From: Campylobacterales bacterium
GTDB taxonomy: Bacteria > Campylobacterota > Campylobacteria > Campylobacterales > Sulfurovaceae
Length of the DNA: 41,070 nt
NCBI GenBank assembly: GCA_014763895.1
Contig: JACXUM010000021.1
Location: forward strand, 1 to 41,070
Direction of reading: 5' to 3'
This document shows, piece by piece, positions 1 to 41,070 of this stretch. Numbering within the stretch: the stretch's first letter is position 1; each line of letters opens with the position of its first letter. The position numbers and the translations under genes are program-made. Under the pieces are notes generated by a model. The model was not told the DNA's origin. It saw only the letters and a list, made by a program, of their open reading frames with translations, and did not search any database.

Positions 1-534
1 CAACACATCCAGATCCCCAAACTGCCGCATCGTGATATTGCCGTAGGCCATCTGCGCGAGGGCAGGCCCCTTGAAGGCGAGGGCTTCGATGTTGTTTGCT
101 TCGAGCAGCTTCATGATGCGGAGCAGTTCGGCGGACATGAGCATGTTGCGGCGAGAAATACTCATATAGTGAGCTTTTAGCTCGGTGAGTATATTCTCAA
201 GTGAGGAGTGAGGAGTGAGGAGTGAGGAGTGGATGTTGTCGCTTTGCGACGGTTCATTGTTTGTATTACGGTTTACGTCTGACGGATCAAGCGCAGCTGG
301 GGCTGCGAGTGAGGAAGTAGGAGTGAGGAGTGAGGAGTTACTTTCAGACAATTTTTTTAATGTCTTATAGACTAAGGGCAAGACTCCGTGCTGCGAAGCA
401 GCAGTGATTAGTGATTCGTAATTCGTGATTTGCGACAGGTAACTGCAGATGAGGTCGATATCTTTTTGCGTCGGTTTGCTCTGGCAGCAGGCGATGATGC
501 ATTGCATTTGCGATGAGAGGTCTTGTTTTTTCAT
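1..534 (-). CDS. Nucleotidyltransferase-fold family protein, C-terminus cut by window edge
   Basis: An open frame runs from an ATG at 534 to base 1 without a stop (178 codons). The second half contains LAFKGPALAQMAYGNITMRQ followed by FGDLDVL, which matches the core of the uncharacterised nucleotidyltransferase family PF14907 (K-G and the D-x-D metal-binding pair), often found near exopolysaccharide or peptide-modification genes. The N-terminal half has the usual HGVLPLVYKTL segment. Between these two conserved parts, codons about 66-111 are low complexity (SSLLTPTSS, HSSLLTPHSSL) and are encoded by heptanucleotide repeats, so the protein carries an in-frame insertion that the family does not need. 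No clear Shine-Dalgarno precedes the ATG, so the exact start is uncertain. The neighbouring EPS operon suggests, but does not prove, a role in surface polysaccharide. The substrate is unknown. Confidence 0.75.
   Translation of the reverse strand, partial: MKKQDLSSQMQCIIACCQSKPTQKDIDLICSYLSQITNYESLITAASQHGVLPLVYKTLKKLSESNSSLLTPTSSLAAPAALDPSDVNRNTNNEPSQSDNIHSSLLTPHSSLENILTELKAHYMSISRRNMLMSAELLRIMKLLEANNIEALAFKGPALAQMAYGNITMRQFGDLDVL
201..338. repeat. Heptanucleotide (GAGTGAG) repeat arrays inside a coding frame
   Basis: Two short arrays of the 7-base unit GTGAGGA occur at 201-230 (about four copies) and 307-338 (about four copies, one imperfect), separated by 76 bases of non-repeat sequence. 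Both are in the reading frame of the minus-strand gene and keep it open. Because 7 is not a multiple of 3, copy changes of one unit would shift the frame. The same unit recurs at 33480-33511, and a related one at 33348-33383. Confidence 0.85.
402..430. repeat. Second short repeat type (GTGATT/ATTCGT units)
   Basis: AGTGATTAGTGATTCG followed by TAATTCGTGATT is a run of near-identical 7-base units. It is in the coding frame of the 1-534 gene and encodes part of the SQITNYESLIT segment. It is probably a different member of the same class of dispersed short tandem repeats. Confidence 0.5.
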
Positions 535-625
535 GCGGTATTGTAACACAGCTGTTTGTATAGAAAACTTGATAGATAAAAAAATTGATTACAAATAGGT
601 AATGTACCTTTATCTGACCTGGTTT

Positions 626-660
626 TTGATATACATTATTAAGGAATATAATGTTATAAT
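626..660 (+). promoter_or_regulatory. Probable sigma-70 promoter for the beta-barrel protein gene
   Basis: Two overlapping -10 candidates, TATAAT at 647-652 and TATAAT at 655-660, lie 45-57 bases before the ATG at 704. TTGATA at 626-631 could be a -35 for the first, with a short 15-base spacer. Campylobacterota promoters often rely on the -10 alone. Confidence 0.5.
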
Positions 661-703
661 AGCCCTAAAATTAACAAGAGAAAAAGCAAGGAAAGGGTTT
701 TTC

Positions 704-1348
704 ATGAAAAAAACAGCAGTATGGGTAACGTTGTTGGGAAGTCTTGCATTCGCAGGCGGAGATTTGGGTGGTGCCGTAGAGCCGGAAGTTGCAGTGCCTA
801 TGATGGCAGAGGAAAGCACAGGCGGTTTTTACATCGGGCTTGGTGCGGGTTACCAGTTGACCTATTCGACAGATTCTGACTGGGTCGATACTGCAAATAC
901 GCAGGATAAAACGGTGAGCATCGTCGCGCTTGCGGGGTATACATTCAACCCTTACATCGCAGTGGAAGGCAGGATCAGCCAAACGGTAACCAAGGAGGAT
1001 TATGCCGATGTGTTTACCTATAGCCTTTTTGTTAAGCCCCAGTACCCTGTGACAGAGTCTTTTGATGTTTATGCGCTTCTGGGATTTGGCGGTGTAACCG
1101 TCGAAGGTGCAGACGGGGAAGCTCCTGCCCATCCCGGTGTGATCGGTGAAGAGATCATGGATGAGACCGGTTTCCAGTGGGGGATCGGAGGAAGCTATGC
1201 CTTTACTGACGCTCTTTCAGTCTTTGCGGACTATACTTCTTTGGCAAACGATGCCGATATCAGCTCCACGCTTTACGGGTATGATCCTGCAACGTACAGC
1301 AAACTGAGCAATGAGGTAGTCACTGTCGGTGTAACCTACCAATTCTAA
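704..1348 (+). CDS. Outer-membrane beta-barrel protein (OmpA/Opa-like porin family)
   Basis: This 214-residue protein has a typical signal peptide (MKKTAVWVTLLGSLAFAGG), alternating hydrophobic/polar strands such as GGFYIGLGAGYQLTY and QWGIGGSYAF, and a C-terminal aromatic beta-signal (VGVTYQF), as expected of an eight-strand outer-membrane barrel (PF13505-like). The start at 704 is chosen because it follows AAGGAAAGGG and begins the signal peptide; the frame is open upstream to 602, but that extension is hydrophobic junk with no ribosome site. It is probably monocistronic, since a hairpin follows before the EPS operon. The function beyond an envelope protein cannot be read from sequence. Confidence 0.85.
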   Translation: MKKTAVWVTLLGSLAFAGGDLGGAVEPEVAVPMMAEESTGGFYIGLGAGYQLTYSTDSDWVDTANTQDKTVSIVALAGYTFNPYIAVEGRISQTVTKEDYADVFTYSLFVKPQYPVTESFDVYALLGFGGVTVEGADGEAPAHPGVIGEEIMDETGFQWGIGGSYAFTDALSVFADYTSLANDADISSTLYGYDPATYSKLSNEVVTVGVTYQF

Positions 1349-1366
1349 CTTTGATTAAAATCCTCG

Positions 1367-1384
1367 AGAGGCCGTTGCGCCTCT
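1367..1384 (+). terminator. Hairpin after the beta-barrel gene, weak terminator candidate
   Basis: AGAGGC (1367-1372) pairs with GCCTCT (1379-1384) around a 6-base loop, 18 bases after the stop codon at 1348. There is no U-tract downstream, so it may be a weak or Rho-assisted terminator, or an mRNA stabiliser. Confidence 0.3.
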
Positions 1385-1428
1385 AGATGATCAGATATAC
1401 CGATTTTGACGATGATCCAAGGAGATAA

Positions 1429-3738
1429 ATGAATTCACACACAGTACAGAGAGAAGAGGATGAGATAGATCTCAGGGAGATCGTCAAGACATTGCTCAGA
1501 CACAAACAAAAGATCATTTTTTTTACGATACTGTTTACTTTTATAGCGGCTTGGATCGCCTATTTTAAACCCAATGTTTACTCTGCTTCCTCAACCGTCG
1601 AAGTGGGGTTGGAAAACCGATACGGCTCAAACCAGGACATCCTCTCCATGGCGATCTCGCCGGAAGCTTTCAGCCCGGATACGGAGATCGAGATCATCCA
1701 GTCGCGTTTTGTCATCGCCAACGCGCTGAAAAAAGTTGATTTTGCCCATCGCTACTATAAAGACTCGATGTTCAGAGAGATCGAACTTTATACCGATTCC
1801 CCTTTTGAAGTCGATCTGAGCGATGGATACGGACTTTCGTTCGAGCTCACCCCAATGGATGAAAACCGTTATCGTATCCAGGCAAAAGGGATCGATGAGC
1901 AAACCAAAGAAGAGTGGGAAGCAGACAAAGTCTATCAGTATGGCCAAAAGGTTGAAGAAAAATACTTTGCTTTTACCTTGAGGCTGAAAGAGGGAAGCAG
2001 GATCAATTCGGGTTCGTACCGTTTTACGGTCCTCGATCCCCTGTCGGCTGTCGGATCGGCACAGAGAAATATTTCGGTAGCGCAAACGAGCAAATTTTCA
2101 TCTATCCTGCAGATCACGGTAGAAGACAATGTCGCTTTGCGTGCCAAAGAGTTTGCCAATGCCCTGGCGGAAGGGTATATCGAGCAGAGCATCCAGCGAA
2201 AAACGCTTGAAGCGACCATGACACTCGATTTCATCGATGAACAGCTGGCCCTGATCAATGACAATCTTCAACATTCTGCGGTGAAACTGGAAAACTTCAA
2301 AAAAGAGACCAATATGGTCAATCTCAGCACCAAAGCAGAGGGTGTTGTCGCCAAGATGAGCGAGTATGACGGTAAGCTTGAAGAGGTGAGCATGGAAGAG
2401 AAGATGCTCTCTTCTCTTTATGCACAGGTGGTAAGAGGCAAAAATCTCGAAACGATCTCGGCTGCGGGGCTTAATCTGGAAAATACCGGCCTGCCTGAGC
2501 TGATCAAAGAGCTTCAGGATACGGTTATCAAACGCAAACTTCTGCTTGAAGACTACACGATGCAACACCCAGAAGTGATCAAACTCAATGGCACTCTCAT
2601 CCAGCTTAAAAAAGTGATCACGACCGCGATCATCACGCTCAACAAACGGGTGGAGACAAAAAAGAAACTGCTTCTTAAAACGATCAGCGAATATGAAGGC
2701 GTGATGCAGACGCTTCCCAAAGATGAAAGGGTTTTCAGCGAGCTTCAGAGAAAATATCTGGTCAATGAGAAGATCTACTCCTACCTGCTCGAAAAGCGTG
2801 CGGCAACGGCGATAACCAAAGCTTCTACGGTGAGCAAAAACAGGGTGCTGGATACGGCGATCGATCCGATCGCGCCGATCAAACCGAAACGCAAGATGAT
2901 GGTACTCGTGGGGTTGATTCTCGGATTGATCGTTGGGATAGCGTTTGCGTTCATCAGCGAGTTCATGGACGACCGGATCAAAGAGGAGGAGGATGTCAGA
3001 AAGGCTACGTCTATCTCTTTGGTGGGATCGATCCCGTCCATCAGTGACGGCAGTGATAAAGTCAAAGTGTTCGAGTCTCCCAAGTCTGTATTCAGCGAAG
3101 CTTTCAGGTCTTTAAGGACCAATCTGCAGTTCATGAAGATCACGGAAGGGCCGATGCTCATCACGATCACATCGACGATCGGGGGAGAGGGAAAAACGAC
3201 GGTAGGTAGCAATCTGGGCGCCATCATGAGCCTGACGGGAAAACGTACCGTTGTTCTGAATTTGGATATGAGAAAACCGATGCTGCATAAGCGCTTTGAC
3301 CTTCCGAACAATGAAGGCGTCAGTTCAGTCCTCGCCAACAAGGCAACGGTAGAGAGCGTGATCCAGGCGACAGGGTATGAGAACCTGGACATCATCTCCT
3401 CCGGCCCGATCCCGCCAAATCCGAGCGAATTGATCCAGAGCAGGAAAATGGCCGAAATGATCGATACGCTCAAAAAAACCTATGATGTGATCATCCTGGA
3501 TACGCCGCCTGTGGGATTGGTGACCGATGCGATGAGCCTCATGAAGATATCGGACGTATCCTTATATGTACTGCGTGCGGGTTATTCGAAAAAAGAGTTC
3601 CTGCATGGCATCAACCGCATGGCAGATCAGCATGAGATAAAAGGGTTGGGACTGCTGCTTAACGATATGAAAGTAGGCAAACACGGCTATGGCTATGGCT
3701 ATGGCTATGGTTACGGCTATTATGAGGAAGACAAGTGA
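1429..3738 (+). CDS. Polysaccharide co-polymerase / bacterial tyrosine kinase fusion (Wzc-like)
   Basis: This 769-residue inner-membrane protein has a Wzz domain with a first membrane helix at about residues 31-50, a long periplasmic coiled-coil region with a GNVR-type segment (EKRAATAITKASTVSKN), a second helix at about 488-510, and a cytoplasmic BY-kinase domain. The kinase shows Walker A (GGEGKTT, about 584), Walker A' (VVLNLDMRKP, about 607) and Walker B (VIILDTPPVG, about 686). The C-terminus is a tyrosine cluster of YG repeats ending YYEEDK, the autophosphorylation tail of such kinases. It should control chain length and export of an exopolysaccharide. The start follows AAGGAGATAA. It is first in an operon with the phosphatase gene, whose GTG overlaps its TGA by four bases. 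Confidence 0.93.
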   Translation: MNSHTVQREEDEIDLREIVKTLLRHKQKIIFFTILFTFIAAWIAYFKPNVYSASSTVEVGLENRYGSNQDILSMAISPEAFSPDTEIEIIQSRFVIANALKKVDFAHRYYKDSMFREIELYTDSPFEVDLSDGYGLSFELTPMDENRYRIQAKGIDEQTKEEWEADKVYQYGQKVEEKYFAFTLRLKEGSRINSGSYRFTVLDPLSAVGSAQRNISVAQTSKFSSILQITVEDNVALRAKEFANALAEGYIEQSIQRKTLEATMTLDFIDEQLALINDNLQHSAVKLENFKKETNMVNLSTKAEGVVAKMSEYDGKLEEVSMEEKMLSSLYAQVVRGKNLETISAAGLNLENTGLPELIKELQDTVIKRKLLLEDYTMQHPEVIKLNGTLIQLKKVITTAIITLNKRVETKKKLLLKTISEYEGVMQTLPKDERVFSELQRKYLVNEKIYSYLLEKRAATAITKASTVSKNRVLDTAIDPIAPIKPKRKMMVLVGLILGLIVGIAFAFISEFMDDRIKEEEDVRKATSISLVGSIPSISDGSDKVKVFESPKSVFSEAFRSLRTNLQFMKITEGPMLITITSTIGGEGKTTVGSNLGAIMSLTGKRTVVLNLDMRKPMLHKRFDLPNNEGVSSVLANKATVESVIQATGYENLDIISSGPIPPNPSELIQSRKMAEMIDTLKKTYDVIILDTPPVGLVTDAMSLMKISDVSLYVLRAGYSKKEFLHGINRMADQHEIKGLGLLLNDMKVGKHGYGYGYGYGYGYYEEDK
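3685..3720 (+). repeat. Hexanucleotide GGCTAT repeat encoding the tyrosine tail
   Basis: Six tandem 6-base units (five exact GGCTAT, one GGTTAC) encode alternating Gly-Tyr at the kinase C-terminus. The unit is a multiple of three, so copy-number changes would add or remove phosphorylatable tyrosines without a frameshift. Confidence 0.9.
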
Positions 3739-4472
3739 TCTTCTCTCTTTTTAAAAAGAGAAAAACAGAGGGCGGGATCGTCAGGCCGAAAGTCGATCTG
3801 CATTCGCATCTGATCCCGGGGATCGATGACGGGGCAAAATCGATGGAAGAGAGTCTTTTGATGCTTGAAGCGTTGGAGGCGTTGGGGTATGAAAAGGTGA
3901 TCACGACACCGCATATCATGATCGATGCATACCGCAACACAAAACAATCCATTCTCGAAGGGCTCTTGGAACTGAGAAGTGAAGCGGCCAAAAAGGATCT
4001 AAAGATCCAAATCGATGCTGCTGCGGAGTATTATCTGGATGAGGGACTGCTGCCTTTGATAGAGAAGGGTGAAGTGCTGTTGGCGGGTGGAGAATATCTG
4101 CTTTTTGAGACCTCTTATACGCATCGGTCCATGCAGTTTGAACAGATGGTCTTTGAGATCCTTTCTGCCGGGTATAAACCGTTATTGGCCCATCCGGAAC
4201 GATACCGGTATATCCAAAACCATAGAGAAGAGTACAGCAGGCTCAAAGAGCTGGGTATCTTCTTCCAACTCAATCTGAATTCTCTCTTGGGCTATTATGG
4301 TCAATCCGCCAAAAAAGCCGCAGAGTTTTTGTGCCAAGAGGGGATGGTTGACTTTTTGGGAAGTGATGCCCACAATCTCAACCAGATAAGCAGTTTAACG
4401 ATGGCATTTCAAACAGAAAGTTACGCAAAACTCTGGAGCCATAATACGATACTCAACGAAAGGCTTCGATAA
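3735..4472 (+). CDS. Tyrosine-protein phosphatase, PHP family (CpsB/YwqE type)
   Basis: This 245-residue PHP-fold metal-dependent phosphatase has the conserved metal-binding motifs DLHSHLIPGIDDGAKS near the N-terminus, TTPH, HPERY and GSDAHN. Family members dephosphorylate the tyrosine tail of the partner BY-kinase, which is encoded immediately upstream. The GTG start at 3735 overlaps the upstream TGA (GTGA), implying translational coupling and matched amounts of kinase and phosphatase. The length is normal for the family and all motifs are intact. Confidence 0.92.
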   Translation: MIFSLFKKRKTEGGIVRPKVDLHSHLIPGIDDGAKSMEESLLMLEALEALGYEKVITTPHIMIDAYRNTKQSILEGLLELRSEAAKKDLKIQIDAAAEYYLDEGLLPLIEKGEVLLAGGEYLLFETSYTHRSMQFEQMVFEILSAGYKPLLAHPERYRYIQNHREEYSRLKELGIFFQLNLNSLLGYYGQSAKKAAEFLCQEGMVDFLGSDAHNLNQISSLTMAFQTESYAKLWSHNTILNERLR

Positions 4473-4506
4473 AATGGGACTTATACCAAAAGCAGGAGGG
4501 AATGGA

Positions 4507-5268
4507 ATGAAAATCACAGGAATGGGCATAGGATGGTTCTTTGTCTTGCTGTTGGCAGGCTGCAGCAGCAAATCGGATTATCAGTTGTTTCAAACCAACA
4601 CAAAAACGGCCGGCCAACGCGTTGTTTCTGACCAAATGATCGAGTATCGTATCCTGCCCCAGGATCGTTTGAAGATCTCTTTGTATAAAAACCCCGAACA
4701 AGTCTCTGCCGCATCCTCTATGGATGAGTTGGGCCAAAACGTAAACAGGGACGGCATCCTGGTGGATGCAGCCGGATATATCGCTCTGCCGTTGATCAAT
4801 CAGGTACGCGTTGCAGGGTTGACCCAGACGCAGGCATCTGAACGTATCGCCCGCTCTTACAAAAAATATTTGAAAAACCCGACGGTCTACCTGGAAGTGA
4901 TGAACAAACGCGTTTATGTTTTAGGAGAGGTAAACAAAGCCGGCCCGGTCGCTGTAGACAAGGAAAAAATGACACTGCTTGAAGCGCTTGCTTTTGCGGG
5001 AGACATGACGGATTCTGCACAAAGAAACAGTGTTGTGATCATCACCCACAATACCGCCAATCAAATGCTGCTGCGTACAGTCGACCTGACAAACTTTGAT
5101 TCGCTGCGTTTTGCCGATCTGATGGTCAAGCCCAATGATATCGTCTATGTCCAGCCAAACAGCTGGAAGCAGTTCAAAGTCATCTCAACGGATACCACCT
5201 CTATCTTTGAAACAATCGGCAGAATCGCATCACCGTTTGTAACGATCAAATATTTGACAAAAAATTAA
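4507..5268 (+). CDS. Polysaccharide export lipoprotein (Wza-like, outer membrane)
   Basis: This 253-residue protein has a lipoprotein signal (lipobox LLAGC), a poly_export domain (IEYRILPQDRLKISLYKNPE) and an SLBB-type domain (VYVLGEVNKAGPVAVDKEKM). It should form the outer-membrane exit channel for the polysaccharide handled by the upstream co-polymerase. The start at 4507 is preferred over the in-frame ATG at 4474 because AGGAGGG ends six bases before it and the signal peptide begins there. It is shorter than E. coli Wza (about 380 residues), as is common for the single-SLBB branch. Confidence 0.9.
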   Translation: MKITGMGIGWFFVLLLAGCSSKSDYQLFQTNTKTAGQRVVSDQMIEYRILPQDRLKISLYKNPEQVSAASSMDELGQNVNRDGILVDAAGYIALPLINQVRVAGLTQTQASERIARSYKKYLKNPTVYLEVMNKRVYVLGEVNKAGPVAVDKEKMTLLEALAFAGDMTDSAQRNSVVIITHNTANQMLLRTVDLTNFDSLRFADLMVKPNDIVYVQPNSWKQFKVISTDTTSIFETIGRIASPFVTIKYLTKN

Positions 5269-5277
5269 GAGCAGACA

Positions 5278-6288
5278 ATGTTGATCGTGGAATTTTTACT
5301 TATTTTGACAGGTTCCGTTTTTTTGATATCGGCCGTTCGTAAGAACGCTGTGAGATTTGGTCTTTTAGATGTTCCCAATGAACGCAGTACACATAAAAGA
5401 AGGACTGCAAGAGGGGCTGGAATCGGCTTTTATCTGGCAGTTGCATTGATCCTGCCGATTTTTCATTTTGACCTCTTGTTGAAACATTTACCCATTTTCG
5501 TGGCCATCATGCTTGTATTTATCGTCGGCCTGCTGGACGATCATAGGGACACCTCCCCCAAAACCAAATTTGTCGTGATCATCCTAAGCACCTTGCTTTT
5601 GTCGATAGACCATCTCTATATCGATAATCTTGGTGTCTTCTTTGGTGCAAATATCCATCTGGGTTTGTGGGCTGCGATTCCTTTGACCGTGTTTGCAGTG
5701 GTGGGATTTACGAATGCGCTGAATCTGATCGATGGGCTGGACGGACTTGCGGGGACGGTGAGCCTCGTCATTTTGGGCAGTTTTCTCTACGTGGGATACC
5801 AGCATGATGATATGTTTATGATCGTGCTTTCCGGATCGTTTATCGCGGCATTGTTGGGGTTTTTGTATTTTAACTGGCATCCGGCTTCTATTTTTATGGG
5901 TGACAGCGGATCTTTGACGCTGGGATTTGTCATTGCGGTTTTGGCCATCAGATCCCTGGAGTATATACCGGCAGTCAGTATTTTGTTTATCGCTGCGCTT
6001 CCTATTCTGGATACGATCATCGTGATGGTCAGAAGAAAGATGAAAGGCCGTTCGATGTTTGAGGCAGACCGATGCCATACCCATCATATCATGCGGCATT
6101 TTTTCCATGAAGATACGCCTAGAACGGTTGTTGCATTTGGTGTGATGCAAATCATTTACTCATTGACAGCTTTGCAGATCGACAAAACGGTCGATTCTTC
6201 CATTGTCATACTGTTGTTTATCATGAATGTCGTGTTAATGTACCTCTTTTTAGCAGCCATGATCAAACGGCAGAAAAGGGACTGCTGA
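5278..6288 (+). CDS. Undecaprenyl-phosphate sugar-1-phosphate transferase (WecA/MraY superfamily)
   Basis: This 336-residue polytopic membrane enzyme of glycosyltransferase family 4 would put the first sugar phosphate (usually GlcNAc-1-P) on undecaprenyl phosphate. Signature motifs are VPNERSTHKRRTARGAG, LLDDHRD, NALNLIDGLDGLAG, FMGDSGSL and the basic cytosolic loop DRCHTHHIMRH. It begins nine bases after the Wza-like gene and is the last gene of the EPS operon. The exact donor sugar cannot be told; the HxHH-type loop favours WecA-like over MraY. Confidence 0.92.
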   Translation: MLIVEFLLILTGSVFLISAVRKNAVRFGLLDVPNERSTHKRRTARGAGIGFYLAVALILPIFHFDLLLKHLPIFVAIMLVFIVGLLDDHRDTSPKTKFVVIILSTLLLSIDHLYIDNLGVFFGANIHLGLWAAIPLTVFAVVGFTNALNLIDGLDGLAGTVSLVILGSFLYVGYQHDDMFMIVLSGSFIAALLGFLYFNWHPASIFMGDSGSLTLGFVIAVLAIRSLEYIPAVSILFIAALPILDTIIVMVRRKMKGRSMFEADRCHTHHIMRHFFHEDTPRTVVAFGVMQIIYSLTALQIDKTVDSSIVILLFIMNVVLMYLFLAAMIKRQKRDC

Positions 6289-6387
6289 ATATTCTCCCCC
6301 TCCCTCTGGACTCTCTTGCCGGAAGAAAAAACCAGTATTGGGAAATACCCTCTCGTACGAGATGAGAAAAGATTTTAGAATTTTTGA

Positions 6388-6507
6388 TTCTACGCTTCTT
6401 CTTTAATATTCGCCAATGAAGATGTGATAAAAAAGTACATTCAAAATCAAGGTAAAGATATGCAGTATACTAAACTTCATGAAGGTCAATTAAACTTGGA
6501 GTTATGA
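6388..6507 (+). pseudogene. IS200/IS605 transposase (TnpA) C-terminal remnant
   Basis: About 39 codons remain after a stop at 6385-6387: VIKKYIQNQGKD followed by YTKLHEGQLNLEL. The segment resembles the C-terminal helix of Y1 transposases and parallels the IIRNYIQNQG end of the decayed tnpA at 24501-24953. It is followed directly by a palindromic end. The rest of the gap 6289-6623 holds no recognisable gene; a perfect 12-base palindrome TCTCGTACGAGA sits at 6351-6362. Confidence 0.6.
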
Positions 6508-6541
6508 AGATACCTCGCACCCTTGGGTCGAGGAGCTTCAT
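6504..6541 (+). repeat. Palindromic IS200/IS605-type end (hairpin)
   Basis: ATGAAG (6504-6509) pairs with CTTCAT (6536-6541), CCTCG (6513-6517) with CGAGG (6529-6533), and ACCC (6519-6522) with GGGT (6525-6528), around a two-base TT gap that is too tight for a normal loop, so the innermost pair probably opens. It overlaps the stop of the tnpA remnant, as ends of this family do. It could also act as a terminator for the EPS operon. Confidence 0.6.
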
Positions 6542-6623
6542 TTAAATAAAATATAACTAAATAAACACACAAGAGTTAAATAGTTGAATATTATTTAACT
6601 TATTGCGAAACACGAGGAAAAAC

Positions 6624-7292
6624 ATGAATATCAACGAGATCATAGAAAAACTCAAAGATATACTCAGTACAGAGTATCCAGATAGAAAGATATTCGATAA
6701 AGATGTGGCTGCTGCACTGGGAATGTCAAAAGAATCACTGAGCCATCTCAAAAAGAAAAACGGCATACCTTATGAGCAGATCTCAAAATTCTGTGCATCA
6801 AGAAAGATATCCATCAACTGGGTTCTGTACGACCAGATGCCAAGATCCCTGGAAGAAGAGACAGAAAAATACACACGCATCAAACACTTCACACGAATCA
6901 ACGCAAGTGCAGGTGGAGGAGGGTTTAATGATGATGAGGAGTATGAATATCTAAGCATCGATAAAAAGCTTCTTGACTCACTCTATAAATCAAACAATGC
7001 CAACCCCGATGCCATAGCCGCACTCAATGTCATGGGCGATTCTATGGAACCTACTTTACTTGATAGGGAAGTGATATTATTTGACAAAGAAAACCTTGAT
7101 GTAAGTAAGGGTGGCATCTTCATTGTCTCTACCAATGCAGGACTCTTTGTGAAAAGAGTGGCGCTGAAAACTGACGGAGCTTTGGAGTTGATTAGTGATA
7201 ATAAGAGTTATAATAGTGAACTTATCATCACTGAAGAGATGCAAAGCATCAGACTTCTAGGTAGGGTTGTTGGTCGAGTAGGATTGGTGTAG
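6624..7292 (+). CDS. HTH-domain S24 peptidase-type repressor (CI/LexA-like)
   Basis: This 222-residue protein has an N-terminal helix-turn-helix (KDVAAALGMSKESLSHLKKK) and a C-terminal LexA/UmuD-like S24 domain. The catalytic Ser is in NVMGDSMEPTLLDREV, the Lys is in GLFVKRVALK, and an Ala-Gly autocleavage-like site lies in INASAGGGG. It probably represses genes until cleaved in response to DNA damage or a similar signal. The start at 6624 follows ACGAGGA; a TTG at 6603 is in frame but lacks a ribosome site. No phage genes surround it, so it is a solitary regulator or a relic of an element. The nearby IS remnant shows this is a tolerated insertion area. Confidence 0.85.
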   Translation: MNINEIIEKLKDILSTEYPDRKIFDKDVAAALGMSKESLSHLKKKNGIPYEQISKFCASRKISINWVLYDQMPRSLEEETEKYTRIKHFTRINASAGGGGFNDDEEYEYLSIDKKLLDSLYKSNNANPDAIAALNVMGDSMEPTLLDREVILFDKENLDVSKGGIFIVSTNAGLFVKRVALKTDGALELISDNKSYNSELIITEEMQSIRLLGRVVGRVGLV

Positions 7293-7459
7293 AAGATGCT
7301 AGTTCTAAAAGCACTTTCATCATGAATGATCTATTAAATTGAAATCGCTTTTGTTCATCAATTTCCCCCCTAAATTCCTTATTTATTGAATCATTTGGAA
7401 ATAAGAAATACTTAAATTACAGTTGCAATTTTTCGGGACATTATAATAACTATGTTAAT

Positions 7460-8722
7460 TTACAATAGCCCCAAAAGTGCCACAAGCAAGACAGGTGGAG
7501 TGATTACAAGACCCACTTTCATGTATTCACCCCATCCTATCTTCACCCCCTTTTGGGCAAGTACGTGTAGCCAGAGGAGTGTGGCGAGTGAGCCTATAGG
7601 CGTCATTTTGGGCCCAAGATTTGAGCCTAATATATTGGCATAGACCAGCGCTTCATTGCCGACATAGCCAACATGATCGATGGCGATATCCATGATCATA
7701 ATCGTAGGCATATTGTTCATCACCGAGCTGATGAATGCAGACAAAAATCCTGTTCCGATGACAGCTGTAGCTGTACCATAGGTGTTTAGTTGCGTAATCC
7801 ATAAGGCAATCACTTCTGTTAGTCCGGCATTTTTAAGACCATAAACTACTACATAAAGTCCTATAGAGAACCACACTACCTGCCATGGTGCTGCTTTGAT
7901 GGTCATGATGGGTTTGACAGCTTTAAAATGGTTTGCAATGGCTAAAAAGAGCAGTCCTCCACCGAGTGCAAAAACAGAGACAGGGAGGTTATAAAAATCT
8001 CCCACAAAATACCCCATCATCAAAAGTGCTAAAAAGAACCATGAAAGCCTAAACATCGTTTGGTTTTTGATGACAGAAGAGGCTTCAGGCAGGGTGGTCA
8101 CATCGACTTTGAGCGGTATATCTTTACGAAAATAGATCCACAGTACTGTAACGGAAGCGAAGATCGATAATAGGTTTGGTATAAACATATGTTTTGCATA
8201 TTCAACAAAACCAATGTCAAAATACCCCACTGTAACAATATTGGTAAGGTTTGAAATGACCAGAGGGTTGGATGCGCTGTCACCTATGAACCCGCCTGCC
8301 ATCAAAAATGCGAAGATTGCCAGAGGGTTCATCTTGAGGTATTTCATCTTTGCAAGCAAGATAGGAGTGAGGATCAATGCTGCACCGTCATTGGCGAAGA
8401 ATGCCGCAACCAAAGCACCCAAAAGTAAAATGTAAACGAACATTCTGTTCCCGCTGCCACGGCTTAGCTTTGCCATTTTGATGGCTGCCCACTCAAAAAA
8501 ACCTATCTCGTCAAGCACCATGGAGAGAATGATGATCCCGATGAATGCCAAGGTGGCATCCCATACAATGTCAATAACTCTAAAAACATCTTCATAGCTT
8601 ACAACGCCAACCAAGAGCGCAATGACAGCACCTATGACTGCTGTTGTACCGATCTGAAGCCCTTTAGGCTGCCAGATGACAAAGACTAAGGTGACTAAAA
8701 AAACTAAAACGGCTAAAAACAT
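7460..8722 (-). CDS. arsB: Arsenite efflux permease, ArsB/NhaD superfamily
   Basis: This 420-residue protein has about 11-12 hydrophobic helices and conserved ion-transporter segments such as AFFANDGAALILTPILLAK and GGFIGDSASNPLVISNLTN, followed near the C-terminus by ANILGSNLGPKMTPIGSLAT. ArsB extrudes arsenite or antimonite, alone or with ArsA; no arsA is seen here. It is divergent from the ars operon starting at 8842, and the 119-base gap between them contains an inverted repeat suited to ArsR, so both sides may be derepressed together. Confidence 0.9.
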   Translation of the reverse strand: MFLAVLVFLVTLVFVIWQPKGLQIGTTAVIGAVIALLVGVVSYEDVFRVIDIVWDATLAFIGIIILSMVLDEIGFFEWAAIKMAKLSRGSGNRMFVYILLLGALVAAFFANDGAALILTPILLAKMKYLKMNPLAIFAFLMAGGFIGDSASNPLVISNLTNIVTVGYFDIGFVEYAKHMFIPNLLSIFASVTVLWIYFRKDIPLKVDVTTLPEASSVIKNQTMFRLSWFFLALLMMGYFVGDFYNLPVSVFALGGGLLFLAIANHFKAVKPIMTIKAAPWQVVWFSIGLYVVVYGLKNAGLTEVIALWITQLNTYGTATAVIGTGFLSAFISSVMNNMPTIMIMDIAIDHVGYVGNEALVYANILGSNLGPKMTPIGSLATLLWLHVLAQKGVKIGWGEYMKVGLVITPPVLLVALLGLL

Positions 8723-8776
8723 AGTAACACTCCCTTTATATTATTTTTAAACTATAGCGAAAATAAGATAAATATA

Positions 8777-8792
8777 TCAATATATCTTGATT
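8777..8792. promoter_or_regulatory. Candidate ArsR operator between arsB and arsI
   Basis: ATCAA (8777-8781) and TTGAT (8788-8792) form an inverted repeat around TATATC in an AT-rich divergent promoter region. ArsR-family repressors bind such short AT-rich dyads. The arm is only 5 bases, and no promoter hexamers stand out clearly. Confidence 0.4.
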
Positions 8793-8841
8793 TAATCATA
8801 ATATTTTGCTACACTTTTCCAAATTAAACACAATGGAGGTT

Positions 8842-9300
8842 ATGGTGAAACGTTTACATATCCATATATCAGTAGAAGATTTGGACACAAGCATCAAGTT
8901 TTATACGGCACTGTTTGGCATGGAGCCTACGAAACTCAAAGATGATTATGCACAGTGGCTGGTAGTTGAACCTGCAGTGAATCTGGCGATATCTTCGGGT
9001 AGGGACAAAAAAGGACTGAACCATTTGGGGCTACAGGTTGATAGTGATGAAGCAGTGCAGGAGTTGGAAGAGAGACTACAGGCTGCAGGAGTTGCAGGAG
9101 AGAAACAAAAAGAGGCTGTCTGCTGTTATGCAAAGTCAAACAAGTATTGGGTTCAAGACCCTGAGGGGATTATCTGGGAAAACTACCACACGATGGAGCA
9201 GGCTGAGTTTTTTGGAGGCGATAGTTTTACTGGAGGGGTTGGATGTTGTCAACCTTCTTTTAGCACTGATTCAAAGTGGTCAACATCTAAGTGTAGTTGA
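8842..9300 (+). CDS. arsI: VOC-family ArsI/CadI-like protein (candidate C-As lyase)
   Basis: This 152-residue vicinal-oxygen-chelate protein keeps the ArsI residues: N-terminal His (RLHIHIS, H6/H8), H61 in LNHLGLQV, the vicinal cysteine pair C94-C95 in AVCCYAKSNKYWV, and E113 in IIWENYH. Known ArsI enzymes use Fe(II) and the Cys pair to cleave the carbon-arsenic bond of trivalent organoarsenicals; close relatives are annotated as cadmium-induced CadI. Its place at the head of an ars operon that also holds arsP favours arsenic. An extra CC and CS occur in the C-terminal tail. ATG 8842 is only two bases from GGAGG, so GTG 8845 may be the true start. Confidence 0.82.
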   Translation: MVKRLHIHISVEDLDTSIKFYTALFGMEPTKLKDDYAQWLVVEPAVNLAISSGRDKKGLNHLGLQVDSDEAVQELEERLQAAGVAGEKQKEAVCCYAKSNKYWVQDPEGIIWENYHTMEQAEFFGGDSFTGGVGCCQPSFSTDSKWSTSKCS

Positions 9301-9302
9301 AT

Positions 9303-9626
9303 ATGGAAGTATTTTTACAAACTGTCGCTGCACTCAATGATGAAACCCGTATCAAAATACTTCGGTTTTTAGATACACATGGTGCTTTATGCGTGTGTGA
9401 TCTGCAGATGAGTTTCGGGATGATTCAGTCGCGTCTCTCACGACACCTTAAGATACTGAAAGAGGGAGGTTTTTTGAGGGTAGAGCGCTGCGGTACATGG
9501 GCGTATTATTCCATAAGAACACCACTCGACCGATTTTGCAGTGAAGCTTTGGAAGAGATCCGTTGTTTGGATATGGAACTCCCTGCTTTAAATAAAACAT
9601 CACAAACAGGAGAATGTAAACTATGA
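9303..9626 (+). CDS. arsR: ArsR/SmtB-family arsenic-responsive repressor
   Basis: This 107-residue winged helix has a recognition helix at QSRLSRHLKILKEGGFL and the CVCDL arsenite-binding motif (C30, C32) typical of the E. coli-type ArsR. A further cysteine in ERCGTW could be the third ligand. It starts two bases after the arsI stop and overlaps arsC by four bases (ATGA). It should repress the operon and perhaps the divergent arsB until arsenite binds. Confidence 0.93.
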   Translation: MEVFLQTVAALNDETRIKILRFLDTHGALCVCDLQMSFGMIQSRLSRHLKILKEGGFLRVERCGTWAYYSIRTPLDRFCSEALEEIRCLDMELPALNKTSQTGECKL

Positions 9627-10030
9627 AAAAAAATGTATTGATCTTATGTACGGGAAACAGCTGCCGTTCCATCATGGCAGAGGCACTTGTCAATGCCAAG
9701 CTTGGTGAGTGTGTTTTAGCACAAAGTTCAGGCGTCAAAGCAAGCGGCAAAGTCAATCCGTATGCCCAGGCACTTTTGGAGTCTAAAGGGTATTGGAGAG
9801 AAGAATATCATTCAAAAGTCATAGAAACAGTACTTGACACCCCATTTGATCTTGTCGTGACCGTCTGTGACCATGCCCATGAAACATGCCCCATGTTCCC
9901 AAAAGCGGTTAAAACAATCCATATGGGGTTTGAAGACCCAAGCGGCAAAGCGGTAGAAGAGTATGAAAAAACACTCGAACTCATCGAAAAAGAACTGCTT
10001 CCTGTCATCAAAGAGGAGCTTTGTCAATGA
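9623..10030 (+). CDS. arsC: Arsenate reductase, thioredoxin-coupled type
   Basis: This 135-residue low-molecular-weight phosphatase-fold enzyme has a catalytic P-loop CTGNSCRS (Cys9) and the redox pair C82 and C89 in VCDHAHETCP, the spacing of the S. aureus/B. subtilis thioredoxin-dependent ArsC. DPSGK near residue 111 is the usual acid loop. It reduces arsenate to arsenite in the cytoplasm for export. It is coupled to arsR upstream (ATGA) and to the rhodanese gene downstream (ATGA). Confidence 0.95.
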   Translation: MKKNVLILCTGNSCRSIMAEALVNAKLGECVLAQSSGVKASGKVNPYAQALLESKGYWREEYHSKVIETVLDTPFDLVVTVCDHAHETCPMFPKAVKTIHMGFEDPSGKAVEEYEKTLELIEKELLPVIKEELCQ

Positions 10031-10479
10031 AAAAGGTAATTATGCTGTTGTTGCTTGCAGGTTTTGTTATGGGCAATGCATCCGATCAGAAACAACTTGA
10101 TCAGTATATGCAAAACTTTGACCTCGCAGAGGTAGGGAACATGAAAATCAGTTCTGTAGAGATGCTCACTATGATTGAAGAAGGAAGCGCAGTACTCATT
10201 GATATCAGGTTCAAAGAGGAGGTACAATCGTGGAGTATCCCTTTTGCCAAAAACATTCCGCTCAATGAATTACCAAATAGGTTAAATGAATTGCCAAAAG
10301 ATAAACTTATTATTACAGCATGCCCTCATAATGACAGAGCCAATATCGCAAGACTCTACCTGACCATGAAAGGCTATAATGCTAAATATGTCAATGATGG
10401 ACTACTGAATGTTGTCAATTATCTTAAAGGCGCTAATGCAGTAGAGTTTGTTGAAGAGTTGAATAAGAATAAAAAATAA
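10027..10479 (+). CDS. Exported single-domain rhodanese-like protein
   Basis: This 150-residue protein has a signal peptide (MKKVIMLLLLAGFVMGNA) followed by a rhodanese fold. VLIDIRFKEEVQSWSIPFAKNIP-type segments lead to an active-site Cys99 in TACPHNDRAN. The loop differs from classical thiosulfate sulfurtransferase (CxxGxR) but keeps Cys and Arg. The start at 10027 overlaps the arsC stop (ATGA); an in-frame TTG at 10021 is less likely. Its position in the ars operon suggests sulfur or thiol handling in the periplasm, for example thioarsenate chemistry, but that is inference. Confidence 0.82.
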   Translation: MKKVIMLLLLAGFVMGNASDQKQLDQYMQNFDLAEVGNMKISSVEMLTMIEEGSAVLIDIRFKEEVQSWSIPFAKNIPLNELPNRLNELPKDKLIITACPHNDRANIARLYLTMKGYNAKYVNDGLLNVVNYLKGANAVEFVEELNKNKK

Positions 10480-10506
10480 GTGTGTAAGAGTCAGTAAAGG
10501 AGTAGC

Positions 10507-11466
10507 ATGTTTGAGTGGTGGGAGAACATAGTCAATAAACTGGTGTATGAAACGTGGGAAATGAGCAGTGAGTCTGCACTCGGAAGTGCAGTACATTTTT
10601 TTATCTACGATACGATTAAGATATGGTTTTTACTGCTTACCATCATCTTTGTCGTCTCTTTTTTGAGAACTTGGGTCAATACGGAGTATGTCAGAGCCCA
10701 CCTTCAGGGTAAATCAGCGCTCTATGGACATGTGGGCGCTGCATTGTTTGGCATCATTACGCCGTTTTGCTCCTGCTCTGCCATCCCTCTTTTTTTAGGC
10801 TTTATCCAAGCACGAATTCCAGTGGGAGTAACCTTCAGTTACCTTATCTCTGCGCCAATGAACAATGAGATTGCCATTGCCATGCTCTTTGGGCTTTTTG
10901 GTTGGAAAGTCACTGCAATCTATATCGCTTTTGGGATTACGGTGGCTGTCATCGGAGGTTACCTTATCGGTAAAACAGGTGCAGAGAAAGAGATACTGAT
11001 CGATGTGAAGCCGATTGATTCTGAACTTGAGGCTGATTTTGTTGTGCTGACACTTCAAGAGCGGGCAAAAGAGGCATGGGACTATACAGCCGATATTTTC
11101 AAAAAGATCTATCTGTATGTGATGCTGGGTGTAGGGGTAGGGGCATGGATACACGGGTATATCCCTACAGATTTTGTCGCACGCTATACAGGTGAGGGTA
11201 ATCCCTTTGCGGTAATTATCGCTGTGCTTATGGGGATCCCCATGTATTCCAACGCCGCAGGTGTCATGCCTTTGGTTGAAGTATTCACAAGTAAAGGGAT
11301 GCTTTTGGGGACTGCATTGAGTTTTATGATGGCGGTCACGGCGTTAAGCCTGCCCGAAGCTTTGATACTTAAAAAGATTATGTCACTCAAACTCATCAGT
11401 ATCTTTTTTGGTATTGTGGGAAGCGGGATCATCGTCATTGGATATCTGTTTAATGCAATTTTATAA
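10507..11466 (+). CDS. arsP: ArsP-type permease (organoarsenical efflux, PF03773)
   Basis: This 319-residue polytopic protein has the hallmark FCSCSAIPLF cysteine motif in a membrane segment, a repeat of the permease half with GIPMYSNAAGVMPL, and APMNNEIA. ArsP of Campylobacter jejuni exports trivalent organoarsenicals such as methylarsenite and reduced roxarsone. Pairing with an ArsI-like lyase in the same operon fits organoarsenical defence. The start follows AAAGGAG. Related permeases with adjacent thioredoxins have uncertain substrates, so the substrate is not certain. Confidence 0.87.
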   Translation: MFEWWENIVNKLVYETWEMSSESALGSAVHFFIYDTIKIWFLLLTIIFVVSFLRTWVNTEYVRAHLQGKSALYGHVGAALFGIITPFCSCSAIPLFLGFIQARIPVGVTFSYLISAPMNNEIAIAMLFGLFGWKVTAIYIAFGITVAVIGGYLIGKTGAEKEILIDVKPIDSELEADFVVLTLQERAKEAWDYTADIFKKIYLYVMLGVGVGAWIHGYIPTDFVARYTGEGNPFAVIIAVLMGIPMYSNAAGVMPLVEVFTSKGMLLGTALSFMMAVTALSLPEALILKKIMSLKLISIFFGIVGSGIIVIGYLFNAIL

Positions 11467-11477
11467 AAGGAGAAATT

Positions 11478-11723
11478 ATGTTTAAAGTAAATACTACAAA
11501 TACTGGTGTTAAAGCGTTTTTAGGCGGCTTAAAGGCTGAAGATATAGAGGCCAAGGTACAGGAGTGCCGGGTTGGACAATGCAGTTGCGCCTGTGATTTG
11601 GAAATGATGGCAAAAATCGAGAATATTGAGGTATCGGCTGAAGAAAACGGTGCGAGTATCACCATCACAGGTAATGTGAAAGCAGAGGAGATTGAGCCGA
11701 TGATGAAAGGATGTTTACTATGA
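11478..11723 (+). CDS. Small cysteine-rich protein of unknown function
   Basis: This 81-residue protein contains a dense cysteine cluster, ECRVGQCSCACDLE (four cysteines in ten residues), and one more near the end (KGCLL). It lacks a signal peptide, so it is probably cytoplasmic. It lies 11 bases after arsP with AAAGGAG before the ATG, and overlaps the thioredoxin gene by four bases (ATGA). A soft-metal or metalloid chelator or chaperone for the ArsP permease is a reasonable guess from context. I do not recognise a named family. Confidence 0.75.
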   Translation: MFKVNTTNTGVKAFLGGLKAEDIEAKVQECRVGQCSCACDLEMMAKIENIEVSAEENGASITITGNVKAEEIEPMMKGCLL

Positions 11724-11953
11724 AAATTGAAATTTTAGGAACAGGCTGTGCCAAATGCAAAGCCCTTGAAGAGGCAACAAAACAGGCGGTAGCAAAAAGT
11801 GGCACATTTGCCCAGATCGAAAAGGTTGAAGATATCATGAAGATTATGGAGTACGGTGTCATGAGCACGCCGGGGCTTGTGATCGACGGTAAGGTTGTCA
11901 GTACCGGCAAGCTGCTGAGTGTGGATGAGATTGTCAATTTGATGAATGTCTAG
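11720..11953 (+). CDS. Small thioredoxin-fold protein (redox-active disulfide protein 2 type)
   Basis: This 77-residue thioredoxin-like protein has the CAKC active site (C10, C13) in IEILGTGCAKCKAL and the cis-Pro segment MSTPGLVIDGKVVS. Members of this family are often encoded next to PF03773 permeases, as here. It starts at 11720 (ATGA overlap); an earlier in-frame ATG at 11711 is less likely. It is cytoplasmic, lacking a signal peptide, and might pass electrons to ArsC or load or reduce cargo for the permease. Confidence 0.85.
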   Translation: MKIEILGTGCAKCKALEEATKQAVAKSGTFAQIEKVEDIMKIMEYGVMSTPGLVIDGKVVSTGKLLSVDEIVNLMNV

Positions 11954-11956
11954 TCT

Positions 11957-12661
11957 ATGGAAGCGCTCTTAACCTCTTTGCTTGAATCGCACGGTGTTCT
12001 TGTGTTTGCAGGAGCATTTGGCATCGGGGCATTGACTTCTTTGGCTCCTTGCTCTATCATTTCAGTGCCGTTGCTTGTTGGAAGTGCATTGGGGATGAGT
12101 TCACATCTTACGGCTAAAGAACGGGTACGCTTTACCTATCTTTTTTCGTTCTTGTTTGCGTTTGGGGTAGCGGTAAGCTTTTCCATCTTAGCCTATATGG
12201 TTGCTAAGATGGGATTTTTCTTCTCCATTGCACCACTTGAAGCCTATATCGCAGCAGGTGCTCTCTCTATCGTGATAGGACTCTATTCACTGGGAATTTT
12301 ACCCGAGGTCATAGACAAGGGGCGTTGGGTTTCAAAATTGGTTCGTTTGCGTTTCTTTGGCGCATTGATTATCGGTATGATGTTCGGTTTGGTCTCTACC
12401 CCTTGCGCCTCGGCACCGCTGGTGGCTATCATCACCGCTGCTACAAATGCGCCTGACTGGTACGCTTATGCACTGGTACTTACTTTTGCGCTGGGACATT
12501 CGCTGTTGTTGCTAGCTGCAGGCGTATCGGTCGGTTTTGCACAAAGCGTTGCGTCAAACCAAAAGTTAGCAACCCTCACAGGTTGGATGACAAAAGGATT
12601 TGCGATTGCTCTTTTAGGGATCGGACTCTACTTTTTCATCTTAGCCTACAAACAACTCTAA
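11957..12661 (+). CDS. CcdA/DsbD-type thiol-disulfide transporter
   Basis: This 234-residue membrane protein has about six helices and two membrane cysteines in repeated contexts, SLAPCSII and STPCASAP, the redox pair that carries reducing power across the inner membrane in the CcdA/DsbD family. It starts three bases after the thioredoxin stop. With a cytoplasmic thioredoxin before it and a periplasmic one after it, the set forms a plausible reductant relay from cytoplasm to periplasm. Confidence 0.88.
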   Translation: MEALLTSLLESHGVLVFAGAFGIGALTSLAPCSIISVPLLVGSALGMSSHLTAKERVRFTYLFSFLFAFGVAVSFSILAYMVAKMGFFFSIAPLEAYIAAGALSIVIGLYSLGILPEVIDKGRWVSKLVRLRFFGALIIGMMFGLVSTPCASAPLVAIITAATNAPDWYAYALVLTFALGHSLLLLAAGVSVGFAQSVASNQKLATLTGWMTKGFAIALLGIGLYFFILAYKQL

Positions 12662-12670
12662 AGGATAACC

Positions 12671-13042
12671 ATGTTCAAATTTTTACTTTTAATCGTACTA
12701 GGCATCTCATCTCTTGTTGCCAATGAAATAGAAGCAACCCCTTACACCCTTGTAACCCAAGAGATTACCAAGGGCAAACCCCTGATGGTAGAGGTAGGAT
12801 CAACCAGTTGCCATGCCTGTCAGGAGATGGGAAAACTGCTTTATAATCACATGCAGCAAAAACCACAAAGCAAAATCTTTTTTGTCAACATCGGCAAAGA
12901 ACGCGAAGCGGCCAAAACATTCAAAATCCAGCTCATACCCACACAGATTTTCTACGATGCCCAAGGCAAAGAGGTTGAACGGCATATCGGTGGGCTGAGC
13001 AAAGAAGAGCTTGAAGTCCTGCTTGCCAAATATGGCATCTAA
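12671..13042 (+). CDS. Periplasmic thioredoxin-fold protein
   Basis: This 123-residue protein has a signal peptide (MFKFLLLIVLGISSLVAN) and a thioredoxin domain with active site CHAC (GSTSCHACQEMGK) and cis-Pro in IQLIPTQIFYDAQGKEV. It probably receives electrons from the CcdA-like protein just upstream. Its stop overlaps the next start by one base (TAATG). Confidence 0.87.
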   Translation: MFKFLLLIVLGISSLVANEIEATPYTLVTQEITKGKPLMVEVGSTSCHACQEMGKLLYNHMQQKPQSKIFFVNIGKEREAAKTFKIQLIPTQIFYDAQGKEVERHIGGLSKEELEVLLAKYGI

Positions 13043-13353
13043 TGCAAGCGTGTACACCTCTTGCTTCGGGAGAAATTCTCAATGCTTCACATTCAGATTG
13101 GGTTTTGATTGAAGCGGTCATCTACGGTGATGCAACGCTTTGTGCGAAACTTTCCAAACGGCTGGTATGTGCAGTCAAACATCTGCCATTACGATTACGC
13201 ATAGATACGATAACCGATACACAAGTTGCAATAGAAGCAGGCGCGAGTTATGATCCGACACTTTTCATTAACGGCAAGCCTTTTATTGAAGGACTCATAG
13301 CCGCCGAGGAAGTTACGGCAATCTTTAAAAATTATCTCAACGAGGTATCATAA
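13042..13353 (+). CDS. Thioredoxin-like small protein without CxxC
   Basis: This 103-residue protein has a C-terminal half, SYDPTLFINGKPFIEGLI, that resembles the cis-Pro and last strands of a thioredoxin fold, but the usual CxxC is absent. Three cysteines are present (C4, one in TLCAKLSK and one in RLVCAVK). There is no signal peptide. It is sandwiched by one-base overlaps with its neighbours (TAATG upstream; the FmdE-type gene starts at the last base of its stop). It may be a partner or a decayed thioredoxin. Function unknown. Confidence 0.72.
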   Translation: MQACTPLASGEILNASHSDWVLIEAVIYGDATLCAKLSKRLVCAVKHLPLRLRIDTITDTQVAIEAGASYDPTLFINGKPFIEGLIAAEEVTAIFKNYLNEVS

Positions 13354-14102
13354 TGAAACGACGACACTTTCTTTTATTTGGCGCTGCAACTTTTTCTTCA
13401 AGTCTATTTGCCGCACCTTCATCCATGCCGCACGCGTGTCAAGCTTGGTATCTGCCTCCTTCATTGGCGGGAAGTAAAAACAATTTGACGTTAAACGTTC
13501 GTGATACCGATAGCGCTCTTGGACGCTACAATCCCAATGGGTGCATCAAAACCGTTACACTGGATGAATTGGTTAAATTTCACGGTCATTTGTGCGACGG
13601 AATCGTTTTTACCTTTTTGCAACTTTGCGTTGCGTTAAAAAAACTGTTCCCCGATGGAGTTATCGACCGTACAGATATTCGAGGCGCATGTAAAAATAGC
13701 CCTTGTATGGTTGATGGTCTGTCGTATATGAGCGGAGCTCGAATCAACTTTCAAACCTTGCGCATCGATGCCTCGCTGGGAGCATCTCATATCGTACAGA
13801 AAATATCAACGTGGGAAACCTATCAAGTTCAACTTGCCAAGGAGATGTCTAGTCCTGCACTAAAAAATGCCGAAGATGCCATCCGTGCCAAAGTGGCAGC
13901 CAACCAAACCGTTACTCCGGCTGAAATTGACCATGTCGAAAAACTGGCTGATGATTTTATCACGATGATGCTCTCTACACCGCTGGAAAATCTCATTCAA
14001 ATCCAAAAGCTTGAAGGGTATCAATTCGTACCAAACAGTTCTGTCGATGCATTTGGTAAGCGCAGCGATGTGGTTAATAAAAAGGTTGGAAGAAGTTCAT
14101 AA
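13353..14102 (+). CDS. Exported FmdE-family protein with twin-arginine-like signal
   Basis: This 249-residue protein has an N-terminus MKRRHFLLFGAATFSS with a twin arginine before a hydrophobic stretch, suggesting Tat export with a bound cofactor, though a Sec signal is possible. The body carries the FmdE (PF02663) signature KFHGHLCDGIVF and a Cys-containing second motif, RGACKNSPCMVDGLSY. FmdE is named from formylmethanofuran dehydrogenase of methanogens, but bacterial homologues have no settled role and bind metal through the His/Cys motif. It is the last gene of the ars operon, and no methanofuran genes are seen, so a role in periplasmic metalloid or sulfur chemistry is the contextual inference. 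Confidence 0.8.
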   Translation: MKRRHFLLFGAATFSSSLFAAPSSMPHACQAWYLPPSLAGSKNNLTLNVRDTDSALGRYNPNGCIKTVTLDELVKFHGHLCDGIVFTFLQLCVALKKLFPDGVIDRTDIRGACKNSPCMVDGLSYMSGARINFQTLRIDASLGASHIVQKISTWETYQVQLAKEMSSPALKNAEDAIRAKVAANQTVTPAEIDHVEKLADDFITMMLSTPLENLIQIQKLEGYQFVPNSSVDAFGKRSDVVNKKVGRSS

Positions 14103-14177
14103 AGATTATTGATAACCAAAAAGTGCTACACTTGAGAAGAAGTCGATACCGTTATTTTGATATGCATGATTATTTAG

Positions 14178-15600
14178 TCCCCCTGAAAAACCCAAACACC
14201 TCCCTAAAACAGGCACTTTGGAAGCGATAAAACGGTATAATAACGACCGATAAACATAGTAAACCCGATACATTCTCGGTCGAAACAGGTCTTAAAATTG
14301 CTTCCACGATCCCCTAAAAATACTCAACCCAATCTTTTTCATAATCAGTTGCGAGATATGCTTGATAGTAATGATTCACTCGTTGCGCTTGCAGATACCC
14401 TAAACTGGGATTACTTTGATGAATCCTTTGCTAAATACTACAGTGATGAAGGCAGACCTGCCAAGCCAATTCGTCTGATGGTCGGACTACTGTTGCTTAA
14501 ACAGCTGGAGAACCTCAGTGATGAAAGCCTGGTGCTCCAGTGGAAACGCAATCCCTACTACCAATACTTCTGCGGCATGAGAGAATACCAACCAGCACTG
14601 CCCTGTGACCCTACTGATTTGGTCTACTTCAGAAAACGCATTGGTACAGAAGGTGTAGAGAAGATCTTTGCGATGAGTGTGTCACTTCACGGTAAAGATG
14701 CCCAAGAGAAACAAGTGATTATTGATACCACTGTACAAGAGAAGAATGTCACCTATCCTACAGACGGTAAACTAGCCATCAAGATGATTCACCACTTATT
14801 GCGTATTGCAAAAGAAGAGCAGATACAACTCAGAAGAACCTATATGAAAGAGATAAAAGAGCATCGTATCAAACTGCGTTTCTTTAGTCATCCCAAAAAG
14901 ATTAAAAAAGCAAGAGCTGCAATAAAAAGATTAAAAACCATTGTGGGTATCTTGATGAGAGATATTTCAAGAAATATGTCCCAAGAATAACGCAAAACAC
15001 ATCAAGAGACCTTTGATCTTTTTACAAAGGTCATCAATCAACACATGAAAGACTCCAATAAAGTCTACTCTTTACATGAAAGTCATATCTATGTTATTGC
15101 CAAAGGCAAAGACCATAAAAAATATGAGTACGGCACCAAAGCATCTCTTGTGACCACCATGAAGAGCAACATCATCATAGGTGTAGCTGCACATCAAAAG
15201 AACGAACATGATTCTAAAACACTTGAAGCTGCATTGGCTTCTGCCAACAAACACAGAACCCAACCTATTGTTGAAGCGATATGTGACAGAGGATACAGAG
15301 GAAGAAAAGAGGTAGATGGTACTCTTATCTGTATTCCAAACAAACCACTTAAAAGAGATACCAACTATCAAAAAGAACTCAAACGAAAGAAGTTCAGAAG
15401 AAGGGCTGCCATTGAACCTATTATCGGTCATGTAAAAACAGACCACAGGATGCAAAGGAACTATCTGAAAGGATTTGTTGGAGATGAAATCAATCTACTG
15501 CTAGCTGCTGCAGCATTTAATCTCAAGAAGTGGATGAACCTCTTCTTGCTGTTTGTTTTTATGCTTAGAATAGCAAATTTTAGAATCAGAATTATATCTA
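14178..15600 (+). mobile_element. Decayed IS5-like insertion sequence (approximate limits)
   Basis: The element contains the broken transposase and abuts the 3' end of rodA. I could not identify matching terminal inverted repeats. The left end lies somewhere in 14103-14240 (a GC-rich CCCCCTGAAAAACCC block at about 14179 is a candidate), and the right end lies in roughly 15545-15600. The 195-base gap 14103-14297 holds no other gene. Confidence 0.5.
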
Positions 15601-15623
15601 CTGTAGTCTTTAAATGCAATTAA
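14298..15623 (+). pseudogene. IS5-family-like transposase interrupted by one stop codon
   Basis: The N-terminal part (14298-14987) has the DUF772-type region of IS5 relatives (WDYFDESFAKYYSDEGRPAK, CGMREYQPALPCDPTDLVYF). A single TAA at 14988-14990 stops it. The same frame then continues open through 15623 with the DDE C-terminal part (CDRGYRGRKEV, RRRAAIEPIIGHVKTDHRM). No frameshift is needed, so one nonsense mutation explains the break. The apparent start is TTG 14298, with no strong ribosome site. It is inactive unless read through. The last codons overlap the antisense rodA gene. Confidence 0.88.
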
Positions 15624-16688
15624 ATTTTGCAACATTCCAAAAATTATCGCAAAGATGATAAACGAGGTTCCCCCGTGGCTGAACATAGGCAGCGGTAAGC
15701 CAACCACCGGTGCCAGTCCGATCACCATGTAGATATTCACCCCCATATAGACGAAGATCAAAAAGGCGATACCTGTCGAAAAGGTTTTGATGAGATAATC
15801 CTGGGCATATTTGGATGAAATATAAAGCAGGTTAAAGATCAAAAGAATATAGAGTACGATAACGGTAATCATTCCTTTGAAACCGAGTCTTTCGCCAAGA
15901 TAGGCAAAAATGAAGTCAGTAGATGAAACAGGGAGGAATTTTAGCTGTGTCTGGGTGGCCTCATCTTTTTCTTTACCTTCCAGTCCTCCCGAGCCTATCG
16001 CAATGAGAGCCTGTCTGACCTGGTAGCTTGGTTTGTTGAGTGCATCGTGGATACGTGTTTTTTGATAGGGTTTAAGTCCGTATTGGTAGATAAAAGGTGC
16101 TCCAAAGCCCACGATTACAGCTAATGTGATCCATATCTTCCAATTGATACCGACAAGAAAGAGTATCCCGTAACCTACGATCAAAAGAACCAATGCCGTA
16201 CCAAGATCAGGTTCTTTTGCAATCAGAAGAAAGGGAATAATGATCACGACGGAAAGTTTGATGAACTGCAATAGTCCGTAACCTCCCTGCGTAGGCGGTT
16301 TTTTACTGATAAGGTATGCCAGCATCATGATCACGCTTACTTTGATAAATTCGGAGGGTTGTATGGTTAAACCAATTCCGGGGATCTCTATCCAGCGTTT
16401 GGCGCCAAGAATACTTTTCCCGATGAATTCTACGGCTAAAAGCAAAACCAGGTTACCCAGATAGAAGATCGGTACAAACCACCAGATGATCTGGCGCCAG
16501 GGGATAAATGCAGCAACCAAAAACGCAATGGTAGCTAAAAAATAATAGACCATCTGTTTGGCAAAAAGATTCGGATTGATCTCATTGACAAGATAGGATG
16601 AAATTGCGAAAACAGGAATAAGCTGGAGCATTAGAAGGTAGTTGAAATGTTTGAAAATGCGTCTGTCAAACTCAAACCAATGTTCCAT
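15501..16688 (-). CDS. rodA: Rod-shape determining peptidoglycan glycosyltransferase RodA (SEDS), altered C-terminus
   Basis: This 395-residue polytopic SEDS protein polymerises glycan strands with its cognate PBP2 in cell elongation. Family motifs are AKRWIEIPGIGLTIQPSEF, KEPDLGTALVLL, GSGGLEGKE and FSHGGTSFIIF. The start at 16688 follows AGAGGA; the frame is open upstream to 16844, but that part is antisense to pgeF. After the normal C-terminal helix ending GMLQNLIAF, the frame runs on into the insertion sequence, so about the last 20 residues (KNKQQEEVHPLLEIKCCSS) are antisense to the transposase. The catalytic body is intact, so it may still work. Confidence 0.92.
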   Translation of the reverse strand: MEHWFEFDRRIFKHFNYLLMLQLIPVFAISSYLVNEINPNLFAKQMVYYFLATIAFLVAAFIPWRQIIWWFVPIFYLGNLVLLLAVEFIGKSILGAKRWIEIPGIGLTIQPSEFIKVSVIMMLAYLISKKPPTQGGYGLLQFIKLSVVIIIPFLLIAKEPDLGTALVLLIVGYGILFLVGINWKIWITLAVIVGFGAPFIYQYGLKPYQKTRIHDALNKPSYQVRQALIAIGSGGLEGKEKDEATQTQLKFLPVSSTDFIFAYLGERLGFKGMITVIVLYILLIFNLLYISSKYAQDYLIKTFSTGIAFLIFVYMGVNIYMVIGLAPVVGLPLPMFSHGGTSFIIFAIIFGMLQNLIAFKDYSRYNSDSKICYSKHKNKQQEEVHPLLEIKCCSS

Positions 16689-16741
16689 TTTATTCCTCTT
16701 AGATTTTAGGGTATTATATCGAAAACCGATTAAGGCATAGG

Positions 16742-17506
16742 ATGATGGAATTGTATCATTTTGAAAGCTTGGAAAAGTATCCAGAGTGTTTTCATGCAGT
16801 GACAACAAAAAATGAATCGTTTCCCTATCAGGGAAGTTTGGCACTGCATACCGGTGAAGAGCAGTACAGTATTATTCAAAACCGCAATCAGATTGTTTCT
16901 GTATTGGGAGTTGCAAAAGGGTACGATTTCATCGTTGCCAATCAGACACATAGTGACCATATTGAAGTGATCATTGAGGATCAGAGCAGGGGTTGGGAGA
17001 ACAGTGATGATGCTATAGCCGATTGTGATGCACTTATTACGAATCAAAAAGGTGTGATATTGACTATACAAACGGCTGATTGTGTTCCGATATTGCTTTT
17101 TGACCCCCAAAAAGAGGTGATCGCAGCAATCCATGCCGGATGGAAGGGAACGAGCCAAAAGATAGCATATAAAACTGTGCAAAAGATGCAAGAAGTTTTT
17201 GGTTGTGATCCCAAAGATATAATTGCGGCTATCGCGCCTTCGATCGGCCGTTGCTGCTATGAAGTTGGACAAGAGGTTGCTTCACATTTTTTTGATCATC
17301 CACGGACATTTGATCAAAAGGGGGACAAATTTATGCTTGATCTACCTCTTGCCAATCAAATACACCTGCTCAATGCCGGTTTAGTGCAAGAAAATATCCA
17401 CATGAGCGGCATCTGCACGGCCTGCGAAGTAGAAACATTTTTTTCTTACCGCAAGGAGCAGGGATGCAGCGGAAGGTTTATGAGTATGATCGGACTAAAA
17501 CACTAA
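16742..17506 (+). CDS. pgeF: Peptidoglycan editing factor PgeF (YfiH/CNF1-like cysteine hydrolase)
   Basis: This 254-residue protein has the signature residues of the multicopper-polyphenol-oxidase-like family: NQTHSD, QTADCVPILLFD, AAIHAGWKGT, and a C-terminal CTAC with FFSYRKEQGCSGRFMSMI. Members remove wrong L-Ser from muropeptide precursors in E. coli and have been described as laccase-like or purine-nucleoside enzymes. It is divergent from rodA with a 53-base gap, which places two cell-wall genes under one control region. Confidence 0.92.
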   Translation: MMELYHFESLEKYPECFHAVTTKNESFPYQGSLALHTGEEQYSIIQNRNQIVSVLGVAKGYDFIVANQTHSDHIEVIIEDQSRGWENSDDAIADCDALITNQKGVILTIQTADCVPILLFDPQKEVIAAIHAGWKGTSQKIAYKTVQKMQEVFGCDPKDIIAAIAPSIGRCCYEVGQEVASHFFDHPRTFDQKGDKFMLDLPLANQIHLLNAGLVQENIHMSGICTACEVETFFSYRKEQGCSGRFMSMIGLKH

Positions 17507-17512
17507 GAGAGA

Positions 17513-18280
17513 CTAGATATCACCTTTGAGTTTGCTCCAGAGTATGCCGATATATTCATGAAAAAGATAATTGGAATATTCAAGATAGTTTACATTGAAA
17601 GCATCTGCATAGGAAACCTCTTTATCATGCGAAAAATAATCTGTCGGTGCAGCGATCGGATGAAGGTTTTCTCTTCTGAACAGACCCATGGCTCGTTTCA
17701 TATGAAAGGCTGATGTCACAAGTATAAATGGTTCGTTTTGAACGATTTTTTTTGCTGCCAGGGCTTCATCTTTGGTATTTTTGGGCAAAGGTTCGGCAAT
17801 GATGTCTTTTTCGGGAACTCCCAGTGCGATCGCAAGTCTTTTCTGCTTATAGGCATGGGGAATAGCGTTCTCTTTTTTGCTGTACCCTGAGACGATGATT
17901 TTTGCTTTTCCGTTCAACTGGCGATAAAGTCTGATCCCTTCATTTAGTCTAATCACTGCATTTGATGTCACTTGAGCCGTTAAAGGATAGTTTTCATTGT
18001 CGATATTCCCTGCACCCAGAATATAGATATAACGGATGTTTTGCGGTGCCTGTTGGAGTGCCGGATAGGTTGATTCCAAACGGTTGAGCAGAGGATTCAC
18101 AATGGGCCCGTATGAAAGGAGAAAGAACCATGCCAAGCTGCTCATAATAAATATTTTTGATAATTTTTGACGATTTGTAAAGAGGGCAAAAAGACCAATA
18201 ACCAGCAGAATGATGCCAATGGGAAATGGCATCAAAAACATGGAGATGGTTTTTTTGAGTAGAAAGAAAAATGAATCCAC
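17513..18280 (-). CDS. DUF218/YdcF-ElyC family envelope protein
   Basis: This 255-residue protein has two N-terminal membrane helices (residues about 15-35 and 42-60) and a DUF218 domain: YIYILGAGNID, IRLNEGIRLYRQL, KIIVSGYS, ENTKDEALAA-like (LPKNTKDEALAA) and LVTSAFHMKRAMGLFRR. The E. coli relative ElyC is needed for peptidoglycan synthesis at low temperature. It follows the carboxynorspermidine synthase gene by five bases on the same strand and is convergent with pgeF six bases away. Confidence 0.87.
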   Translation of the reverse strand: MDSFFFLLKKTISMFLMPFPIGIILLVIGLFALFTNRQKLSKIFIMSSLAWFFLLSYGPIVNPLLNRLESTYPALQQAPQNIRYIYILGAGNIDNENYPLTAQVTSNAVIRLNEGIRLYRQLNGKAKIIVSGYSKKENAIPHAYKQKRLAIALGVPEKDIIAEPLPKNTKDEALAAKKIVQNEPFILVTSAFHMKRAMGLFRRENLHPIAAPTDYFSHDKEVSYADAFNVNYLEYSNYLFHEYIGILWSKLKGDI

Positions 18281-18285
18281 TAAGG

Positions 18286-19503
18286 TTATTTCACTTCTCT
18301 TGTTCCGTCCGCTTCAAGTTCTATGACTTCCCACGGCAATCCCTGCTTGTTCATCTCTTCCATGAATGGATCCGGATCCATTTCTTCCATGTTGAAGACA
18401 CCTTTGCCTTGCCATTTTCCTTCAAGCATCAGTTTGGCACCGATCATAGCCGGGACACCTGTGGTGTAGCTGACACCCTGGCTCATCACTTCTGCATAAC
18501 ACGCTTCGTGGTCTTTGACCTGGTAGATGTAGATCGTTCTTGGTTTACCCTCTTTGATACCTTTGGCAAAGATACCGATATTGGTTTTTCCTTTTGTTCT
18601 TGGCCCAAGAGAAGCCGGATCAGGAAGCAAAGTTTTTAAAAATTCCATTGGAACGATTTTCATCCCTTTGTGTTCAACCTCTTTGATACCCAGCATTCCA
18701 ACGTTCTCAAGACATCTCATATGTGTAAGATAGCTCTGCCCGAATGTCATAAAAAAACGGATACGCTTAAGCCCTCTGATATGTTTGATTAGTGACTCCA
18801 TCTCTTCATGGTAGAGCAGATAGCTGTCTTTGGGCCCTACTTCAGGATAGTCCCATACCTGCATGATCTCCATCGGTTCTGTTTCGATCCACTCACCGTT
18901 TTCCCAGAATCTTCCTTTCGCACTTACTTCACGAAGGTTGATCTCGGGGTTGAAGTTGGTCGCAAAAGGATAGCCGTGATCTCCTGCATTACAGTCGAGT
19001 ATATCGATCGTATGGATCTCATCAAAGTAGTGTTTTTGGGCATAGGCACAGAATACATTGGTTGCACCCGGGTCAAAACCGCTTCCAAGCAAGCCCATGA
19101 TACCGGCATTTTTAAATTCCGCATCTTTTGCCCACTGTTCTTTGTACTCAAATTTTGCAGTATCCGGATGCTCATAGTTGGCTGTATCCAGATAGTCCAC
19201 ATGGCAGGCTTTACAGGCATCCATGATCGTAAGGTCTTGATAGGGAAGCGCTACGTTGATAACAATGTCTGCACCCGTATTTTGGATAAGATCGATCAAC
19301 TCTGAAACGGAGTCGGCATTCACCTGAGCAGTAGCGATCGTCACTCCAAGACGCTCTTTGACATTTTGTGCGATCTCGTCACATTTACTAACAGTTCTGC
19401 TTGCAAGGGTGATATTTCCAAAAGTTTCAGCATTCATCGCACATTTGAACGCAACAACATTTCCTACACCGCCTGCACCGATAATAAGGGTGTTTTTTGA
19501 CAT
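18286..19503 (-). CDS. Carboxynorspermidine synthase (saccharopine dehydrogenase-like)
   Basis: This 405-residue NAD(P)-binding oxidoreductase has an N-terminal Rossmann fold (NTLIIGAGGVGNVVAFKCA) and the LYS9-like domain (GLLGSGFDPGATNVFCAYA, DCNAGDHGYPFATNFNPE). In Campylobacterota this enzyme reductively couples aspartate semialdehyde to a diamine to make carboxy(nor)spermidine, the alternative spermidine route. The arginine decarboxylase gene at 25734-27599 supports this pathway; the decarboxylase NspC is not in the window. It is upstream of the ElyC-like gene, with an A-rich leader and AAAGGATTTTT before the ATG. Confidence 0.87.
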   Translation of the reverse strand: MSKNTLIIGAGGVGNVVAFKCAMNAETFGNITLASRTVSKCDEIAQNVKERLGVTIATAQVNADSVSELIDLIQNTGADIVINVALPYQDLTIMDACKACHVDYLDTANYEHPDTAKFEYKEQWAKDAEFKNAGIMGLLGSGFDPGATNVFCAYAQKHYFDEIHTIDILDCNAGDHGYPFATNFNPEINLREVSAKGRFWENGEWIETEPMEIMQVWDYPEVGPKDSYLLYHEEMESLIKHIRGLKRIRFFMTFGQSYLTHMRCLENVGMLGIKEVEHKGMKIVPMEFLKTLLPDPASLGPRTKGKTNIGIFAKGIKEGKPRTIYIYQVKDHEACYAEVMSQGVSYTTGVPAMIGAKLMLEGKWQGKGVFNMEEMDPDPFMEEMNKQGLPWEVIELEADGTREVK

Positions 19504-19571
19504 AAAAATCCTTTATATATTTGTTTTGGGTTTTTGCATTGGTAGCAGCTTAAAATACGGGCTCAATTTTA

Positions 19572-20486
19572 TCATAAATAATAGAAATTTATGACATAAC
19601 TGAGGATAAAAAGAAGCGGGATAAAGAGCAGGGTACTTAAAAGTATCAAAGATGTTACCTCTTTTGGCCGACAGTCATACAGTGAAGCCAGATTGATATT
19701 GGCGATAGCCAAAGGAACCATCATTTCCATAAATATCACGCCTTGTGCAAAATGAGGCAATGAGGTAAAAGAAAGAATGATGGCTGATGCGACAGGAATG
19801 ACAATAAACTTCTGGGAGATTGTGCCTAAAAAAAGTTTTGGGTGTAATTGTCTAATCTGAAGCCCATATAAAAATGTACCCAGTAAAAAGAGCTGCAGTA
19901 CGATTCCGCCATAGGCTCCCATTTTGAAAAATTCCTGTATCTGGGTGCTTAACGGAATATCATAGACATTGAGAATAATGGCAATCATTGAAGCGGGAAT
20001 GATCGGGATTTTAACGATGTTCAGCAGGGATTTTTTGATGCTGAACGATCCCCGGGAATAGATATAGACTCCGAGGATATATACGACAAAGACATTGGCA
20101 ATATTGATCAGCGTCGTGTAGATGACGCTTTGTTCCCCAAAAAGTGCAATCCCAAGAGGAATACCGATATTCCCTGTATTGCCGACGAACCCTGCTATCG
20201 AAAAGATGGCTCTCTCTTTTGGATCGTTAAAAACAAGTTTGGCGATCCATAGGGTAGGAAGCAATAAAACCAATATAATAGCAAGATAGATCAAGGGGAC
20301 AAAGAGATGTTCGGTATTTAATCTGGCTGTACTAAATCCCCACACGGTCACAAAAGGCTGAAGAAAGTAAACTGAAAAGAGTGTTAGTGTTTTTGAATCC
20401 ATCTCTTCTTTGAAGATTCGTTTAGCCAGATATCCCAAAAAGATAAAAACGTAGACAAAAATAATCGAAAGCAGTGTCTGAATCAT
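19572..20486 (-). CDS. AEC family transporter (auxin efflux carrier fold)
   Basis: This 304-residue protein has about ten membrane helices and the family segments FLQPFVTVWGF, FVGNTGNIGIPLGIALFGE (the Asn/Gly-rich crossover) and an equivalent second half. It is a secondary carrier; bacterial members export malate, amino acids or other organic anions, and the substrate here is unknown. It is 68 bases upstream of the carboxynorspermidine synthase gene on the same strand, possibly co-transcribed, and divergent from dedA. Confidence 0.87.
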   Translation of the reverse strand: MIQTLLSIIFVYVFIFLGYLAKRIFKEEMDSKTLTLFSVYFLQPFVTVWGFSTARLNTEHLFVPLIYLAIILVLLLPTLWIAKLVFNDPKERAIFSIAGFVGNTGNIGIPLGIALFGEQSVIYTTLINIANVFVVYILGVYIYSRGSFSIKKSLLNIVKIPIIPASMIAIILNVYDIPLSTQIQEFFKMGAYGGIVLQLFLLGTFLYGLQIRQLHPKLFLGTISQKFIVIPVASAIILSFTSLPHFAQGVIFMEMMVPLAIANINLASLYDCRPKEVTSLILLSTLLFIPLLFILSYVINFYYL

Positions 20487-20548
20487 GAAAGGAACTATAA
20501 CATAATTTCGATATGATTCGTTTATCTCATTTTAAAAGGAACTTTATT

Positions 20549-21109
20549 TTGGAAAGTACACTGACATCGTTGGAAACATGGGGTTATCTGGCTATTGCAT
20601 TTTTCTCTTTCGGCGGATCTCTTGTAGTAGTTGCCGCCGCAGGCGTTCTTTCCTATATGGGGAAAATGGACCTTGGTATTGCGCTTAGTGTTGCGATGAT
20701 ATTCAATTTTCTAGGCGACAACTTTTTATTCTATCTTGGAAAATATCAGAAAAAAGAGGTTGGAAAGTATTTTAAAAAGCATAAAAGAAAGATCGCATTA
20801 TCAATACTCATTATGAGGAAATATGGTGTTCTAGCAATTTTTATCCAAAAATTTCTCTATGGCATTAAAACACTGGTACCGCTTTCCATGGCATTATCTA
20901 AATATGATTTTAAGAAATTTGCTTTTTACAATTTCTTTGCATCTATCGTTTTTGTGCTGGTGATCGGTCTGGGAAGTTATTTTTCTGGTGAACTCTTTAT
21001 CGCTTTTTTTAATGCGATCAAATCAAATCCCTGGATAATGCCGATCATTCTGTTTACGATCATTGGTACAGTTTGGTTTGTGATGGAAAATATGACGAGA
21101 AAAAAATAG
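20549..21109 (+). CDS. DedA-family membrane protein
   Basis: This 186-residue SNARE-associated/DedA protein has GVLSYMGKMDLGIALSVAM, NFLGDNFLFYLGKYQ, the conserved K-F-x-x-G segment FIQKFLYGIKTLVPLSM, and two C-terminal helices. DedA proteins are undecaprenyl-phosphate or phospholipid flippases. I favour the TTG start at 20549 because AAAAGGA lies eight bases before it and the family N-terminus begins there; an in-frame ATG at 20513 lacks a ribosome site. Its stop codon lies inside the aspC terminator. Confidence 0.85.
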   Translation: MESTLTSLETWGYLAIAFFSFGGSLVVVAAAGVLSYMGKMDLGIALSVAMIFNFLGDNFLFYLGKYQKKEVGKYFKKHKRKIALSILIMRKYGVLAIFIQKFLYGIKTLVPLSMALSKYDFKKFAFYNFFASIVFVLVIGLGSYFSGELFIAFFNAIKSNPWIMPIILFTIIGTVWFVMENMTRKK

Positions 21110-21136
21110 AAGGCTACCTTCAAAGATGCCTTCTAT
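21101..21136 (-). terminator. Intrinsic terminator of aspC
   Basis: ATAGAAGGC (21106-21114) and GCCTTCTAT (21128-21136) form a perfect nine-pair stem. Read on the minus strand it is followed by a run of T's (21101-21106 on the plus strand is A-rich), so it is a good terminator for aspC. It also overlaps the dedA stop codon and could limit dedA transcripts. Confidence 0.75.
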
Positions 21137-21147
21137 GAAGAATAAGT

Positions 21148-22311
21148 TTATTTACTTTTAACAAACTTTTCGATACGTCTGACACCCTCACGGATAGTCG
21201 TCATATCGGTAGCAAATGAGAATCTAAAGTATCCCTCTGCACCAAATCCTATACCGGGAACTACGGCAACACCGGTTTCCTGGAGAAGCTCTTTACAGAA
21301 CTCGATCGAATTGTTTGAAATATCTTTGATATTGACAAAGAGATAGAATGCACCATCCGGTTTAAGTACCGAAAGACCATCGATCTCATTGAAAAGTTTA
21401 ACTGCCTCTTCTGCTCTGCTTTCAAATGCTTTTCTCATAGTTTCGATCTCATCATCAACCTCGCCGTTGAGTGCTACGATCGCAGCTTTTTGTGTGATGG
21501 AATTGATGTTGGAAGTACTTTGGCTTTGGAGTTTATCCATTGCAGCGATCAGTTCTTTGTTAGGGGATGCAAGATAACCAAAACGCCATCCTGTCATAGC
21601 TACGGATTTACTTAAACCGTTGATGGTCACGGTTCTTTGGTACATATCCTCGCTGATACTTGCTGTCGCTACAAAATCAATGCCGTAAACGAGTTTTTCA
21701 TACATTTCATCACTTGCTACAATGATATCAGTTCCTTTAAGAACTTCTGCCAACACTTCAAGTTCTGCCTTGGAATAGACCGAACCTGTAGGATTGGAGG
21801 GAGAAGTAAGAACGATCATTTTTGTTTTAGGAGTGATCGCATTCTTTAGTTGTTCAGCTGTGATCTTAAATCCACTTTTTTCATCGGTTTCGATGATAAC
21901 AGGAGTTCCTTCGGAATAAACGACAAGTTCAGGATAGGTTACCCAGTAAGGAGAAGGAATGATTACCTCGTCTCCCGGATTGATCACGGCTTGAAAGAGG
22001 TTAAAAAGTGATTGTTTCGCACCATTGCTCACAATGATATCCGAAGGTGCATACTCCAGTCCATTTTCTCTTTTGAGTTTGCCTGCAACCGCCTTAAGTA
22101 GTTCAGGGATACCTGCTACAGCTGTATATTGTGTAAATCCGTCATTGATCGCTTTGATCGCTTCGTCTTTGATCAGTCTTGGCGTGTCAAAATCAGGTTC
22201 TCCAGCTGAAAAACTAAGAACATCTTTACCTTGTGCTTTGAGATCTCTGGCAAGTGAAGAGATCGCGATTGTCAAAGATGGTGACAATGATTTGATACGA
22301 TTTGATAGCAT
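21148..22311 (-). CDS. aspC: Aspartate aminotransferase, class I PLP enzyme
   Basis: This 387-residue fold-type I aminotransferase interconverts aspartate/2-oxoglutarate and oxaloacetate/glutamate. Motifs: SFSAGEPDFDTP, SNGAKQSL, TSPSNPTGSVY (cofactor-binding Asn), SDEMYEKL and the Schiff-base Lys in NGLSKSVAMTGWRFGY; R-binding at FRFSFAT near the end. Length and motifs are standard for the Ib subgroup. A -10 element lies at 22350-22355, and the insertion element ends about 20 bases upstream of that. Confidence 0.93.
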   Translation of the reverse strand: MLSNRIKSLSPSLTIAISSLARDLKAQGKDVLSFSAGEPDFDTPRLIKDEAIKAINDGFTQYTAVAGIPELLKAVAGKLKRENGLEYAPSDIIVSNGAKQSLFNLFQAVINPGDEVIIPSPYWVTYPELVVYSEGTPVIIETDEKSGFKITAEQLKNAITPKTKMIVLTSPSNPTGSVYSKAELEVLAEVLKGTDIIVASDEMYEKLVYGIDFVATASISEDMYQRTVTINGLSKSVAMTGWRFGYLASPNKELIAAMDKLQSQSTSNINSITQKAAIVALNGEVDDEIETMRKAFESRAEEAVKLFNEIDGLSVLKPDGAFYLFVNIKDISNNSIEFCKELLQETGVAVVPGIGFGAEGYFRFSFATDMTTIREGVRRIEKFVKSK

Positions 22312-22349
22312 TAAAAACCTTATAAAATTGGAATGTTAAAAATCCCAAA

Positions 22350-22355
22350 ATTATA
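22350..22355 (-). promoter_or_regulatory. -10 element for aspC
   Basis: On the minus strand, TATAAT lies 39 bases upstream of the aspC ATG. No convincing -35 is present, which is usual for this phylum. The sequence upstream of it is the end of the IS605-type element. Confidence 0.5.
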
Positions 22356-22359
22356 GCTT

Positions 22360-22560
22360 AATTTCGCTAATAGATAAGGGTGAACCACCCAACCCCTAAA
22401 GAGGGTTGGGCTTCCTGCTTCACAGTACCGTGATCTTGTTTTGAAAAAAACAGGACGCATTGGCACTCCACAGGCTTAATTTCCGATAGTTCCTACCGTA
22501 TTTTTTACTATGGTATTTCTTTGGTCTATCTGACCTAAGCCATAGTTTCTAATATTGATC
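22360..22560 (-). ncRNA. Predicted TnpB guide RNA (omega RNA/reRNA), approximate limits
   Basis: TnpB proteins of the IS200/IS605 group use an RNA made from the tnpB 3' end through the right end of the element, with the guide taken from flanking DNA. Here the tnpB stop (22476) is followed by about 95 bases ending in the strong palindromic end at 22380-22423. The guide would start beyond it, at about 22379 and lower, in the aspC upstream region. The limits are inferred from the family and not visible directly. Confidence 0.45.
22380..22423 (-). repeat. Palindromic right end of the tnpB element
   Basis: CCCAACCC (22388-22395) pairs with GGGTTGGG (22403-22410) around a CTAAAGA loop, and GTGAA (22380-22384) pairs with TTCAC (22419-22423) outside. 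This is the classic subterminal hairpin of IS200/IS605 right ends and the 3' scaffold of TnpB guide RNAs. Confidence 0.85.
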
Positions 22561-23624
22561 GAAGCATTAATGTCACGATCAAGTTTCATATGACATTGGG
22601 GACATTCCCATTTTCTGATGTTGAGCTCTTTCTCCCCTGAGCTTGCCCCGCAGTTGGAGCATATCTGAGAGGATGGAAACCACTGATCTATCTTTAGAAC
22701 GGTTTTCCCTTTCCACTCCGATTTGTATTCCAACTGACGCATGAATTCATTCCATGCCACATCTGCTATTGATTTGCTAAGTCTTCTGTTTTTCTGCATA
22801 CCTTTGACATTCAAAGTTTCAAGACAGATGATATCGTATTGATTGGTTATCTCGTTGGATATTTTATGGAGTGTGTCTTTTTTTTGATTGCTTATCTTAG
22901 TATGAAGTTTTTGGACTTTCAGCTTTGCTTTGTTTCTATTGTTTGAACCTTTCTGTTTTTTCGATAATCGTCTTTGTATTTTTTTGAGTTTTTGTCGTGA
23001 CTTCACAAAGTATTTATTGTTTGGATACTTTACTCCGTCACTGGTGATAATGAGATCAGTCAATCCCATATCCAAACCTACGGCATTTTTCGCTTTTGTA
23101 GGCTTAGGTATAGCATTGTTGTCATCAATGAGAATAGAAACGAAATACTGGTTGTTTTGTCTTGAGATGGTGGTTTGTTTGAGTACAGAATTTTGTGGCA
23201 ATTCTCTATGAAGTTTCACCTTGATGCCGTCTTTGGTGAACTTTGGAAGGTAAACCCTGTTGTTAGCTACTTTGATGTTTTGCGGTGCGGTGAAGCTCTG
23301 TGAGGTGTGCTTCTTTGACTTGAATTTGGGATATTCTCCCTGCTTCTTGAAGAACCTGCTGTATGCAGCGTCCAAATCCCTCAAAGCCATTTGTAAGGAC
23401 TGGCTTCCGCATTCATTAAGCCATTCATACTCCTTGAGCTTTTTGAGCTTTGTAAGTTCTGCTTGTGTAACCATATAGCCTACTTTCTTGTTGCCGTGTG
23501 CGTACTCCTTTTGCCTGTACTCCAAAAAGTAGTTATACAAGAACCGTGTAGAACCGAAGTGCTTTTCGATCAATGTGATCTGCTCTTTGGTGGGATAGAT
23601 GCGGTATTTGTAGGCTTTGAGCAT
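22476..23624 (-). CDS. tnpB: RNA-guided endonuclease TnpB (IS200/IS605 OrfB)
   Basis: This 382-residue TnpB has N-terminal HTH/OrfB_IS605 (MLKAYKYRIYPTKEQ) and RuvC-like domains. The three catalytic acids are present: D185 in AVGLDMGLTD, E269 in IICLETLNVKGM and D351 in KLDRDINASINI. The zinc ribbon is complete (C322xxC325 and C341xxC344). It is therefore predicted active as an RNA-guided, TAM-dependent DNA nuclease. Its ATG at 23624 overlaps the fic stop (TAATG), leaving no room for a private promoter, so it is probably translated from the fic transcript. Confidence 0.93.
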   Translation of the reverse strand: MLKAYKYRIYPTKEQITLIEKHFGSTRFLYNYFLEYRQKEYAHGNKKVGYMVTQAELTKLKKLKEYEWLNECGSQSLQMALRDLDAAYSRFFKKQGEYPKFKSKKHTSQSFTAPQNIKVANNRVYLPKFTKDGIKVKLHRELPQNSVLKQTTISRQNNQYFVSILIDDNNAIPKPTKAKNAVGLDMGLTDLIITSDGVKYPNNKYFVKSRQKLKKIQRRLSKKQKGSNNRNKAKLKVQKLHTKISNQKKDTLHKISNEITNQYDIICLETLNVKGMQKNRRLSKSIADVAWNEFMRQLEYKSEWKGKTVLKIDQWFPSSQICSNCGASSGEKELNIRKWECPQCHMKLDRDINASINIRNYGLGQIDQRNTIVKNTVGTIGN

Positions 23625-24427
23625 TATTTTTTTCTTAACGGTCTGCTTTGCTCTTGTTTTTTTGCGTTCTCAACGGATAATACGGCACCTATGGTGTCTT
23701 GGTATTCATTGATGAAATAGGATTTGAATTTATCGTAACTACCGGTTTCATAATATGCTACAACCGATGCTAAATATTCAGATACCCTTTCCTCATTTGG
23801 AATGTAGAGCATTTTGCCGTCCTGCTTCAAAGAAACATTCAGCATCATTCTTGCCGTTCTTTTGTTGCAGTCTTTGAAGTATTGAAGATAGGCCAAATTG
23901 CAATGCAGGTAGATTGCTTTATCAAAAGCGTTTTCTATCGTTGCATATCTGTCAAACATATAGTTTAGTTCATCATCAAGTTTTTCAGCCGTGGCAAGAG
24001 GTATGTATTCGCATCCCTTGATTGTCACTTCTTCATTTCTTGGCATCGCTCTTTCGTTGTCCGCAACCATTTCATCAGACAAAATATAATGCAAGTCTTT
24101 TAGGGTGTTTTTACCGACCAATAAATCCTCTTTGATAAACAAATCATACGCATCACGCATATTAAGTATCATTTTGGCATCGCTATATCTTTTCCCTCCT
24201 GCTGTACGACCGTATTCAAGCAATGTAAGCGTATCGTTTCTATCGTAAGTGTTTCCCTCGATCTTAGCGGAAGTGTGTATAAAATCCATACCAAACTTAT
24301 CAATATAGCTCTTGTTGGCAAGAAATTTTGAGAGAGATACCTTGTCATTGAGCGTATCGAAAAGTGCTTTTTCCTCTTCTGTAAAAACAGTAACATTGTC
24401 GAGAAAATCAGGGTTGTAAGGTATCAT
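23624..24427 (-). CDS. Fic/DOC-family protein with non-canonical catalytic motif
   Basis: This 267-residue Fic-fold protein has, near the N-terminus, a class II inhibitory motif S53-x3-E57-G-N (TSAKIEGNTYDR). The flap is RNEEVTIKGCEYIPLA, and the core motif is Q182-YFKDCNKRTAR. Canonical Fic enzymes have HPFx(D/E)GNGRxxR; here the catalytic His position is Gln and the first Gly is Cys, while D, N, R-T-A-R are kept. It may be an inactive or re-specialised AMP-transferase. It sits upstream of tnpB with a one-base overlap, and a good promoter precedes it. GGAAG directly abuts the ATG at 24427, so initiation may be weak. Confidence 0.87.
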   Translation of the reverse strand: MIPYNPDFLDNVTVFTEEEKALFDTLNDKVSLSKFLANKSYIDKFGMDFIHTSAKIEGNTYDRNDTLTLLEYGRTAGGKRYSDAKMILNMRDAYDLFIKEDLLVGKNTLKDLHYILSDEMVADNERAMPRNEEVTIKGCEYIPLATAEKLDDELNYMFDRYATIENAFDKAIYLHCNLAYLQYFKDCNKRTARMMLNVSLKQDGKMLYIPNEERVSEYLASVVAYYETGSYDKFKSYFINEYQDTIGAVLSVENAKKQEQSRPLRKK

Positions 24428-24458
24428 CTTCCATGCCGTTTGTTTAATTATTTATAAT

Positions 24459-24487
24459 ATTATAGTATTCATCTATAAATAAGTCAA
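24459..24487 (-). promoter_or_regulatory. Strong sigma-70 promoter driving fic-tnpB
   Basis: On the minus strand, TTGACT (24487-24482) and TATAAT (24464-24459) are separated by exactly 17 bases, the best promoter in this region. Transcription would start near 24452 and read fic then tnpB and the guide-RNA end. Confidence 0.75.
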
Positions 24488-24500
24488 GGGGCAATAAATC

Positions 24501-24953
24501 ATAAAGAAAACAAGAGAAAACTATAGGGCTACCAAACCACAAACAGGGCAAAACACAATCTGAAAATTCATCTGATATTTGTATGCAAATACAGGAAAAA
24601 ATTGCTGTATGGTGAACTTGGCATTTTTTTGAAAACGGTTATCCGTGACATAGAGCAAAAATCAGACTTTGAGATCATCGAAATGGAAACCGATAAAGAT
24701 CACATTCATCTGATGATACAGTATATTCCGAGGGTATCCATCTCGTCTATCGTCAATCGGCTCAAATCCGTAACCACGTTCCATCTTTGGCAAAAGTACA
24801 AACTGTTTCTCAGGAAATATTTTTTTACTTCGCATTGCCAGTAGCTTTTCAAGAAGGAAAGAGAATATGTTTTAGACTAACGGATACTTCGTATGCAGTA
24901 TAGGCGAAGCAAGTTCTGAGATCATACGCAACTACATACAAAATCAAGGCTAA
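24501..24953 (+). pseudogene. tnpA: Degenerate IS200/IS605 transposase TnpA (Y1 HUH)
   Basis: Recognisable pieces in changing frames: KKTRENYRATK after a lost start (ATA at 24501), a shift, then NLKIHLIFVCKYRKKLLYGE and DKDHIHLMIQYIP (the HUH histidines are kept), SSIVNRLKSVTTFHLWQKY, another shift near 24830, a TAG, then GYFVCSIGEASSEIIRNY and IQNQG ending at 24953. At least two frameshifts and a stop prevent a full protein, so transposition in cis is impossible. It is divergent from fic-tnpB. Confidence 0.88.
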
Positions 24954-24969
24954 CGCCTTGTACGCATTC

Positions 24970-24996
24970 ATCCCAACAGCTAAAGACCACTGGGAT
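24970..24996 (+). repeat. Palindromic end next to tnpA
   Basis: ATCCCA (24970-24975) pairs with TGGGAT (24991-24996) around a loop containing CTAAAG, which also occurs in the loop of the tnpB-side hairpin. The inner pairs are degraded, consistent with decay of the tnpA side. Confidence 0.6.
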
Positions 24997-25022
24997 TTCT
25001 GCTAAGGGTGATTAAAAAAGTG

Positions 25023-25724
25023 TTAGTCCATTGAATGGATGAAATTGTCGTAGAGTTCGTCGAGATTGTGATCTTTTTCTTTGATATGTTTGCTGTCGCC
25101 TGTTTCTACGGCTTCTTCAAGAACTTCTATACGTTTGATCAGATATTCAAAAATCTCTTTGTTGACATCCGGAATTTTGTTATGGCTGAGAGGATTTTTA
25201 TCAAATCCACGCTTCAGTACCCTGGCTGGAATACCCACGGCAGTCGAATCTGCAGGTACATTTTTTATCACGACAGAGTTTGCACCCACTTTTGAATTTG
25301 CTCCAATGATAATGTTGCCCAGGATTTTGGCTCCTGCGCCGATAACAACACCATCTTCAACAGTAGGGTGCCGTTTCCCCTTGGTAAGGCTTACCCCGCC
25401 GAGTGTTACCTGTTGATAGATCAAGACATCATCACCGACTACGGCAGTTTCGCCTATGACGACACCTACACCATGATCGATGAAAACCCTGTGTCCAATC
25501 GATGCCGCAGGATGAATGTCTATAGTGGTCAAAAATTGTCCAAGACCGGAGATCAGACGCGGAAGAAAACGCAACCCTTTCTGATAGAGAGCATGGGCAA
25601 TGCGATAAAACAGCAAAGCCCATACTCCAGGATAGTTAAAAAACAGTTCAAAGGTTGAATGTAAAGCCGGGTCATTTTTTTTAACCGTTGCAAAATCTTC
25701 TCTGATCAAACTGAATAGATTCAA
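25023..25724 (-). CDS. cysE: Serine O-acetyltransferase
   Basis: This 233-residue left-handed beta-helix acetyltransferase makes O-acetylserine from serine and acetyl-CoA, the first step of cysteine synthesis. It has an N-terminal helical domain, then hexapeptide repeats: [20 protein letters not shown] (catalytic His), [32 protein letters not shown] and [11 protein letters not shown]. It is nine bases downstream of speA on the same strand. The C-terminal tail is longer than the enteric enzyme and acidic, as in related epsilonproteobacteria. Confidence 0.93.
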
Positions 25725-25733
25725 ACTCTTTCC

Positions 25734-27599
25734 TTACTCATTTTCGCTGATAGCTTGAATGGTCTTAAGATAACTATTTTCACTTAAATAAAGATAAAGT
25801 TTACCTAAAAGTTCTCTTTTTTCTTCTTTACTAATGTGTTCGGACTCTTCGATTCTATATTTGAGTGCTTTATCAACCAGGTTGGTATCATAGTCCAGGT
25901 CATCCAGAACATCCATAAGGTTTTGTGCCTCTATCAGGTTGTCGATCGTGTAATGACCCTTTTCATCAAAAGAAATGACCGCTTCAGTCGGATGTGTAAA
26001 GAGGTTGTGTTTCATGCCCAGTACTTCCTGATAGGCACCCGTAAGGAAAAAGGCAAGAAAATACTCTTCCTTGCTCACATCGATATCATGCAGATAGAGT
26101 GGCAGATCAGGATTGAAATCGATCTCTCCGTCACTGTCGCAGGTAATATCCCAGATGCTTGCGGGATTGGTCGGTTTGATATCCAGATGATCCAGCGGCA
26201 TAACAGGGAAATGCTGTTTCAAGCCCCAAAAATCTGCCAGTGATTGGAACAGAGAGAAATTGACAAGATATTTCTCCTGGATACGGTTTTGCAGCTTTTT
26301 GAGTTCATTGGCATTTTCGTTCTTGAGCAATGCAATCGATTTTTTGATAATGAGGTTAACAAGGATCTCTGTATTGGAACGGTCTTCAAGATCGATATAC
26401 CCTAGATCGAACAGGGTTAAAAGACTCTCCATATGGTCAAGTGCATCGTGGAGATACTCTCTGGCATTGTCTTTGGTCAGTGTACTGAAAAGATCGTAGA
26501 GCTCCTGGATCAGTTGCGGGTTGTTTTCTTTTAAACGCAGGTTTTTCTCATGGTATTCCTGGGAAAAAAGTTCAAGTACAGGCGTGATAAGCAGGGCATG
26601 AGACGCAGCGACATATCTTCCCGACTCGGTGAAAATATCAGGTTCCTCCACCCCTTTGTTTTTTGCGATCTCCTGCATCAGGAAGATAACGTCGTTGGCA
26701 AATTCATCCAAGGAGTAATTTCTGTCTCTGCTGTGAGGATGTTGACTGTATTCTACCGCAAGACCGCCGCCGATATTGATCGCACAGAGTGCATCTGCGC
26801 CACGTTTTTTAAGATCCGCATAAATGTTTCCGGCTTCCCTGAGTGCTTTTTTAAGCGGAGAAATATCGCTCATTTGTGAACCGATATGGAAATGGATCAT
26901 ATAGAGTTGTCTCAAAAGATCATGTTTTTTCATCAGTTCGTATGCTTCTAAAAGCTCGGTTGACGTCAAACCGAATTTTGAGCTGTATCCGCCGCTTTTT
27001 GCCCAGATACCGATACCGGAACTGTGCAATCTGATACGTACGCCGATCTTTGGAAGAATAGGGTTCTCTAGCCCTTCATTGCATTCTTCATGGACCTGAA
27101 TGATCGTTTCAAGCTCACCGATTCCTTCAATCGTAACCGTAATGTTGTGTCCCATTTTTGCAGCGATAAAACAAAGAGCGATCATCTCTTTGTCTTTGAA
27201 ACCGTTAACTGTAATCGGCGCACCTATCGGTGTTTTGCTCATGGCAATGATAAGTTCGGCTTTGCTTCCTGCTTCAAGACCATAGTTATATTCTGTTGAA
27301 ACATCCATCAGGGCGTGGACAAAATTCGGGAACTGGTTGACTTTGAGGGGAAAAACAGCTTGGAATCTGCCCTTATAATCAAATGTATTCTGTGCTTTTT
27401 CAAATGCTTTGAAGAGTGTTGAGATCTGTTTTTCGATCAAATGCGGAAAACGCAGCAGCAGAGGCCCTTTGTATCCTTTGTCACGGATTTCATGTGCGAT
27501 TTCCAAAAGAGAAGGTTTATTGGCATAATTGACATTCACTGTATTGTTTTTAATGATAAAGTTGTCATTACCCCAAATATTCAAGCCAAATTGTTTCAT
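25734..27599 (-). CDS. speA: Biosynthetic arginine decarboxylase
   Basis: This 621-residue PLP enzyme of fold type III converts arginine to agmatine. Key parts: PLP-Lys segment AVFPLKVNQFPNFVHAL, NGFKDKEMIALCF, HFHIGSQMSDI, INIGGGLAVEYS, FTESGRYVAASHAL and the C-terminal CDSDGEIDF motif. The start at 27599 follows GAAGG with eight-base spacing; another in-frame ATG at 27617 lies upstream of that site. It supplies the alternative polyamine pathway with the carboxynorspermidine synthase at 18286-19503, and leads into cysE. Confidence 0.94.
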   Translation of the reverse strand: MKQFGLNIWGNDNFIIKNNTVNVNYANKPSLLEIAHEIRDKGYKGPLLLRFPHLIEKQISTLFKAFEKAQNTFDYKGRFQAVFPLKVNQFPNFVHALMDVSTEYNYGLEAGSKAELIIAMSKTPIGAPITVNGFKDKEMIALCFIAAKMGHNITVTIEGIGELETIIQVHEECNEGLENPILPKIGVRIRLHSSGIGIWAKSGGYSSKFGLTSTELLEAYELMKKHDLLRQLYMIHFHIGSQMSDISPLKKALREAGNIYADLKKRGADALCAINIGGGLAVEYSQHPHSRDRNYSLDEFANDVIFLMQEIAKNKGVEEPDIFTESGRYVAASHALLITPVLELFSQEYHEKNLRLKENNPQLIQELYDLFSTLTKDNAREYLHDALDHMESLLTLFDLGYIDLEDRSNTEILVNLIIKKSIALLKNENANELKKLQNRIQEKYLVNFSLFQSLADFWGLKQHFPVMPLDHLDIKPTNPASIWDITCDSDGEIDFNPDLPLYLHDIDVSKEEYFLAFFLTGAYQEVLGMKHNLFTHPTEAVISFDEKGHYTIDNLIEAQNLMDVLDDLDYDTNLVDKALKYRIEESEHISKEEKRELLGKLYLYLSENSYLKTIQAISENE

Positions 27600-27666
27600 T
27601 AATTTACCTTCTTTCATTAAACTTTAGTAAGATTGCCATTATATCCAAACTTAATATGAACTTTAA

Positions 27667-27672
27667 TATAAT
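27667..27672 (+). promoter_or_regulatory. -10 element immediately before mlaE
   Basis: TATAAT at 27667-27672 lies only six bases before the ATG at 27679, so the transcript would begin at or next to the start codon. No -35 or ribosome site is evident. Confidence 0.4.
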
Positions 27673-27678
27673 CTGACT

Positions 27679-28788
27679 ATGAATGACGCATTTCTTGTTT
27701 TGGAAGTATACCCTGATCATATTAAGCTTATCTCAAAAGGGCAGTGGACGCTTAAAAGCGTACGTAAGATAGAAGATGAATTACAAAAAATTCCTTTTGA
27801 TAAAAAAATCATTTGGGATGTTTCTTCGGTAGATGAATTTGATAGCGCCGGTGTGTTGCTGTTTATTGAAAAATACGAATTGTTTCAAGCAAAAACGGAA
27901 GTAGAAGTGATAGGCTATACATCCAAACAATCCCAAATGTATAAACTGCTTAAAACAGAACGAAAGCATAAAGAAGTCATTGTTCATCCAAAAGAGGGAT
28001 GGGTCGAGGATATCGGTCATAAAACGGTCGATTTTTACTACGATATCAAAGAGTTTTTGAGCTTTAGCGGAGAGCTTTTCATCGCTTTGGCACAAAATCT
28101 GTTGTCTCCCAGACAGATACGTTTAAAAGAAACGGTTTATCATATCTATCATTCCGGATTTACAGCGTTGATGATTGTTTCTCTCACAGCATTTTTGGTG
28201 GGAATGGTCATTGCCTATCAGGGGTCAGTGCAGTTGGCAAAATTCGGGGCGGATATCTTTATCGTAGATACAGTAGGTATTTCGATGGTCAGGGAATTGG
28301 GTCCGATGATCACAGCGATCGTCATCGCCGGCCGGAGCGGTTCATCATATACGGCTGAGATCGGAGCTATGAAGATCACAGAAGAGATTGCTGCAATGCG
28401 AACCATGGGGTTTGACCCCTATCATTTTTTGGTATTGCCGCGGATCTTTGCCCTGGTGATAGCACTGCCGTTACTGATCTTTTTTTCTGATTTAATGGGT
28501 ATATTTGGAGGGATGGTCGCTTCGCAGATGCAGCTTGGGATATCTTTTGATCAGTTTGTTAACAGGCTCTATGAAGTGCTTGAAGTCAAACATTATATTT
28601 TGGGGATGATCAAAGGGCCTGTTTTTGCATTTTTGATCGCGGCAGTAGGATGTTTTAGGGGATTCCAGGTTTCTGAGAATACGGAGAGTATCGGTCTGCA
28701 TACGACACAGAGTGTGGTTAACTCTATCTTTTTGGTTATCGCTTTTGATGCTCTTTTCTCGGTTATTTATACGGAACTTGACCTATGA
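27679..28788 (+). CDS. mlaE: MlaE-family lipid ABC permease with N-terminal STAS domain
   Basis: This 369-residue protein has a STAS-like N-terminus (residues about 1-105; IIWDVSSVDEFDSAGVLLF) fused to an MlaE permease with five or so helices: GMVIAYQGSVQLAKFG, RELGPMITAIVIAGRSG, GAMKITEEIAAMRTMGFDP and FRGFQVSENTESIG. The permease moves phospholipids between membranes with MlaF and the MCE protein. In enterics the STAS protein (MlaB) is separate, so this is a natural fusion. It overlaps mlaF by four bases (ATGA). Confidence 0.92.
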   Translation: MNDAFLVLEVYPDHIKLISKGQWTLKSVRKIEDELQKIPFDKKIIWDVSSVDEFDSAGVLLFIEKYELFQAKTEVEVIGYTSKQSQMYKLLKTERKHKEVIVHPKEGWVEDIGHKTVDFYYDIKEFLSFSGELFIALAQNLLSPRQIRLKETVYHIYHSGFTALMIVSLTAFLVGMVIAYQGSVQLAKFGADIFIVDTVGISMVRELGPMITAIVIAGRSGSSYTAEIGAMKITEEIAAMRTMGFDPYHFLVLPRIFALVIALPLLIFFSDLMGIFGGMVASQMQLGISFDQFVNRLYEVLEVKHYILGMIKGPVFAFLIAAVGCFRGFQVSENTESIGLHTTQSVVNSIFLVIAFDALFSVIYTELDL

Positions 28789-29555
28789 GTGTGATCGAAG
28801 CAAAAGGGATTGTGACCAGATTCGGGGCAAGGACCATACATGATGGGATTGATCTGCATATCAATGAGAAAGAGATCTATGCTATTTTGGGAGAAAGTGG
28901 TTCGGGAAAATCGGTCTTGATGAAAGAGATGATCATGCTTTTGAAACCTGTTGAAGGAGAATTGCATGTATTGGGATCGGATGTTTTGCATATCACGCCA
29001 CAAGAGGCACAGGAACTGCGCAGAAAATGGGGGGTACTTTTCCAGTTTGGAGCACTATTCTCTTCCCTGACGATCGCTGAAAATATAGAGATTCAGATTA
29101 AAGAGTATACCAATATCTCAAAAAAGATGAGAGAAAAGCTCATCTATTCAAAGCTGGATATGGTGGGACTGGAACCCTATGTAGGGGGCTTATATCCCTC
29201 AGAACTGAGCGGCGGGATGATTAAAAGGGCAGCCCTGGCCCGTGCATTGGCGATGGAGCCCAAACTGCTTTTTTTGGATGAACCGACCTCCGGGCTTGAT
29301 CCTATCGGTGCCCGTAATTTTGATCAGTTGATCGTACATTTGCGCAATCTGCTTGGGATTACAGTGGTGATCATTACGCACGATCTTGATAGTATATTCA
29401 GTATTGTAGACAGAATGGCAGTACTTGCGGATAAGCGTGTGGTTGCAGAAGGTACACTTGAAAATGTGCTACAATCACAACATCCTTTTGTGGAAGCGTT
29501 TTTCAAAAATGAGTACACTAAAGAAAGGTTCAAGGATAAGATAAAAAATGTATAA
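28785..29555 (+). CDS. mlaF: MlaF-type ABC transporter ATP-binding protein
   Basis: This 256-residue ATPase has Walker A GESGSGKSVLMKE, signature ELSGGMIKRAALARAL, Walker B LLFLDEPTSGLDP and H-loop IITHDLDS. It energises lipid transport through the MlaE-like permease. The start overlaps the mlaE stop, and its own stop overlaps the MCE gene by eight bases. Confidence 0.94.
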   Translation: MSVIEAKGIVTRFGARTIHDGIDLHINEKEIYAILGESGSGKSVLMKEMIMLLKPVEGELHVLGSDVLHITPQEAQELRRKWGVLFQFGALFSSLTIAENIEIQIKEYTNISKKMREKLIYSKLDMVGLEPYVGGLYPSELSGGMIKRAALARALAMEPKLLFLDEPTSGLDPIGARNFDQLIVHLRNLLGITVVIITHDLDSIFSIVDRMAVLADKRVVAEGTLENVLQSQHPFVEAFFKNEYTKERFKDKIKNV

Positions 29556-30459
29556 CAGAATCAACTATACGATTGTAGGTATATTTGTCGTCGTGTTTGG
29601 CATGGGGATGATCTGGTTTGCTTTCTGGCTTGGCAAATACGGTTTGAAAGATGAATACGATACCTATCGGATAGAGCTCAGCGAATCTGTTTCCGGGCTT
29701 TCCAAAGATGCAACAGTCAAAATGCGGGGAGTCGATATCGGCCGGGTCAAAGCGATACGTATCAATCCCAAGAACATTGAAATCGTAGAGGTCTTAGTGG
29801 ATATCAAAAAGGGCATACCGATTAAGGAAGATATGACAGCACATACCCAGATGTACGGGATCACGGGAATTTTATCCATCGAGATAGACGGTGGAACAAA
29901 TGATGCAAAAAATCTCAAACCGACTAAAGATTATATCCCGCTTATTCCATCCACAGAATCATATATCTCAAAACTGAGCGGCGGGCTTGGGACGATTTCA
30001 GAACGTTTGGCAGTAGTATTGGCGAAAGCGGATAAATTGCTTTCAGATAAAAATCTGAAATCGATAGAAAATACGCTTGATAATGTTGAAAAGATCACGG
30101 CCCGGGGAGAGGATGTTGAAAAACAGATCGAGCAGACGCTTGATGAGCTTCGTGCTTCAATGAAACGTATCACAGTGTCATTTGAAGGAGCCACAAAAGA
30201 TTTTACATCGATCAAAGAGAGGGTCAATCCTACCGTAGAAAAGCTTTTTGCTACTACGAAAGATTTTCAACGTGTGACAGTAAAAGTAGAAAAGAGTCTA
30301 GATCGAGGAGATTATAATCTTAGAAAGATCCTCGAACCTGCTATGATCGATATTCAGATTCTTTCATCCCAGATCAATGATCTGGCCCAAGAGCTCAAGC
30401 AAAGTCCAAGTGATGTACTGTTTAAAGCAAGAAAAGAAAGAAGAGGGCCCGGCGAATGA
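29548..30459 (+). CDS. mlaD: MCE-domain (MlaD-like) substrate-binding protein
   Basis: This 303-residue protein has one N-terminal membrane anchor (TIVGIFVVVFGMGMIWFAFW), then an MCE domain (LSESVSGLSKDATVKMRGVD and IGRVKAIRI, YGITGILSIEIDGG) and a long helical tail (about residues 135-300), longer than E. coli MlaD (183 residues) and suited to forming a periplasm-spanning tube or needle. It probably carries lipids between the inner-membrane ABC complex and the outer membrane. Confidence 0.92.
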   Translation: MYNRINYTIVGIFVVVFGMGMIWFAFWLGKYGLKDEYDTYRIELSESVSGLSKDATVKMRGVDIGRVKAIRINPKNIEIVEVLVDIKKGIPIKEDMTAHTQMYGITGILSIEIDGGTNDAKNLKPTKDYIPLIPSTESYISKLSGGLGTISERLAVVLAKADKLLSDKNLKSIENTLDNVEKITARGEDVEKQIEQTLDELRASMKRITVSFEGATKDFTSIKERVNPTVEKLFATTKDFQRVTVKVEKSLDRGDYNLRKILEPAMIDIQILSSQINDLAQELKQSPSDVLFKARKERRGPGE

Positions 30460-31040
30460 AACATATTTTGGGAATTGTACTGCTTTTAGGACTGTACGGA
30501 TGCAGTATCAAGGAAGCACCTTTGAAAGTCTATACGTTACATATCGATCATGTCGATAAAAAGCATAGCCGGTTTTATGTCACTAAAACAATTAAAGTGA
30601 ACTTTCCATTGAGCCTCAAAGAGAAGATAAACCAAAATATGCATTTTTCATACAGTGATGCCGAGCAGGGCAGTTACCAAAACGCGCAATGGTCAAATAA
30701 CCTTGGACAGTTGATCCAGGGAAGTTTGATCGAAACGATGGAGAGAAGCGGACTCTTTAAAGGTGTCATCTCTTATGCTTCAACAGCACAGGAAGACTAT
30801 AGACTGGAGAGCACGATCTATGCATTTTCACATCGTATCAGGGGAAATGCTTCCGATGCAGTTGTTTCGATACAGATATCATTGGTAGATGCTAACACCG
30901 GAAAATTGGTCGACAGCCATCGTTTCAGTTATACCGTACCGACTGTGACGAAAAATGCAAAGGGATATGCAGACGCTACAAATATAGCGCTAAGCAAATT
31001 GAGTGAAGATCTATTGGTGTGGCTTGATAGATTAAAATAA
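30456..31040 (+). CDS. ABC-transport auxiliary lipoprotein (PqiC/PF03886-like)
   Basis: This 194-residue predicted lipoprotein has lipobox LYGC near residue 16, and a body with LGQLIQGSLIETMERSGLFKG and RLESTIYAFSHRI, typical of ABC_trans_aux proteins that partner MCE systems such as PqiC at the outer membrane. It overlaps mlaD by four bases (ATGA) and ends the operon. No mlaA- or mlaC-like gene is adjacent. Confidence 0.85.
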   Translation: MKHILGIVLLLGLYGCSIKEAPLKVYTLHIDHVDKKHSRFYVTKTIKVNFPLSLKEKINQNMHFSYSDAEQGSYQNAQWSNNLGQLIQGSLIETMERSGLFKGVISYASTAQEDYRLESTIYAFSHRIRGNASDAVVSIQISLVDANTGKLVDSHRFSYTVPTVTKNAKGYADATNIALSKLSEDLLVWLDRLK

Positions 31041-31062
31041 ACCTGATCAATTGTCAGGTTTA
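31038..31062 (-). terminator. Terminator between convergent mla and hisS operons
   Basis: TAAACCTGA (31038-31046) pairs with TCAGGTTTA (31054-31062), nine base pairs with a seven-base loop. On the minus strand it is followed by TTTTAAT (plus strand 31032-31037), serving hisS. On the plus strand there is little U-tract, so it is mainly a hisS terminator. Confidence 0.65.
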
Positions 31063-31068
31063 CAATGA

Positions 31069-32280
31069 TCAAAATTCATCGATCGCTATAGTTCTTTCTT
31101 CGTTGGTTTCCAAATTCTTCACCCATAACGTACCGTTTTTTAGCTCATCTTCGCCAATGAGAACGGCATACTGCGGATAGGCTTTGTCGACCCCTTTCAT
31201 GTGGCTTTTGAAGCCTTTTGAACTAAATTCGACCGTTACTTTGTCTGTAAGGCGTTTGCGTGCCGCCAGGGTCATCAGTGCAGGAATGGCTTCTGGGACC
31301 ATTGCACCCATGTAGTAGCCTTCGCGTTTGATCTCTGGCATTTTGACCAATTCCATGATACGTTCAATACCCAGGGCAAATCCAATAGCAGGTGTAGGTT
31401 TCCCGTCTAGGAATTCTACCAGTTTGTCATAGCGTCCACCGCCAGCAATAGCTGACTGTGCACCGATTTCATTGCTGACAAATTCAAATGCGGTTTTGTT
31501 ATAGTAGTCAAGGCCCCTTACAAGGTTGGTATCTATCGTATATTTGATACCGGCTTTAGTAAGCAGTTTGTTTAGTTCGATAAAGTCACTGTCACAGCAC
31601 TCGCACAGGTTGTTGAGAAGTTTTGGTGATGTAACAAGATGAAACTGGCATTTTTCATTTTTACAGTCAAGTACTCTGATAGGATTGGTAACTATACGGC
31701 GGTTACAGTCCTCACATAGTTCGTTATTGATTTCGGACAGAAAACTCACAAGGTTTTGTCTGTAGGGAGGCATACACTCAACGCATCCCAATGAGTTGAT
31801 TTTTAGTTCGTAACCGATACCAAGCGCATCAAAGATCTGTGAGATCATCGTAATCATGGTAAAGTCTTCATAGACCGAAGCTTCTCCAAAACTTTCGCAT
31901 CCAAACTGGTGAAACTCCCTGAGCCTTCCTTTTTGCGGTTTTTCATAACGGAACATCGGTCCATAGTAGAAGAACTTCTGCTTCACCGGCTGGCGGTCAA
32001 GTTTGGCAGAGATAAATGCACGCACCACACCCGCAGTTCCTTCAGGACGCATACAGACATCATTATCGCCTTTGTCTATGAATTGGTACATCTCTTTGCC
32101 TACGATATCCGAGCTTTCACCCACCGATCGTTTAAAGAGTGCCGTCTCTTCAAGAATGGGTGTTTCTATATATCCATAGCCGTAACGCTTGGCAATGGTT
32201 GAAGCCATGTTGACGATATGCTCAAAACGTTGACTCTCTTCAAACGTAAGGTCTTTCATGCCGCGAAGTGGATTGATCAT
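31069..32280 (-). CDS. hisS: Histidyl-tRNA synthetase
   Basis: This 403-residue class II synthetase has motif 1 (GMKDLTFEESQRFEHI), motif 2 (FRYEKPQKGRLREFHQFG), the histidine-binding motif LVRGLDYYNKTAFEF and motif 3 (AIGFALGIERIM), then an anticodon-binding domain. A Cys-rich stretch (CNRRIVT, CQFHLV, CECCDSDF) lies in the insertion domain. Its start overlaps the tmk stop by four bases. Confidence 0.95.
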   Translation of the reverse strand: MINPLRGMKDLTFEESQRFEHIVNMASTIAKRYGYGYIETPILEETALFKRSVGESSDIVGKEMYQFIDKGDNDVCMRPEGTAGVVRAFISAKLDRQPVKQKFFYYGPMFRYEKPQKGRLREFHQFGCESFGEASVYEDFTMITMISQIFDALGIGYELKINSLGCVECMPPYRQNLVSFLSEINNELCEDCNRRIVTNPIRVLDCKNEKCQFHLVTSPKLLNNLCECCDSDFIELNKLLTKAGIKYTIDTNLVRGLDYYNKTAFEFVSNEIGAQSAIAGGGRYDKLVEFLDGKPTPAIGFALGIERIMELVKMPEIKREGYYMGAMVPEAIPALMTLAARKRLTDKVTVEFSSKGFKSHMKGVDKAYPQYAVLIGEDELKNGTLWVKNLETNEERTIAIDEF

Positions 32281-32858
32281 AGTATATTCCTTAAATAATT
32301 GTTGATTTGATGATGGATGTTTTCGATAGTATCCGCTGCATCGATGAAAAGATGCGGAATTCCCAGTTTAATGATACTCTCTTTCATATGATTTTGAACA
32401 CTAAGCAGATATTCCAAACCTCTTAGCTCAATACCATCAAGGCTTTTTTGGGATATTCTCTCTTGAAGTGTATCTATATTGGTTAAAAAAAGGATAACCT
32501 TATCCGGCAAATGATCTTCAAGTGCAAATTTGTTAAACTGTACGAGCAGATCAAAATCAAAATCACCGTTTGCCAAGGCATACCCGATACCCGAGAGGAA
32601 GCCACGATCAGAGAGTATCAGTTTATCTTTATTGGGTTTAATGACCTCTTCGTAGTGTTCTGCACGATCGGCCAAAAAGAGAAGCAATTCTGCACGTTTG
32701 GAACTCAAAGCACCTTCAAGCAATATTTCTCTGGCTTTTTGTCCGAATATGGTCCCACCTGGTTCTTTTGTGATGATAACCTCAGGATGGTTTTGTGCGA
32801 TCAGATCGATCTGTGTACTTTTTCCACATGTGTCGATCCCTTCAAATAGTACATACAT
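32277..32858 (-). CDS. tmk: Thymidylate kinase
   Basis: This 193-residue dTMP kinase has P-loop FEGIDTCGKSTQ, TKEPGGT and DRGFLSGIGYA (where many species have DRY-x-x-S). It makes dTDP for DNA synthesis. Translation is coupled on both sides: TAATG overlap with coaD upstream and ATGA overlap with hisS downstream. Confidence 0.94.
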   Translation of the reverse strand: MYVLFEGIDTCGKSTQIDLIAQNHPEVIITKEPGGTIFGQKAREILLEGALSSKRAELLLFLADRAEHYEEVIKPNKDKLILSDRGFLSGIGYALANGDFDFDLLVQFNKFALEDHLPDKVILFLTNIDTLQERISQKSLDGIELRGLEYLLSVQNHMKESIIKLGIPHLFIDAADTIENIHHQINNYLRNIL

Positions 32859-33334
32859 TAGCGTCTATATCCTTCGATCATACTGTAGGCCTCTTTTGGT
32901 ACAAGATGATCGATCTTCCCATCAAAATGGAGGATGGAACGTACCACAGAAGAGCTCACAAATGCATGCTCCAAACTTGGCATGAGATAAATGGTCTCAA
33001 GCTCTTTTTTCAATGAAGCATTCGCGTATCCCATTTGAAGTTCATACTCAAAGTCGCTGACAGCTCTAAGTCCCCTGATGATAATGTTTGCATCCAACTC
33101 ATCCGAAAGGTTCACAAGCAGATTTTCAAAACCTATGACTTTGATTTTCGGAAAATTTTGTGTAGCGGCTTTGACCATATCGATACGCTGCTCCAAACTG
33201 AACATGGGGTTTTTGCTTTGGCTTTGTGCAACAGCTATAATGATCTCATCAAACATTTTGCAGGCACGTTTGACAATATCAAGGTGGCCATTGGTAATAG
33301 GGTCAAACGTTCCCGGATAGATCGCGCGTCTCAT
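32858..33334 (-). CDS. coaD: Phosphopantetheine adenylyltransferase
   Basis: This 158-residue enzyme of CoA biosynthesis has the nucleotidyltransferase motif YPGTFDPITNGH, IIRGLRAVSDFEYE, and the ISSTxVR-like SSSVVRSI. The start at 33334 follows GGGAG; the frame is open to 33400 only through the repeat array and is not coding there. It is followed by tmk with a one-base overlap. Confidence 0.94.
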   Translation of the reverse strand: MRRAIYPGTFDPITNGHLDIVKRACKMFDEIIIAVAQSQSKNPMFSLEQRIDMVKAATQNFPKIKVIGFENLLVNLSDELDANIIIRGLRAVSDFEYELQMGYANASLKKELETIYLMPSLEHAFVSSSVVRSILHFDGKIDHLVPKEAYSMIEGYRR

Positions 33335-33347
33335 GAAAAACTCCCAT

Positions 33348-33383
33348 AAGAGTGAATAGTGAAGAGTGAAGAGTGAATAGTAA
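33348..33383. repeat. Heptamer repeat array B (AGAGTGA/ATAGTGA)
   Basis: Five or so seven-base units (AGAGTGA, ATAGTGA) lie 14 bases upstream of coaD. It is in inverted orientation to array A at 33480-33511 and partly complementary to it, so the intervening 97 bases could be looped out as a stem. Confidence 0.85.
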
Positions 33384-33479
33384 ATAATATTGCTTTGCAT
33401 TGCTTTTCAATGCTTTTATTTGATGAATGGATCATTTGTTTCTCTTCAATCAAAGCTTTTTTTGGAAAAGCATACCACA

Positions 33480-33511
33480 ACTCCTCACTCCTCACTCTTA
33501 ATTCCTCACTT
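33480..33511. repeat. Heptamer repeat array A (ACTCCTC)
   Basis: About four seven-base units of ACTCCTC/ATTCCTC type, the same unit as in the gene at 1-534. It overlaps the end of ubiX: the ubiX stop TGA lies within the last unit on the minus strand. Confidence 0.85.
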
Positions 33512-34045
33512 GAAGCCTTTAGCTTCACCCCATCTTTCATATAAATTGTTTTCTATTCCCAGGCTGTCATACCATTTTCCAATGATAAAACGTTCCATCT
33601 GTTCCACACTCTGAGTATCTGCATAATACCCTAGTACCGGAGGAGCGATAATCACACCCAAGGAAGCCAGTTTATGCATATTTTCCAAAGCGATAGCAGA
33701 AAAAGGCATTTCTCTTGGCGCAAGAAGCAATTTTTTTTGTTCTTTCAATGCAACTGCAGCCACTCTTGTGGGAAGGTTGTCACTGATACCACAGGCGATC
33801 TTTGCCAGCGTATTCATGCTGCAAGGAATGATGGCAGTTGCATCTACCCTGAACGAACCGCTTGAGATAGAGGCTGCGATATTGTCATCTTGATGGAGTG
33901 TAACCTGTTTATTTTCAAAAGATTCCACGGCTAGCGCATTCTTTGAAACAACCACATGTACTTCGATATCTTCAGGCAGGTATTCAACAAATTTCTTGCC
34001 CAACTCCACACCGCTTGCACCGGTAATTGCTACAACAAGTTTCAA
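33506..34045 (-). CDS. ubiX: Flavin prenyltransferase UbiX
   Basis: This 179-residue enzyme makes prenylated FMN for UbiD-type decarboxylases. Motifs: VVAITGASGVELGKKF, IIPCSMNTLAKIACGISDNL, LLAPREMPFSAIALENM and the C-terminal VLGYYADTQSVEQMERFI. The stop codon falls inside the heptamer repeat, so the last residue or two may have changed when the repeat arrived. Upstream (34046-34268) is a non-coding spacer before the tRNA genes. Confidence 0.93.
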   Translation of the reverse strand: MKLVVAITGASGVELGKKFVEYLPEDIEVHVVVSKNALAVESFENKQVTLHQDDNIAASISSGSFRVDATAIIPCSMNTLAKIACGISDNLPTRVAAVALKEQKKLLLAPREMPFSAIALENMHKLASLGVIIAPPVLGYYADTQSVEQMERFIIGKWYDSLGIENNLYERWGEAKGFK

Positions 34046-34268
34046 GACAATCCTTTATTTTACTTTTTGCATTATAACAAATCTAAGTAATGATTTAGTT
34101 TTATCAAGGTTGTTATGAGTCTGGGAAAATGTTTTTAAATCTTTGACAGACACGAGTCATTACTTGCTTGGTACCAGTCTTTCTCCTGATCAATACGGCA
34201 GTATTTTATCTATCTGGATTAATTATGCGTCGTTAAAGAATTTGAAAGCAGATTGAATAGATGAAAAA

Positions 34269-34343
34269 TGGAGCGGGCGAAGGGATTCGAACCCTCGACC
34301 CTAACCTTGGCAAGGTTATGCTCTACCCCTGAGCTACGCCCGC
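34269..34343 (-). tRNA. tRNA-Gly (GCC)
   Basis: 75 bases including an encoded CCA. Acceptor arms GCGGGCG/CGCCCGC match, the D-arm is GCTCAGGGGTAGAGC, the anticodon loop is TTGCCAA and the T-arm GGTTCGAATCC is present. It reads GGC and GGU codons. Confidence 0.95.
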
Positions 34344-34360
34344 AACATTTAGAGAAAAAG

Positions 34361-34437
34361 TGGAGCGGGAGACGGGACTCGAACCCGCGACCCTCAGCTT
34401 GGAAGGCTGACGCTCTAGCCAACTGAGCTACTCCCGC
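34361..34437 (-). tRNA. tRNA-Gly (TCC)
   Basis: 77 bases including an encoded CCA. Acceptor GCGGGAG/CTCCCGC, D-arm GCTCAGTTGGCTAGAGC, anticodon loop CTTCCAA, T-loop TTCGAGT. It lies 17 bases upstream of the tRNA-Gly(GCC) gene on the same strand, probably one transcript. Confidence 0.95.
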
Positions 34438-34533
34438 GTCATTAAAGAAGTACACTATGATGCTAAATACTAAAAGACTTTATCTAGTAACTTTTTAGGA
34501 TTTTTCAAAAAGTGTGTTTTTATATTAAAAAAG

Positions 34534-34618
34534 TGGTACCTCGGGTCGGACTCGAACCGACACGAGCAAGCTCACCAGATTTTGAGTCTGGCGTGTCTAC
34601 CAGTTCCACCACCGAGGC
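34534..34618 (-). tRNA. tRNA-Leu (CAA)
   Basis: 85 bases including an encoded CCA. The long variable arm (TGAGCTTGCTCG) marks a class II tRNA. The anticodon loop CTCAAAA gives anticodon CAA, reading UUG. Confidence 0.93.
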
Positions 34619-34720
34619 AAATACATTCGAAAATGTAAACGGAATTTTACGTATTTATTCTTAAATTTTGCTGAGTTAATGTCGTAATAAATCTTTTTAT
34701 AACAATTTGTCGATTTAGCT

Positions 34721-34748
34721 TTGGCAACTTATCTTAATTTGTTATAAT
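34721..34748 (+). promoter_or_regulatory. Promoter of ftsK
   Basis: TTGGCA (34721-34726) and TATAAT (34743-34748) with a 16-base spacer, upstream of ftsK and divergent from the tRNA genes. Confidence 0.6.
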
Positions 34749-34785
34749 ACCTCTTGTTGTATTTATTAATATTATGGGAGTTGAC

Positions 34786-37026
34786 TTGAAAATCACGCTG
34801 ATTATAACAGCCATTCTTTTTATTTATGGTGCTTTTTCGACATTATTTCATGATAATGCATTGGTCGGAAACATCGGTAAAATAATAGGGGATACCAATA
34901 TTTTTTTATTTGGCCATTTAGCCTACATTAATATCCTGATCCTGTTTTATCCGCTTTATAAACTTTTCACTGATACTGCCAAACTAAAAGAAGTTGATTT
35001 TTATTTAGGGTGGATACTCTTTTTCATTGGTTTGATCTTATTGCAGTCTTTGGTTTTGGAACCTAAAGATGCAGGGTTCGTAGGAACGCAGATCGTTGAA
35101 TTTTTACAGCCATTCATCGGTAAGGCCGGTTTATGGCTTTCGTGGGTGATGATCACTTCGCTTGCTTTGGTATTTATCCTGGATGATGATTTTCATCCAA
35201 GAGATCTAAATCTTCATCGTTTTTCTTTTCAACCTTTGATTACGGGAATCAAAACTATAGGTGAAGGGATGAAGGCATTTTTCAAAAAATTGTTTACCAA
35301 CCCGTTTGCTTCACCACCTTTAGAAACAGAAATGATGCCTTTTGCCGATCAAAAAGCTAAAGGAAAGGTTCAAAGACCCATTGAACGACAGGTTGTAAAA
35401 AAGAATATCCAAACACCTGAAATTGAAGACCTTATTGGGGAGAGTCCCAAAAAATCTAAAGAAAGAGTTGAAACAGTACACGATCCTGTGATCAACGAGA
35501 TATTGGAAGTGGAAAGGTCTATTCCTACAACTTCCCTAAAGAACACACAGGTTCAGATCGTGGAAGAATTGGAAGAGAATTCAAAACTTTTGGAACAGAT
35601 AGAAAAAGGAGCGGTAGCTAAACCGAAGAACTTCAAACTGCCTAAGCTTGATTTTTTGCAAAAAGCGCCAAAAAGTACTAAAAAGATCAATGAAGCCGAG
35701 ATCGATAGAAAGATCGAAGAGCTTCTGGCTAAATTAAGGCAGTTCAATGTAGAGGGTGATGTGGTTCGTACTTACAGCGGTCCCTTGGTAACCACATTTG
35801 AGTTTAAACCGGCACCGAATGTCAAAGTCTCCAAGATTCTGGGACTTCAGGATGACCTTGCGATGGCACTCAGCGCCGAGACGATACGTATCCAGGCACC
35901 GATCCCGGGCCGTGATGTGGTCGGTATCGAAATTCCTAATGATACAATTGATACGATCTACCTTCGTGAGATACTCGAGAGCGATCTTTTTAAAGAATCA
36001 AGCTCTCCTTTGACTGTGGCGCTTGGAAAAGATATCGTAGGGAAACCTTTTATTACGGATATCAAAAAATTGCCTCATTTGCTCATTGCCGGAACAACAG
36101 GTTCGGGAAAATCGGTCGGTATCAATGCGATGATACTCTCATTGCTTTACCGCAACGATCCAGATCAGCTCAAATTGATGCTGATCGATCCAAAAATGCT
36201 GGAGTTTTCGATCTATAATGATATCCCGCATCTGATCACCCCTGTGATCACGGAACCCAAAAAAGCCATTGCAGCGCTTGCCAATATGGTCGGAGAAATG
36301 GAACGCCGCTATAAACTGATGGCAGAAAACCGTACCAAAAATATCGATAACTACAATGAAAAGGTGAAACAGGACGGTTCAGCAGAACCTTTCCCGTTTA
36401 TCGTGATCGTGATCGATGAATTGGCCGATTTGATGATGAACGGTGGGAAAGAAGTCGAATATTCGATTGCAAGGCTTGCCCAGATGGCCAGAGCATGCGG
36501 TATCCATTTGATCGTGGCAACACAGCGTCCGAGTGTGGATGTCGTAACGGGCCTGATCAAAGCCAATTTGCCGTCTCGTCTGAGTTACAGGGTCGGACAG
36601 CGTATCGATTCAAAAGTGATCTTGGACAGTATGGGAGCGGAGAGTCTTTTGGGAAGAGGGGACGGGCTATTTACACCGCCTGGAGCAGTAGGGCTTGTCC
36701 GTATCCATGCTCCTTGGAATACCGAAGAAGAGATCGAAGAGATCGTAGAATATCTTAAAGCACAGCGGGCACCGGAATATGATGAGAGCTATCTGATCAC
36801 CGGCGGCGCTGGAACATCTGAAGACGGGCCTTCAGACATGGAGCTTGATCCTCTGTTTGAAGAGGCAAAAAACGTTATTTTAACGGATAAAAAAACATCG
36901 ATCTCCTATTTGCAGCGAAAACTCCAGATCGGGTACAATAGATCAGCAAACATCATTGAACAGCTTGAAGCAGTGGGAATACTCAGTGAACCTAACGCAA
37001 AAGGCAACAGAGAGATATTAGTCTAA
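34786..37026 (+). CDS. ftsK: DNA translocase FtsK
   Basis: This 746-residue septal DNA pump has four N-terminal membrane helices (within residues about 1-140), a charged linker, an alpha/beta motor with Walker A LIAGTTGSGKSVGINAM and Walker B FIVIVIDELADLMM, and a C-terminal winged-helix gamma domain (ISYLQRKLQIGYNRSANIIE) that reads orienting DNA sequences. I favour TTG 34786, preceded by GGGAG at five bases; an in-frame ATG at 34774 has no ribosome site. It is co-transcribed with the gene at 37042, 15 bases downstream. Confidence 0.94.
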   Translation: MKITLIITAILFIYGAFSTLFHDNALVGNIGKIIGDTNIFLFGHLAYINILILFYPLYKLFTDTAKLKEVDFYLGWILFFIGLILLQSLVLEPKDAGFVGTQIVEFLQPFIGKAGLWLSWVMITSLALVFILDDDFHPRDLNLHRFSFQPLITGIKTIGEGMKAFFKKLFTNPFASPPLETEMMPFADQKAKGKVQRPIERQVVKKNIQTPEIEDLIGESPKKSKERVETVHDPVINEILEVERSIPTTSLKNTQVQIVEELEENSKLLEQIEKGAVAKPKNFKLPKLDFLQKAPKSTKKINEAEIDRKIEELLAKLRQFNVEGDVVRTYSGPLVTTFEFKPAPNVKVSKILGLQDDLAMALSAETIRIQAPIPGRDVVGIEIPNDTIDTIYLREILESDLFKESSSPLTVALGKDIVGKPFITDIKKLPHLLIAGTTGSGKSVGINAMILSLLYRNDPDQLKLMLIDPKMLEFSIYNDIPHLITPVITEPKKAIAALANMVGEMERRYKLMAENRTKNIDNYNEKVKQDGSAEPFPFIVIVIDELADLMMNGGKEVEYSIARLAQMARACGIHLIVATQRPSVDVVTGLIKANLPSRLSYRVGQRIDSKVILDSMGAESLLGRGDGLFTPPGAVGLVRIHAPWNTEEEIEEIVEYLKAQRAPEYDESYLITGGAGTSEDGPSDMELDPLFEEAKNVILTDKKTSISYLQRKLQIGYNRSANIIEQLEAVGILSEPNAKGNREILV

Positions 37027-37041
37027 AAGGAGAAATAACAT

Positions 37042-37443
37042 ATGGCATATTTTAGTAATACGCAAGAGGGCGATCAAGTCTATGGGCTTATTTTTGGCCC
37101 GGGTAAGATCATCAATGTTTTCCCCGACAGTTTTTATTCGATAATGGTGGAATTTAAAAACGGTTATGAAGTGCCTTATACGGATGAAGGTGTTCCTGGA
37201 TGGGGGAACTTCAAGAAACAGACCCTGTTTTACAGAAACGATGTCGATCTTAGTTCGGAAGATTTTTCACCTGTCGATAAAGTGCTTTCTCCTAAAAAGA
37301 TCATTAAACTAAGAGAAAAAAATAAACTGCAGATCAGACTACCCTCGGGGATTTGGAAAAATATCAAAAAAGCCGATCCCGAATATGTAGAGAAGCTACT
37401 CAAAAAAGAACAATATCATCTCTTTAGAAAAAAAGAGAAATAG
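37042..37443 (+). CDS. Conserved protein of unknown function downstream of ftsK
   Basis: This 133-residue soluble protein has an N-terminal half (GDQVYGLIFGPGKIINVF, YSIMVEFKNGYEVPYT) that looks like a small beta-barrel, reminiscent of CarD/Tudor-like or SH3-like folds, and a C-terminal half that is basic and helical (KKIIKLREKNKLQIRL). There are no signal peptide or membrane segments. A good AAAAGGAGAAA site precedes the ATG. Co-transcription with ftsK suggests a link to chromosome handling, but no function is established that I know. Confidence 0.82.
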   Translation: MAYFSNTQEGDQVYGLIFGPGKIINVFPDSFYSIMVEFKNGYEVPYTDEGVPGWGNFKKQTLFYRNDVDLSSEDFSPVDKVLSPKKIIKLREKNKLQIRLPSGIWKNIKKADPEYVEKLLKKEQYHLFRKKEK

Positions 37444-37464
37444 TTTTTTCAAGTCAATACACAG

Positions 37465-37491
37465 AAAGAGCGTTCAAAAGCCGCTTTTTTT
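37465..37491 (+). terminator. Terminator after the ftsK operon
   Basis: AGCG (37469-37472) pairs with CGCT (37482-37485), extended imperfectly by AAAG/TTTT, followed by a run of seven T's to 37491. A short stem but a good U-tract. Confidence 0.5.
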
Positions 37492-37609
37492 GTAACAATC
37501 CGCTACATAAACTTAATTAGATTTCTTTCTTCTTATCATTCAAATAAATTTTAATTTCATAATAGATACTATTATCGTACAAATTTAAATTATTTCAGGA
37601 GACCTTATC

Positions 37610-40186
37610 ATGGCCTTAATCGAAGAGTATAAAGCACATACGGCTGAGCGTGCAAAACTTGGTGTACCGCCATTGGCACTCAATGCAGAGCAGACTGCAG
37701 AACTTGTAGAACTTTTAAAAGCAGATAAAATCGAAGAACAAGATTACCTTTTAGATTTGATCGAAAATAAGATCCCGGGTGGTGTAGATGATGCAGCATA
37801 TGTAAAAGCAGCGTTTTTGAATGCAATCGTTCAAGGTGATGCAAGATCTCATGCAATCGATAAAGTGCATGCAGTAAAAATCTTGGGAAAAATGCTTGGT
37901 GGATTTAACGTTGGTCCATTGGTGGAAGCATTGAAAAGTTCGTATGTTGAAGTTGCCCAGGCCGCAGCAGATGAATTGAAAAACACGATTTTGGTTTATA
38001 ACTCTTTCAATGATGTCAAAGATATGATGGACCAGGGAAATGCTTATGCAAAAGAGGTAGTAGAATCTTGGGCAAATGCTGAATGGTTCACTAACAGACC
38101 GGCACTTGCGAAAGAGATCACTGTAACAGTGTATAAAATCCCTGGCGAGACAAATACAGACGACCTGTCTCCTGCTTCTGAAGCATTCACAAGGGCGGAT
38201 ATCCCGCTTCACGCAAATTCAATGCTTGTATCAAGAATGGAAAAACCGCTTGAGACTATGGCTGAACTTAAAACAAAAGGTCATCCGCTTGCATACGTTG
38301 GTGACGTTGTAGGTACAGGAAGTTCAAGAAAATCAGGTATCAACTCTGTACAGTGGCATATGGGTGAAGATATTCCTGGTATTCCTAACAAAAGAACAGG
38401 CGGTGTGGTTATCGGTTCTATTATCGCGCCTATCTTCTTTAACACGGCAGAGGATTCAGGATGTCTTCCTATACAAGCTCCTGTAGACAAGCTCGATACA
38501 GGTGACGTGATCACTGTAAAACCATATGAAGGTGTGATCGAAAAGAACGGAGAAGTTGTTTCTGAATTTACAATTTCTCCAAATACACTGCCGGATGAAA
38601 TGAGAGCAGGCGGACGTATCCCGCTCATCATCGGTAAAGGTTTGACTGCAAAAGCAAGAGAAGCGCTTGGTATGGCTCCATCGGATGTGTTTATGGCACC
38701 TGAGCAGCCGGAAGATAACGGTAAAGGGTATACCCTTGCACAGAAAATGGTCGGTAAAGCATGTGGTGTTGAAGGTGTAAAACCGGGTGTTTACTGTGAG
38801 CCAATCGTAACAACTGTCGGTTCTCAAGATACTACAGGTCCTATGACAAGAGATGAGATCAAAGAGCTTGCAGCACTCAGCTTTGGTGCAGATATGGTAA
38901 TGCAGTCATTCTGTCACACTGCAGCCTATCCAAAACCGGCAGACATCAAGCTTCAGCATACATTGCCTCCATTCTGGACAAGCAGAAAAGGTGTGATCCT
39001 CAGACCGGGTGACGGTGTTATCCACTCATGGCTGAACAGACTTTGTCTTCCGGATACTGTAGGTACAGGAGGGGATTCACATACAAGATTCCCGATCGGT
39101 ATCTCATTCCCAGCTGGTTCGGGTCTCGTTGCATTCGCAGGTGTTACAGGTATGATGCCGCTTACAATGCCAGAATCTGTTCTTGTAAGATTTAAAGGCC
39201 AGATGCAGCCAGGTATCACACTTCGTGACCTTGTCAATGCGATTCCTTACTATGCGATCAAGCAAGGGTTGTTGACCGTTGAGAAAAAAGGTAAGAAAAA
39301 TATCTTTGCTGGACGCGTACTTGAGATCGAAGGTCTTGAAACTCTCAAGTGTGAGCAGGCGTTTGAGCTTTCTGATGCATCTGCTGAGAGATCTGCTGCT
39401 GCATGTACGGTTAAGTTGGATAAAGAGCCGGTTATCGAATATCTAAGTTCTAACATTGCATTGATCGAAGAGATGATCAAAGAGGGTTACGAAGATGCTG
39501 CAACACTCCAAAGAAGAGCAGATAAGATGAAGGCTTGGTTGGCAAATCCAGAACTCATGGAGGCTGATGCAGATGCTGAGTATGCTGCAGTAATCGATAT
39601 CGATCTAAATGAGATCACTGAGCCGATCCTTGCTTGTCCAAACGATCCGGATGATGTTGCGACACTTTCTGAGATCCTTGCTGATCCAAAAAGACCGACT
39701 GGGAAGATTGATGAAGTATTCGTTGGATCTTGTATGACGAACATCGGTCTATTTAGAGCATTGGGGGAAGTACTCAAAGGTGAAGGTGCTGTTAAAGCAA
39801 AACTTTGGGTTGTTCCACCGACAAAAATGGATGAAAAACAATTGACTGAAGAGGGTTACTATGCGATCTTCGGGACAGCCGGCGCAAGAACAGAGATCCC
39901 TGGATGTTCTCTTTGTATGGGTAACCAGGCACAGGCTACACAAGGTTCAGTGGTATTCAGTACAAGTACAAGAAACTTTGACAACAGACTTGGAAAAGAT
40001 ACGAAAGTATATCTTGGCTCAGCAGAAGTCGCAGCAGTTGCAGCACTTCTTGGACGTCTTCCAAGCAAAGAAGAATATCTTGAGATCATGAACAGAAAGA
40101 TCACAGAAAAGAACAAAGCAAGCGTTTACAAATACTTGAACTTCGACCAGGTTTCTTCTGAAGAACTTGAAGCAATGGTCAAATAA
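37610..40186 (+). CDS. acnB: Aconitate hydratase 2 / 2-methylisocitrate dehydratase
   Basis: This 858-residue AcnB has a HEAT-like N-terminal domain (about 1-160), the swivel domain with [12 protein letters not shown] and [18 protein letters not shown], then the catalytic domains with the [4Fe-4S] cysteines in AYPKPADIK-adjacent CHTAAYP and [11 protein letters not shown]. It interconverts citrate and isocitrate, in the reductive or oxidative TCA cycle. AGGAGACC precedes the start, with a typical AT-rich upstream region. It is monocistronic, closed by a strong hairpin. Confidence 0.96.
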
Positions 40187-40212
40187 GTAGTCACTACTTT
40201 ATATCTATGCAT

Positions 40213-40237
40213 TAAGCAAAGGATTTTCCTTTGCTTA
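40213..40237 (+). terminator. Hairpin terminator after acnB
   Basis: TAAGCAAAGG (40213-40222) and CCTTTGCTTA (40228-40237) form a perfect ten-pair stem with a five-base loop ATTTT. The T-tract after it is interrupted (TTCCTCTTTT). The remaining 40238-40435 is AT-rich with no gene. Confidence 0.75.
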
Positions 40238-40435
40238 TGATTCCTCTTTTGCTCTTCTCAAATCTGTAATTGTTCCCTATCAAAGTATCTATTTCAAAAG
40301 CGTTCAAGCGAAAATATTTTCGATTTAGTTAGATAAAAAATAGGGAGCATTGGGCAATCACATAATATTGAAAATTTATAATATTTTCTTATTATTTTAA
40401 TAAATTATATTAACATTATATTAAGCTTATTTAAC

Positions 40436-40441
40436 TATAAT
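40436..40441 (+). promoter_or_regulatory. -10 element for the small exported protein gene
   Basis: TATAAT at 40436-40441, in a very AT-rich region, lies 19 bases before the ATG at 40461. The absence of a -35 with upstream A/T periodicity is typical of this phylum. Confidence 0.5.
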
Positions 40442-40460
40442 TTTTTAAAAAAGGATGACG

Positions 40461-40709
40461 ATGAAACAAATTATTTTAACAGTTTTTATGAGTGTTTTTG
40501 TATTTGGCGGATTTTATACGGATGAGACAAAAGCAGATAAATTAGAAGTCATTGAAGCACAAAGGCTTTGTAATCTCTTTACACAAAAGGCAGAAAATTA
40601 TGAAAAAACGATGAGGGATGATGATCTTGCAAGACAAACACTTGTTTCATATCAGCAAAGAGCAAAGCTCTATTGTGACAAAGCTAAAGCGCTTGAAAAA
40701 TCTCTTTAA
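40461..40709 (+). CDS. Small exported protein of unknown function
   Basis: This 82-residue protein has a signal peptide (MKQIILTVFMSVFVFGGF) followed by a charged helical body with two cysteines (RLCNLF and LYCDKA) that could pair in the periplasm. The start at 40461 follows AAAGGA with correct spacing; the in-frame ATG at 40455 overlaps that site. Its last 26 bases overlap the convergent thioesterase gene. Not recognised. Confidence 0.75.
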   Translation: MKQIILTVFMSVFVFGGFYTDETKADKLEVIEAQRLCNLFTQKAENYEKTMRDDDLARQTLVSYQQRAKLYCDKAKALEKSL

Positions 40710-41055
40710 ATTGTGAAGGGATACGGGAGGGTTTACCCTGTGCGAGATAGGCCAGTCTAATTTTCATACTGAAAATTTTTTTTGTTTCTTTATAAACTTC
40801 TTGAAGTAAGATGATAGAAGAGTTTTTTAATTCATGAATATGGGTTTGTACTTCAAGCAGATCTCCCAGTCTGGCCGTAGATAAAAAATCCGCATCGATA
40901 TGATGGACGACGAACCCGCTTTTATCTCCATCAAATGGCACCATCCCTCGAGAAAAAAACATTTCGCTTCTGGCTCTTTCACAAAATTTGATGTAGTTGG
41001 TATGATAAACGATACCTCCAGCATCTGTATCTTCGTAATAAACTCGTATCTGCAC
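40684..41055 (-). CDS. YbgC-like acyl-CoA thioesterase (hotdog fold)
   Basis: This 123-residue hotdog protein has the 4-hydroxybenzoyl-CoA thioesterase/YbgC signature VYYEDTDAGGIVYHTNYIKF (catalytic Asp in DTD, His in YHTNY) and ERARSE. YbgC of proteobacteria is linked to the Tol-Pal system and hydrolyses short acyl-CoAs; the tol genes would lie outside the window if present. It appears complete, starting at 41055, and its 3' end overlaps the convergent small exported protein gene. Confidence 0.9.
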   Translation of the reverse strand: MQIRVYYEDTDAGGIVYHTNYIKFCERARSEMFFSRGMVPFDGDKSGFVVHHIDADFLSTARLGDLLEVQTHIHELKNSSIILLQEVYKETKKIFSMKIRLAYLAQGKPSRIPSQFKEIFQAL

Positions 41056-41070
41056 CTTATAAACCCCTAT

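Follow-up and report, generated by a model that had tools for sequence, protein, structure and literature searches.

Heptamer and palindrome repeats probably entered protein linkers repeatedly in a Sulfurovum-like genus

Short repeats within bacterial genes have been described in several forms. RPEs are short palindromic interspersed elements that lie in frame in unrelated genes and are translated as extra segments (PMC10969869). Palindromic REPs also occur within genes, where they have been argued to be neutral if they fall in flexible linkers; the same work describes GTAG- and CGTC-tagged REPs together with tyrosine transposases in Sulfurovum NBC37-1, and REPs that differ between two Xanthomonas at roughly one position in recB (PMC3733652). 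Dispersed, mostly intergenic heptamer arrays are known with the units TAACTGA in Beggiatoaceae and GGGAATC in Xanthomonas, along with cyanobacterial types (PMC4679880, PMC4692102), and a 2015 paper considered whether heptamer arrays might be tolerated between the subunits of modular proteins. Finally, units of 7 bp occur in the frame of neuO, which carries 3-53 repeats, their number not being a multiple of three in 42/64 genomes (PMC13001214), and in the promoter at H. influenzae hmw, which carries 13-38 units (PMC2651432).

The repeats considered here were found in the window, by which we mean the whole 41,070-nucleotide stretch of DNA analysed. Like RPEs, they are inserted in frame in unrelated genes (PF14907, murD and priA here; pdxA and others elsewhere). 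In contrast to RPEs, which form ~150-bp families and to which we liken them by description, their body consists of 7-bp tandem units and short palindromes, and one murD site holds unrelated families in sister species. A GTAGG..CCTAC pair, as in GTAG REPs, was present in 3/67 murD and 10/53 priA linkers. Unlike the GTAG and CGTC REPs, however, the block in the window is heptamer-based and, as far as read, has no such tag, although it contains the short palindrome CGTCTGACG; the tag scan covered GTAGG..CCTAC, elements of which numbered 0 in 379 kb of the window's own genome (window included) and 4 in 400 kb of genome G024. As with the known bacterial heptanucleotide repeats, arrays were dispersed above chance: the 379-kb sample, which is biased in that contigs were picked for holding arrays or palindromes, contained 18 period-7 arrays compared to 1 in a Markov control. 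Whereas the in-ORF copies of known heptamers are few, mostly near gene ends, or under-represented according to the parts of PMC4679880 and PMC4692102 at hand, some of those described here are interior to core enzymes and adjoin a palindrome module. They share 7-bp units with neuO and hmw, but number about 4 and are partly degenerate, in contrast to the many uniform, length-variable units of those loci. Among the papers listed by literature searches, none dealt with heptamer inserts within proteins of Sulfurovum, the intragenic-REP list of PMC3733652 (Additional file 3) lying outside their coverage. As far as the literature was searched, two features are new: a heptamer and palindrome composite as in-frame linker filler in core genes, and, throughout a genus, inserts that turned over repeatedly at a single murD site.

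The repeat block and its nucleotidyltransferase gene

The features of the window are as follows.

1..534, minus strand: 5' part only of a PF14907 (NTP_transf_5) gene, from ORF and Pfam profile match
181..360, minus strand: linker 3 of the PF14907 protein, 60 residues here, with the repeat-derived insert
200..231, minus strand: heptamer array, CACTCCT on the coding strand; TRF 4.6 units, 100% matches; encodes HSSLLTPHSS
238..250, no strand: perfect palindrome GTCGCTTTGCGAC between the two heptamer arrays; encodes SQSD
276..284, no strand: short palindrome CGTCTGACG between the arrays, spotted by eye
293..306, no strand: short inverted repeat GCAGCTGGGGCTGC between the arrays, spotted by eye
307..338, minus strand: second heptamer array, imperfect; TRF 4.6 copies, 85% matches, 14% indels; encodes SSLLTPTSSL
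403..430, minus strand: third, degenerate period-7 stretch, in linker 2; TRF 4.0 copies, 85%; part of QITNYESLIT
33348..33510, no strand: second composite, mostly intergenic; heptamers, a ATTGCTTTGC stretch, then heptamers in the opposite sense

The first-pass annotation had placed two heptamer arrays in frame in the PF14907 gene, and both were confirmed by TRF. With at most one mismatch allowed, GTGAGGAGTGAGGA had 5 matches in the window, 4 of them in the PF14907 gene and 1 at 33482, compared to 0 in 100 dinucleotide shuffles of the window. Palindrome GTCGCTTTGCGAC likewise failed to occur in 100 shuffles, and its core also adjoins heptamers in murD and priA of the same genome, so that the window gene, murD and priA share one composite type, heptamers plus a YGCAAAGCR palindrome. 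The two arrays and the DNA between them form an in-frame insert of ~45 residues. The second composite lies partly in what is predicted to be the 5' extension of a gene and partly in the spacer before the following gene; from the ORFs alone, we take the genes around it to be coaD-like and ubiX-like.

The ORF has potential start codons at 549 (GTG) and 534 (ATG) and remains open to window base 1. Because the window spans a complete contig and base 1 is its edge, the gene is truncated and its frame is visible only to residue ~183. Its protein matched Pfam NTP_transf_5 with an E value of 1e-22 and 81.3 bits (gathering score 31.2), and residues 43-183 cover just profile positions 4-100, leaving ~44 extra residues. 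The contig break falls within the conserved GDLDVL motif, and the C-terminal two thirds of the gene were not found in the rest of the 1.77-Mb genome, which is rated 99.84% complete; either an assembly break or strain variation could account for the missing 3' part. The cut gene and its missing remainder might also raise the suspicion that the inserts themselves are an assembly or binning artefact. Open-frame murD inserts were found in many genomes, however, including the single-contig genomes G016, G024 and G041, making an artefact exceedingly improbable.

To define the insert, we used a set of 45 PF14907 homologue rows whose linkers were delimited by alignment; L105 and L330 in this set duplicate each other and L071 is broken, while L115, L116 and L117 were left out, as were two further L071 pieces. 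Linker 3 measured 11-27 residues in 37/45 rows and 32-101 residues in 8/45, compared to 60 in the window. Since linker 3 is short in most homologues, the block is an insert, which they lack. This fits the suggestion, made from the window alone, of a repeat invasion that stayed open. Larger and different repeat mixtures occupied linker 3 in G009 (L060, 95 residues) and G001 (L059, 101 residues), consisting of other heptamers, SQSD palindromes and CGTC-type hairpins. The PF14907 insert of G001 contained CGTCATCC...GGATCC units, and its protein had a large insert in linker 2 as well.

We modelled the G001 protein (L107) with AlphaFold, obtaining a mean pLDDT of 78.8 with 26 alignment rows compared to 36.9 from the single sequence. 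The model has a nucleotidyltransferase fold, with LnuA, MenT1 and ANT(2'') among the top structure matches, and 304/552 residues at pLDDT >=90; at E 0.1, the PF14907 profile had no match among PDB sequences. Values below 50 were confined to residues 1-4 and to residues 57-106 and 166-212, both of the latter within the two inserts. The inserts are thus probably disordered in the model, although few alignment rows cover them, so that low pLDDT there is partly expected and serves as support only.

The first-pass annotation had also entertained a contingency switch for an envelope-related enzyme. In such a switch, slipped-strand changes in the number of 7-bp units would turn the nucleotidyltransferase on and off, and an envelope polysaccharide along with it. 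Since 7 mod 3 = 1, any single-unit change shifts the frame. Next to the PF14907 gene stand a gene for an OmpA-like barrel and a polysaccharide gene of the Wzz/tyrosine-kinase type, and neuO, in which 7-bp units switch a capsule enzyme, provides a precedent (PMC13001214). In addition, the homologue of genome G020 (L071, about 1500-1530) had 2 heptamer units in linker 2 compared to 4 in L061, and was frameshifted. That copy nevertheless carries an in-frame TAG downstream as well (2008-2010); judged from its sequence, it looks like a pseudogene whose frame was broken naturally by the loss of units. The switch found no support in the remaining evidence, which covered one genome per species. The window arrays are short rather than long and uniform, at 4.6 units each with one at 85% matches, and linker 2 was steady in length (14 aa in 22/45 rows, 13-15 aa in 28/45), its units being degenerate in G024 (L062). 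Equivalent arrays lie in frame in murD and priA, and a 39-residue murD insert was kept in three genomes (see below). In bacteria generally, loss of murD is lethal, and loss of priA should be costly. Arrays in these two genes therefore count against an on/off switch, which we regard as highly doubtful.

Separately, the Wzz/tyrosine-kinase protein has a Gly-Tyr tail encoded at 3685-3720 of the window by six tandem GGCTAT hexamers (86% matches).

Recurrent inserts at one murD site

The murD gene of the window's own genome contains an in-frame heptamer/palindrome composite just upstream of the P-loop GTNGKTTT. We compared this site across the 73 genomes with a murD match, 67 of which gave a linker (6 partial ones were omitted). 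The linker was exactly 6 residues in 31/67 orthologues and 8-46 residues in 36/67. A clear period-7 stretch was found in 17/36 of the long linkers compared to 0/31 of the 6-residue linkers. Frames were open in the rows listed, with the exception of one weak secondary match. On the best tree of the murD core, the linker changed state 10 times (shuffled mean 22.6), 3 of these changes being forced by starred (well-supported) branches. The DNA flanking the linker was 92% identical between G083, with 6 residues, and G001, with 32.

The content of the site differed as well. Where G066 and G014 have heptamers, G024 and G041 have an inverted repeat that ends in GTAGGG and CCCTAC; where G071 and G065 have another sequence, G009 and G002 have SQSDA-heptamer inserts. 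Sister species therefore hold different inserts at one murD site, a recurrence that was observed directly. By comparison, the insert measured 39 residues in G000, G059 and G044 despite base changes, and 36 residues in G046 of the same clade.

Two observations at this site bear on a purely local origin, in which heptamers and hairpins would arise where they stand, through replication slippage and template switching at quasi-palindromes, and would not disperse. First, some insert ends (right junction, for example in L179, L183 and L184) formed the perfect hairpins CCAAACCGTTCACGGTTTGG and TGAAAGGCAAAAGCCTTTCA, which overlap conserved murD codons; none were seen by eye in the compact murD genes compared. 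Read from sequence, these junction hairpins hint at rewriting by template switching. Second, exact GGGAGCA triples in G050, G062, G066 and G067 were found solely inside murD, suggesting inheritance or local growth.

Genomes loaded with arrays accounted for 28/36 of those with a murD insert and 5/31 of those without, an association that rests on just 3 tree-independent pairs and is thus not confirmable on the tree.

Arrays in priA and other genes, and properties of the linkers

A heptamer/palindrome composite also lies in frame in priA of the window's own genome, upstream of the helicase domain. Of 57 priA loci, 53 gave a linker (4 missed anchors), with lengths of 17-47 residues; an insert-free state was not discernible among these 53.

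To place arrays in their genomic context, we surveyed one array per genome in 30 of the 36 genomes with a match. Twenty were intergenic and 10 fell in ORFs, 7 of the latter being interior. All 7 interior arrays were observed to read in the stop-free sense. Read this way, the heptamer is free of stop codons in all frames (HSSLLTP cycle), while the antisense reading, as judged from sequence, hits TGA within three units. The interior cases comprised murD (own genome), pdxA and, both close to the N-terminus, lptE and a peptidase M16 gene; the other three were an ORF whose PALP match fell below threshold and two that matched no Pfam family. Arrays in the linkers of several proteins, among them core enzymes, look tolerated rather than like an on/off switch. 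As a separate observation, arrays encode part of LptE-like N-terminal regions in two genomes (L135:11002-11032 and L239:1501-1519; FTFHFSFFTLLLL and FTLHSSFFTLIV).

We next compared linkers with the core of the same gene. Identity at lag 7 was elevated in the linkers of murD (0.434 vs 0.247) and priA (0.316 vs 0.252), as well as in PF14907 linker 3 (0.337 vs 0.242) and linker 2 (0.375 vs 0.241). The excess was sharp at lags 7 and 14, with lags 6 and 8 near or below core; murD showed a smaller excess at other lags (0.332 at lag 5, 0.28-0.31 at lags 1-4). At least 13/14 matches at lag 7 were found in 17/67 murD, 9/53 priA and 6/45 PF14907 linkers, compared to 0 matched core stretches. Perfect stems of at least 8 bp were present in 11/31 murD and 24/53 priA linkers versus ~4% of core windows, while PF14907 linker 3 had no stem excess (2/42 vs 5.5% in core).

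RNA folding followed the same division. A z below -2 was obtained for 16/26 murD linkers compared to 0/26 core stretches and for 25/42 priA linkers compared to 4/42, while PF14907 linker 3 had little RNA structure (3/20 vs 0); since the sequences in these linker comparisons are related, the z-values overstate independence. The folding excess in murD and priA, together with recurrent occupation of one murD site, might be taken to mean that the inserts are selected, with the repeat-coded linker or an mRNA hairpin regulating the enzymes through spacing, translation pausing or mRNA stability. This is quite improbable: sequence, length and family turn over between sister species, 31/67 murD genes have no insert, and PF14907 linker 3 is barely structured.

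Spread of the repeats and the origin of the inserts

Although arrays of period 7 stood out in the own-genome sample, periods 9 and 12 were also above the Markov control (14 vs 4 and 18 vs 2), an excess that is probably codon-related. In 400 kb of G024 there were 3 period-7 arrays compared to 0 in the control. A three-unit CACTC pattern, to which alone the class-wide figures apply, was found in 36/78 genomes of the genus and 15/397 genomes of the class, comprising 12/30 in the family and 3/367 outside it. Heptamer patterns read backwards are no valid control, since a reversed pattern can itself be an array; in one search the reversal outnumbered the forward pattern, at 38 vs 20. The reversed CACTC pattern reached 41 and 74 matches in G027, a genome from outside the family in which other heptamers may be abundant.

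The palindromes were also examined. TYGCAAAGCRA was hardly enriched in the window's own genome (6 matches vs 3 in the control), with 3/6 near a period-7 stretch. The arms vary between copies yet still pair (GTATCGC/GCGATAC, GCATTGC/GCAATGC, GTCGC/GCGAC). A period-7 stretch lay nearby at 5/7 palindrome loci with paired arms compared to 0/9 without; 3 of those 5 loci were known beforehand, and their exclusion leaves 2/4 vs 0/9. Within 400 kb of G024, its murD insert had matches at E < 1e-3 to five further places, including one in priA, and copies of one long inverted-repeat family were dispersed.

These results bear further on local origin. Units vary among sites and species, and palindrome arms that differ while still pairing are what growth in place would leave, as are the GGGAGCA triples confined to murD and the junction hairpins that use conserved murD codons. 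However, the palindrome core and heptamers recur together at unrelated loci in several genomes, and the inverted-repeat family of G024 is dispersed. We therefore regard a purely local origin as unlikely.

We instead favour the view that interspersed heptamer/palindrome repeats have repeatedly entered protein linkers, and that selection on the protein, rather than a switch, keeps the frame; this is the probable explanation. The window block would be one copy of an interspersed composite in which CACTCCT, CACTCAT or GGGAGCA units surround palindromes such as GCATYGCAAAGCRATGC. Such composites, along with other palindromic families (GTAG- and CGTC-type), would have entered linkers, including those of murD and priA, in a Sulfurovum-like genus. 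Within genes, units would survive in the stop-free sense and where the total insert length keeps the frame, yielding a disordered spacer of roughly 10-100 residues in a protein that is presumably expressed and still working, the spacer itself being presumably neutral. Spread may have occurred by non-autonomous transposition, or by replication slippage together with template switching. Neither a transposase nor a target-site duplication nor an autonomous parent came to light, the HUH-like motif scan having covered ORFs in ~780 kb of two genomes (379 kb of the own genome and 400 kb of G024), where it returned 2 candidate ORFs. Some composite copies were flanked by opposite-sense heptamers; no duplication was seen by eye at the murD sites compared.

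A bolder extension of this view, which we consider rather unlikely, is that the heptamer/palindrome element acts as a linker generator, with the inter-domain sites of murD and priA serving as reusable landing pads for unrelated repeat families that supplant each other. Because the sense unit is stop-free in three frames, it could open into any frame. Were this true, mobile repeats would set the spacing of core-enzyme domains, possibly with a hairpin template-switch mechanism rewriting adjacent codons.

Whether or not that extension holds, the guess of a phase switch in a single gene gives way to a genus-wide natural experiment at the murD inter-domain site. There it can be tested by what route repeats of selfish or slippage origin turn into protein sequence, what makes 7-bp units predominant in bacteria, and whether a site once filled draws in more insertions. 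For annotation, such segments should not be taken as domains or contingency loci.

Lastly, contig C79 of G001 carries four TCGCAAAGCGA palindromes 1.5-2.2 kb apart, all in a single orientation; the G001 genome as a whole had 13 forward and 3 reverse matches to TCGCAAAGCGA.
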